A stretch of DNA of 50,604 nt from Deltaproteobacteria bacterium (GTDB lineage: Bacteria > Desulfobacterota > Dissulfuribacteria > Dissulfuribacterales > QOAL01), in the NCBI GenBank assembly GCA_026986785.1, contig JALSNW010000013.1:1-50604 (forward strand). The letters are read 5' to 3'. The translations under genes and the position numbers were made by a program. The notes under the pieces were generated by a model. The model saw only the letters and a list, made by a program, of their open reading frames with translations. It was not told the origin of the DNA and did no database searches. How positions within the stretch are numbered: the stretch's first letter is position 1; the number at the start of each line of letters is the position of its first letter. Below are positions 1-50,604 of the stretch, piece after piece.

Positions 1-347
1 AAAAGTCAGATAAGTTATCTGCATTTTCGGATAAATACCTTCGCCCAAAAGGTGAGGATTTTTCTATTTTAAAAACTCATATATTTGGAACTGTTCCCCC
101 GCCTCCCAGTGTCCTGCTCGTGACCAGTTACTGACTTCTGGTGGACGCAGAGATGTTTTCTCGGCTCAGGACACCTGTATGGTTGTACAGGCCTGTACTC
201 CACAAGACGCGCCAGGCTATCCAGCTATTGTCCTCTCTCTCCCCACTACAAAAGGATAGCATGATCACATCTGGTACTGGTTAACCGTTCTGTGTTGACT
301 ATTGAAAATACTTCGTTATGGTGGGAATTATGTAGTTCAGGCCATAT
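1..347. other. Left-edge stretch with no recognisable gene
   Basis: I see no convincing coding region here on either strand; the frames that stay open are short and carry no motif I recognise. The one notable element is a perfect 14-bp palindrome, GTACAGGCCTGTAC, at 185-198. The stretch lies next to an orphan defence-like gene and transposase remnants, so it may be eroded mobile DNA. That is inference from context. Confidence 0.4.
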
Positions 348-1274
348 TTGGCTGGAAAATTTGAAAAAGAAAGTGCCCATTTGAGAGGTGGTCCAAAACA
401 AGACCCAGCTATGTCCAGAATAATTGCACCCATCATTCTTTTTGCCGAGGATGATCCAGACAAGATAGTAATAGATAAGACCTTGCTTATCAGGAAGATC
501 CGGCCTGTTGAATTGGTGCAACTTTTTGGGACTGAGGTGGATTTTGAAGATCAGAAAGCAATATGCAGCAAGCGCATAAACCACACTTTCTTCTGGGCAG
601 ATATCCCAAAAGAACTACCTATGTTACCAAGCCCTGTTGTTTATCCGTATTACCTGATCGAAGCTGGCGATCCTAAAAATATAGAGGATCTAATCCTCAC
701 CTTGCGATTGCTGTATGAAAAAACTGTTATATGCCCCAAAGCAGCTGATAGTGGTTTTAAAAGATTCTTCTTTTTCCGACCTTTCAACTTCACGCAAAAA
801 ACCTTCTTCTCCACAGTTGATATTGTGACCATCCCCAGGAAAGATATAAAGAAAATTCGAAAAAATTTCAATAATGTTAAGAATAACGGGTCAAAAAACA
901 CCGTAGTTAGAGCAAGAGTTAATACTTGTTTAGATTTAACTCAAAAGCATGAAATTAGATTTGTCGAGGCAATCAGTATTATCGAGTCTATCTTGTGTAG
1001 CAGTGAGCGTGACGAGCTCAGATTCAGATTCTCCCTGTTGGGCTATTATCTTTTAACAAAATTGGGATTCAAGGTTACCAGAAAATCTTTATTAAATTTT
1101 TATGATATCAGGTCGTCACTTGTCCATTCAGGCCGCAAGGGAAAGCACGCTAAAGAACGACTTGGGGATGCGTTACAATATAGCAAGACAATATATCTTG
1201 AATTTTGCAGAAATGGTTTTGATGGCCAAGACATTTTATGTGAGATAGAAAAAACCATCAGAAAAGGAACATAA
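348..1274 (+). CDS. HEPN-domain protein (Apea-like), orphan
   Basis: About 308 residues from a TTG at 348, or 287 from the first ATG at 411; neither start has a strong ribosome binding site and a stop lies just upstream of the TTG. The C-terminal third, from about residue 200, is alpha-helical and ends in R255-x4-H260, within YDIRSSLVHSGR. This is the R-x4-6-H signature of HEPN ribonuclease domains, and the surrounding pattern resembles the Apea-like HEPN group found in phage-defence and abortive-infection proteins. The N-terminal two thirds is not recognised. No nucleotidyltransferase (MNT) partner or other defence gene is adjacent, so the function is unknown. The gene looks AT-richer than the katG block downstream. 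The family call is moderately firm; a role in defence is inference. Confidence 0.55.
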   Translation: MAGKFEKESAHLRGGPKQDPAMSRIIAPIILFAEDDPDKIVIDKTLLIRKIRPVELVQLFGTEVDFEDQKAICSKRINHTFFWADIPKELPMLPSPVVYPYYLIEAGDPKNIEDLILTLRLLYEKTVICPKAADSGFKRFFFFRPFNFTQKTFFSTVDIVTIPRKDIKKIRKNFNNVKNNGSKNTVVRARVNTCLDLTQKHEIRFVEAISIIESILCSSERDELRFRFSLLGYYLLTKLGFKVTRKSLLNFYDIRSSLVHSGRKGKHAKERLGDALQYSKTIYLEFCRNGFDGQDILCEIEKTIRKGT

Positions 1275-1433
1275 TCTATGAGACTGGAGTCCCGAACACC
1301 CTTTAAGAAAGGCTTTAAAAAAGAGGTGAGGTAAAGTAGGCCTCCCCGGCTCACCTTGAGGTATTTGTATCGGATCTGCTGACTGAAGACCTCCGAGACA
1401 AAGAGCTAACTTGAACTGGCCCAGAGCATCAAG

Positions 1434-2253
1434 ATGGATGAACTGCTTTTGACATATACAATGAAATATGGAGCTGAAGGCGAAGAGTCTTCGACAAATA
1501 CACCTCTATCAAGGGCTATTTGGCAACTTTTTGAAGAAGGTAAACCATTTCATAGGTTGAACATGTGTTTTTTTCAAGGGCGAGATGGGGTATTGCGCTG
1601 GATGGGTATATTCGTACAAACCGCTAGCGATAGAATACTGTTTTTTTCCCGGATTCCAAGAAGAATATTCCTATCTTCAGGGATATCATTGTAATACAAA
1701 ACAATATGAAGGACCATTTCAATTCGATCACCCATCATTGGATAAATGTAGGTCAAAATGGCATATAACCTCAAAAATGTCTAAACATCACATAGGTGGT
1801 CCCAAAACCTTACCCATAGAACCTTCAAGAGTGCTATGGTTTGGCATGAGTATTTTTGATGAACGAGTATTAAGGGTTGTAAAGAAGGTAACATTGCTCA
1901 ATCTGAGCTCACCATCATCGGATATCGAGAGAAGAAAGAACATTTTCATTCAAGCAATAAAGGATGCTAAGTTTCCTATAATCACACTAAACAGCGTCAG
2001 TGAAGAAAAACGGGATGGATTCATCCACTTCGGGGTTATCGTCGGTGATAGCGGGTTTGAAGATTATCTTGATGGTGACCTCGGATTCCCTCATCGCAGT
2101 CCATATTGGGATCACCCCCCACAAAATGCACTGAATGGACTTTCTGGGCGCACTCATCGCTTATCTCTATCGAGCACAACTGAGTTACAAATTACCACAT
2201 GTATTCTTCCTGGGCCATTGAAGACTTCAGTTCTTTTCACCGGACATGGATGA
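1434..2253 (+). pseudogene. Hypothetical gene split by a frameshift at a T7 run
   Basis: Two overlapping frames appear to belong together. The first starts with ATG 1434 and runs in frame to a run of seven T at 1568-1574. The second frame is open from before 1570 to the stop at 2251-2253. Dropping one T joins them into about 272 residues. I do not recognise the product; it is mixed alpha/beta with no signal peptide. The last 40 residues look low quality and may be sequence gained at a junction with the transposase remnant that follows. It may be a broken gene, a sequencing error, or a gene expressed by slippage on T7. The start has no good ribosome binding site. Confidence 0.35.
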
Positions 2254-2314
2254 TCTCATAAACCGGCTAGATAAGATATTTAAATTGGTCTCTTCGACAA
2301 ATGATAGATTAAAA

Positions 2315-2449
2315 TACGATGTCCATGATGCCCGGCAGCTTGAAAAAGAATTGTATGCCTGGCTCAGGCTGTACAATGAAGAAAGATTCCATCAGGGCCT
2401 TGCTTATAAAACTCCTGATGAAGTCTATCGTTTTAGTCAGGCAGCTTAA
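2315..2449 (+). pseudogene. IS3-type transposase (integrase core) C-terminal remnant
   Basis: The frame ending at the stop 2447-2449 encodes a tail typical of rve/DDE integrase-core transposases of the IS3 and IS481 kind: a helix, then YNEERFHQGLAYKTPDEVY. In intact enzymes this motif closes the catalytic core. Nothing recognisable as the rest of the core lies upstream, and the frame changes character around 2315, which is taken as the approximate junction. The fragment is therefore dead. It marks the left side of the katG block as a site of past insertion or rearrangement. Confidence 0.7.
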
Positions 2450-2579
2450 GATGAGGGGCAAAGGCGAACTTAAAATGAACAAAATACTGTCCGAAAATTG
2501 GGTACCACTTCAAAAAAATCAGTGGACTTTGTAAAAGATTCCTGATGTTTTTTATGGCCATACAACCTCTTGCTCCTCT

Positions 2580-2699
2580 GAGTCTGTCCCACAAAAATGA
2601 AATTTTGATCGAGTACCACTATATATTGTTGGAGATATAATGCTGTTAGTCTATATATCGTATACAATATCACCCAAATAAGGTTTGCGGGACAGACTC
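2580..2699. repeat. 11-bp perfect inverted repeat bounding about 120 bp
   Basis: GAGTCTGTCCC at 2580-2590 is matched by its exact reverse complement GGGACAGACTC at 2689-2699. The AT-rich interior has no open frame. The layout resembles a small non-autonomous element with terminal inverted repeats, or a REP-like pair. No target-site duplication is obvious by eye. Confidence 0.45.
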
Positions 2700-5450
<2,751 letters not shown>

Positions 5451-5638
5451 CATGGATGTCTTCAGGCGTTTCTGACAAAGTGACGTAAAAGCAGACAACC
5501 AACAAAATGGCAGATCAAACCATACAGACAGCTTCACGTAAACCAGGCCAGATGTCAGGTTAAGTGCTGTTCAGCACATCCGGGTTCCAAAGAGGACAAC
5601 ACTGTTCTATCCTGAACTCATCAGGGCTATAGTAAACT

Positions 5639-6946
5639 ATGGGTAGACAGCTCTCGTCAAATCGTTGGCCTCCCCCACTTCACGTACAGATAGCAATATC
5701 CATGTCAGCGGCAGTGGCATGCGGTGTTGCCTTTGGCCCCCATACTTCCATTGCAGGGATAGGCTTGACCTCCATCTACGGATTTCTGGGCACTGCCTTT
5801 CTAAACGCCCTCAAGATGCTAATAGTGCCCCTGATCCTTTCATCCATCATATCAGGCATAACAGGGATGGACAACGGCCAGGGGCTTGGCAGGTTGGGGA
5901 CATATACCATCATTTACTATCTGATCACCAGTCTTGTGGCCATCCTTACAGGACTCGCACTGGTACAAGTGATCAAACCGGGCCTATTGCACGGCTTGCC
6001 AGCTGGCAATAGCCTGGGGCTGAGCTCACTTCCTCAAGATGTGGCAGCCAAGATAAGCGGACACGGTGCAGGGGATATAGCCACGGTATTCTTGCGCATG
6101 ATCCCCCCCAACATCGTAAAGGCCGCCGCTGAGGGACAGATGCTCGGCATCATCTTCTTTGGCATACTCATGGGCCTGGCCCTCGTAAGGCTGGGAAACG
6201 AACCAGCAGCCAAGACACTTGTCCATTTCTGGGATGGCCTATTCAAGGTTATGATGCTAATGACAGAATGGATCATGAAGCTGTCACCAATTGGCATATT
6301 CGGGCTGGTTGCAGGTGTTGCTGCCTCTACAGGTTTGTCTGCCTTTTCTCCTCTTGCTTGGTTTTTCATTACAGTCATTGCGGCCCTTGCTATACATGCC
6401 TGTCTAACCCTTCCCATTCTGCTGACCATGTGGGGCACAAATCCGTTGAGGCACGGCCGGGCCATGATCCCCGCCCTTGTAACCGCCTTTTCCACTGCGT
6501 CGTCATCGTCAACCCTCCCCATAACAATGGAATGTCTCGAGAAAGAAGCTGGCATCCCCAATCGTATCACCTCTTTTGTCTTGCCACTGGGGGCAACTGT
6601 CAACATGGATGGGACTGCCCTATACGAATGTGTGGCAGCCATGTTTCTCGCCCAGGCCTATGGGCTTGAGCTATCATTTACAAAACAATTCACAGTGGTG
6701 TTAATAGCCCTTCTTACCTCCATAGGGGTGGCTGGGATACCGGCAGCGAGTCTCGTGGCGATAACAGTCATCCTGGGTAGCATCGGTCTACCTGCAGAGG
6801 CCATAGCTGCCTTGTTGGTAGTAGACCGGATCCTGGACATGTGCAGGACGAGTGTAAATGTCTTGAGCGATTCATGTGGTGCAGCCATAATCTATGCCAT
6901 TGAAAAAAAGAGAGGATTCCCTCAAGACACCGGCGGCTGCCCCTGA
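5639..6946 (+). CDS. Dicarboxylate/amino acid:cation symporter (DctA/GltP family)
   Basis: A 435-residue membrane transporter of the DAACS (SLC1-like) family, moving C4-dicarboxylates or acidic amino acids with protons or sodium. Family hallmarks are present in order: the serine-rich re-entrant loop SSSSTLPIT, GATVNMDGTALYE in helix 7, AGIPAAS in hairpin 2, and the substrate-binding helix with DRILDMCRTSVNV. The usual NVxGD of that helix reads NVLSD here, a small departure that could tune substrate choice. There are about eight membrane spans. No strong ribosome binding site precedes ATG 5639; ATG 5702 is an alternative that would lose the first positively charged segment. A 7-bp hairpin at 6942-6958 overlaps the stop codon. 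It follows katG by about 190 bp with nothing recognisable in between. Confidence 0.9.
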   Translation: MGRQLSSNRWPPPLHVQIAISMSAAVACGVAFGPHTSIAGIGLTSIYGFLGTAFLNALKMLIVPLILSSIISGITGMDNGQGLGRLGTYTIIYYLITSLVAILTGLALVQVIKPGLLHGLPAGNSLGLSSLPQDVAAKISGHGAGDIATVFLRMIPPNIVKAAAEGQMLGIIFFGILMGLALVRLGNEPAAKTLVHFWDGLFKVMMLMTEWIMKLSPIGIFGLVAGVAASTGLSAFSPLAWFFITVIAALAIHACLTLPILLTMWGTNPLRHGRAMIPALVTAFSTASSSSTLPITMECLEKEAGIPNRITSFVLPLGATVNMDGTALYECVAAMFLAQAYGLELSFTKQFTVVLIALLTSIGVAGIPAASLVAITVILGSIGLPAEAIAALLVVDRILDMCRTSVNVLSDSCGAAIIYAIEKKRGFPQDTGGCP

Positions 6947-7025
6947 TCCCAGATCAGGCAAGTGCCAAGCTTAGGCGTCACCCAATAGACAAAAGAGGCC
7001 GTTGGTATTTGAAGTAGGATGAGAA

Positions 7026-7105
7026 GGCTGGTTATCTACGAGCTATTATTATGCTCAAAATTAAAAAAACGCAGTAATAATGCTGCAAGGAAAGGAGAAC
7101 CAGCC
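7026..7105. repeat. Long imperfect hairpin at the edge of an IS110-type remnant
   Basis: GGCTGGTT at 7026-7033 pairs exactly with AACCAGCC at 7098-7105, and the interior AT-rich segments are partly complementary. The right arm runs into the transposase remnant that starts near 7084, so the structure straddles its broken edge. It may be a chance fold or a scar. Confidence 0.35.
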
Positions 7106-7251
7106 ATGAATGTGGTGGAAAAATTGCTAAACGCCAGGCAGTGGTAGCAGTCGCCAGGAAACTGTCGGTATTGCTATATTGTCTTTGGATAACTGGAAAA
7201 GTATATGAACCTTTTTATAGTAGCTGCGGCCATATGAGAAAATCCGTTTGA
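7084..7251 (+). pseudogene. IS110-family transposase C-terminal remnant
   Basis: The frame that ends at the TGA 7249-7251 has an in-frame stop just before 7081, so only about 55 codons remain. It encodes QAVVAVARKLSVLLYCLW followed by ITGKVYEPFY. This closely resembles the C-terminal end of IS110/IS116/IS902 transposases, which finish with a conserved VAVARKLAV-type helix and a YEP motif. The catalytic RuvC-like DEDD domain and the serine-bearing Tnp domain are missing. The fragment marks the right side of the katG-symporter block. Confidence 0.7.
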
Positions 7252-7927
7252 TTTTTTTGCATAAATGTTATTCAGATCAATGGGAAAATGATATGAAATG
7301 ACCTGAATGCCCTATAAAATTTGACGTCCCGTCCGAAAGACCACGTTGTGCACTTTGGTCCTGTTGTATGCCGACAACAAAATAAGAGGCCGGATTTGAA
7401 GCTGTAGCTTTCACGACGGAACCTACCATGCACCGAGCCGAGGCAAGGGCTCAACAAAGAGTGCGAATGGAAACATGACGAGAAAGGGCATTTTTTAAAA
7501 GATCAGATGCTAACCGTGAAGGAAGCAACCATCAACAATCTGTACATATTTGAAGCCCTTAGGGCGCTCAACCAGATTTCGCAGCCTTGACCGGCCTGCC
7601 CTCAAAATGTTGAATTGGAGTCTCACGACGGCGAGAGTATACAAGATTTTTTTATCTTCGGATCGAGGAAAACATAACGAGGTCTTGTGGAGAAAAAGAT
7701 GGTCCGCCAAGTCGGACATCTTGACAAGCCTTCTCATGGAAAGTGCACAATCCAGGATTAATTGTTAGAATAGGACATTGACCAATTAGGCCTGGAGCTT
7801 GGATGTTATTTTGGATATTAGGCCAGTAATGGCAAATGTAATCCTGAATACATCTATCACCACAATATCCGTAGAGTAGACCTTGCCGGAATACAATGTC
7901 TCCAACCATTAAAGGATGATAAACCAG
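7252..7927. other. Intergenic region after the IS110 remnant
   Basis: Several short frames cross this stretch on both strands, but none has a recognisable motif or a good start. Its first 200 bases may be the decayed non-coding end of the IS110-type element. The last part must hold the promoter of the HAD-like gene. AAAGGA at 7912-7917 lies 10 bases before the ATG at 7928 and acts as its ribosome binding site. Confidence 0.4.
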
Positions 7928-8683
7928 ATGGAAAAAAAGAATTATGAGGCAGTGATTTCCTCGGACTGGAACGAGTGTCTTTCACCAATGGGGCCCTTTG
8001 ATCCCATTGTATTTGCATATCCAGAGATCAAACCTGATCTCAAGACCATCTTTCAGGCTTATACCTCCAATAAGATCTCCCTTTCCAAGGCAGTCCAAGG
8101 GCTTGAAAAGCTCCTACCGGCCCCTATCAATGCAGATCAGATGGATGCATATCTTGAGACACACTTTGAGACATATAGAGGCGTACCTGAATTCATGAAG
8201 TGGTGTATGGAGAAAAATGTTCTCTTCATGATAAACACCACGGCATCCATAGGTTTTTTTCAAAGGGTATTCGCCAAGGGGCTATTGCCAGAAATCCCAA
8301 TACTGTCGGCCCATCCAGGGATACGCTTCCCCCACTCTGAAACAGATCCCAAACAGATATACGAACTTCGTGAGATTAGCGACAAGGCCATAAATACCAG
8401 CCTCGCAGCCAGACTCCACGATATTCCATTCACTCGAGTAATCGTAATTGGAGACAGTGGAGGAGACGGTCCCCATTTTGAGTGGGGGGCCGAGAACGGG
8501 GCATTTCTGATTGGGAGCATGACCAAGACATCTCTGGTCAAATACTGTGAGCAAAAGGGTATAAAGATCGACCTCTTTTTTGGCCTTAGATATGACTCAG
8601 GCCAAGTGAGGGACATTGCCAAGGAAATGGCTGTTGATTTCACCCAGCTCAAGGAGGTTGTAAGGATGGTCTTGCAGAGATAG
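7928..8683 (+). CDS. HAD-like hydrolase with a DxN nucleophile motif
   Basis: A 251-residue soluble protein of the haloacid dehalogenase fold, probably a phosphatase. Motif I reads SSDWNECL: nucleophile D13 is present, but the second Asp (normally the general acid/base) is N15. Motif II is the hydrophobic strand ending in NTT (about 103-105). Motif IV is GDSGGD with D176 and D180, followed by GPHFEWGAENG. ATG 7928 is preferred because of its ribosome binding site; ATG 7916 would add four residues and overlap that site. It lies 95 bp before the U32 gene on the same strand, so the two may be cotranscribed. The substrate is unknown. Confidence 0.75.
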   Translation: MEKKNYEAVISSDWNECLSPMGPFDPIVFAYPEIKPDLKTIFQAYTSNKISLSKAVQGLEKLLPAPINADQMDAYLETHFETYRGVPEFMKWCMEKNVLFMINTTASIGFFQRVFAKGLLPEIPILSAHPGIRFPHSETDPKQIYELREISDKAINTSLAARLHDIPFTRVIVIGDSGGDGPHFEWGAENGAFLIGSMTKTSLVKYCEQKGIKIDLFFGLRYDSGQVRDIAKEMAVDFTQLKEVVRMVLQR

Positions 8684-8778
8684 ATCAATCTGCTCAGGCT
8701 ACTCGGATCTCCAGAAGGCTTTGTTTCAAAAAATTACAGGCTACAATCAGGTAAAAAGAGATAAATCCCTTTACAGAA

Positions 8779-10887
8779 TTGCATCGAGACCACGAATCAA
8801 CACGGGGAAATAGGCCAGAGCTCTTGGCTCCTGCCGGCAGTGAGGAGGCATTCCATGCCGCTATCGAGGCTGGTGCAGATGCCATATATATCAGTCCCAA
8901 GATCTTAAACGCCCGGGCCTATGGAAAAAATTTCACCCTGCCCCAGATCTATAACCTTACCGAACAAGCCCACGAGAAGGGACGAAAGCTCTTTGTCGCC
9001 ATGAATGCCCTCATGAAAGAGGACGAGATACCATCGGCAGTACGACTGCTTTCATCCCTTGAAGAGATGGAAATAGACGCCCTTATCATTCAGGACTTGG
9101 GCATATGGCGCCTGGCAAGGAGATATTTCCCTGGGCTGAGACTGCATGCGAGTACCCTCATGACAATCCACAACAGCCCTGGGGCAGAAATGGCACGGGA
9201 AATGGGCTTTTCCAGGGTCGTCCTCGCAAGAGAACTGACCCTCAAGGAGATAGCGGCCATTTCCAGGGATACAGCAATCGAATTAGAGGTATTCATACAT
9301 GGGGCCATGTGCTTCACCATCTCCGGCCTTTGCCTTTTCAGCAGTTATTTTGGAGGCCGTGCCAGTACCAGGGGTAAATGTGTCCAGCCTTGCAGGCGGC
9401 AATACAGATGGAAAGGGAGATCTGGTACCTTTTTTTCAATGGATGACCTCTGTGGCCTGGAGTTCATACCCGAACTTTCAAGGCTTGGGATATCTTCTCT
9501 CAAGATAGAAGGACGTTTAAAGCCTCCAGGCTATGTCTCTGCTGTCACCAAGGCCTATAAGATGGTCCTGGATGAAGGCCCAACATGCAGCCCTGATCTC
9601 GTTGATCAGGCCAAGGAAATCCTCGATCAGGCACTGGGTAGGCCAACATCTTCTGGTTTTTTCCTTTCCAGTAATCCCAAGGGGGCCATTTCTCCCACGA
9701 GAAGTGCAAACACAGGGCGTTATATTGGAAAGCTCCAGGCAGTAAAAGACGACTGGTTTCACATATCAGGCCACAGCCCCCCCAAAAAGGGTGACAGATT
9801 ACGCCTTGTCATGCCCAAGAAAGACTGGCAATTCTCTTCAAAATGCCACCAAGTACAGGAAATAGATGAAAGGCATTTCAAGATAAGACTTTCAGGTCAT
9901 ATCCCTCGTCCTCCTTCTTCCCTGGCAGGCACGCTTCTTTTCAAAACCGATACGACCAGTACATCGGATGGGATGATCGCAGGATCGAAAGGCCCCTTGA
10001 GGCCTGATAGAGTTAAGGCCAGGTTACAAGGGGCTGAGAAAAAGGCCAACAGGGTACTGGCCGATATATTACACACTACAGACAAGGGCCAAAGGCCCAA
10101 GACATCAACAAGGCCTGAGATCTATCTCAGGGTTTCAAGGCTTTCAGATGTGAAAATAGCCAGAGGAGTTGATATCAAGGGGATCTTGCTGGAGATCACA
10201 CCCAAGAATATCCGGGCAGCGAGAAATGGCTCCTCCAAAAGATTTCCAAGAACGGATATCATCTGGACCATCCCTCCTGTTTTATTCCCAGGGCGGGTTC
10301 CCATGTTTGGAAGACAGATAGAACAGCTCTTACGGCTTGGTTTCAGAAACTTTCAGATCTCCAACATCTCTCATCTGGCCTTTTTCAAGAAAAAGAGGGC
10401 CAGAAAGAGGCTCAGGCTTTCTTCTGGGTATCAACTAAACATCCTAAACTCCCAGGCATTGATGGCCGCTGGTGAAATGGGGATTTCCAGTTGCCATTTC
10501 TCCATCGAGACAGATATTGAAAATCTGGAAAAGGCCCTGGCAACCAACACAATGGATGTGATCTTCACGGTGTTTGGTTTTATTCCACTTTTTACATCGA
10601 GGCTTAGACATAGACTTTTCAATGCCAAATCTCCCGTAATCAGCCCCAGGGGAGAAAAATTTCATTGGACGACCCGGGGAGATATTGGCCATCTATTTGC
10701 CAGTACACCCTACAGTGCCCTGGATCTTCAAAAAGGCCTTCTAAGGGCCGGTGTAAAGAAGTGGATCTTGGATCTGAACTATCTACCAGGCCGGAGTAAA
10801 CCTCCCAAGAGGCTACCCCAAAAGACGACACTGCTCGGCACCAAGTTCAGAGGCAGGAGCTTCAATTTGCCAACTCACCTGGATTAA
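8779..10887 (+). CDS. Peptidase U32 family protein (RlhA/TrhP-like)
   Basis: A 702-residue protein that begins with the U32 signature RPELLAPAGSEEAFHAAIEA near residue 12. It carries the conserved region from FIHGAMC to GKCVQPC with cysteines at about 178, 185, 201 and 205. These four cysteines are typical of the family. Some U32 proteins are called collagenases, but the best characterised ones (TrhP, RlhA) take part in tRNA or 23S rRNA hydroxylation. The length and long C-terminal extension fit the RlhA-like group better than the short protease-annotated ones. The start is a TTG at 8779 without a clear ribosome binding site; a stop lies nine codons upstream. It converges on the collagen-like gene, with a bidirectional terminator between them. 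Confidence 0.85.
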   Translation: MHRDHESTRGNRPELLAPAGSEEAFHAAIEAGADAIYISPKILNARAYGKNFTLPQIYNLTEQAHEKGRKLFVAMNALMKEDEIPSAVRLLSSLEEMEIDALIIQDLGIWRLARRYFPGLRLHASTLMTIHNSPGAEMAREMGFSRVVLARELTLKEIAAISRDTAIELEVFIHGAMCFTISGLCLFSSYFGGRASTRGKCVQPCRRQYRWKGRSGTFFSMDDLCGLEFIPELSRLGISSLKIEGRLKPPGYVSAVTKAYKMVLDEGPTCSPDLVDQAKEILDQALGRPTSSGFFLSSNPKGAISPTRSANTGRYIGKLQAVKDDWFHISGHSPPKKGDRLRLVMPKKDWQFSSKCHQVQEIDERHFKIRLSGHIPRPPSSLAGTLLFKTDTTSTSDGMIAGSKGPLRPDRVKARLQGAEKKANRVLADILHTTDKGQRPKTSTRPEIYLRVSRLSDVKIARGVDIKGILLEITPKNIRAARNGSSKRFPRTDIIWTIPPVLFPGRVPMFGRQIEQLLRLGFRNFQISNISHLAFFKKKRARKRLRLSSGYQLNILNSQALMAAGEMGISSCHFSIETDIENLEKALATNTMDVIFTVFGFIPLFTSRLRHRLFNAKSPVISPRGEKFHWTTRGDIGHLFASTPYSALDLQKGLLRAGVKKWILDLNYLPGRSKPPKRLPQKTTLLGTKFRGRSFNLPTHLD

Positions 10888-10949
10888 ATCCGGATTATGC
10901 AGCTTGTAAGTCTTCAGATCCCAGGTAGTTGAAGTGCATAATCTCATAT

Positions 10950-10985
10950 AAAAAAACCGCATCATACAAATGACACGGCTTTTTA
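10950..10985. terminator. Bidirectional rho-independent terminator
   Basis: The stem CCGCATCAT (10957-10965) pairs with ATGACACGG (10970-10978), with one two-base internal mismatch and an ACAA loop. It is preceded by A7 (10950-10956) and followed by T5. It can therefore stop both the U32 transcript on the plus strand and the collagen-like transcript on the minus strand. Confidence 0.75.
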
Positions 10986-11037
10986 TTAGATTCAGGCCCC
11001 AGCAATTTACACCAGGGCCTTATTCCTCTTATTTATG

Positions 11038-11712
11038 TTATTTTTCAGCCTTTTTCTTGGTTTTTGAGGTCTTTCCTCCAGAGGCGCCCTTGGCTCCTCT
11101 TGGACCCCTCGGCCCTCTATCGCCCTTTGGTCCCGGTGGTCCTTGTGGTCCCTCTGGTCCTGGAGGACCTTGTGGTCCCTCTGGCCCCGGTGGTCCCTGC
11201 GGCCCTGGCTCACCCTTCTCGCCCTTGGGCCCTGGTTCGCCTGGAGGACCTTGTGGTCCCGGTGGTCCTTGTGGTCCCTCTGGTCCTGGAGGACCTTGTG
11301 GTCCCTCTGGCCCCGGTGGTCCCTGTGGCCCTGGCTCGCCCTTCTCGCCCTTGGGCCCTGGTTCGCCTGGAGGACCTTGTGGTCCCGGTGGTCCTTGTGG
11401 TCCCTCTGGTCCTGGAGGACCTTGTGGTCCCTCTGGCCCCGGTGGTCCCTGCGGCCCTGGCTCGCCCTTCTCGCCCTTGGGCCCTGGTTCGCCTGGAGGA
11501 CCTTGTGGTCCCGGTTCACCTTTCTCACCTCTCGGCCCTGGTGGTCCCTGTCTGCCTGGAGGACCAGGCTCTCCTCGTGGGCCCCTGAGTTCCCCAGATG
11601 CTATGGCATCTTTTATTTCACGTATCTCTTTCCGAAGAGATGCAATCTGTCGATAAGCCATGATACCGAACAGACTGAGCCCTATCGCCACAATTGCAAA
11701 AATAATCGCCAT
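11038..11712 (-). CDS. Membrane-anchored collagen-like protein
   Basis: A 224-residue protein with three parts. Residues 1-20 form one hydrophobic helix. Residues 21-40 form a short coiled coil with I23, L26, I30, I33 and I37 at 3-4-3-4 spacing, suited to trimerisation. Residues 44-214 are about 57 consecutive Gly-X-Y triplets, and a lysine-rich tail ([10 protein letters not shown]) follows. The triplets are rich in GPP, GPQ, GEP and the charged pairs GPKGEKGEP, which stabilise collagen helices without hydroxyproline. A 14-triplet (42-residue) unit occurs three times. The start has a strong GGAGG ribosome binding site. No cell-wall sorting signal is seen, as expected for a Gram-negative. Basic residues follow the membrane helix and none precede it, so by the positive-inside rule the orientation is uncertain. 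The function is unknown. Confidence 0.85.
11210..11587. repeat. 126-bp tandem repeats encoding collagen triplets
   Basis: The coding DNA of the collagen-like gene contains near-identical units with an exact period of 126 bp; the anchor GCCCTTGGGC recurs at 11221, 11347 and 11473. Each unit is 14 Gly-X-Y codon triplets. Differences between units are mostly single synonymous changes. This points to recent duplication or gene conversion and makes copy number likely to vary. All six frames stay open across this stretch, so other apparent frames here are artefacts. Confidence 0.9.
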
Positions 11713-11822
11713 TTTCCCTCCTTCAATTCAAGAATCCGATTGAATGATAAAAACAATGCTTTAACTGAAACTACAGGAGACGGCAAATTCTGCCCTCTTC
11801 TCCCCTTATTCGCCAAAAATTG

Positions 11823-11851
11823 AAGTTAGACCAGCATATTAACAGTGTCAA
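11823..11851 (-). promoter_or_regulatory. Probable sigma-70 promoter of the collagen-like gene
   Basis: On the minus strand TTGACA (plus-strand 11846-11851) is followed after 17 bases by TAACTT (11823-11828), about 110 bp upstream of the start codon. The -35 is a consensus match; the -10 is weaker. No clear sigma-54 site is seen, although an NtrC-type regulator is encoded upstream. Confidence 0.45.
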
Positions 11852-11919
11852 TAATAAAAATGTTGGATGCTGGAATAACATATTTTCACAAGCTCAATTA
11901 TTGACATTGAACCTGGAAA

Positions 11920-13773
11920 TCACTTTGTGACAGAAAATGATTTTACCCCCCGCTCAACCATGTTTTTATCCCTCAACCAAAGGACACTGTCCCAAAACGA
12001 ACGTTTTTTTTCAATAGAGGCCCTGGAAAGAGATCTCTCTACTTCTGTGGGGATCCACCAATCCGAATAATAGTTTTGGCTGAGTAGTTCTATCACGTCG
12101 TCATCCCAAAGATCTGGGGCTGGATTCAAAAGACTCATGTACCGTGGCCCCCATTGGTAGATATTGGTAGAACCAAGTTCAGGGATATAGTAGAAATATG
12201 CCATGACCTGAGCCATGGACCAAGAGCCAAAGTCATCGGAGCGATAATTGATCACAGGTACATACCTACCCTTTCTCACCACTGGTTTCGCTGTATAAAA
12301 CTCCATATCCAGATGGGACACATAAGAATCCAGGGAAAAATAACCATTTGGTGATGTGTGACCAGTACCGGCAGAATAGACTCCATCTGGCTCAATCACA
12401 TAAAGATCCAGATCGGCATTGGAATAGCCGCCTGTAAAACTATTCCAAAAGACCCCAAAGACAAAATCACCCTTGGCCGCCCCAACATTGGGGAAAAGGG
12501 CCGTATCTTCAGAAAACCTCTTTATGAAGTCAAACCACTCAGGAGAGCCTTCCGCAGCCTGGGTCTTGCCATATTGTTCGAGCTCACCAGGCAACAATTC
12601 AGATCCAATAGGGAAAAAGATACTCAGCCCGTTTGAGCCTGAAAGATCTGGAGAGCCCGCCAGTAGAGAAGTGATTATTGCATTGTGAAAGCCACTTCTT
12701 ATAACTATTCCTTCCACAAGGAGTCCCTTGAGATAATCTGCCTCTGCGCGTATATCTTCATCAGGCACCTGCTCCAGAGACTGCAAGAAATCAACGAGAT
12801 CTATACTGCCGGGAAGCTCGATATATTCCTGTATATCTTGTCTCATGTCCATCAACATGTCCCTTATACGAGGGAAGGAAAGATTGAGAAGTTGTCCCAG
12901 GTAGTTGATGCCAGATGAAAGCTCCTGGATCTTGTCTGTATCCACGGCCGACTTGGTCACGGCAGTATCTGCGAAGAGATCGGACTGATAAAACGAGAGA
13001 TAATCCTCCACTATCATCTTTGCAAGCTGTCTGCCGTCCATCTCGGGATGGGCATTCAGATGGGCAAAGATCAGATCGTATGGATTCCCTGTGGACGGTT
13101 CTGTAGCCTGGGAAAAGCTCAGATATGACGCCCATTGTCTTACAGATACCGCTACCTCCCACATCCCCATGAGACAGGCATCGAACTCTATAAGGTCGAA
13201 CCTCGTACCTGCTGAAGAAAGGGCATCATTCAACTCGGAAAGAGACATGAATGAATTAGAACCTGCATCCATCAGGATCCCACGTACAGGTACCTCTCCG
13301 TCCAGGGCCATGTCGCTGTTCTCCTCGCCGCCTATCCATCCGAGGCCATGATCCCACAACACAAGACAATAACGTCTGGCAGGAAAATTGGAGACAGCCC
13401 AAGAAATAAAGGAGGCCAACTCCTCAGGAGAGGCCATATCTGCATTGTACCCCAGGGGATAGTCCTGAAGCCAGCCCTTATAGACCTTGAATCTGTGGGT
13501 ATCTCCTGGATTGGATGTGAATAGACCCGAGGCCCCGGTGTCTGCCTGCACTATTATATTTACCCGATCTGAGGAACCGACAGATTTCATCTCTTCGAGA
13601 TCGGCAGATAGGCTCTGGGTGAGGTTGTTCTCACCTGCCATATAGATCATGACTGTCCAATCGGCCTCGTCACTACCCCAGGCACCAGAGCTGAAAAGAA
13701 ATACCACGGCCAACACTAAAAAACTGATGGAATAATTATCTCTATTCATGTCTTTTTTAACCATTATCGGCAT
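11920..13773 (-). CDS. Secreted clostripain-family (C11) cysteine peptidase
   Basis: A 617-residue protein with an N-terminal signal peptide (hydrophobic core about 14-30, likely cut after AWG near residue 33). The caspase-like fold carries the C11 catalytic pair: H142 in LVLWDHGLGW and C200 in IEFDACLMG. Clostripain-type enzymes usually cleave after arginine; the P1 preference here cannot be read from sequence. The C-terminal 200 residues form an extra, probably beta-rich, domain (FGVFWNSFTGGYSNADLDLY). The start ATG 13773 overlaps the end of the glycosyltransferase gene by 10 bp, so it is translated as the last gene of the kinase-regulator operon. An AGGAG lies upstream. The collagen-like gene follows about 200 bp downstream with its own promoter. 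Confidence 0.88.
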   Translation of the reverse strand: MPIMVKKDMNRDNYSISFLVLAVVFLFSSGAWGSDEADWTVMIYMAGENNLTQSLSADLEEMKSVGSSDRVNIIVQADTGASGLFTSNPGDTHRFKVYKGWLQDYPLGYNADMASPEELASFISWAVSNFPARRYCLVLWDHGLGWIGGEENSDMALDGEVPVRGILMDAGSNSFMSLSELNDALSSAGTRFDLIEFDACLMGMWEVAVSVRQWASYLSFSQATEPSTGNPYDLIFAHLNAHPEMDGRQLAKMIVEDYLSFYQSDLFADTAVTKSAVDTDKIQELSSGINYLGQLLNLSFPRIRDMLMDMRQDIQEYIELPGSIDLVDFLQSLEQVPDEDIRAEADYLKGLLVEGIVIRSGFHNAIITSLLAGSPDLSGSNGLSIFFPIGSELLPGELEQYGKTQAAEGSPEWFDFIKRFSEDTALFPNVGAAKGDFVFGVFWNSFTGGYSNADLDLYVIEPDGVYSAGTGHTSPNGYFSLDSYVSHLDMEFYTAKPVVRKGRYVPVINYRSDDFGSWSMAQVMAYFYYIPELGSTNIYQWGPRYMSLLNPAPDLWDDDVIELLSQNYYSDWWIPTEVERSLSRASIEKKRSFWDSVLWLRDKNMVERGVKSFSVTK

Positions 13774-14639
13774 TGTCTCACCAAAACTCCTGGAAAGAGG
13801 AGTAAAAATCTACAAAGGGCCCCTGTTATTGCAATAAACGTCCCTGTTCTAAGGAGTGAGGTATCGTATTTACTATAAAGCCTGACTGCACTCTTGTGAA
13901 AGTGAAAATGACACAACATTGGTGCCTTGTCACTGGAACTTCCAGCCTTGTGTCTGATTGGACCAAGGCCAGGATGGTAGATCACCTTCCAACCCGCCTT
14001 TCTGAACCTTGTACACCAGTCACAGTCTTCCCAGTACATAAAGAAACCCTCGTCCAAGGGGCCAACCTGCCTTATAGCCTTGAGTCTGACCATGATACAG
14101 GCACCCGAGACCCAATCCACCTCGATGGGATCCTTCTGACATTCCCAGGTCAAGAGATTCTTTCGTGTCATGGAATTCGACGGGAAATACTTAGACAGCA
14201 GGGAAGACCTTCCAAAAAAGGCTGTGCTCAGACTGGGGAAACGCCTTGCAGAGGCCTGGATATTCCCATCAGCATCCAAGATCCTGGGGCCAACCACTGC
14301 CACGTCCCTATTCTCATCAAGCCATTTACAGCCGTCTTTTACAATACCATCCATGATATAGGTATCGGGATTGATGAGAAGGAGATAATCTGCCTGAGAC
14401 CGGGAGATTATTCGATTACATGCCCTGGCGAAACCCAGGTTCTTCTTGCTCTTTTCCCATATGACCCCTGGAAATCTATCCTTGAGGCCATGGGGTATGT
14501 CCTTGTTGCTGTTTTCCACGACAAAGACATACCTGAAGCCTGTCTTCTCTTTCAAGAAGATGCTTTCCAGGCAGGCCTCAAGCTCTGGGAAACAGTCGAA
14601 GCTGACGATCCCTATGTCACAGGTCAATCGATCCCCCAT
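13764..14639 (-). CDS. Glycosyltransferase family 2
   Basis: A 291-residue GT-A fold glycosyltransferase resembling dTDP-rhamnosyl transferases of the WbbL type. Visible features are the N-terminal nucleotide-binding strand (CDIGIVSFDCFPELEACL), NLGFARACN, the metal-binding acidic motif INPDTY, and the C-terminal acceptor-site motif FFMYWEDCDWCTRFRKAGW. A hydrophobic segment at the C-terminus (about 265-285) may hold it at the inner membrane. It overlaps the response-regulator gene by 16 bp and the C11 peptidase gene by 10 bp, so these are one operon. It probably adds a sugar to a surface polysaccharide or glycoprotein. Confidence 0.88.
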   Translation of the reverse strand: MGDRLTCDIGIVSFDCFPELEACLESIFLKEKTGFRYVFVVENSNKDIPHGLKDRFPGVIWEKSKKNLGFARACNRIISRSQADYLLLINPDTYIMDGIVKDGCKWLDENRDVAVVGPRILDADGNIQASARRFPSLSTAFFGRSSLLSKYFPSNSMTRKNLLTWECQKDPIEVDWVSGACIMVRLKAIRQVGPLDEGFFMYWEDCDWCTRFRKAGWKVIYHPGLGPIRHKAGSSSDKAPMLCHFHFHKSAVRLYSKYDTSLLRTGTFIAITGALCRFLLLFPGVLVRQCR

Positions 14640-16000
14640 CTTCTGAGTTTGTGTCTCAGGGTCTTTCTGTCAATACCAAGAAGCCGTGAGGCCTCGCTCC
14701 TATTCCAGCCAGTCTTTTCGAGGACCTGGAGTATGTGTCTCTTTTCCGCCTTTTCAAGGCTCAGGTCTTCCGAAGAGGCAGCCGTGGACCTGACGGGTAC
14801 TGACCCATACCGATCAAGCCTCTGGCCTATTCTGACACCGGCCAGAGGGAGGTCATCCACATCGATGATGCTACCCCTGGCAAATATTACCAACCTCTCC
14901 ATAATATTTTCCAACTCTCTGACGTTTCCTGGCCATTTGTATTCCTCGAAAAGCGCCAGGACGGCCGGTGTCAAGGTCAATCTGGTACGATTGTACTTCT
15001 TCCCAAAAACCTCGAGAAAATAGCGGACGAGTTCTGGGATATCTCCCTTTCTCTCCCTTAGAGGTGGTGTCCTAAGGGCGACCACATTCAACCTGAAAAA
15101 GAGATCCTGCCTGAAACTGCCCTTTTCCACGGCCCTTCTAAGGTTTTTATTGGTTGCGGCGATAATCCTCACATCGACCTTGGTTATCCTGTGGCTACCA
15201 ACCCTGCTTATCTCTTTCTCTTCTACCGCCTTCAAAAGCTTTGCCTGGAGTTCAAGATTCACATTCCCTATCTCATCCAGAAACAATGTGCCACCGCTTG
15301 CAAGCTCAAACTTGCCAATCTTGTTGGTCTCTGCCCCTGTAAAAGCCCCCTTCACATGCCCAAAAAGCTCGCTCTCAAAAAGGGTGGAAACCAAGGTCGA
15401 GCAATCAACAGCAACAAAGGGATAATCACGCCTACTACTGTGATCATGGATGTATTTTGCCATGAGTCCTTTACCCGTACCACTTTCTCCTGTGATCAAT
15501 ATGGTACTGTCAGTGGGGGCAACCCTTTTGACCTGCTCGAACAACGCCTCCATGATTGGGCTCTTCCCCACTATCCTCCTCTCGCCCTCCTTTCTCTTCA
15601 GTTCTTCCTTGAGATATAGGTTTTCCAATGCCAGCCTGTGAGCAGCGAGGTTCCTTCCCACGATCAGCCTCAACTCGTCTGGTTCAAAGGGTTTTGGCAA
15701 AAAATCATTGGCACCGAGCCTCATGGCCTCCACTGCATTCTGGATGGTCCCATAGCCTGTTATGACCACTATTGGCACATTTTGATCCCTATCCCTTATC
15801 TTCTTGATGAGATCGAGACCGTGGAAATCGGGTAGCTTCAAGTCGAGAAGCACAAGATCGAACTCGTATTTGTCCATCTTTTCCAGGCCGTCACGCCCGG
15901 TAGGGCTCTCGGTAACCTCAGCGCCGCTCCTGGAAAGCACTTGTGAACAGCCATCCCTGATGGCGACATCGTCATCGATTATCAGGATCCTGTCTCTCAT
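14624..16000 (-). CDS. Sigma-54-dependent response regulator (NtrC family)
   Basis: A 458-residue regulator in three domains. The receiver (1-120) has the acidic pocket IDDD and phospho-acceptor Asp in LVLLDLKLPD. The AAA+ domain has Walker A GESGTGKG, the sigma-54 contact loop GAFTGA, and Walker B TLFLDEIG. The C-terminal Fis-type helix-turn-helix (RSEASRLLGIDRKTLRHKLRR) binds DNA. It activates transcription by RNA polymerase with RpoN when phosphorylated. The histidine kinase gene ends 6 bp upstream, and the glycosyltransferase gene overlaps its 3' end. Target promoters are not evident; surface or secreted products encoded next door are candidates. Confidence 0.96.
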   Translation of the reverse strand: MRDRILIIDDDVAIRDGCSQVLSRSGAEVTESPTGRDGLEKMDKYEFDLVLLDLKLPDFHGLDLIKKIRDRDQNVPIVVITGYGTIQNAVEAMRLGANDFLPKPFEPDELRLIVGRNLAAHRLALENLYLKEELKRKEGERRIVGKSPIMEALFEQVKRVAPTDSTILITGESGTGKGLMAKYIHDHSSRRDYPFVAVDCSTLVSTLFESELFGHVKGAFTGAETNKIGKFELASGGTLFLDEIGNVNLELQAKLLKAVEEKEISRVGSHRITKVDVRIIAATNKNLRRAVEKGSFRQDLFFRLNVVALRTPPLRERKGDIPELVRYFLEVFGKKYNRTRLTLTPAVLALFEEYKWPGNVRELENIMERLVIFARGSIIDVDDLPLAGVRIGQRLDRYGSVPVRSTAASSEDLSLEKAEKRHILQVLEKTGWNRSEASRLLGIDRKTLRHKLRRWGID

Positions 16001-16006
16001 AAATCT

Positions 16007-17056
16007 TTAACCTGCCGTGGTATCCAGGGGCAATGTAATAGTGAATATGGCTCCTCCCAGTCTACTGGTGGCCACACAGATCCGGCCTCCGTGCCTCTGC
16101 ACTATACCATGGGTGATGGAAAGCCCTAAACCCGTCCCCCTGCCAGAACGCTTGGTGGTATAAAAGGGTTCGAATATCTTGATGCGTGCATCTTCAGCTA
16201 TCCCTGGCCCAGAATCTTCCACAGTGAGCTTGACACAGGCGGGATTTTTTGTGCTTTTGGTGGTTATGATGAGTTTTCCCTTGCCATCCATGGCCTCTGC
16301 TGCATTTATCATCAGATTCAATACTGCTTGTTCCAACTGACCTTTGTCGCCAATCAGATGTGGAAGCCCATCTTCCAGGTATAGTCTTGTATCAACCTCT
16401 GAAAATAGCTTGTGATCTCCAATGAGAGAAAACATCTCATGGATGACATGATTCAGATCTACAGGATCGTATCCCCTGGACGAGGAACGGCCGAAATTGA
16501 GCAAGCCCTTGGCAATAATCCTGCATTTTGTGGCCAATTTAATAATCTTTTTGAGGTTCTTTTCGGCATCGTGTCCCGATGGCAGGTCTTCCTTTATCAG
16601 GTTGGCATATAGCAGGATACCCCCAAGGGGGTTGTTTATCTCGTGGGCGATCTCACCCGACAACTTACCCATGGCGGTTAGCCTTTCGGACTGAAGCATC
16701 TTGTCTTCCCATGACCTGATCCTGGATATGTCCTTTATTATGGTCTGATAGATCAATTCCTGGTCATTGGTACATAGAGGACAGGATATAACCTCTGCAT
16801 CAAAGCTCGTGCCATCAAACCTCCTTCCAAGTGCCTGCCTAACCCCCACACGAAGATGATATGAAGACCAAGGAGAAATGAACTCGGCCATGAAGTGGTC
16901 TTCCACACGCCCCTGCCTCAACAGACCAAAAAGTTCAAGAAATGGTTCATTGATCATGAGGCATCTATCAGCCGTATGGATAACCGAGGGCTGTGGGATC
17001 TCCCTCCAGCTTTCCAGCAGGTTTTCAGGTATCTTTATGTCTGATACAGGGGCCAT
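16007..17056 (-). CDS. PAS-domain sensor histidine kinase
   Basis: A 349-residue kinase with no membrane segments, so it is cytoplasmic. A PAS-like sensor occupies about residues 15-110. The HisKA domain has the H-box LSGEIAHEINNPLGGILLYA, and the HATPase domain has the N box (LNLMINAAEAM), G1 (VEDSGPGIAE), the F box (FEPFYTTK) and G2 (GRGTGLGLSI). It is the cognate partner of the NtrC-type regulator immediately downstream. Two cysteines in the PAS region (CPLC) could bind metal or sense redox, which is speculative. The start is ATG 17056. Confidence 0.94.
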   Translation of the reverse strand: MAPVSDIKIPENLLESWREIPQPSVIHTADRCLMINEPFLELFGLLRQGRVEDHFMAEFISPWSSYHLRVGVRQALGRRFDGTSFDAEVISCPLCTNDQELIYQTIIKDISRIRSWEDKMLQSERLTAMGKLSGEIAHEINNPLGGILLYANLIKEDLPSGHDAEKNLKKIIKLATKCRIIAKGLLNFGRSSSRGYDPVDLNHVIHEMFSLIGDHKLFSEVDTRLYLEDGLPHLIGDKGQLEQAVLNLMINAAEAMDGKGKLIITTKSTKNPACVKLTVEDSGPGIAEDARIKIFEPFYTTKRSGRGTGLGLSITHGIVQRHGGRICVATSRLGGAIFTITLPLDTTAG

Positions 17057-17190
17057 GTCTTACAGTCTAACAGATTTCGTTCGATAATTATAACAAGGCA
17101 AGATCGAAATATTGGCCTAAGTTCGGCTGTAGATCCTGAAATACTGATATAATTCTCAAAAGTTTAGCCTTTTCTGGACAACCAGAGAAA

Positions 17191-18624
17191 TTGAAAAAAG
17201 AAAGCCAATTAAACATCAAGATGCCAGAGGGCATCCCTCTTCTTTCAAGCTCACTGAATCGCCTTATTGAGATCGAAGGGAATGACGAATTATCCACACA
17301 CGATCTTTCAGCAATCATATTAGACGATTATGGCCTTATCAACAAGGTGCTCCAAACCGTAAATGCCTTTTACTACAACAGAGTGGGCAGAGAAATCAAC
17401 ACAGTAACCCATGCAGTGATACTCCTGGGATTCAACACCATAAAAAAGATTGCCCTGTCGATGGCCGTACTTGAACTCTTGGAAAACGACCAAGGCGAGA
17501 AGGCCGTCACAGAGATCGGCAAGGCATTTCTATCCGCACACCTCGCCAGGGAAATAGGTTTGGGACTAAAGGACATAGAACCAGAGGAAATATTTATTTC
17601 TACTCTTTTTAGACACCTTGCAAGGATAGTCCTGGCCATAGGCGATCCTGATCTTTTGTCAGAAGTAGAAAGGCTCGAGAAAAGCAGTAAACAAAAAGAC
17701 AGGCTCAAGGCCAAAAGTATCATACGGTCATTGGGATACCAGCTTACCGACCTGTGGAACCTGCCCAAGAGCCTTTCCGTTTATCTCGAGGGTTACAGTT
17801 CCAAGTTTCCTGGCCAGTTCGCACCCCATAGGGCCATGGCCAGAGACATTTCTATATTTGTAAACTTGTGGCAAAAGGGAGGAGTTCAAGACAATATAAC
17901 GGCGGCACGAGACAGATTGTTGAAGAACTATAGTCTTGGTCCAAATGAACTGGAATCAAAACTTAGGAAGGCCATAAAGGAGACGAAAAAGAGCCTGCCA
18001 AAGTTCGACAGGGTGGTTGAGAAAAAAGACCAAGGCTTAAACCAGAAAGGAGAAACGCCAGCCCTGCCCAAAGAGGATATGGCTCCAGAAAAGGTACGGT
18101 CTCATCTGGAAAGAGAGATACTTTTCACTGGATTGATCCAAAATCTCATGGGTATGGTCAATGACTTGGATGTTGGACTTGAGCAGGTTTACCTCTTGGC
18201 GATCGAGATACTACGGCGAGTCATAGATATATCAAACATAATATTTTGCAAGGTATCACCCGAAAGGGAGGTGTTCTCGGCCAGCTTTGGCATGGGGGAC
18301 AAGGCTAGCCTTTTGAAGAAACAACTATGCTTTGGCCTTAATAACAGCCCCAAAGGGCTGAAAACCGCCTTCTCAATGGAAAAAGAGGCATTGTTCAGCT
18401 GGGCTGACCTATTACCGGCACGAAATGGCATCCCGGAAAAACTCCTCAAAAGGGCAGTATTGCTGGCCCCCTTGGTGATTGAAAAAAGGCATATTGGTTG
18501 CCTCATCTTGGACAAACATTCAGGAGACATGTTTGAACCAGGCGAGATACAAAAGACATCCATAGTACGCCAACTCGTGGTGACAGCTACCAGTCTTCGG
18601 GCCAGAAGGAGGTTACAGGCATGA
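17191..18624 (+). CDS. HDOD-GAF signalling protein
   Basis: A 477-residue cytoplasmic protein. Residues 10-200 form an HDOD domain, seen in GIPLLSSSLNRLIEI, the LIDE-like helices and HAVILLGFNTIKKIALS. HDOD proteins are catalytically dead relatives of HD-GYP phosphodiesterases and act in signalling, often in motility or cell-cycle control. The C-terminal part, about 300-470, fits a GAF-type sensor domain with a central LFTGLIQNLMGMVNDLDVGLEQVY helix. The start is a TTG at 17191 or an ATG at 17221; no strong ribosome binding site separates them. It is divergent from the histidine kinase gene, sharing a 134-bp spacer. Confidence 0.8.
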   Translation: MKKESQLNIKMPEGIPLLSSSLNRLIEIEGNDELSTHDLSAIILDDYGLINKVLQTVNAFYYNRVGREINTVTHAVILLGFNTIKKIALSMAVLELLENDQGEKAVTEIGKAFLSAHLAREIGLGLKDIEPEEIFISTLFRHLARIVLAIGDPDLLSEVERLEKSSKQKDRLKAKSIIRSLGYQLTDLWNLPKSLSVYLEGYSSKFPGQFAPHRAMARDISIFVNLWQKGGVQDNITAARDRLLKNYSLGPNELESKLRKAIKETKKSLPKFDRVVEKKDQGLNQKGETPALPKEDMAPEKVRSHLEREILFTGLIQNLMGMVNDLDVGLEQVYLLAIEILRRVIDISNIIFCKVSPEREVFSASFGMGDKASLLKKQLCFGLNNSPKGLKTAFSMEKEALFSWADLLPARNGIPEKLLKRAVLLAPLVIEKRHIGCLILDKHSGDMFEPGEIQKTSIVRQLVVTATSLRARRRLQA

Positions 18625-18740
18625 AAAGACTTGGCAGTCACAAACCTATGGGGGAGATATAATCATCTTTGAAAAATCGGGGTCTCCATTCTGGCATCTA
18701 TCACATCCCCTGCCAAGGGCCTTGCTATGGATTTGTTTCC

Positions 18741-19922
18741 TTATCCTGGGAACAAGTTACTGATTATCCTGTACCCCCCGAGCCACGTACCAACCATACT
18801 GCCTATGCCAGGAAGTAGAAAGGCCAAGAATACCTTCAACAGATTGTTTTTCCACCAACCCTTCAAGCTACCCATGTCCTTGGATGCATTCTGGATCTCC
18901 TTTACAAGAGGTGGCTGCATGACAGCCTGCACAAAGGCGGTAACGTAACCTGCTCCAATCACAGGTGTGAGACTCGTTATTGGCGCGGCCAAAAAGGCAG
19001 TAGCAATCGTTGCAGGATGCGCCAATGCAGCAATGGCGCCAAGTGCACAGGCTACACCATTAGCCAGTATCCAGTACATCACATTGTCACCTGCCACCTG
19101 CATTCCCCTATTCCAGGCGATCAGAGTAATCGCACCAACAATCACCCCTGGGATGACCCAGCCAGCAACCTTCCAGGCAGGAGAAAGGGGTGGGACATTG
19201 GATATCTCTTCCATCTGTTCATGCCTGTCTTCTCCAAGGGCCTTCTTTATACCTTCCAAATGGCCCTTGCCAACAACTGCCACTATTTTCCTCCCTTCCA
19301 CCTGCTTTATCTTTTCCGAAAGATATGTATCCCTCTCGTCTATCAATACATTCTTGAGCTCAGGCATAGCCTGTCCAAGTTCTGCCATGAGCTCTGAGAC
19401 GACATCTGACTTCTTCAGTTGGCTCAGTTTTTCTTCTGTGATCTCGGTATCATCAAACAGGCTCATTACAAGGCTTGCCATGAGCTTTCCCTTTCTCCAA
19501 AAAGGGGTCAATCTCCACGCCCTCAAGAGGGTGACCCTCACATCCCTGTCACAAAGCACCAAGGGGATACCCTGTTCCTCTGCAACCTTTGCTGCCTCGA
19601 TGAGTTCAGTACCAGGCAACACCCCCATCTTTTCCCCCAGTTTTTTCTGGTATGAGGAAAGGATCAGGTTGGCCATAAGGGTAGTAAGTTGCTTTTTCTT
19701 GATGATATTCTTGATATCGAGCTGTTCGAAGCGATCTTTCTGGGATATTGCCTTGTAACGTCTCTGGTCCAGTTCTACACATACATGGTCAGGCCTTTCC
19801 CTACGTATAGTCTTGGAAACCAGTTCTACCGATTCCTTTGAGATATGGGCCGTACCGATCAATATTATCTCTTTTTCAGCCCACTTGACCTTGGCGATAT
19901 CCTCGTGTTGTCCTGTGCTCAT
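18741..19922 (-). CDS. TraB/PrgY-family membrane protein
   Basis: A protein of about 393 residues from ATG 19922, chosen because AAGGA lies upstream. A TTG at 19967 would add 15 poorly conserved residues and overlap yjbQ. The N-terminal TraB domain shows IILIGTAHISKESVELV, the conserved acidic/Arg motif CVELDQRRY, and GKGHLEGI, all typical of the TraB/PrgY/GumN superfamily thought to be metalloprotease-like. The C-terminal third has several membrane helices. PrgY of Enterococcus shuts down pheromone activity; in Gram-negative anaerobes the role is unknown. It follows yjbQ by about 30 bp on the same strand and is probably cotranscribed with it. Confidence 0.85.
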   Translation of the reverse strand: MSTGQHEDIAKVKWAEKEIILIGTAHISKESVELVSKTIRRERPDHVCVELDQRRYKAISQKDRFEQLDIKNIIKKKQLTTLMANLILSSYQKKLGEKMGVLPGTELIEAAKVAEEQGIPLVLCDRDVRVTLLRAWRLTPFWRKGKLMASLVMSLFDDTEITEEKLSQLKKSDVVSELMAELGQAMPELKNVLIDERDTYLSEKIKQVEGRKIVAVVGKGHLEGIKKALGEDRHEQMEEISNVPPLSPAWKVAGWVIPGVIVGAITLIAWNRGMQVAGDNVMYWILANGVACALGAIAALAHPATIATAFLAAPITSLTPVIGAGYVTAFVQAVMQPPLVKEIQNASKDMGSLKGWWKNNLLKVFLAFLLPGIGSMVGTWLGGYRIISNLFPG

Positions 19923-19953
19923 AACAGTATCTATTTCCTTTCCATGGCAAATT

Positions 19954-20382
19954 CTATCTCGTACCAATGAGGGTTATGGCAATCTTTCTCTGCCTGGGCT
20001 TGTTGTCATGGTTGATTACAACTACCTGCTGCCAAGTCCCCAACTGTAGTTTGCCATCCTTTACACAGATACTGATGCTTGGTCCCATCAGTGCAGCCTG
20101 AACATGACTATGGCCATTTCCATCATGCCATGCAAGTTCGTGTTTGTATTCCAAGCCCCTTGGAGCCATCCTTTCAATGGCATCTTTTAGATCCTGCACC
20201 ACCCCTGATTCAAACTCTATAGTAGTGAGTGATCCGGTAGAGCCGATCACATTCAGGTGGATCACCCCCTGTCTAATTCGGGATTCCTCCAACAGGGCTG
20301 AAACCTCCAAGGTCAAGTCCTGAATGTCAGGACCTATTTTCATGGTCTTTTTTATCAAAGATGTCACAATAATGTTTTCCAT
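19954..20382 (-). CDS. YjbQ family (UPF0047) protein
   Basis: A 142-residue single-domain protein of the YjbQ/UPF0047 family. It carries the conserved histidine-rich motif ELAWHDGNGHSHVQAALMG and IGSTGSLTTIE. Members have been linked to secondary thiamine-phosphate synthase activity, but the physiological role is unsettled. The start ATG 20382 has a GGAGGAG ribosome binding site. The gene is divergent from perR, and the 105-bp spacer carries the operator-like palindromes described separately, so it may share that regulation. Confidence 0.88.
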   Translation of the reverse strand: MENIIVTSLIKKTMKIGPDIQDLTLEVSALLEESRIRQGVIHLNVIGSTGSLTTIEFESGVVQDLKDAIERMAPRGLEYKHELAWHDGNGHSHVQAALMGPSISICVKDGKLQLGTWQQVVVINHDNKPRQRKIAITLIGTR

Positions 20383-20403
20383 TTCTCCTCCAAGCTATTT
20401 TTA

Positions 20404-20471
20404 AGATAAAATTTATCTTTTTTTATTGACAAAAGTAATCTCACAGGATAAAAATAGTAATCATTATCAAA
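20404..20471. promoter_or_regulatory. perR promoter with operator-like palindromes
   Basis: On the plus strand TTGACA (20426-20431) and TAAAAA (20449-20454) are 17 bp apart, a good sigma-70 promoter for perR. Upstream is the perfect 7-1-7 inverted repeat AGATAAA-A-TTTATCT (20404-20418). Downstream of the -10, TAATCATTATC (about 20461-20471) matches half of a Fur/PerR box. Either element could let the PerR-like protein repress its own gene and the divergent yjbQ. The promoter is well supported; binding is inference. Confidence 0.55.
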
Positions 20472-20487
20472 TAGGAAGCCAATTCAT

Positions 20488-20886
20488 ATGAGAATGACCA
20501 GCCAAAGAGAAATAATACTCGAAGAACTAAAAAAACTCAAAAACCACCCCACAGCGGATGAACTTTATCTTGTGGTGAAAAAAAGGCTTCCAAGAATAAG
20601 CTTGGCCACAGTATATCGCAATCTGGAGCAGATGTCCGAAGCCGGCATTATCAAGAAACTGGAATACAGTGGAAGACAGAAGAGATTCGATGGCGCCACA
20701 CACCCCCATAACCACATCCACTGCATAAGGTGTGGCCGCATTGCCGATGTGAAGACCCGACCTGGAAACAGTGTCCATTCCATCATAAAGGATGCGGCAG
20801 GATTCCAGGTCATAGACGATCAGATAGAATTTACCGGCATCTGTCCAGATTGTTTGACAACAGAAAATATGGGCAATTCCCATTGA
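20488..20886 (+). CDS. perR: PerR-like peroxide-sensing repressor (Fur family)
   Basis: A 132-residue Fur-family regulator with an N-terminal winged helix and C-terminal dimerisation domain. Metal-site residues align with Bacillus PerR at identical spacing: H20, D68, H74, H76 and D87 correspond to H37, D85, H91, H93 and D104. Structural-zinc cysteines are C79, C82, C119 and C122. The Asp at 87 is the residue that distinguishes peroxide-sensing PerR from Fur. Iron-catalysed oxidation of the sensing histidines would release it from DNA. The start ATG 20488 has AGGAAG upstream. It heads the oxygen-defence island, which it probably controls. Family membership is firm; PerR over Fur rests on residues and context. 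Confidence 0.88.
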   Translation: MRMTSQREIILEELKKLKNHPTADELYLVVKKRLPRISLATVYRNLEQMSEAGIIKKLEYSGRQKRFDGATHPHNHIHCIRCGRIADVKTRPGNSVHSIIKDAAGFQVIDDQIEFTGICPDCLTTENMGNSH

Positions 20887-20942
20887 GATAGAAATTTCTC
20901 AAGAAAAAATACCTTAAGGATAAGAGAAAGGGAGGATTACAG

Positions 20943-21194
20943 ATGGCTTGCAAGACTAAATCCAAGGTGAACAATGGAACTGTGAAGCTTACAGAAGAGC
21001 AGGAAAAGGTCCTCAAGGCCATTGCAGCCATGGAAGGCCCTGTGACAAGCAAGGAGATCTCAGAGGCTACTGGTCTTAATACCAAGGCCATAAGCTGCAG
21101 GATACAGAGTCTCAAGAAAAAAGGGCTGGTAGAAAGCCCTGTACGCTGCAAATATGAGGTAACAGACAGCGGCAAGATGCTTGCCAGTCAGTAG
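20943..21194 (+). CDS. Small winged-helix regulator
   Basis: An 83-residue protein that is essentially one winged helix-turn-helix of MarR/Lrp-like type: TEEQEKVLKAIAAM, then the recognition region TSKEISEATGLNTKAISCRI, then a wing with LVESPVRCKYEVTDSGKML. Two cysteines (C49 or nearby and C66) are present, so redox control is possible but unproven. It has an excellent GGGAGGA ribosome binding site and sits between perR and rubrerythrin with gaps under 60 bp. It may be a second local regulator of the island. Confidence 0.75.
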   Translation: MACKTKSKVNNGTVKLTEEQEKVLKAIAAMEGPVTSKEISEATGLNTKAISCRIQSLKKKGLVESPVRCKYEVTDSGKMLASQ

Positions 21195-21251
21195 GGGTAA
21201 TCCCAAACCATACAACATAACACAACACATCGATATAAGGAGAAAAAAACA

Positions 21252-21827
21252 ATGGCAACACTTAAAGGGACAAAGACTGAAAAAAATCTGCTAACTGCCT
21301 TTGCTGGCGAATCCCAGGCCAGGAACAGGTACACCTATTTCGCCAGCCAGGCCAAGAAGGAGGGCTATGTACAGATAGCCGCCGTCTTTGAAGAGACGGC
21401 CAACCAGGAAAAGGAACATGCCAAACGGCTATTCAAGTTCTTGGAAGGTGGGGAAGTCGAGATCACTGGTAGTTTCCCAGCTGGCGTGATCGGTACCACC
21501 CTGGAAAACCTCAAGGCCGCGGCTGAAGGTGAAAACTATGAACACACCCAGATGTATCCAGAATTCGCCAGGATAGCACGGGATGAGGGTTTTAACGAGA
21601 TAGCCTGTGTATTAGAGGCCATTGCCGTGGCAGAGAGATATCATGAAGAACGTTACAACGCCTTGGTGAAAAACATCGAGGATGGAAAGGTCTTCAAAAA
21701 GGATGCCCCAGTCAAGTGGCGCTGTAGAAATTGCGGCTACATCCATGAAGGTACTGAGCCACCTGAGAAATGCCCGGCATGTGCCCACCCCAAGGGCTAC
21801 TTCGAGGTCCTGATTGAAACAATATAA
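21252..21827 (+). CDS. rbr: Rubrerythrin
   Basis: A 191-residue diiron peroxidase of the anaerobe cytoplasm, reducing hydrogen peroxide to water with electrons from rubredoxin. The N-terminal ferritin-like four-helix domain has the ExxH iron ligands (ENLLTAFAGESQARNRY, EETANQEKEHA, EAIAVAERYHEERY). The C-terminal rubredoxin-like domain has CRNCG and CPACAHPKGYFEVL. The AAGGAG ribosome binding site is strong. The selenocysteine peroxiredoxin follows 50 bp downstream, giving two peroxide scavengers side by side. Confidence 0.97.
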   Translation: MATLKGTKTEKNLLTAFAGESQARNRYTYFASQAKKEGYVQIAAVFEETANQEKEHAKRLFKFLEGGEVEITGSFPAGVIGTTLENLKAAAEGENYEHTQMYPEFARIARDEGFNEIACVLEAIAVAERYHEERYNALVKNIEDGKVFKKDAPVKWRCRNCGYIHEGTEPPEKCPACAHPKGYFEVLIETI

Positions 21828-21877
21828 ACCATGCCTATAATTATTATAACCATTAGCGAGAACAAGGAGGAAAAATT

Positions 21878-22471
21878 ATGTGTACCATGGTAACAAAAGA
21901 GGCCCCAGATTTTACTGCCCAGGCAGTAATGCCAGACGACTCCATCCAGGATGTAACGCTGTCGTCCTACAGGGGGAAATATGTGCTTCTGTTCTTTTAC
22001 CCCTTGGATTTTACCTTTGTCTGACCCACGGAGATAATTGCCTTGGACAAGGCGATGGACAAATTCAAGGAAAAGAATTGCGAGGTATTGGGGATCTCCG
22101 TGGACTCTCCCTACAGCCATTATGCATGGAGGCAGACACCCGTAGAAAAGGGTGGTATTGGACGCATTAGATATCCCCTCGTGTCCGATCTCAACAAGAA
22201 GATCTCCCTGTCGTATGGAGTGCTGCTTGAAGATGCTGGTATTGCCCTGAGGGGACTGTTCCTAATAGACAAGGAGGGAATCATCAGACACAACCTGGTA
22301 AATGATCTGCCACTTGGAAGAAATTTCGACGAGGCATTGAGGATCCTCGAGGCACTTCAGTATCACGAATCAGTAGGAGAGGTGTGCCCAGCCAACTGGA
22401 AACCTGGTGAGGAGGCGATGAAGCCAACTGCCGAAGGTGTGGCTGAATACCTGGCAAAACACGCGAAATAA
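21878..22471 (+). CDS. Selenocysteine-containing 2-Cys peroxiredoxin
   Basis: The reading frame from ATG 21878 (GGAGG ribosome binding site) to the stop at 22471 is open except for one TGA at 22022-22024, exactly at the catalytic position. [13 protein letters not shown] replaces the usual FTFVCPTE. Read through as selenocysteine the product has 197 residues with Sec49 and the resolving cysteine C170 in GEVCPANW, as in typical 2-Cys (Prx1/AhpC-type) enzymes. Other family motifs ([35 protein letters not shown]) are intact downstream, so this is not a pseudogene. A hairpin suited to a bacterial SECIS follows. Automatic annotation would cut this into two fragments. No selA, selB, selC or selD lies in the window. 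Confidence 0.92.
22022..22055 (+). promoter_or_regulatory. UGA selenocysteine codon and bacterial SECIS hairpin
   Basis: The UGA at 22022-22024 is followed by the stem TTGCCTT (22038-22044) and AAGGCGA (22049-22055), 7 bp with one G-U pair, closing a GGAC tetraloop. The loop starts 20 nt after the UGA and opens with G. This satisfies the known bacterial SECIS rules: a short stem, an apical loop 16-37 nt from the UGA, and a G in the first two loop bases. It would recruit SelB carrying selenocysteyl-tRNA. Confidence 0.8.
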
Positions 22472-22557
22472 CCAGGCCTATCTGGCCATTCTGAAAACTT
22501 TTTCATTGGTCTGGGCCGCAAAATGGCCCTGTAACAAAAATCTATGGAGGAAGGAAA

Positions 22558-23895
22558 ATGCGAGGAATAATCTCTATTGTACTCGGGCTCTTTCTTGCCC
22601 TGCCTGTCACCGCTTTTGGAGCCAAGATGGGTACTTTCAAATACAGTGACTTCAAAAAACCCAACAACTGCGGGATGTGTCATAGGGACATATACAAACA
22701 ATGGAAGAAGACCCTAATGTCCAAGAGCTATACCCACGCGTGGGACCAGGTAGAATATTTCAAGCTCGCCCTGCCCCACTCGAAGAAACTGGAAAAGGTC
22801 TCTGGCGTGAAGGCTGGCTGTATTGCCTGCCATAGCCCATTGGCATTTCTTTCTGGGGACATACCACCCAAACCGGCAGACAAGGACACCAGGGCCAATG
22901 AAGGTGTTTCATGCGAGGTATGCCATAATATAACAGGCACCTCTGAAAAGGTCCCTTTCAACTTCAGCTTTGATATAGAGCCGGGCAATGTCAAACGCGG
23001 CCCCAGGAAGGATGCCGTATCACCATTCCACAAAACGGCATATAGTGAATTTCACAAGAGTGCTGAGATCTGCGCCACGTGCCATGATGAACAAAGCCCT
23101 TATGGCGCATGGGTCAAGGCAACATACAGGGAATGGAAGGAAGGTCCCTATGCCAAGGAAGGAAAGGTCTGCCAAGATTGCCATATGCCCAAGGCTCCAG
23201 GTAAGTCTGCAAGTGGTGGCAAGGAAAGAAAGGACATTGCACAACACATATTCGAGGGCTCTCACTCTATTGCACAGCTTACAGGTGCGGTAGATGTCTC
23301 CCTCTCCGGGCTTGAGAAGACCGTTAGCCCAGGCTCTGCACTCAAGTTCCAGGCAAAGCTCTTCAACGGCAAGGTAGGACATTCCATTCCCTCGGGTTCT
23401 ACGGAAGAGCGGATGCTGTGGCTCGAGGTATGGGCAACAGATGCAAATGGGAAAAAATATCCCATCCCTGTAACACCAAAGGGATTCAAAGGTGAGGAAT
23501 ACACAATAGCAGATTCAAGCGCCATGACCTATCAGGCCATTGGCGAGATCATGGAGATCAAAGGTTTCAAGGGGCTGAAAAGGGATGGAGATGTACCAGA
23601 CGGTGCAAGGATATTCAGGCACCCCTTCTTCGATCCAAAAGGCCGCATGACAATATGCCAGTGGTACACCAAGGACAACTCCCTAGTGGACTATAGGATA
23701 AAGCCCAGGGAGACCAAGGTGGAAGACTACAAATGGAGCGTGCCTACTGATCTTCCAAAGGGAAAACTTACCATAACGGCCAATCTGTACTACAGCCAGA
23801 TACCGAGCTCTGTAGGCAAATTCTTCAAACTTCCAGAATCTGAATACAAGCCTCTTTTGGTGGATAGTGCCGAGATGGCCATAGAGGTCAAATAA
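22558..23895 (+). CDS. Pentaheme c-type cytochrome, periplasmic
   Basis: A 445-residue exported protein with a signal peptide at 1-22 (cut near AFG-AK). Five CxxCH heme sites lie at C38-H42, C88-H92, C119-H123, C172-H176 and C205-H209. The spacing resembles the cytochrome c554/multiheme group rather than a small tetraheme. Residues 235-445 hold no hemes and look like a beta-sandwich domain, starting GHSIPSGSTEERMLWLEVW. It is placed between the peroxiredoxin and the Tat-exported superoxide reductase, 22 bp from the latter. It could pass periplasmic electrons to that enzyme, by inference. It has a strong GGAGGAAGG ribosome binding site. Confidence 0.9.
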   Translation: MRGIISIVLGLFLALPVTAFGAKMGTFKYSDFKKPNNCGMCHRDIYKQWKKTLMSKSYTHAWDQVEYFKLALPHSKKLEKVSGVKAGCIACHSPLAFLSGDIPPKPADKDTRANEGVSCEVCHNITGTSEKVPFNFSFDIEPGNVKRGPRKDAVSPFHKTAYSEFHKSAEICATCHDEQSPYGAWVKATYREWKEGPYAKEGKVCQDCHMPKAPGKSASGGKERKDIAQHIFEGSHSIAQLTGAVDVSLSGLEKTVSPGSALKFQAKLFNGKVGHSIPSGSTEERMLWLEVWATDANGKKYPIPVTPKGFKGEEYTIADSSAMTYQAIGEIMEIKGFKGLKRDGDVPDGARIFRHPFFDPKGRMTICQWYTKDNSLVDYRIKPRETKVEDYKWSVPTDLPKGKLTITANLYYSQIPSSVGKFFKLPESEYKPLLVDSAEMAIEVK

Positions 23896-23917
23896 AAAAG
23901 GAAAAGGGTAAGCAGCT

Positions 23918-24361
23918 ATGGAAAGACGGGAATTTTTGAAAAACACAGCCATCATAGGGGCAGTGGCATTGTCCACAGCACCCCTGTTAAATGCAGGTAC
24001 TGCCAAGGCAGAGGAACCAATCCACGAGTTGAAGGATCCAAACAATCCATCAACCCTTGAGAAAAAACACGTTCCTCTCGTCCAGGCCCCAAAGAGGGTA
24101 AAAAAGGGCGAATGGTTCGATGTGACAGTCAAGGTGGGCTATATGCTGCCCCACCCATCAACACCTGGCCACTGGATCGATGATATCAAGCTGTTGGTGA
24201 ATGGGAAAGAGGTGAGTGAGATTGAAAACAAGGCGGGTGGTACTACCTCTTCTGATGGATGCTTCAAGATCAGGATAGAGGCACCTGCCGTGCTGGAGGC
24301 AATTGCCCATTGCAATCTACACGGCACCTGGCGCAGTGCACCAGTCAAGGTAGCTGTCTAA
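23918..24361 (+). CDS. Tat-exported superoxide reductase (neelaredoxin type)
   Basis: A 147-residue one-domain superoxide reductase. A twin-arginine signal [17 protein letters not shown] occupies 3-19, with likely cleavage after AKA near residue 31. The catalytic Fe(His)4Cys ligands are visible: H51 in EKKHVP, H79 in [10 protein letters not shown]85, and C132/H135 in HCNLHGTW. The N-terminal desulforedoxin Fe centre is missing, as in neelaredoxin. Tat export implies folding with iron inside and work in the periplasm, reducing superoxide to peroxide without making oxygen. The upstream cytochrome is the likely redox partner, and cytoplasmic desulfoferrodoxin is encoded next. Confidence 0.9.
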
Positions 24362-24374
24362 CACTATTCCAGGA

Positions 24375-24411
24375 TGCCCACAGGGACCCCACATGAGTAT
24401 CCCTGTGGGCA
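24375..24411. other. Perfect 12-bp hairpin between superoxide reductase genes
   Basis: TGCCCACAGGGA (24375-24386) and TCCCTGTGGGCA (24400-24411) form a perfect 12-bp stem with a 13-nt loop. No U-tract follows, so it is not a classical terminator. It may be an mRNA stability or processing element between the periplasmic and cytoplasmic superoxide reductase genes. Confidence 0.6.
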
Positions 24412-24497
24412 ATGTCAAAAATCTGGAGCAGGTATGTATTGAAAATTTCATACCTATGCCGGTTGTCCAATCAACCACAACCGAAAGGAGAACTACA

Positions 24498-24872
24498 ATG
24501 ACACAAAAGATGGAGATCTATAAGTGCGACGTCTGTGGCAACATGGTGGAAATGGTCCATGAAGGTGGCGGGACTCTGGTCTGTTGTGGCCAGAACATGA
24601 ACCTGATCACAGCCAATACCACTGATGCCGCCCAGGAAAAGCATGTCCCCGTAGTGGAAAAGACAGGCGATGGCTACAAGGTCAAGGTGGGCAGTGCTGC
24701 CCATCCAATGGAAGAAAAACACTATATAGAGTGGATCGAACTGATCGCTGGAGACGTATCACAGCGCGTTTTCCTCAAACCAGGAGATGAGCCCGAGGCA
24801 TCTTTCTGTACAGATGCTACAGATGTGACAGCCAGGGCCTACTGCAATCTCCACGGATTATGGAAGGGTTAA
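24498..24872 (+). CDS. dfx: Desulfoferrodoxin (cytoplasmic superoxide reductase)
   Basis: A 124-residue two-domain 2Fe superoxide reductase. The desulforedoxin-like N-domain has C10, C13, C29 and C30 for FeCys4. The catalytic domain has E47, K48, H49, H69, H75, C116 and H119. These positions match those I recall for the well-studied Desulfoarculus baarsii enzyme. It reduces superoxide using rubredoxin. ATG 24498 is chosen because AAGGAG precedes it and the N-terminus then matches the family; an upstream ATG at 24393 overlaps the hairpin and gives an unlikely extension. Ferritin follows 6 bp downstream, so the two are coupled. Confidence 0.97.
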
Positions 24873-24878
24873 GACATC

Positions 24879-25397
24879 ATGTTGAGTGAAAAGATGGAAA
24901 AGGCATTGAATCGTCAGATCAATGCAGAGATGTATTCAGCATACCTATATCTTTCAATGGCATCCTATTTTGAAGATGTGGATCTGGAAGGTTGTGCCAA
25001 GTGGATGAAGGCACAAACCCAGGAAGAGATGATCCATGCCATGAAGATATATGACTTTGTCATAGAGCGTGGCGGCAGGGTGCTTCTCGATGCCATCCAG
25101 GCCCCGCAGCAGGAATGGGACTCGGCCCTGGCAGTCTTTGAGCATGCCTATGAACACGAAAAATATGTCACGAGTCTCATCAATGACCTCATGAATCTGG
25201 CTATTGAGGAAAAAGACCACGCAACCCAGATCTTCCTCCAGTGGTTCGTAAGTGAACAGGTGGAGGAAGAGGCATCTGCAAGCGGTGTGGTACAAAAGCT
25301 GAAGCTCGCCGGTGCCTCAAAGGGCGGTGGGCTTTTCATGGTAGACAGGGAGCTTGGCCAGAGGCCTCTTCCCATACCAATGCCAACTGCCGGATAA
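24879..25397 (+). CDS. ftn: Ferritin
   Basis: A 172-residue non-heme ferritin of FtnA type. The ferroxidase ligands are visible: E19 in [10 protein letters not shown]52/H55 in QEEMIHAMK, and the later EHEKYV and [18 protein letters not shown] helices. It stores iron and removes ferrous iron that would drive Fenton chemistry, consistent with the surrounding island. The last residues are proline-rich. It lies 6 bp after dfx and is followed by an intercistronic hairpin at 25420-25451. Confidence 0.95.
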
Positions 25398-25419
25398 AGA
25401 TCATATGGACCCAGAAAAG

Positions 25420-25451
25420 AGCTCGTCCGGGAGATATTCCTGGACGGGGCT
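25420..25451. other. Intercistronic hairpin after ferritin
   Basis: An imperfect stem of about 12 bp, with core CGTCCGGGA (25424-25432) paired to TCCTGGACG, one G-U pair and a bulged G near the base. There is no run of T after it, so it looks like an mRNA processing or differential-stability element rather than a terminator. Confidence 0.45.
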
Positions 25452-25501
25452 CGTAACCAAGACATCATGGACCCAAAAAAAACAGCAAGGAGTTAAGAAT
25501 C

Positions 25502-25729
25502 ATGGCAAAGCCAGAAGAAATGTATCAGTGTCAGACAATGAATTGTGGATATATCTATAATCCCGACAAGGGCGACAGGAAAGGCAAAATACCGAAGGGG
25601 ACGAAATTCGAGGACCTACCCGATGATTGGAGGTGCCCGGTCTGCGGGGCAACAAAGGCCATGTTCAAACCCCTTGCAGGCCCAGGTTCTGTAGCAGAAG
25701 AAAATGCCCAGGCCAAGGCCACTGCCTAA
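25502..25729 (+). CDS. Rubredoxin-2 type protein with CX4C iron site
   Basis: A 75-residue rubredoxin. The second half of the iron site is standard (C45-P-V-C48-G), but the first is C10-QTMN-C15, with four residues between the cysteines instead of two. This variant spacing is known from Desulfovibrio desulfuricans Rd-2. The C-terminal tail (about 55-75) is extended and Ala/Glu rich. An AAGGAG lies upstream of ATG 25502. It is followed 28 bp later by a standard rubredoxin. The two proteins probably feed different oxygen- or peroxide-reducing partners in the island. Confidence 0.93.
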
Positions 25730-25757
25730 ATTGCTGGAGATAGATAAGGAGGAAAAA

Positions 25758-25919
25758 ATGAAAAAATACAGATGTTCTGTTTGCGGCTATATCTATGATC
25801 CCGAAAATGGTGATCCAGACAATGGCGTAGAGCCTGGTACCGATTTCGAAAACGTCCCTGACGACTGGACATGCCCCATCTGCGGGGCAACAAAGGATCA
25901 ATTCGAGCCTGCTGACTGA
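25758..25919 (+). CDS. rub: Rubredoxin
   Basis: A 53-residue canonical rubredoxin with FeCys4 ligands C6, C9, C39 and C42 (CSVCGY and CPICGA) and the usual YDPENGDP and PDDWTCP segments. It carries single electrons to the flavodiiron oxygen reductase encoded next, and to rubrerythrin and desulfoferrodoxin. The rub-roo pairing is the arrangement known in Desulfovibrio. The start has an AAGGAGG ribosome binding site. Confidence 0.97.
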
Positions 25920-25976
25920 CCTGCAGCAGGGTCACGAATAAAGACAGAGCCCACACTGTAAAAAGGAGAGACAAAC

Positions 25977-27179
25977 ATGCAGGTTTATGAAATAAAAAAA
26001 GACATTTTCTGGGTAGGGGCTGTGGACTGGCTGGTCCGCGATTTCCACGGCTACTCCACATACCGGGGCTCCACCTACAATGCATATCTGATGCTGGACG
26101 AGAAAAACGTGTTGTTCGACACGGTGAAACACAATCTCCATTCGGATCTCGTACACAGGATCAGGACAGTAATAGAACCGGAAAAGATAGACTATATCGT
26201 CGTCAACCACGTTGAGATGGATCATACAGGTGCCCTGCCCAAGATCGTGGACATGGTGAAACCTGAAAAGATCATCTGTTCCAAGATGGGACACAAAAAT
26301 CTCCTGGCACATTTCCACAGGCCGGACTGGCCTTACCATGTGATCGAGAACAACGAAACCATCTCTGTTGGTAGACGCACAATCCAGTTCATGGAAACGA
26401 GGATGTTACACTGGCCAGACAGCATGTTCTCCTATATCCCGGAGGAAAAGCTCCTTATCTCCCAGGATGCCTTTGGCCAACACCTTGGTACCAGTGAGCG
26501 CTATGACGACGAGGTGGACTTGTCAGAGCTCATGTACCAGGCCAAGAAATACTATGCAAACATCATATATCTCTATTCACCCCAGGTGAGAAAGCTCCTG
26601 GAACATGTGGCAGAGATCAATCTGGACGTGGATATGATAGCACCAGACCATGGTGTCATCTGGAGGAGCCACATCGACAAGATCCTAAAGGCATACCAGG
26701 ACTGGTCCAGCCACAAGGCCACCAAGAAAGCCCTCGTGGTATACGACACCATGTGGCATTCCACAGAGATGATGGCAAAGGCCATTGCAGATGGCATAGA
26801 ATCAACAGGGACAAGCATGCAGCTCCTGGACCTCAGTGTGAATCACAGGAGTGACGTTATTGCTGAACTCCTCGATGCCAAGGGCATTTGCCTGGGTTGC
26901 CCCACCCTCAACAACGGACTCCTGCCCCGCATGGCTGGTTACCTCATGTATATGAAGGGGTTGAGGCCTGCAAAGAAACTTGGTGCTGCCTTTGGCTCTT
27001 TTGGCTGGAGTGGGGAATCGGTTAAGCATATGAACAAGGCCATGGAGGAGATGAAATTCGAACTCATCCATGATGGGATGAAGGTCAAATATGTACCAAC
27101 CCATGACGACCTCAAGAAATGCTGGGAACTTGGCAGGCTTATGGGTGAGAAGGTACAGGAAGCCGTGGATAACCAATAG
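25977..27179 (+). CDS. roo: Flavodiiron protein, rubredoxin:oxygen oxidoreductase
   Basis: A 400-residue class A flavodiiron protein that reduces oxygen to water (some also reduce nitric oxide). The beta-lactamase-like N-domain has the diiron ligands H78, E80, D82 and H83 (HVEMDH), H145, D164 and H225 (APDHGVIW). The flavodoxin domain starts near residue 250 with VVYDTMWHSTEMMA for FMN. There is no fused rubredoxin, so it depends on the separate rubredoxin 58 bp upstream. It has a GGAGAG ribosome binding site. Confidence 0.97.
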   Translation: MQVYEIKKDIFWVGAVDWLVRDFHGYSTYRGSTYNAYLMLDEKNVLFDTVKHNLHSDLVHRIRTVIEPEKIDYIVVNHVEMDHTGALPKIVDMVKPEKIICSKMGHKNLLAHFHRPDWPYHVIENNETISVGRRTIQFMETRMLHWPDSMFSYIPEEKLLISQDAFGQHLGTSERYDDEVDLSELMYQAKKYYANIIYLYSPQVRKLLEHVAEINLDVDMIAPDHGVIWRSHIDKILKAYQDWSSHKATKKALVVYDTMWHSTEMMAKAIADGIESTGTSMQLLDLSVNHRSDVIAELLDAKGICLGCPTLNNGLLPRMAGYLMYMKGLRPAKKLGAAFGSFGWSGESVKHMNKAMEEMKFELIHDGMKVKYVPTHDDLKKCWELGRLMGEKVQEAVDNQ

Positions 27180-27201
27180 ACTAAAGGAGTCATAAAGCTC
27201 G

Positions 27202-27531
27202 ATGAAGATAGAAGTCGACAGAAACGTTGTGGAATTTACACCTGAATCTGCCCAGGAAGCAGCCTCCTTGGAGGTCCTCTGGAAGGTGGTGGTGGACTGT
27301 TACGGTGACAACAAGAAAATTGTACCAATGGGTAATTTTGTCCCAGGCCATGACAAGGTCGCCAGGTTTCATATTGAAGGGATTCCCGGTGGGACCACCA
27401 CCTATTCCAAGGACAAGACTGTGGAGACAGAGTGCACATACTACTGTGCAGTGTGCAATAAATACATGAATTGTGAGGCAGGCCAACCAGTGCCATTCTG
27501 CTGTGGCAAAGAAATGGAACCCCTCGACTAA
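27202..27531 (+). CDS. Desulforedoxin-like small metalloprotein, unknown role
   Basis: A 109-residue protein. The C-terminal region has C82-x2-C85 and the adjacent pair C100-C101 (FCCGKEM), the spacing of a desulforedoxin-type FeCys4 site as in desulfoferrodoxin. Further cysteines are C33, C78 and C91. The N-terminal 60 residues are unlike any family I know. It sits 22 bp after roo and 5 bp before the HEAT-like gene, with a GGAG ribosome binding site. It may be another electron carrier or an iron/zinc sensor of the island; its function is not known to me. Confidence 0.75.
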   Translation: MKIEVDRNVVEFTPESAQEAASLEVLWKVVVDCYGDNKKIVPMGNFVPGHDKVARFHIEGIPGGTTTYSKDKTVETECTYYCAVCNKYMNCEAGQPVPFCCGKEMEPLD

Positions 27532-27536
27532 GGCCG

Positions 27537-28238
27537 TTGCCCAATATCAAAGATATGAACAGAAAGATTGGACAGGAGGTCAAAACAATCCTCAGGGATG
27601 GAGACCTCCTGGGCCTCTTTGATTTTCTTGAACACATACCCCCCAAAAAGGCCATTCAACCCCTCATACAGTCGTTTTACAAGACAGGCTCCCTCGAACG
27701 CTGGCATGCTATTACTGCATTTGGCAGGATTGTTGACAAGATTGCCAGGGAAGACATGGAAGATGCCAGGATAATAATTCGGCGGCTCATGTGGAGCCTG
27801 AACGACGAATCAGGCGGGATTGGATGGGGGGCACCAGAGGCCATGGCAGAGGCAATGGCCAACAATCCTGTCCTAGCAGATGAATACTCCAGGATACTTC
27901 TATCCTATATCTGGCAAGATGGAAACTTCCTTGAATATCTACCCCTTAGACGAGGGGCGCTGTGGGGTGTAATGCGTCTGGCACAGACCAGGCCCGAGGT
28001 ATTCACGACAATTGACTACTACGAGGACCTGGTAAGGGATTATCTAAAGGATCCAGACCCGGAATCCAGGGCCCTTGCAGCCTTGGCCTTGGGCTTTGCA
28101 GGAAGGACCGATTACTGTGAAGACATCAAAAATATGCTATCTGATAGAAATAGCATAACCTTGTATCTGAACAACGAGTTGAAGAGACTCTCTGTGGCAG
28201 ATGCAGCCGCCATGGCCCTTGAACAACTCAGATGTTAG
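27537..28238 (+). CDS. HEAT-like repeat protein (DVU0298-type)
   Basis: A 233-residue all-helical protein with HEAT/armadillo-like repeats, for example RWHAITAFGRIVDKI, YLPLRRGALWGVMRLA and ESRALAALALGF. The motif MWSLNDESGGIGWGAPEAM is distinctive and recalls a protein family of sulfate reducers (DVU0298-like), a recollection I cannot verify here. The start is TTG 27537 with AAGG upstream, or ATG 27555. It closes the plus-strand island. A scaffold or protein-binding role is the most that can be inferred. Confidence 0.65.
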   Translation: MPNIKDMNRKIGQEVKTILRDGDLLGLFDFLEHIPPKKAIQPLIQSFYKTGSLERWHAITAFGRIVDKIAREDMEDARIIIRRLMWSLNDESGGIGWGAPEAMAEAMANNPVLADEYSRILLSYIWQDGNFLEYLPLRRGALWGVMRLAQTRPEVFTTIDYYEDLVRDYLKDPDPESRALAALALGFAGRTDYCEDIKNMLSDRNSITLYLNNELKRLSVADAAAMALEQLRC

Positions 28239-28302
28239 AGGCTATGAAAAGATACTCCATCTTGGACCAAGCCGTAGCAGAAGGTCTATACAGGCGATCT
28301 GT

Positions 28303-29133
28303 TCACTCCAAAGGACACCTCGAAATTATCCTGGAAACTATCCTTGCATGGCCTTTTTCCTGATCTGACAGGGCCAGCATTGCCCTGGCTGTATCTGCAT
28401 TTTCAGCCCTTGCCGCAAGATTCTTGTAGATGTCGTATGCCATGAACTCTATGTCCAACGCCAGTTCGCCAAAATTGAGACAGGGTATCCCTTCCATGTC
28501 TTTCAAGCTACTTAAAGCCTCGGAGACCTTCAGCCCGCCTTCCATGATATCGCCAGATGCCTTGGAATACATCTTTTCAAAGTCCTCCAATTCAGGCTCG
28601 ATCTCCTTGAGATAATTATATATAATCCTTGCATGTTCCATCTCGAGGCCAGCTAAAACCGAGGCGTCTTGCGAAAAGGGCTCTTCCTGGAATACCTGGA
28701 CACAGGCTGAATAAAATTCCTGGGTCCCTTTTTCGAGTTCAAATGCCCGCATCAGCATGGAGGAGATATCACTGGTATAGGGGAAGAGTGTGACTCTGGG
28801 AAAGTCGGGGAGCTTTCTACCTTGCCAGGACAGTATCCCGCCAGCCAGGTTGAATATATCTTTTACAGGTAAACCCATATCTGCAACAAGGTTGGCTGCT
28901 ATCCTGGAACGTCTTCCACTTCTACAATAAAAGACAAGATCCTTGTCAAGATCGAAGCTGGTAATACCGGCCTCTACTTCCTTGAGGGGCAATAGCACAG
29001 CCCCGGGTATATGTCCCTTGCCATATTCTTTTGGTTCCCTTACATCCACGAGAAGATATGCCTCTTCGCCCATATCTGACATATACTTCTTCAGCTCTAC
29101 TGCTGAGATATCTTTCACCTTGCTGTCTATCAT
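28303..29133 (-). CDS. Rhodanese/ferritin-like fusion protein
   Basis: A 276-residue fusion. Residues 5-110 form a rhodanese domain with active-site Cys70 in CRSGRRS, the loop that binds persulfide sulfur. Residues 125-276 form a ferritin-like four-helix domain with ELEKGTQEFYS, EMEHARI, DIEFMAYDIYKNLA and DQEKGHARI. These supply ExxH-type ligands for a diiron site as in rubrerythrin, but there is no rubredoxin domain. It probably couples sulfane sulfur transfer to peroxide or iron handling. It is convergent with the oxygen island and ends 64 bp from it. The start ATG 29133 has a GAGAGGGG ribosome binding site. Confidence 0.85.
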   Translation of the reverse strand: MIDSKVKDISAVELKKYMSDMGEEAYLLVDVREPKEYGKGHIPGAVLLPLKEVEAGITSFDLDKDLVFYCRSGRRSRIAANLVADMGLPVKDIFNLAGGILSWQGRKLPDFPRVTLFPYTSDISSMLMRAFELEKGTQEFYSACVQVFQEEPFSQDASVLAGLEMEHARIIYNYLKEIEPELEDFEKMYSKASGDIMEGGLKVSEALSSLKDMEGIPCLNFGELALDIEFMAYDIYKNLAARAENADTARAMLALSDQEKGHARIVSRIISRCPLE

Positions 29134-29181
29134 GGTCTTTTCCCCCTCTCAAAAGTATTTGTCAAAAACAATAATGAAAAG

Positions 29182-29880
29182 CTACCTGACACCCAGGTTG
29201 GGCAGCCTTTTTAGGACCCGATTTCTAAATACCATTTTCGTGTTGATTTCAAGTAACTGCCAAAAAGGTAGAGGCCTTGTCACCACGTCCACCCTACCCT
29301 TCTTTACAGCCTGTATTATTGCCTCTGGCTCTGCCTCATCTGCCTCTACGAGGGAATAGGTGGTATCGAACTGACCTCTTTGGTGGGCATCTGATGTCCC
29401 TACCAGGGGCAGACCGGCCTGCCTGGCCATTTTCTCCATCTTGAGATTGAAATTTATGGAGCGGCAGAAGAAATGTGACCACTCTGCAGCATCGAATAGT
29501 TTGATGTGACGGACAAATTTTCCTCTCAGGGCCACCAGGCTTGGATAAAAAGGATGTGGGGCTATGATGAGGGCGTTTTCGCGCTCAAGTCTATGAAGAT
29601 CCCTGAAAGAGGAGATGGAGATATCGCTGAAATCGAAGTTAATAAGGAGTACATGTCTGCCTTCAACTGTGGCCTCCATCCCTGGAAGCAGACATATGCC
29701 CCTTTCTTTGGCATAATCCCTGAGATATTCATTCCAGGTGCACAGATCATGATTCGTTATGGCAAGACAGGAAAAACCCCTGTCTTTTGCCATGTCAATG
29801 AGCTCGATGGCACTGTATCTGATTACATCCTTTCTATCTTCAGATGTATGTATGTGAAAATCCGCCTTCAAGATTGCCAT
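29182..29880 (-). CDS. PHP-domain metal-dependent phosphoesterase
   Basis: A 232-residue PHP-fold protein. Metal ligands lie in KADFHIHTSED (DxHxHT, residues 6-12), the AITNHDL motif, IIAPHPFYPS and GTSDAHQRG. Such proteins hydrolyse phosphoesters; the substrate is unknown. It ends the minus-strand run after the CDP-archaeol-synthase-like gene, 10 bp away, and is probably cotranscribed with msbA. Confidence 0.85.
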   Translation of the reverse strand: MAILKADFHIHTSEDRKDVIRYSAIELIDMAKDRGFSCLAITNHDLCTWNEYLRDYAKERGICLLPGMEATVEGRHVLLINFDFSDISISSFRDLHRLERENALIIAPHPFYPSLVALRGKFVRHIKLFDAAEWSHFFCRSINFNLKMEKMARQAGLPLVGTSDAHQRGQFDTTYSLVEADEAEPEAIIQAVKKGRVDVVTRPLPFWQLLEINTKMVFRNRVLKRLPNLGVR

Positions 29881-29890
29881 GTCAATATCA

Positions 29891-30397
29891 TCAATACGGA
29901 TGACGCCTGAAGCCGAGCCTGTAGAAGATCGGGGACAATACGATCTCCATCAATGTAAAGACAATAGTTATGACAAGACACTCGATCCAGGTTATACCCA
30001 GCTCACCTTTCATGATGACGAGAGGCAAAAAGGCCTCTATGCCTTGGTCTATACCAGTGGCCTTTGCGCCACTTCTCAGGTTCATCCTCCTTTTGATGAA
30101 ACTGGCTATAAGGTCCCCAGCCATTGAAAAAAAGGCCAACTTCATACCTGTTATTACATCAAGCCCCAACAGCCAGGCCAGAAAGGCCGTACCGACGATA
30201 CTCGAACAGATACCCCTCCATGTCTTGTGAGGACCAAAGACAGGACGCCTGTCCAAAAAAAACAGCCTATCGAAATCAACAGGCGTTTCAAGATGTCTCT
30301 TGAATACGATCCTGGCCACAATGGGCATGGTATTACTTACCCCAAGTAGCAAAAGGAGTTCAAAATCCCTCATGAGCAGATTGATATCCATTGCCAC
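29891..30397 (-). CDS. CDP-archaeol synthase-like (CarS/DUF46) membrane protein
   Basis: A 168-residue integral membrane protein of the CDP-alcohol-forming family. It has the signature FLDRRPVFGPHKTWRG, then the membrane motif FFSMAGDLIASFIKRRMNLRSG, and GIDQ near residue 118. Archaeal CarS makes CDP-archaeol; bacterial relatives probably make CDP-activated lipids. About four membrane spans are evident. It starts 1 bp after the MsbA-like gene ends, so they are translationally close, which suggests a role in envelope lipids. Confidence 0.8.
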   Translation of the reverse strand: MAMDINLLMRDFELLLLLGVSNTMPIVARIVFKRHLETPVDFDRLFFLDRRPVFGPHKTWRGICSSIVGTAFLAWLLGLDVITGMKLAFFSMAGDLIASFIKRRMNLRSGAKATGIDQGIEAFLPLVIMKGELGITWIECLVITIVFTLMEIVLSPIFYRLGFRRHPY

Positions 30398-30398
30398 C

Positions 30399-32135
30399 TC
30401 AGCTTGCTTTCGACCCTGGGATACTCTGATAGAGTTCCCGGTATAGGGGGGATAGCTCCATGAGCTCTTCGTGGGTCCCAGATGCCTTTATCTGCCCTTG
30501 GTCCATCACCATTATCTTGTCGGCGTTTTGGATGGTGGACAATCTGTGGGCTACTACGATGGTCGTACGCTGTCTGACAACATTGATAAACGCCTTTTGC
30601 ACCTCCTGTTCCGATACAGTATCCAAGGAACTTGTGGCCTCATCGAGGATAAGCACTGGGGCGTCCTTAAGTAGTGCCCTGGCAAAAGCTATTCTCTGTC
30701 TCTGCCCTCCTGAAAGGTTTAATCCCCTCTCATCGAGGAGGGTGTCATATCCATCTGGCAACTCCATAATGAACTCATGGGCATGGGCAAGCTTGGCAGC
30801 CTCTATAATCTGTTCATCAGTGGCATCAGGATACCCTGCCGCTATGTTTTCTCTTATGGTATCGGAAAATAGGACGATATCCTGGCTTACTACTGCTATC
30901 TGTCTCCTTAGAGACTTTAGTTCCAGATCCTGGAGATCCACCCCATCCCAAAGGATCCTTCCAGTGGTTGGAGATATGAAACGAGGGATCAGGTCTACCA
31001 ATGTGGACTTCCCTGCCCCACTTGGCCCCACAATGGCTACAACCTTGCCCTTAGGGATGACCAGATCTATCGCCTTCAATATCTCATTCTTCCCATCATA
31101 CGAAAAAGAACAGTTCTCAAAAAGGATAGAGCTTTGCAGCGGATCTGCCTGTATATGTCCTCCTTTTTCGGGTTCGAGATCCAGGAACCTGTCCACCCTC
31201 TCCAGCACGCCTATGGATTCCTGAAACGTACTGTAGGCCCCTCCGAGCTTCTTTAGAGGAGTAAAGGCCATAACTATAGCCGTAAGCACTGAGAAGAAAT
31301 CCCCTGATGTCATTTCACCGCGGACCACAAAGGTTGCACCATAACCCAAGATTATTGCCACAGACAGGCCTGAGCAAAGATCTATGAGAAATTTGGTACC
31401 TTCCTTGAGCTTTACAACCCTGGAGAACTGCCTATAGGCGTTGTGATTTTCCTTGATGAACTGGGTTATCTTCCTTTCTTCCATGCCAAAGACCTTGATC
31501 ACCTTTATCCCTGATGCTGTCTCACTCATCCTGTGGGTCAACTTTGCGAGGTACCTTTGGACCTTTTTCCTCCGCTTTCTCACATATTTGCTGAGGACCC
31601 TGGTACCATAGGTAATAAAGGGCAGAAGGAGAAAACTCAAGACTGCCAAGTCCCACCTCCTATACAGGGCCACCCCTATCAGGACTATTATAGACGGGAT
31701 CTGTACCAGGAAGGTGCGAAAGCTGTCAGAGAGTATGGCGCTCAGTAGACCAATATCGTTCATCAGGCGAGAGACCATATCTCCACTGGTCTGCCGGCTG
31801 ACAGCCGCCACTGGAAGGTAGACCATCTTGGAAAAAAAGCTGTTTCTCAGGTCCCTGACCAGTCTGAAGCCCGCTGTCCTCATCAGATAGGACTGGATGA
31901 AGCTGGCCCCGCCTCGAAAGACATATAAAAGAAGCAGGCCTACTGGCAAGAACACGATGTATTCATAGCGTTTCTCCACGAAGATATAGTCCATGGCAGG
32001 CTTTACCAGCCAGGCTATGGCGCCATTGAGCCCCGATACCATTAGACTGAAGACCACCGCTACCGTAACCCGCGGTGCATATGGGCGGATCAGATCCACT
32101 ATCCTATTTTTCAGGGAATATCCTTCTCTATCCAA
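30399..32135 (-). CDS. msbA: MsbA-type lipid A/phospholipid exporter ABC transporter
   Basis: A 578-residue half-transporter. Residues 15-310 contain six membrane helices of the ABC type IV (exporter) fold. The nucleotide-binding domain has Walker A GPSGAGKST, the Q loop (VSQDIVLFSDTIRENI), signature LSGGQRQRIAFARAL, Walker B with ILDEATSSLD, and the H loop VAHRLSTI. It would work as a homodimer flipping lipid A or other lipids across the inner membrane. The start is a TTG at 32135 with GAGG upstream. It is first in a three-gene minus-strand run. Confidence 0.92.
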   Translation of the reverse strand: MDREGYSLKNRIVDLIRPYAPRVTVAVVFSLMVSGLNGAIAWLVKPAMDYIFVEKRYEYIVFLPVGLLLLYVFRGGASFIQSYLMRTAGFRLVRDLRNSFFSKMVYLPVAAVSRQTSGDMVSRLMNDIGLLSAILSDSFRTFLVQIPSIIVLIGVALYRRWDLAVLSFLLLPFITYGTRVLSKYVRKRRKKVQRYLAKLTHRMSETASGIKVIKVFGMEERKITQFIKENHNAYRQFSRVVKLKEGTKFLIDLCSGLSVAIILGYGATFVVRGEMTSGDFFSVLTAIVMAFTPLKKLGGAYSTFQESIGVLERVDRFLDLEPEKGGHIQADPLQSSILFENCSFSYDGKNEILKAIDLVIPKGKVVAIVGPSGAGKSTLVDLIPRFISPTTGRILWDGVDLQDLELKSLRRQIAVVSQDIVLFSDTIRENIAAGYPDATDEQIIEAAKLAHAHEFIMELPDGYDTLLDERGLNLSGGQRQRIAFARALLKDAPVLILDEATSSLDTVSEQEVQKAFINVVRQRTTIVVAHRLSTIQNADKIMVMDQGQIKASGTHEELMELSPLYRELYQSIPGSKAS

Positions 32136-32364
32136 GATCGTATCCTCATTTGCCTGTCCTTCAGTGATGAAAAGGCAATTTAGGCTGGGTAATAACCTTT
32201 GTCAAAACCTATGCGTAACAAATTCATCATCTCTCTCCACTAAAGATTTAATTTCTCCATGACGATTAAGAGGATGAAGCCAGAATACGGGCGTTCTATC
32301 CCGGCTCGGGCCAGGATCTCAAACGAACGTTCAGAGACAATAACACATAGTTGAGGAGAATCTT

Positions 32365-33102
32365 ATGTTTAATGCACCCATGAAAGGAATTTCATTGATC
32401 TTTTTAGCTATCTTTTTCAGTTCTATCCTGACACCTTTGGCATTCTCCGAACCCATACCCAAAAAAGATGCCCAACTCATAGGTGAATACACAGCGGCAA
32501 TGATCGTAGCAGGCCGAGGAGTGGTGGCCAGGAACCAGGACCTGATCAATGACCCTACAAAAGGAGACAAAGGCTTTACTCCTGATTTCGTCCAGACCCA
32601 GATGCTCAAGGATTTCAAAAAAATTACAGGAAAAGACCTTTCCGAACTATCTCCTCCTGTACAGCAGGTACTAAAACAGGTCATAAATGCCGCCAAGATG
32701 AGTGTGCAAATGAATCAGCAAAGGATCAACAAACCAGGGGTTGGCTTCAAGATGTACATCCCGGCTGTCTTCGGCAGGGAGACGGGGCAGATCCTAAAGG
32801 CGCGCACAAATATCAACATCAAACAGACCACCTTCAAGTACAGAAATGCCTATAATCAACCAGATTCGTTTGAAAAACAGATACTCAAAAAATTCAAAGC
32901 CCCAGATTATCCCAAGGGGAAAGGTTATGGAGAATTCATCAACGGCCGTTATCGTTACATGAGGCCCATCTACATAAAAAAGGCATGTCTGAAATGCCAC
33001 GGTAGTCCCAAAGGGGCCAAGGACATCTCTGGGCACATCAAGGAGGGATACAAGGAGGGAGATCTCCGAGGCGCAATAAGTGTTTCGTTCCCTGTACACT
33101 GA
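32365..33102 (+). CDS. Periplasmic c-heme sensor protein (Tll0287-like, DUF3365)
   Basis: A 245-residue protein with a signal peptide (about 1-29, cut near AFS-EP) and one c-type heme site, C-L-K-C-H-G, near residue 212. The fold resembles the Tll0287-like heme-binding PAS family. The central part (KMYIPAVFGRETGQIL, and later GEFINGRYRYMRPI) matches that family pattern. Such proteins are found alone or as periplasmic domains of kinases and chemoreceptors. Here it lies 37 bp before a chemoreceptor gene, so it may be a soluble redox or gas sensor acting on it. ATG 32365 has a GAGGAG ribosome binding site. Confidence 0.82.
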   Translation: MFNAPMKGISLIFLAIFFSSILTPLAFSEPIPKKDAQLIGEYTAAMIVAGRGVVARNQDLINDPTKGDKGFTPDFVQTQMLKDFKKITGKDLSELSPPVQQVLKQVINAAKMSVQMNQQRINKPGVGFKMYIPAVFGRETGQILKARTNINIKQTTFKYRNAYNQPDSFEKQILKKFKAPDYPKGKGYGEFINGRYRYMRPIYIKKACLKCHGSPKGAKDISGHIKEGYKEGDLRGAISVSFPVH

Positions 33103-33139
33103 GGGAGAAAATTAAAAAAGCCACAGAGGGCCGCTTCTC

Positions 33140-35062
33140 ATGCGAGAGATATTTTCTTTTAAGGACAAATCCGTACGTACCAAGATACTCCTGCCTGTTC
33201 TCAGCCTGCTCGTAATATTCGCAGCTTCACTGGCCTTCATATTGAATCGTACCCTTTCAGATACTGAACGATATAGGCTCATACAAGAACTCAAGGTAAT
33301 GAGCGACAAGTTTCCAGTGGAATTTTCAGATACGGAATCCACATGCCAACTCCTTGCCGATAGCCTGACAGGGATGAACGATGTCCAGTTTGCCATTGCA
33401 TTGAAGGACGCCGGGATATTGAAAAAATTCGTTCAACCCCTCCTGTCCACTATTTCCAAGTCTAAGTCCCTTTCTGGTTTTTTCACGTTTTACGACACCA
33501 ATGGAAACGTGATCTACAGCACAAATCCAGCAGTGAAAAAGGGCATGGCAGTAACCCCTTTAAGGCCCATGTTGAGGGAAGTGATCCGCCAAAAGAAAAA
33601 CCAATCTGGGCTGGAATCGGGCCCTGATGGACTATTTCTCAGGAGTGTCTCTCCTGTAATCTATAATGGCATGTTTTCTGGCATGATAGAATTCAATATC
33701 CCCTTGATGAATGTATTCAGAAAATTAAAAGGGACAGCGGACAACCTTGATATAGCCTGGTTTTATTCACAATCCCCAGGTGGAACCAATCATAGATTCA
33801 TACTTGGAGATGCCACCAATAAATCCATTTTCGACAGTGCCTCCATAGGAGAAGTCTTGCTCAAGGAAAGCAAAGGCAAGACCTTTACTATCCTCGACAA
33901 GAAGGCCCTTGCTACCTTTCCTCTTCCCCTGTTTTCGAGAGAGAAAAGGGGGGTGATAGTCCTCTCCATAAACAACACCGAGGGATGGGATGCCCTCTAT
34001 TCAGCCATAAACAAACTCCTTGGCGGCTTCATGTGCATGGCCATCCTCTTTGCCCTTGTCATAGTATTCATCACAGGACGCATAACAAGCCCTATCAAGA
34101 GCCTGTTGGGATTCATGAAGCAGCTCTCTCAAGGGGAATTTACATCTGCATCCACCTATTGCTCCAAGGACGAGATAGGGAGGCTACATCGCATGGCAAA
34201 TGCGATAATGCATAGCACTGGCAACCTCTGCAAGTTTATCCAAGAGGATGTCAAGAAACTCTCCCAACAGGCAACGAACCTGGAAAAGGCAGGCCATTCC
34301 CTCACGGATGAATCGACCACCCTGGACCATTATGCACAAAAGGTCTCTGAAAATGTGAACCAGTCCCGCCAGGCACTTTCATACATTGAAAATGCAGCCC
34401 AGATGCTGGCCGATGCCTCTCAAGAGATAGCCGAAAACATCTCTGAGACAGCGAAGATTTCAAATATGGCCCATGAGAAGGCCTCGTCCACGCTGAAAGT
34501 GATACACAGGCTGGCAGCCAGTTCGGATAAGATCAATGATATCATCATGGCCATAAAAGGCATATCCGAGCAAACCAATCTCCTCGCCTTGAATGCCACA
34601 ATAGAGGCCGCAAGGGCAGGTGAGGCCGGCAAGGGGTTCGCCGTAGTGGCAAATGAGGTGAAAGAACTTGCAAAACAGACGGGGAAGGCATCGGATGAGA
34701 TAACTATGATGATCGAAAATATCCAACAAGATACCCGCACATCCGTAGAGGCAGTAGAACAGATAGCCCAGGTCATTGCAAAGGGGAATGAGCTTTCCAG
34801 TAATGTGGCCAGTGCCACAGAACAACAAAGTGCCACCTTCAACGAGATGACAAGCAACATGGAGATGGCCAATCACACAATGTCAGGACTTCAGTCCAGG
34901 GCAGACCAACTCTATGAACATGCCAAATTGCTCTCAAATGTGGCATCAGAAATAATAGATGCCCAAAAAGAGATCATAGCCTCTGCCGGACAGCTCCATA
35001 ATTTCATGAAAAGGTATAAGGTGGACGAACAGGCCATTAAAGAGGCTGCCCAAAACAGCTAA
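33140..35062 (+). CDS. Methyl-accepting chemotaxis protein
   Basis: A 640-residue chemoreceptor. TM1 is at about 15-35 and TM2 at about 292-312, so residues 36-290 form a periplasmic sensor, probably of Cache type. A HAMP linker ([16 protein letters not shown]) follows, then the cytoplasmic signalling domain with the conserved hairpin tip [20 protein letters not shown] and [15 protein letters not shown]. There is no CheR/CheB pentapeptide at the C-terminus. The c-heme protein upstream is a plausible ligand-sensing partner. There is no other chemotaxis gene in the window. Confidence 0.95.
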
Positions 35063-35233
35063 ATGTCACGACCTGCAAGTTTGCCAAAGCTGTAAGACAG
35101 GACTCTTTCAGACATACCCAGGTACTTCAACGGCCTTACACCCGTCCTCCTTTCAGCCATCAATGCGCCCTCCTTCTTTGGGTATGTGATCCTGTAGAGA
35201 AAATCTATTTTCTCCCTTGACGATAGCCGTTTC

Positions 35234-35281
35234 ATACGATATATAGTGGTCAACGGTCGTTTATATATCAATATACTGTAG
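35234..35281 (+). promoter_or_regulatory. Pair of probable NrdR boxes and promoter of nrdD
   Basis: The 16-mer at 35234-35249 (ATACGATATATAGTGG) matches the NrdR consensus ACAcwATATaTwGtGT at 13 of 16 positions. A second, weaker copy (10 of 16) is at 35266-35281. They are 32 bp apart, the three-turn spacing typical of NrdR operators. TATACT at 35272-35277 inside the second box could be the -10 element. The nrdD start is 60 bp downstream. Confidence 0.65.
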
Positions 35282-35339
35282 ACAGAGATTTTACGAGCTT
35301 TTGGGAGATTTTCATAAAAAATGCATCTGGAGGGCATAG

Positions 35340-37463
35340 ATGAATATCAGCCACGAGACTGCGAACACCGATAATTCACCTACTTTCTTTGACAAGATCA
35401 TCAAAAGAGATGGTCGCATAGTCACCTTTGCAAGCTCAAAGATCACCAATGCCATACTCAAGGCAGGAAGGGCTACTGGAGAACTTGGAGAGATCGAGGC
35501 CAGAAGACTCACCATAAGGGTGTTGACCCTGGCTCAAAACGTCTTTGAGGATTCTCTACCCAGTGTAGAGGAGATCCAGGATCTTGTGGAAGAGGTACTA
35601 CTTACATCCCCATTCAAACGCACAGCCAAGGCCTATATACTCTACCGGGATCAGCATGCGAGGATCAGAGAGATGATCCAGAAGGCTGATATGGACCTGA
35701 TAGAAAAATATCTGGAACGCCTCGACTGGAAAGTCAAAGAAAACAGCAACATGGCATATTCACTCCAGGGGCTCAACAACTATGTCTCCAGTGAGATCAC
35801 CAAGACCTATTGGCTCAACAAGATCTATACACCTGAAGTAAGACAGGCACATCTGTCGGGTGATCTCCATATACATGATCTGGGCCTCTTGTCAGTCTAT
35901 TGTGTAGGATGGGACCTTCAAGACCTTCTGCTCTCTGGTTTCCGGGGAGCGCCTGGGAAGGCGGAAAGTAGCCCTGCCCGGCACTTCAGAAGTGCCCTTG
36001 GCCAGGTGGTAAATTTTTTTTATACCTTGCAGGGAGAGGCGGCTGGCGCCCAGGCATTTGCCAATTTCGATACCCTGCTCGCCCCTTTCATCCGGTACGA
36101 TGAACTTTCCTACAAGGAGGTCAAACAGGCCCTTCAGGAGTTTGTCTTCAATATCAATGTACCCACGAGGGTGGGCTTCCAGACACCCTTTACAAATCTC
36201 ACCATGGATCTCGAACCACCCACCACCCTCAAAGAGCAAAATGTGGTGATCGGTGGGAAGCACATGGCCGAGACCTATGCAGACTTCCAAGAGGAGATGA
36301 ATATCTTCAACCAGGCCTTCTTAGAGGTGATGTCTGAAGGAGACGCCAGGGGCCGTGTCTTCACCTTCCCCATCCCTACCTACAACATCACCCAGGATTT
36401 CAACTGGGAGAATCCTGGTGTATCCAGGCTCTGGGAGGTGACTGCGAAATATGGCATCCCTTATTTCGCAAACTTCGTAAACTCAGACATGTCTCCAGAT
36501 GATGCCCGTTCCATGTGCTGTCGCCTCAGGTTGGACGTGCGAAACCTCGAAAGACGCGGCGGTGGACTTTTCGGAGCCAACCCGTTGACTGGTTCAATTG
36601 GCGTGGTGACTCTAAACATGGCTGCCATAGGCTACAGGGCCAAGAATGAAAAGGAATTTTTCGAGCAAGTCGAACGCCTCATGGAGATAGCAAGAACGAG
36701 CCTGGAAAGCAAACGCAAGGTATTGGAACAATTTGCCAGCCAAGGGTTGTATCCATATACAAAATTTTACCTGAGAAACGTCAAGATGCGGTTTGACCGG
36801 TATTGGAGCAATCATTTCTCCACCATCGGCCTCATAGGGATGAACGAGGCTTGCCTCAACTTCCTGGGCAAAGACCTGTCTGAACCAGAGTCTGTCAGAT
36901 TTTCCCAGAAGGTTTTGGATTTCATCCGTGAAAAACTTGTGACATTCCAGGAAGAAACGGGGAATCTTTACAATCTTGAGGCAACACCTGGAGAGGGGAC
37001 CGCATACCGCCTGGCCCGATTAGACCAGAAACGCTTTCCAGACATCAGGGTCAAAAACATGGAGGATACAGGTGTTCCATTCTATACCAACTCCACCCAA
37101 CTGCCTGTAAATTTTTCCGATGACATCATCAAGGTACTGGATCTCCAGGAACCCCTTCAGTCCAGATATACCGGGGGCACTGTATTGCATGTGTTTCTTG
37201 GTGAGGCTGCCCCTGATCCAGACAGTGTCAGGGAATTTGTCAGAATGGTCTGTCACAACTACTCCCTCCCCTACTTCACCATCACCCCTTCTTTCTCTAT
37301 CTGCCCCCTTCATGGCTACCTAAAAGGTGAAAAACAGATCTGCCCGGAGTGTGGCCAGAACACAGAGGTCTATTCCAGGGTAGTGGGCTACCTCAGGCCT
37401 GTAAACCAGTGGAATGACGGTAAGCAGGCTGAATTTTCCATAAGAAAGAGATTTAAGGTATAG
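35340..37463 (+). CDS. nrdD: Anaerobic ribonucleoside-triphosphate reductase
   Basis: A 707-residue class III ribonucleotide reductase that makes deoxynucleotides without oxygen. An ATP-cone is at about 15-100 (KIIKRDGRIVTFASSKI). The catalytic barrel follows, and the C-terminal zinc site is CPLHGY with CPECGQ. The glycyl radical residue lies in SRVVGYLRP. ATG 35340 has a GGAGGG ribosome binding site. The activase NrdG begins 13 bp after the stop. The NrdR-box pair upstream suggests repression when deoxynucleotides are plentiful. The glycyl radical is destroyed by oxygen, which makes the adjacent defence island meaningful. Confidence 0.97.
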   Translation: MNISHETANTDNSPTFFDKIIKRDGRIVTFASSKITNAILKAGRATGELGEIEARRLTIRVLTLAQNVFEDSLPSVEEIQDLVEEVLLTSPFKRTAKAYILYRDQHARIREMIQKADMDLIEKYLERLDWKVKENSNMAYSLQGLNNYVSSEITKTYWLNKIYTPEVRQAHLSGDLHIHDLGLLSVYCVGWDLQDLLLSGFRGAPGKAESSPARHFRSALGQVVNFFYTLQGEAAGAQAFANFDTLLAPFIRYDELSYKEVKQALQEFVFNINVPTRVGFQTPFTNLTMDLEPPTTLKEQNVVIGGKHMAETYADFQEEMNIFNQAFLEVMSEGDARGRVFTFPIPTYNITQDFNWENPGVSRLWEVTAKYGIPYFANFVNSDMSPDDARSMCCRLRLDVRNLERRGGGLFGANPLTGSIGVVTLNMAAIGYRAKNEKEFFEQVERLMEIARTSLESKRKVLEQFASQGLYPYTKFYLRNVKMRFDRYWSNHFSTIGLIGMNEACLNFLGKDLSEPESVRFSQKVLDFIREKLVTFQEETGNLYNLEATPGEGTAYRLARLDQKRFPDIRVKNMEDTGVPFYTNSTQLPVNFSDDIIKVLDLQEPLQSRYTGGTVLHVFLGEAAPDPDSVREFVRMVCHNYSLPYFTITPSFSICPLHGYLKGEKQICPECGQNTEVYSRVVGYLRPVNQWNDGKQAEFSIRKRFKV

Positions 37464-37476
37464 GGGAGAGAAGACA

Positions 37477-38085
37477 TTGCTGATAGGAGGCGTCGTCCCC
37501 TTCACACTCACAGACTATCCAGGAGAGATTGCCGCTGTGTGTTTCACCCAGGGCTGCAACTTCTCCTGTCCATTTTGTCACAACAAGCAGTTGATACCAA
37601 GGAGGGACTGCCCAGACAACCTGGGGCAAACAGATGACCAATCGAAACTCATGGATCTGCTTCTTGCTAGAAAGGGGAAACTCAAGGCCCTGGTGATAAG
37701 TGGTGGTGAACCCACCTTGCAGAGGGACCTAACAGATTTTCTCTCAAAGGTCAGGTCCCTGGGCTATAAGATAAAACTGGATACGAATGGCAGTAGGCCA
37801 TGGGTGCTGGAATCACTCCTTGAAAAGGGGCTGGCCGACCTCGTTGCAATGGACATCAAGGCACCATGGGAGAAATATCATCTTGCTGCCGGGAAGAGGA
37901 TAGATACAAAGCTGATTGAAAGATCCATGGAACTCATCTTGGCCTATGGTGTCGACCACATATTCCGCACGACCTTTGTGCCCCATTTGCTTAATCCAGA
38001 AGACATAGACCGTATTCGTGGTTACATACCACCTGGCTCTCGCTATGTGGTTCAACCCTATGTAAGACCAGCCAAGGCCGCCTGA
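37477..38085 (+). CDS. nrdG: Anaerobic RNR-activating radical SAM protein
   Basis: A 202-residue radical-SAM activase. The 4Fe-4S cluster motif C-NFS-C-PF-C (CxxxCxxC) is near residue 25. The SAM-binding GGE motif is SGGEPTLQ, with later strands such as KLDTNGSRP. It generates the glycyl radical on NrdD. The start is a TTG at 37477 with GGGGAGAG upstream; no better ATG is available. It lies 13 bp after nrdD, in one operon. The sequence is closer to the NrdG2-like form with the N-terminal TLTDYPG motif than to E. coli NrdG. Confidence 0.93.
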   Translation: MLIGGVVPFTLTDYPGEIAAVCFTQGCNFSCPFCHNKQLIPRRDCPDNLGQTDDQSKLMDLLLARKGKLKALVISGGEPTLQRDLTDFLSKVRSLGYKIKLDTNGSRPWVLESLLEKGLADLVAMDIKAPWEKYHLAAGKRIDTKLIERSMELILAYGVDHIFRTTFVPHLLNPEDIDRIRGYIPPGSRYVVQPYVRPAKAA

Positions 38086-38109
38086 GAGAGAAATATAAGG
38101 ATCCCTATT

Positions 38110-38898
38110 CTATAAGGCGGGATGAAGACCCATCTGATAATAGATCTCCTTTCTGAGCTCTCCTATCCTACCAGTTGAGAGGTCCCTGGGATGGGGTGAC
38201 CCCAGCTTCAGATCTGCCTTTATCTTGGCTGGCCTGTCGCTTAAGACAATGACCTGATCTCCTAATTGAAGGGCTTCGTCAATATCGTGGGTTATAAAGA
38301 GTATGGTCATATCGTACATGCTATGGACATTGACCATCTCTTCCCTCATCTGAAGCCTGGTAACAAAGTCCAAGGCACCGAAGGGTTCATCCATGAACAG
38401 GATCTCCGGTTCCATGATGAGTGCCCTGGCAACCTCTGCCCTCCTCTTCATACCACCGGACAGTTCGTGGGGATAATGCTCCTCGAATCCGGTAAGCCCT
38501 ACAAGCTCCAGGTGTTCTTCTATCTCATGCCTCTTCTTTTCAGGGTCATGGATATGACGGGCACCAATTGCCACATTCTGCCAGGCGGTCAACCAGGGGA
38601 AAAGCCCGTCTTCCTGGAAAATGAACACATGCCTTTCACTTGGACAGCGCACATCTTTACCATCGATAAGTACCTGTCCTTGGGTCACTGTCTCAAAACC
38701 AGCCAATATCTTGAGAAGGGTCGATTTGCCACACCCAGAAGGCCCTACAAAACATGTAAAACTCCCTTGGTCTATGGAAAAATTGAGATCGTTCAATACA
38801 AGGCAGTCTTCCCTGTGCTCGCACTGCCCCCTAAATCTCATCCTGTTCCTCCTCTCTATGAATTTCTTTTTCAGTCCCCTTACCTCGATCTTTTTCAT
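38110..38898 (-). CDS. NitT/TauT-family ABC transporter ATP-binding protein
   Basis: A 262-residue ATPase with Walker A GPSGCGKST, Q loop, signature LSGGMKRRAEVARAL, Walker B ILFMDEPFGALD and the H loop FITHDIDEAL. It resembles the SsuB/TauB/NrtD group, which energises uptake of sulfonates, nitrate, bicarbonate or thiamine precursors. Its ATG overlaps the permease stop by 4 bp, so it is coupled. It ends 24 bp from the convergent nrdG. Confidence 0.92.
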   Translation of the reverse strand: MKKIEVRGLKKKFIERRNRMRFRGQCEHREDCLVLNDLNFSIDQGSFTCFVGPSGCGKSTLLKILAGFETVTQGQVLIDGKDVRCPSERHVFIFQEDGLFPWLTAWQNVAIGARHIHDPEKKRHEIEEHLELVGLTGFEEHYPHELSGGMKRRAEVARALIMEPEILFMDEPFGALDFVTRLQMREEMVNVHSMYDMTILFITHDIDEALQLGDQVIVLSDRPAKIKADLKLGSPHPRDLSTGRIGELRKEIYYQMGLHPAL

Positions 38899-39671
38899 CT
38901 TCTCATCCTACTCCATTCCACCCACGGAAGCCGTTCAAGAAGCCTAATGAGATGATCAAGCACCAATCCTATAACACCAATTATCAGCATGCCTGCCACT
39001 ACCTTGTCCATCCTGAGGGAATTTCTCGCATCGATTATCAAATAACCAAGGCCTGATTTGACAGCTATCATTTCGGCCGCAACAATAACCAACCAGGCGG
39101 TACCAAGGGTTATTCTAAGCCCTACTATTATCTCTGGCAGTGCAGCTGGTAGTATCACCTTCGTGTAGAGCTGCCAGCCTTTGAGCCCAAAATTTTCAGC
39201 CACACGCAAAAATGTGCCTTTTATCCCAGCCACCCCACTGACCGTAAAGACCACCATTGGAAAGAATGCAGATAGATATATGAGAAAAATCGCTGGCTTG
39301 TCCCCTATCCCAAACCACATCAAGGCCATGGGAATCCAGGCAAGGGGAGATATAGGACGCAAAAATTGGATTACAGGATTCAAGACCTGGCGAACCTTCC
39401 AGATGCGCCCCATCGCCAGCCCCAGAGGCACAGCAGTGGCCACGGCGAGGTAAAAACCCCAAGTCACCCTGAAAAGGCTCGCTACCGCACTGTCAAAGAG
39501 CTGACCACTCCGGGCCATCTCCACCAGGGCATTTACCACATCCATGGGGCCTGGCAAGATATAAGACGGTATGGCAAAGATCTCCCTTGCCCCATACCAC
39601 AACAGTATGATCATGATAAAGCCCAAAAAGGACTTCAATCTATTCATTGCCATTTCAAATATAGCTTGCAT
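38895..39671 (-). CDS. NitT/TauT-family ABC transporter permease
   Basis: A 258-residue inner-membrane permease with about six spans. The EAA loop, which docks the ATPase, is near ENFGLKGWQLYTKVILPAALPEIIVGLRI. The start may be ATG 39671, which overlaps the substrate-binding gene by 28 bp, or ATG 39653 or 39647 downstream; the sequence does not settle which. It forms the channel of the transporter with its neighbours. Confidence 0.9.
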   Translation of the reverse strand: MQAIFEMAMNRLKSFLGFIMIILLWYGAREIFAIPSYILPGPMDVVNALVEMARSGQLFDSAVASLFRVTWGFYLAVATAVPLGLAMGRIWKVRQVLNPVIQFLRPISPLAWIPMALMWFGIGDKPAIFLIYLSAFFPMVVFTVSGVAGIKGTFLRVAENFGLKGWQLYTKVILPAALPEIIVGLRITLGTAWLVIVAAEMIAVKSGLGYLIIDARNSLRMDKVVAGMLIIGVIGLVLDHLIRLLERLPWVEWSRMRR

Positions 39672-40588
39672 CTTGGCACCCTGGCCTGAAGGCCGTATTT
39701 CACCATGAGCTCGCCTATCTTTCTAAGTTCCGAGGCCCTGGGCAACAAATCCACATAACTGACCCTCACCTTCTTGTCTGTGAGCACATGGAGCAACAAG
39801 GCGTCTGGCAGACCAAAGAATCGAGCACCCATACGGGCTGCCTCGGCCCTGTGGGCCTCTATCCATCTCCCTTGGTGATAGAGGGTGCGTATTATCTGAT
39901 CCATAGTCTTCTTTTTCTCCTTCAATATATCTTCCCTGACTATGAGGAGGCTGGAGATGAAATCAGGCCAAAGATCCTGAATGCGATGCATTATCACCCC
40001 TGTACCTGCCATCTCCGCCTGGGCAGCATACGGCTCACCCACTATGTAGGCATCTATTGCCCCTGACGCCAATGCAGAGGGCATATCTGGAGGAGGAAGC
40101 TCCACAAGGTTGATCTGGGACATGGAGATGGAGTTGCCTGCAAGATATTGTTGGAGAGCCAGGTTCTGTGTGCTGAACCTTATAGGGATGGCAATCGTCT
40201 TTCCCTTAAGGCCATTGACCCCTACTATCCCCTCCTTTTCAGACACCACAAGGGCGGTGCCATTTCTGTGTCCAAGGAGGGCAATACGCACAGGCACGTC
40301 CTGGTCCATCAACGACAGGGCTATTGGGGCCAGGATAAAGGCAGCATCCAATTCCCCGCCCTTGATGGACTCGATCATATCTGGCCACGAGGAATATTTT
40401 ATGGCCTCTACCTGCCCTGGGAACCATGCATCTCTATCCATTGCCACTGGCAGGAGGAGATGACATGTAATGGGCACGAAGCCTATCCTGACCTTTCTAC
40501 CCTGGTAGCCCTTGGATATGATGAAAAAATGGAGGCACGATATGGTTATCAACCACAGGAGCAGTGCAGCCACGACTATCGCCTCCAT
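39644..40588 (-). CDS. NitT/TauT-family ABC transporter substrate-binding protein
   Basis: About 314 residues from ATG 40588, chosen for its AGGA six bases upstream; a GTG at 40621 would add 11 residues without a ribosome binding site. It has an N-terminal membrane helix (about 3-22) that anchors it, with no lipobox, and then an SsuA/NrtA-like fold. Recognisable parts are GFVPITCHLLLPVAMDRD, GGELDAAFILAPIAL, GLKGKTIAIPIR and AIDAYIVGEPYAAQA. The ligand cannot be deduced; sulfonate, nitrate or bicarbonate are usual for this group. It is first in the operon. Confidence 0.88.
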   Translation of the reverse strand: MEAIVVAALLLWLITISCLHFFIISKGYQGRKVRIGFVPITCHLLLPVAMDRDAWFPGQVEAIKYSSWPDMIESIKGGELDAAFILAPIALSLMDQDVPVRIALLGHRNGTALVVSEKEGIVGVNGLKGKTIAIPIRFSTQNLALQQYLAGNSISMSQINLVELPPPDMPSALASGAIDAYIVGEPYAAQAEMAGTGVIMHRIQDLWPDFISSLLIVREDILKEKKKTMDQIIRTLYHQGRWIEAHRAEAARMGARFFGLPDALLLHVLTDKKVRVSYVDLLPRASELRKIGELMVKYGLQARVPRCKLYLKWQ

Positions 40589-40621
40589 TGAAATCCTATG
40601 TCGTCTGTAGAGATGATTCAC

Positions 40622-41160
40622 ATATTACTTATCGGAATATATACATGATTAGCTGAGCAGACACCCTGTCATTCCCAAGTCATCCAAAAGGAAATACAAA
40701 TATCCATACAGTTCCAATTAATAGATCCATAAACGTTAACAACCAAAGGGTTGCTTGCTGGTTCCTAAATGTTTAGAGTGTGTTGATCTGGGAACAATGC
40801 ACTTATACCATCCGGTGGCCTGACAAGACGGGCTTATTTCACCATCATTAATCCCGGATTATACAGCTCACAAGCTTGCCGAAGATGTGAGGAGGAGGGC
40901 ATGTCAGAGTACTTTGGTACTTCGAGTGCCAGACAACAAAGCAGATTTGGCAGGATAGTGAGTCCTTTGTGGCTTCAAATGCCCGAGTACTTTATCACGA
41001 ATTGGAGTTCACCTTTTGGGTGAAGATACAATGGAAGCAGATACATGCTCACCCATGTAACAAGTCAAAGGAATTGTCTTTTTTCAGGCGTTTTAAGTGC
41101 ACAACCTGATTAATACAAAAAAATGCATCCCGGGATATATACCGGTTATTGGAGTCTCGA
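40622..41160. other. Long intergenic region before hom, with a possible small frame
   Basis: A 539-bp stretch upstream of the homoserine dehydrogenase gene. It must hold the hom promoter and, on the other strand, that of the ABC operon. A 10-bp palindrome ATCCCGGGAT at 41127-41136 precedes the hom ribosome binding site. I looked for SAM, threonine or T-box leader signatures and saw none. A 40-codon frame at 40901-41023 is listed separately. Confidence 0.4.
40901..41023 (+). CDS. Possible 40-residue small protein
   Basis: A frame of 40 codons starting at ATG 40901, directly after GGAGGAGGGC, an unusually strong ribosome binding site. The peptide (MSEYFGTSSARQQSRFGRIV and onward) has no membrane helix and resembles nothing I know. 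It lies in the long spacer before hom. It could be a real small protein, a leader peptide, or chance in a decayed repeat. There is no codon-bias evidence either way. Confidence 0.25.
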   Translation: MSEYFGTSSARQQSRFGRIVSPLWLQMPEYFITNWSSPFG

Positions 41161-42495
41161 ATGGAAAAGACGCTTAACGTGGGTCTTCTTGGTTTTGGAA
41201 CAGTAGGTACAGGGACGGCGAAAATACTGCTCTCCCAGAAAGATCTCTTGGAAGAGCGGGCAGGCTGCCCGATAAATCTGAAATGGATCTGTGACAAAGA
41301 CCTCAGCACGGATCGTGGCATCGAGGTACCACAAGAGATCCTTACGGACGACGTGGACAGATTGTTCCAAGATCAAGACCTTGATATATTCATAGAACTC
41401 ATAGGAGGCCTGGAACCTGCCAGGACCTTTGTCTTGAAGGCCATAGAAAACGGCAAACATGTAGTCACTGCCAACAAGGCGCTTCTGGCCACCCACGGCT
41501 TTGAGATCTTTGAAGCTGCCTCCAAGGCAGGAGTAGAAATAGGCTTCGAAGCCAGTGTGGGCGGAGGTATACCCTGTATCAAGGCAATCAAGGAAGGCCT
41601 AGTAGCCAACAATGTGCATACCGTCCTGGGTATCATGAATGGCACCGCCAACTTTATAATCACCAAAATGACTGACAAGGGCATTTCCTTCCATCATGCA
41701 CTCGAGCAGGCACAAAGGTTTGGATATGCCGAGGCTGATCCAACCTATGACATCGAAGGCATCGATACTGCCCATAAACTTGCAATCATGGCCATCCTGG
41801 CCTTCGGCCAGAAGATAGAACTTTCGGATATCTACACAGAAGGAATATCAAGACTTACGCCTCTGGATATCAGCTTTGCCCTTGAATTGGGCTATAGTAT
41901 AAAGCTCCTTGCAATAGGACGGCAAGAAGATGGTATAATAGATCTCAGGATTCATCCCACCATGATCCCCAATGACCATCTTCTTTCCCAGGTCAGGGGT
42001 GCATATAATGCGTTTTATTTTATTGGCGATAGCGTCGGCAAGGTCATGCTATATGGAATGGGCGCAGGACAAATGCCCACTGGCAGTGCCATTGTCGCAG
42101 ACGTCATAGATATTGCCAGAAACATAGAAAAAGGCTGCCCAGGCAGGGTGCCTTCACTCTCCATACCCTTTGATAACATAGCGCCTGCCAATATAAGGCC
42201 CATAGATCAGGTTCGCAGTAAGTACTATTTCCGTTTCACTGTAAAAGACCAACCAGGTGTGCTTTCGAAGATCTCTGGAATACTTGGTGAACAGCAGATC
42301 AGCATTGCATCTGTGGTTCAGAAAGGCCGTGGGCAAGAATCATCTGTACCCATTGTGATGGTCACCCATGAGGCCACTGAAGGAAGTGTGAGAACTGCCT
42401 TGGAACAGATCGACAAGCAGGAATTCGTACTTGACAAGACCATGATAATAAGGATTGAAGATCTTAAGGCTCTGGAGGATTCTCAAGATGGATGA
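41161..42495 (+). CDS. hom: Homoserine dehydrogenase
   Basis: A 444-residue enzyme that reduces aspartate semialdehyde to homoserine, for threonine and methionine. The NAD(P)-binding motif GLLGFGTVGTGTA is at residues 8-20. The central domain has GGGIPCIKAI, GIMNGTANFI and the active-site region EADPTYDIEGIDTAHKLAI. The C-terminal ACT domain starts near residue 350 (FRFTVKDQPGVLSKISGIL) and likely gives threonine feedback. ATG 41161 has GGAG upstream. The ApgM-like gene overlaps its end by 8 bp. Confidence 0.97.
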   Translation: MEKTLNVGLLGFGTVGTGTAKILLSQKDLLEERAGCPINLKWICDKDLSTDRGIEVPQEILTDDVDRLFQDQDLDIFIELIGGLEPARTFVLKAIENGKHVVTANKALLATHGFEIFEAASKAGVEIGFEASVGGGIPCIKAIKEGLVANNVHTVLGIMNGTANFIITKMTDKGISFHHALEQAQRFGYAEADPTYDIEGIDTAHKLAIMAILAFGQKIELSDIYTEGISRLTPLDISFALELGYSIKLLAIGRQEDGIIDLRIHPTMIPNDHLLSQVRGAYNAFYFIGDSVGKVMLYGMGAGQMPTGSAIVADVIDIARNIEKGCPGRVPSLSIPFDNIAPANIRPIDQVRSKYYFRFTVKDQPGVLSKISGILGEQQISIASVVQKGRGQESSVPIVMVTHEATEGSVRTALEQIDKQEFVLDKTMIIRIEDLKALEDSQDG

Positions 42496-43804
42496 AGCAA
42501 GAGAAAACCTGCAAAATCAAAATACAGAAGAACATGAGATAGAGAGGATATCTCACCCTGTCGAGAAATATATAATTCTCCTTGGCGATGGAATGGGGGA
42601 TTTCCCTATTGAAGAATTGGGTGGCAAGACTGCCCTGGAAGCAGCCAGGACTCCATTTATGGACCTCATTACCAGGATGGGGGAATTCGGGCTGGTGAAG
42701 ACCATTCCAGACGAATTAGAACCCGGCAGTGATGTTGCCAACATGTCGCTGCTGGGCTATGACCCAGGCAAATATTACACGGGCAGGGGACCGCTGGAAG
42801 CAGCAGCCATGGGGGTAAAAATGAACCCAGAAGACGTTGCCTTCAGGTGCAATCTGGTGACACTCAGGTTTAGAGAAGGCCGGGTCTTCATGGAAGACTA
42901 CAGCGCAGGCCATATATCCACAGACGAGGCCAGGGCGATAATATGTGACCTGGCAGAACTTGTCAAAAGCCGTTCCTTTGAACTCTTTCCAGGGGTCAGT
43001 TACCGCCATCTGCTCCTATGGCGTGGCGGGCCAGAGGGCATAGCCACTGTTCCTCCCCATGACTATACTGGCCACGACGTTACCGAGGCATGGCGGGTAT
43101 ATGAGGATGAACCCCTGCTCTATGAAGTATTAAAAAAGGCCATAAACTTCTTCCATCGTCATCCTATCAACGAAAAAAGGCAAAAAGAGGGAAAACTCCC
43201 TGCCAATGCGCTTTGGCCGTGGGGACAGGGTAGAAGGCCCGTAGTAGCCACCATTCCCCAACAATACGATCTCGAAGGTAGTGTCATTGCAGCCGTGGAC
43301 CTCATCAAAGGCCTTGGCATATGGGCAGGCCTGGATGCCCCATTGGTCAAGGGGGCCACTGGATTCCTGGATACCGATTACAGTGCCAAGGCAAGGGCTG
43401 CTCTCAAGGCCTTGGCGGAAAAGGATTTTGTGTTCCTCCATGTGGAAGCCCCTGATGAGGCTGGACATCTCGGGGATGTCCAGGAAAAGATCAAGGCGAT
43501 CGAACGTTTTGACAAGGAGGTAGTTGGACCAGTATTCGAAGGCCTCAAAAACATGGAATGCCCATTCAGGATGATGATAGTGACCGACCACTACACCCCT
43601 ATCAGTATCAAGACACATGCAAGAAGCCCTGTACCATTCGTAATCTATGACAGTCTTGATCCCAAAAACAATCCTGATGCTTCATTCACCGAGGCGTCAG
43701 CCAAAGAGACCGGGATAATATTTGAAGAGGGCTACAGGTTGCTTCCCCATTTCATAGGGGCAGAGCCAAGATATGTGGAACTCGACCCCAAGAAAAAGAA
43801 ATGA
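42488..43804 (+). CDS. ApgM-like (COG3635) protein; possible homoserine kinase
   Basis: A 438-residue alkaline-phosphatase-superfamily protein of the archaeal-type 2,3-bisphosphoglycerate-independent mutase group. It shows LLGDGMGDFP, the nucleophile region SDVANMSLLGYDPGKYYTGRGPLEAA, and metal-ligand segments such as VEAPDEAGH and TDHYTP. ATG 42488 has GGAGG upstream and overlaps hom by 8 bp; its stop overlaps the next gene by 4 bp. Members of this group have, as I recall, been shown genetically to act as homoserine kinase in some Desulfovibrio and Bacteroides. Translational coupling to hom and the absence of thrB nearby favour that role over glycolysis. The family call is firm; the kinase role is inference. 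Confidence 0.85.
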   Translation: MDEARENLQNQNTEEHEIERISHPVEKYIILLGDGMGDFPIEELGGKTALEAARTPFMDLITRMGEFGLVKTIPDELEPGSDVANMSLLGYDPGKYYTGRGPLEAAAMGVKMNPEDVAFRCNLVTLRFREGRVFMEDYSAGHISTDEARAIICDLAELVKSRSFELFPGVSYRHLLLWRGGPEGIATVPPHDYTGHDVTEAWRVYEDEPLLYEVLKKAINFFHRHPINEKRQKEGKLPANALWPWGQGRRPVVATIPQQYDLEGSVIAAVDLIKGLGIWAGLDAPLVKGATGFLDTDYSAKARAALKALAEKDFVFLHVEAPDEAGHLGDVQEKIKAIERFDKEVVGPVFEGLKNMECPFRMMIVTDHYTPISIKTHARSPVPFVIYDSLDPKNNPDASFTEASAKETGIIFEEGYRLLPHFIGAEPRYVELDPKKKK

Positions 43805-44238
43805 GACCAAAAGGCACCATACCGGAGATCGACCCAAAGGATGGGGAACAATCACTCACTATCTCCTATCGGGTAATCTATGGTGACACTGACAGGGCAG
43901 GGGTTGTCTACTATGCAACATATCTACGGCTTTTCGAGATGGGCCGTACAGAATACATGAGGCACATCCTCAAGCAACCATACAGGCGTATGGAGGAGAA
44001 AGGGCACCTGTTTCCAGTGGTTGAGGCCCATATCAGATATAAATCCCCTGCCACCTATGATGATCTCCTGGATATCCGGACAGAGCTCGTGGACACGTCC
44101 CCGTATTCCATCACCTTTTCATACAAAATCAGCTGTGAGAGAAGGACCATAGTTCTCGGCTATACAAAACATGCATCGACTGACACAACAGGAAAATTGA
44201 CAAAACTCCCTCAAGGGCTTATAGAATCCTTTGGTTGA
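43801..44238 (+). CDS. YbgC-type acyl-CoA thioesterase
   Basis: A 145-residue hotdog-fold protein of the 4-hydroxybenzoyl-CoA thioesterase/YbgC group. The active-site motif is YGDTDRAGVVYYATYLRLFE with the catalytic acid near D31. The N-terminal 20 residues are an extra segment. Its ATG overlaps the ApgM-like stop (ATGA). It probably hydrolyses acyl-CoA or acyl-ACP esters; in other bacteria the relatives work near the Tol-Pal system, which is not seen here. Confidence 0.88.
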   Translation: MRPKGTIPEIDPKDGEQSLTISYRVIYGDTDRAGVVYYATYLRLFEMGRTEYMRHILKQPYRRMEEKGHLFPVVEAHIRYKSPATYDDLLDIRTELVDTSPYSITFSYKISCERRTIVLGYTKHASTDTTGKLTKLPQGLIESFG

Positions 44239-44302
44239 ACCAAGTTACAATAACCTTTACCGGCCCTTGGGCCGATGAGCCTGGAGGGCAGACTGGGTTC
44301 CC

Positions 44303-46099
44303 ATGGGTTACATTCCTGAAGACATTCTCCAGCAAATTCGTGATGCTGCTGATATCAGACAGATCGTCCAGGAATATGTACCCTTGAAAAAGAGGGGTAA
44401 AAATTGGGTGGGCCTGTGTCCTTTTCACCCAGACAAAGATCCATCCTTCTCTGTCAACGAAGACAAGCAGATATTCTATTGTTTCGGCTGCGGAGAAGGG
44501 GGAAATGTCTTCAAATTTCTCATGAAGATACAGGGGTTGAGCTTTGTGGAGGCAGCTCTTCATCTTGCCCAGAGACTTGGCATAGAGATCCCCGAACGCC
44601 CTGTTTCAAGATCACGTCAAAAGACCATCAAAGAACAAGATGGCATAATCGAGATCAACCACTTGGCAGCCGACTTCTTCTCCGATCTCCTGCTGAATTC
44701 TTCAACAGGCCTTGATGCCAGGAGTTACCTTGAGGAAAGAGGCTTGTCTCAAAAGACCATTGAGCATTTCTCCATAGGCTGGGCAGAGGACTCGTGGGAC
44801 AAGCTCGTCTCTTTTCTGGAGAAGAAAGGCAAGCCCTTGGAATTGGCGGAAAAGGCCGGTCTGATCATCAAGCGCACCAGGGCACCAGGCTATTACGACA
44901 GATTCAGGGGGAGAATAATCTTTCCCATAAGGGATCATAGGGGCAGAATAGTGGCCTTTGGAGGTCGCATAATAGTATCAAGCCCCCACAGAGAACAACC
45001 AAAATACATAAATTCCCCTGAATCCCAGATATATCACAAGGGCAAGGTCCTCTATGGACTCTTTCACAACAAGAGCCCCATAAGAAAGGCGGGGACAGGG
45101 ATAATCGTGGAAGGATACATGGATGTGGTGAGCCTTTGGCAGGCTGGTATCCACGAAGCTGTGGGTACTTTGGGCACTGCCTTGACAGAGGACCATGCCA
45201 GAAGGCTGAAGGGGATTACCAAGGACTGGATCCTGCTCTTCGACGCAGACGAGGCTGGGCTCAAGGCTGCTTCACGGGCCCTTCCAATCTGTTACAAGTT
45301 CAATATACGCCCCAAGGTACTCTGCCTGCCAGATGGAGAAGACCCTGACAGTTTTGTCAGGGAAGAGGGGCCAGCCGGCCTGAGAGCCCTCATGGAAAAG
45401 GCCCCATCTGGCATTGATTTTCTGCTTGAACAAGGAAAAAAGAGATTTGGCACCACTACCGATGGCAAGGCCCAATTGATAGACAGTGTACTCGAGTCTG
45501 TATCACAGGTTGCTGATCCTGTACGAAAATCTCTCCTTATTGGCCATATTGCTCAAAAGGTCGGGGTCAGGGAAGAGAGTCTATGGCAAAAACTCCAATC
45601 CATGAATAAGGTATCCTCACGCATGGTAGGGGCCAATGGGGGGACTATGGCCTCCAAAAACAGACATGGCCATAGACCCATGAAAACCATCTCAAAGGTA
45701 TCTAACAAGGCAGAGGAAAAACTATTGGGTTTTCTCCTGTGCTATCCCCAGTTTATTGTGGAATTCCTGGAGGAAGGATTGGACCTATGGCTTTCGGACA
45801 GGGGGCTTCTGGCACTGTGGGAATCAATGGTTAATCTATATAATATGGCAGGCAGATGTGATCTTTCATCTCTGTGCAGTAGATTAGAGGATGCCGCTGG
45901 ACTCAAGGCACTGGCAATGCGCCTTTCAGCAGAATTCCCTCCCTGCGACGATAGGGAGGCAATGATGAACGATCTCAAACGTTTTTGTCAAACCAGGAAA
46001 AAGAAGGCACTCAGGATGCATCTTCTGGAGGAAATGAGGGCAAAAGGCATGATGGAACCGTGCGAAGACATTCTCAGGAAGTTGCAGGGCCTCATATAA
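44303..46099 (+). CDS. dnaG: DNA primase
   Basis: A 598-residue bacterial primase. The N-terminal zinc ribbon has C39, H42, C60 and C63 (CPFHPDKDPSF to YCFGCG). The RNA polymerase core has the TOPRIM motif VEGYMDVVSLWQAGI and the acidic pair DADEAG. The C-terminal 150 residues are the helicase-binding part, which is less conserved. A GGAGGG lies 15 bp before ATG 44303. It is followed by rpoD 52 bp later, the common dnaG-rpoD arrangement. Confidence 0.97.
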   Translation: MGYIPEDILQQIRDAADIRQIVQEYVPLKKRGKNWVGLCPFHPDKDPSFSVNEDKQIFYCFGCGEGGNVFKFLMKIQGLSFVEAALHLAQRLGIEIPERPVSRSRQKTIKEQDGIIEINHLAADFFSDLLLNSSTGLDARSYLEERGLSQKTIEHFSIGWAEDSWDKLVSFLEKKGKPLELAEKAGLIIKRTRAPGYYDRFRGRIIFPIRDHRGRIVAFGGRIIVSSPHREQPKYINSPESQIYHKGKVLYGLFHNKSPIRKAGTGIIVEGYMDVVSLWQAGIHEAVGTLGTALTEDHARRLKGITKDWILLFDADEAGLKAASRALPICYKFNIRPKVLCLPDGEDPDSFVREEGPAGLRALMEKAPSGIDFLLEQGKKRFGTTTDGKAQLIDSVLESVSQVADPVRKSLLIGHIAQKVGVREESLWQKLQSMNKVSSRMVGANGGTMASKNRHGHRPMKTISKVSNKAEEKLLGFLLCYPQFIVEFLEEGLDLWLSDRGLLALWESMVNLYNMAGRCDLSSLCSRLEDAAGLKALAMRLSAEFPPCDDREAMMNDLKRFCQTRKKKALRMHLLEEMRAKGMMEPCEDILRKLQGLI

Positions 46100-46151
46100 T
46101 CAGCCCAAGTGCCTTTCATTTTGTGGAAATGGGAGCAGGGGAGAATGATCC

Positions 46152-47657
46152 ATGGCTAAAAAGATTATTACGGGTTCACAAGACTCTGAAATCGATGGTA
46201 TTGGGGACCATACTGCCAATCCATTACTCGGAGCAGATATGGAGGTATCTGATAAACCAATCGATGTTGCAATCCTTAGCGACTTGATTTCCGATGACGC
46301 AAGAGATGCTGTAGTGCCTGTGGATGCTGCATTTCAGGGCAACAAGCCTCGTGAGACAAGAAACAAGTCGGCCAGGCTCGACCCTGTCAGGCTTTATCTA
46401 AAGGAGATGAACTGTGGAGACATACTTGACAGGGAAGAAGAGGCCAAGATAGCCAAAAGACTGGAAGAAAGCGAAAGGAACTACGTATTTTGCGCCCTTC
46501 ATATACCTAAAGTGGTGCAACTCATACTTGATCAGCTCAGTTCTTCTCATGCCTCCATTTCAAAGGACAACCAACGCGAGACAACCACTCCATTTCCAGC
46601 ACCATTGAGCTCAGTATTCAAGACTGTCAAGAAGATAGGACTGATAGAAAAAAGGCGCCAGAAGCTCATCCAGGCCATAAATGAAACCATGGACGAGGAT
46701 GAAATCAGCAGGGTAAAGAAGGAACTGCTTCTCATACCCCAAAAGATGTTGAACCTCCTGGGCACTGGCAGACTGGAGAAGACCTTCCTTCATCTGGTCC
46801 GGCTCGCATTCGACCAATTCATGCATGAATCTGGCACAGACAGCATGGAAGAGTTGTTTCAGACCACGGGCCTTTCAGAAAAGGCCCTTCATGAAATAGT
46901 AAGGGGCTACTATAACGAGTTGCAGCAGGCCCGCCAGGCAAAGGAACAACTCATTAAAGCCAATCTACGCCTCGTGGTCAGTATTGCCAAAAGGCATGTA
47001 AACAAAGGGCTCCACCTGTCTGACCTGATACAAGAGGGTAATATAGGCCTTATCAAGGCAGTGGAAAAATTTGAATATCGAAAGGGCTATAAATTCAGCA
47101 CCTATGCCACATGGTGGATCAGGCAGGCCATCACAAGGGCGATTGCAGACCAATCCCGCACCATCAGGATACCTGTGCACATGGTTGAGACCTTGAACAG
47201 ATTGTGCAAGGCAGCCAAAGAATTCGTACAGGAAAACGGCAAGGAGCCCACTCCAGAACAACTTGCAGAGATCCTTGACATCCCCAGGAAAAAGGTACTG
47301 AACATCCTGAAGCTCTTGAGTCAGCCCCTGTCCCTTGAAACCCCCATTGGAGATGACGAAGGTTGTGAACTCGTCGACTTTATCGAAGACAAAAAGACCC
47401 CTCAACCAGATGAACAGGCCATACTCACCAGTCTCACTCACCAGGTCCGTCTTGCCCTGTCCAGCCTCACACCGCGAGAGGAAAAGATACTCAGGCTGAG
47501 ATTTGGCATAGGAGAAGAATCAAACAAGACCTTGGAGGAGGTCGGCAAGGATTTCGACGTGACCAGAGAGAGGATAAGGCAGATAGAGGCCAAGGCCCTG
47601 AAAAAACTGAGGCACCCAAGCAAGAGCAAGCTCCTAAAGAGTTTTATAAAAGGCTGA
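46152..47657 (+). CDS. rpoD: Primary sigma factor RpoD
   Basis: A 501-residue housekeeping sigma factor. Region 1.2 begins near [18 protein letters not shown]; the non-conserved insert follows. Region 2 has [25 protein letters not shown] and the -10 reader [19 protein letters not shown]. Region 3 is [14 protein letters not shown], and region 4.2 binds the -35 with [19 protein letters not shown]. The N-terminal region 1.1 is short compared with E. coli. ATG 46152 follows GGGGAG. It ends the hom-dnaG-rpoD run. Confidence 0.97.
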
Positions 47658-47695
47658 GGAAGGGATGGAGGCACTGGTTGAAGCCCCAGGCCTGT

Positions 47696-48604
47696 TCATC
47701 CCGCTCTTTTCTTCATCTCCCTCTGGGCCACCTGACCTATGATGAGCTCTGCATTGTCTTTGGTAAGTCCAAGTCTCTGTCGATCCTTTTCCAGCTGACC
47801 CATGTCTTCGCTGGAGAGGGTTCCATCATCATGGATCATCTGCTCGACTTCCAGCTCAAATTTCTCCCTCCTGAGACGAAGCTGTTCTGTAAATCCTGAT
47901 GCAATGATACCTGCAGGGAGAGAAACCAAGCCCACCCCAGCAATGGTGATAAAGGTGGCAAATATCTTTCCCTGAACCGTTACTGGGGTAACATCACCAT
48001 ATCCAACAGTTGTTAGAGTCACTATGGCCCACCACATGGCCTTGGGAATGGAGCCAAAAGCCTCGGGCTGCACGTCGTGCTCAAAGATGAAAATACCTAC
48101 CGAGGCGAAGATCAGTATTATGAACATGAGCATTACGGAGACCAGGAGGGAATCTGCTTCATTCCTCAATACGTCGCCAAGAAGATGAAAGGCCATGGAA
48201 TATCTCGTGAGCTTGAGCAGGCGAAGCAGTTGTACAAGCATGAGTTGAGGGGTCTCGATCCAGCCTCCCATGACAAGGAAAAATGGCAGGAATGAAAGGA
48301 GATCGACCATGCCCATGAATGAGACCATATACTTGAGCCTACATTTGAAAGGGTTCTTGTCCTTGGCATCCTGATAGTATGGACAACTCCACAGCCTGAG
48401 CAAGTACTCCAACATGAACACCAAACATGCAAACAGCTCAAACTGCCACAGGTAGACCCCATACTGTTGCTCAAACGATGGCTCTGTTGTAAGAACCAAG
48501 CAGATGGAGCTACTAAATATCAGGGCAATGAGAAACCCAGACACCAGCCTGTGCAGAGGGCCCTGCCATTTTGCCCTGAAATATCCAGCTATTGCCACCT
48601 TCAT
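47696..48604 (-). CDS. Voltage-gated-type potassium channel
   Basis: A 302-residue Kv-like channel subunit with six membrane segments. The selectivity filter is TVGYGD in the pore loop (TLTTVGYGDVTPVT), potassium-type. The S4 segment (QLLRLLKLTRYSMAF) carries only three or four spaced basic residues, fewer than classical voltage sensors. The C-terminal cytoplasmic tail is a charged coiled-coil-like helix. It starts 6 bp after the membrane-protein gene upstream and is convergent with rpoD, ending 38 bp from it. Confidence 0.92.
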   Translation of the reverse strand: MKVAIAGYFRAKWQGPLHRLVSGFLIALIFSSSICLVLTTEPSFEQQYGVYLWQFELFACLVFMLEYLLRLWSCPYYQDAKDKNPFKCRLKYMVSFMGMVDLLSFLPFFLVMGGWIETPQLMLVQLLRLLKLTRYSMAFHLLGDVLRNEADSLLVSVMLMFIILIFASVGIFIFEHDVQPEAFGSIPKAMWWAIVTLTTVGYGDVTPVTVQGKIFATFITIAGVGLVSLPAGIIASGFTEQLRLRREKFELEVEQMIHDDGTLSSEDMGQLEKDRQRLGLTKDNAELIIGQVAQREMKKRAG

Positions 48605-48609
48605 GCCGT

Positions 48610-49254
48610 TCAGGTCTCCTCTGTAAAGACGAGTAGTGCCTTTATATCCTGCTCTTCTTCGAGGTTGCCACCCACTGCCGAAGCCAACACCCCAAAGGTA
48701 GCCATGAGTTTTGAGAAATGAAATGCAGGCAGGCTTTTTCCACCAAGGCCTGCCCAGCCTGCCAATACGCCTTCGGGCAAAAGACCGATTATGATATAGG
48801 ATATTATAAAGAGATTACACCAAAAGGCAGCCATGCCAACCAGCAATGTGCCCAAGAGGACTATCCTGGAGCGAACAGCTTGCTCCATCATCCTGTCACT
48901 GCGCCCAATAACCTGGAGATTCTGGCCGAGATAAAGGGAAATGGCTGCCACTATTATCACACCTGCAAGCAGGAGATCGAGCCAGCCAGAACGCATGGCC
49001 GCCCCCATCTCCCAGGCCTCTGCACTCAGAAACAGGAAGATGATCGAAACCACAGTGGCAGCAGTGAATTTACCCAGGTGCAAAAACATCAGAACCGAAC
49101 GGAAGAACAATATATCCTTTGCAATGGACAGCCCCTCTTGTCTTAGTACCTGGAGATAAAAGCACCATCTGCTCTTTATAGCGGTCTTTTCCTCTATTCT
49201 GGGGTCTGCCACCTTCTCCAGATGGGCACGAATCTCTTTCTTCTCTTCATCACT
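48610..49254 (-). CDS. Four- or five-span membrane protein, probably the second half of a split gene
   Basis: A membrane protein with the best start at GTG 49212 (200 residues). Its frame stays open upstream for 14 more codons (SDEEKKEIRAHLEK), which look like real amphipathic coding sequence, and then meets the TAG that ends the metzincin-like gene. No ATG, GTG or TTG occurs in those 14 codons. The body has about four hydrophobic spans with charged loops. I do not recognise the family. It is followed 6 bp later by the potassium channel gene. Confidence 0.7.
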   Translation of the reverse strand, partial: SDEEKKEIRAHLEKVADPRIEEKTAIKSRWCFYLQVLRQEGLSIAKDILFFRSVLMFLHLGKFTAATVVSIIFLFLSAEAWEMGAAMRSGWLDLLLAGVIIVAAISLYLGQNLQVIGRSDRMMEQAVRSRIVLLGTLLVGMAAFWCNLFIISYIIIGLLPEGVLAGWAGLGGKSLPAFHFSKLMATFGVLASAVGGNLEEEQDIKALLVFTEET

Positions 49255-49767
49255 CTAGTCAGTGGGGGGATGTCCTGTCCAAAATTTCCTTGGCTGCATG
49301 ACGCTATCATCATTGTGGTCCAACCCCCACAGATGCCCCAGTATGTGTCGTACCAGGGACATTAATGCCCTGCGCCTTTTGTCCTGGTCATCGAGTTCCA
49401 GGATCCTGCTCAAGGTTATGGCCCCGGTCTCCAACATATTGGAGGGAACGCCGTTTACCCCTTGGGAAAAGCGTGATTTCATGGGCATGGTTGTCAGGAC
49501 AAGTACATAGTCTAACCCGTATTCGATCTTGATGTCAGAGCCAAATTCAAGGAGACTCAATGGATCCAGGGGGACTTGCCCTGGAAAATCATGTCTTTTG
49601 AGGACGGAAATCTCCCAAGAAAAATCAGGGAAATCCTCACCCATGCATCGTTCAAGCTCATCCTTGAGCCACCTGGCCCAGTTGTCCGTGTCCTGTTCCT
49701 TGGCATATAAAACCAACCCAATGGACACGGCTGGTCTTTGTCTGTTTCTATCAGAAGGGATCGACAT
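49255..49767 (-). CDS. Archaemetzincin-like protein with a degenerate zinc motif
   Basis: A 170-residue protein whose overall pattern (SIGLVLYA at the start, DYVLVLTTMPM, then the metal motif) resembles archaemetzincins. The zinc motif reads HILGHLWGLDH. The three histidines of HExxHxxGxxH are present, but the catalytic Glu is replaced by Ile, so it is probably not an active protease. The C-terminal cysteine cluster usual in archaemetzincins is absent. A TAG at 49255-49257 ends it, and the same frame continues into the membrane protein. The start at ATG 49767 is a reasonable choice. Confidence 0.6.
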   Translation of the reverse strand: MSIPSDRNRQRPAVSIGLVLYAKEQDTDNWARWLKDELERCMGEDFPDFSWEISVLKRHDFPGQVPLDPLSLLEFGSDIKIEYGLDYVLVLTTMPMKSRFSQGVNGVPSNMLETGAITLSRILELDDQDKRRRALMSLVRHILGHLWGLDHNDDSVMQPRKFWTGHPPTD

Positions 49768-49848
49768 ATTTCTCCATTTTCGTATATACGGTATTTAACA
49801 AAACGCCTGCAAAAAGCCTTTTCCAAGACATCTTAAACAAAAAAATAG

Positions 49849-49869
49849 GCCAGCCCAGTATGGGCCGGC
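49849..49869 (-). terminator. Rho-independent terminator of the pilB/gspE transcript
   Basis: On the minus strand GCCGGCCCA pairs with TGGGCTGGC (one mismatch) around a 3-nt loop, followed by a run of T (plus-strand A run at 49838-49845). It lies downstream of the gspE/pilB stop and before the metzincin-like gene, separating the two transcripts. Confidence 0.8.
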
Positions 49870-49935
49870 TCATATCCAGATAACTATGGATGTGTAGAAA
49901 GATTGGAGGGAATCCCAAAAAGTCAAGGGGGCATC

Positions 49936-50031
49936 ATGGAAAAAACATTGAACGGCAACCGTTTCTTTCAGATGGTCTCTTTCCTGGCCAGAAAACGCAC
50001 ACAAGCAGAAAAGCAGCCCTTGTGGGCTTAG
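49936..50031 (+). CDS. Possible 31-residue small protein
   Basis: A short plus-strand frame from ATG 49936 to TAG 50029-50031. AAGGGGG lies a few bases upstream as a ribosome binding site. The peptide is basic with one weakly hydrophobic stretch (FFQMVSFLA). It lies in the spacer between two minus-strand genes. Nothing else supports it, so it may be chance. Confidence 0.2.
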   Translation: MEKTLNGNRFFQMVSFLARKRTQAEKQPLWA

Positions 50032-50033
50032 CA

Positions 50034-50604
50034 CTAATATGTGACCCTTACTATCTCCTCCATGGTTGTGATGCCTGAGAGCATCTTCATGCATGCATCG
50101 TATTTGAGGCTCTTCATGCCCTCTTTGACTGCCTGCTGTCTGATATCGTTTTCAGATCTGCCCCTGTGGATCATCTTTTTGATCTCTGGAGAGACAGACA
50201 ATACCTCATAGATACCGATCCTTCCGTAATATCCTGTGTTCCTGCACATGCTACACCCTCTACCTGTCCAGGTATGGGCCTGCTCTGTTTTTATCTTGCA
50301 GCCAAAGGCGGCCAATTCCTGGGCAGAGACAACCTTTTCCTCCTTGCAATTTGGACATATGAGACGAACCAATCGTTGGGCAACAACACCTATGAGGGTC
50401 GAGGAAATCAAATAGGGCTCCAAGCCCAGGTCCATGAGCCGTGTAACCGCACCTGCCGCATCGTTCGTATGTAGGGTGGAAAAAACCAGGTGGCCTGTGA
50501 GGGAGGCCTGTACTGCATATCTCGCAGTTTCTGGGTCACGGATCTCGCCTATCATCACTATATCGGGATCCTGCCTTAATATGTTTCTCAAAATGCTTGA
50601 AAAA
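50034..50604 (-). CDS. Type II secretion/type IV pilus ATPase GspE/PilB, partial
   Basis: The 3' end of a secretion ATPase; the frame runs off the right edge, so at least 190 C-terminal residues are present. It contains [19 protein letters not shown] (Walker B and Asp box), FSTLHTNDA (His box), and a zinc-binding pair CPNC then CSMC before [12 protein letters not shown]. These features mark the PilB/GspE family and distinguish it from PilT, which lacks the tetracysteine site. A terminator follows at 49849-49869. Confidence 0.93.

Follow-up and report, generated by a model that had tools for sequence, protein, structure and literature searches.

An in-frame amber codon in the gene for a metzincin-like membrane protein, next to a Kv-like channel gene, in a deltaproteobacterium

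Inactive metzincins and the interrupted gene

Archaemetzincins (Peptidase M54; NF033823; structure 2x7m) resemble the protein discussed here in the predicted fold of its N-terminal domain, and in the pattern H-x-L-G-H-L-x-G-L-x-H. The protein differs from them because it lacks both the catalytic Glu and the Cys cluster, and is joined to a membrane domain. NF033824 (Myxo_non_zincin), by name also a non-catalytic relative of archaemetzincins, was retrieved as a secondary profile match, but the 174-position model is too short for such a membrane domain, and NF033824 is not among the families obtained for the 11 members at E <=0.1. A metzincin fold devoid of the catalytic Glu and tied to the membrane is found as well in the inactive ADAMs (ADAM22, ADAM11 and ADAM29). 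These, however, are animal, single-pass proteins, and no homology is claimed beyond the fold. ADAM11 is reported to associate with Kv1 channels (PMC11266112). The lesion itself recalls bacterial pseudogenes born from nonsense mutations, in which a single in-frame stop is found in a gene intact in some relatives and lost in others. Nothing distinguishes it from ordinary cases, except that it would be very fresh.

The window, that is, the whole stretch of 50,604 nucleotides analysed, hosts the gene on the minus strand (Table 1). The 385-residue translation starts at the ATG at 49767 and runs down to a terminal TGA (48612-48610), and contains a single internal TAG; past this codon the frame, which is the same as that of the first 170 codons, stays open to the end. 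This minus-strand translation confirms that the metzincin-like and membrane-protein frames are in register and separated by the TAG only, as read in the first-pass annotation. The Shine-Dalgarno sequence of the channel gene falls within the final codons ahead of the terminal TGA. Promoter-like sites numbered 2, versus 2.5 expected by shuffling. The upstream T2SSE gene, encoding a type II/IV secretion ATPase (50034-50604), is truncated by the contig end. Another copy of the interrupted gene was sought in the genome, and none was found.

Table 1. Features of the interrupted gene and its surroundings (positions in the window)
Feature	Position	Strand	Basis
Interrupted gene, N-terminal part, predicted metzincin fold, 170 aa	49258..49767	-	Translation, alignment, predicted structure, Foldseek
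In-frame amber codon TAG, residue 171	49255..49257	-	Homologue alignment: Trp (TGG) in 11/11 close homologues
Remainder of the gene (214 codons and the TGA): linker helix, multi-helix membrane domain at the C-terminus	48610..49254	-	Translation, alignment, hydropathy
GTG, first usual start codon past the amber, closest possible restart	49210..49212	-	Weak Shine-Dalgarno
Kv-like ion channel gene, intact, 302 aa, PF00520, TVGYGD filter	47696..48604	-	Domain match
Terminator-like stem and T run, separating the T2SSE gene from the interrupted gene	49849..49869	-

Homologues of the joined frame and loss of the gene in relatives

The joined protein was searched against 60 genomes, the genome under study included. 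Matches were found in 11, and this genome is the only one carrying a TAG in the gene; the other matches (10/59 genomes) are all encoded by one frame without internal stops. A further scan of contigs returned 10 loci, nine of which were already in the set, and the new one (L021) brought the close homologues to 11. Uninterrupted proteins match the joined frame over its full length, at 57-70% identity and with E values ranging from 1.9e-139 to 3.7e-177. Each of the 11 close homologues is a single protein, which bears out the 385-residue fusion proposed at first and answers the comparison suggested with it; the opposite arrangement, in which two separate proteins would be made and a start would lie near 49212, was looked for, and is found in none of the 11. 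The 14 codons which follow the TAG (SDEEKKEIRAHLEK) had been described as protein-like and devoid of a normal start. They indeed include no ATG, GTG or TTG, the GTG at 49212 coming next, and align to internal protein in all 11 homologues. In the distant full-length relative L093, also encoded by one frame, Phe is found at the amber column and Trp three residues later. Since the automatic alignment is uncertain there, L093 neither adds to nor subtracts from the evidence for a conserved Trp.

The gene is found in 11 of the 46 genomes of the order, again including the interrupted one. Among 395 genomes drawn from the phylum eight gave a match, namely five from the known set, L093, and two stand-alone archaemetzincins carrying HELGH and Cys clusters; a stand-alone membrane domain is not among these eight. 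An open frame, a TAG and another open frame in succession are frequent: the window and a further 400 kb of the genome, 450,604 bases together, contain 169 TAG codons flanked on each side by at least 60 open codons. What is not due to chance is, judging from the alignments, the end-to-end match of the joined frame to uninterrupted proteins, rather than the open-TAG-open pattern. By the same comparisons, the two frames flanking the TAG are taken to be one gene, coding for a fused protein.

The gene is missing in all three genomes of the same genus (completeness 96, 98 and 55%). Traces of its loss have been recognized in a more informative context, as the neighbouring channel gene may persist without it. 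In genome G014 all that remains of the fusion gene in the 392-nt gap preceding an intact channel gene is a 24-residue relic of its 3' end (L077, 1380-1451), interrupted by an internal stop. The relic (E 7e-6 against that gap) is in the right place and on the right strand, and the DNA is alignable up to the channel start. In genome G009 the corresponding gap, 502 nt long, retains no trace of the gene. Both of these fusion-less genomes have, upstream of the channel gene, a conserved ORF about 310 aa long (L077, 176-1108; L080, 69-998). The absence from the genus and the G014 relic are best explained by assuming that the fusion gene is dispensable. In relatives the gene has been lost while the channel stayed, and a nonsense mutation in the present genome would therefore be unremarkable.

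Origin and decoding of the amber codon

The hypothesis of a recent nonsense mutation, already listed in the first-pass annotation, is regarded as the most probable explanation, with moderate confidence: the frame is otherwise intact, and relatives carry a Trp codon at the site. According to this view, a single point mutation changed a conserved TGG into TAG in a dispensable fused gene, made of a metzincin-fold domain without catalytic Glu, a linker helix and a membrane domain. Translation would mostly end after residue 170, and the product would be a soluble metzincin-like fragment without a membrane anchor. Translational coupling to the downstream channel gene, which starts a few bases past the TGA, may be reduced, and the gene would be at the beginning of pseudogene formation.

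Apart from the TAG, the 385 codons carry no lesion. Loss of constraint was looked for in the part of the gene past the stop, and was not seen: none of the 80 positions invariant in the other sequences is changed there, while two of 44 are changed in the N-terminal part. The C-terminal part is 78% identical to that of the nearest relative, a value no lower than the identity of this relative to the others, and its branch length (0.171) compares with 0.202 for the neighbour. The stop must be young, an error, or tolerated; if the gene is a pseudogene, it is a very young one, but the pattern fits an error, readthrough or restart as well. The dN/dS ratio was also compared between the two halves. In the pairs which include the interrupted gene, synonymous sites approach or exceed saturation, so the ratios provide no date for the stop. 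Even the closest homologue, at only about 70% identity, is too distant to measure the age of the stop.

Sequencing, consensus or assembly errors may mimic such a lesion, the gene being intact in the organism. Many bacterial pseudogenes with internal stops are reported to be assembly artefacts (PMC11017572), and a sole stop in a frame free of decay is what an error would leave. Yet the window otherwise contains long intact genes, the assembly (52 contigs) is 99.2% complete, and a real mutation is plausible given that relatives have lost the gene. The amber is known from one assembly of a single genome, where a true mutation would look the same as a consensus error; we consider the mutation probable, and the error unlikely, though to be taken seriously.

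Alternatively, the gene may have been split into two functional proteins, the second being translated from a restart at the GTG at 49212. This codon is located 14 codons past the stop and ahead of the membrane helices, and the C-terminal part shows no decay. However, its Shine-Dalgarno sequence is weak (-2.4 kcal/mol, versus -5.2 for the ATG of the gene and -9.1 for that of the channel gene), none of the 11 close homologues is split, a stand-alone C-terminal domain is not among the eight matches from the 395 genomes of the phylum, and the 14-residue stretch ahead of the GTG is still homologue-like. Restart is thus improbable. The same holds for an unusual start such as ATT, as had been suggested: the ATT at 49233 has a weak Shine-Dalgarno sequence as well (-2.9 kcal/mol), and the region is internal in all close homologues.

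Slightly harder to sustain is the view that the amber is leaky, and that a near-cognate tRNA, with no dedicated system, ensures enough full-length protein. The frame is undecayed after the stop, and in-frame stops under purifying selection have been argued to be widespread in prokaryotes, though mostly short-lived, in a published survey (PMC7918605). The decoding machinery argues against this view. Release factor 1 was found at 564.8 bits, and its loss was accordingly rejected. Transfer RNAs were searched with RF00005, and anticodons were read by ARAGORN at all 44 candidate places. A CTA anticodon is not among the 44, a search in which RF00005 could miss a tRNA-Pyl, and the set is not quite complete, as Ile-GAT and Ala-TGC are absent from it. 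Moreover, when frames of the window with 100 codons or more are retained if they overlap little, 47 result, and 10 of these, the interrupted one included, end in TAG. As an example, the gene for the anaerobic ribonucleotide reductase (707 aa) ends in TAG two residues after the domain match reaches the last position of the profile. TAG is a normal stop in this window.

Dedicated recoding of the amber, either as pyrrolysine, which is reported in some marine Deltaproteobacteria (PMC8318568), or through codon reassignment, may be practically discounted, since the best PylS match in the genome scores 22.2 bits versus a family cut-off of 178.15, the PylC-like N domain (the sole Pyl synthesis gene product sought) was not found, no CTA anticodon occurs among the 44 tRNA candidates, and all 11 close homologues have Trp at this place, not Lys or Pyl. 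Pyrrolysine, and the amber suppressor tRNA put forward with it, are rejected on these grounds, none of the features tested for having been found in the genome. In addition, 450,604 bases of the genome were scanned by coding potential for in-frame stops, and 20 TAG, 10 TAA and 23 TGA codons were flagged. One flagged TAG (L097:7857) corresponds in Pfam to an ordinary CdhD/pterin-binding gene boundary. The other 19 were judged by eye from peptides, a rough control, and a second interrupting TAG was not identified among the 20. The scan did recover a UGA at L097:11293, in a molybdopterin oxidoreductase gene of the formate-dehydrogenase type with the domain split across the codon. A tRNA-Sec (tca) is encoded in the same genome (L065), and motif and tRNA together make selenocysteine probable at this site. 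The scan is thus able to see a recoded stop. The recoding question at this locus is largely closed.

A putative pseudo-metzincin family and its channel gene

In the N-terminal part of the interrupted gene the motif HILGHLWGLDH, of the H-x-x-G-H-x-x-G-x-x-H type, is followed by the VM of a Met-turn-like stretch. Of 13 sequences compared (the interrupted one, L002-L011, L021 and L093), 12 retain the three zinc-binding His. The catalytic Glu is absent from all 13, so that the active metzincin motif HExxHxxGxxH is found in none. As no homologue has Glu at the catalytic position, the N-terminal domain is probably not a protease. The initial label "metzincin-like" holds for the fold, and does not extend to the missing catalytic residue. 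The AF2 model of the N-terminal domain, with block pLDDT mostly between 72 and 93, retrieved in Foldseek metzincins of the PDB, among them the archaemetzincin 2x7m (E 1.6e-05, TM 0.72 by target length), and a metzincin fold is predicted on this basis. Profile-profile comparison of the same domain to the two stand-alone archaemetzincins of the phylum gave an E value of 3.5e-08. Unlike these two proteins (L094 and L095), the N-terminal part of the interrupted gene has no Cys after the third His. The model of the C-terminal domain is poor (pLDDT mostly <60), and hydropathy reveals hydrophobic stretches at about residues 231-257, 263-281 and 297-327. No signal peptide was seen by eye, and hence the metzincin domain is probably cytoplasmic.

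A confident family for the fusion protein was found in none of Pfam, NCBIfam, PHROGs (best E only 0.029) and PADLOC, and defence-system models matched neither the fusion nor the channel protein. NCBIfam/HMM matches to archaemetzincin are weak (best E 2.4e-4), and concern seven of 11 members. Such a bacterial family was not found described in the literature on archaemetzincins, on their pseudoenzymes, or on metzincins together with potassium channels, in sources mostly short of full text. The sequences point to a small family, as yet without annotation, of membrane proteins which resemble archaemetzincins, are catalytically dead, and travel with a Kv-like channel gene.

The channel was found in 12 of the 20 relatives searched. 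Over 21 genomes, the interrupted one included, 11 host both genes, two the channel only, none the fusion only, and eight neither (Fisher p 2.2e-4, a test which assumes independent genomes, although these are related). The channel gene lies directly downstream of the fusion gene in 10 of the 11 genomes with both; in G010 the two are on different contigs. On the strength of this co-occurrence it may be tentatively hypothesized that the intact fusion is an auxiliary subunit of the Kv-like potassium channel, with a pseudo-metzincin domain which would bind metal and act as a cytoplasmic sensor, carried by the membrane domain. Its gene immediately precedes that of the channel, and may be coupled to it in translation. 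The parallel with ADAM11 and Kv1 is one of analogy, not of homology.

The amber by itself is ordinary, and the pseudo-metzincin family matters more, since it makes the role of a pseudo-metzincin as channel partner testable in bacteria. Should the hypothesis of a channel partner be true, the interruption in this genome would disconnect the sensor from both membrane and channel.
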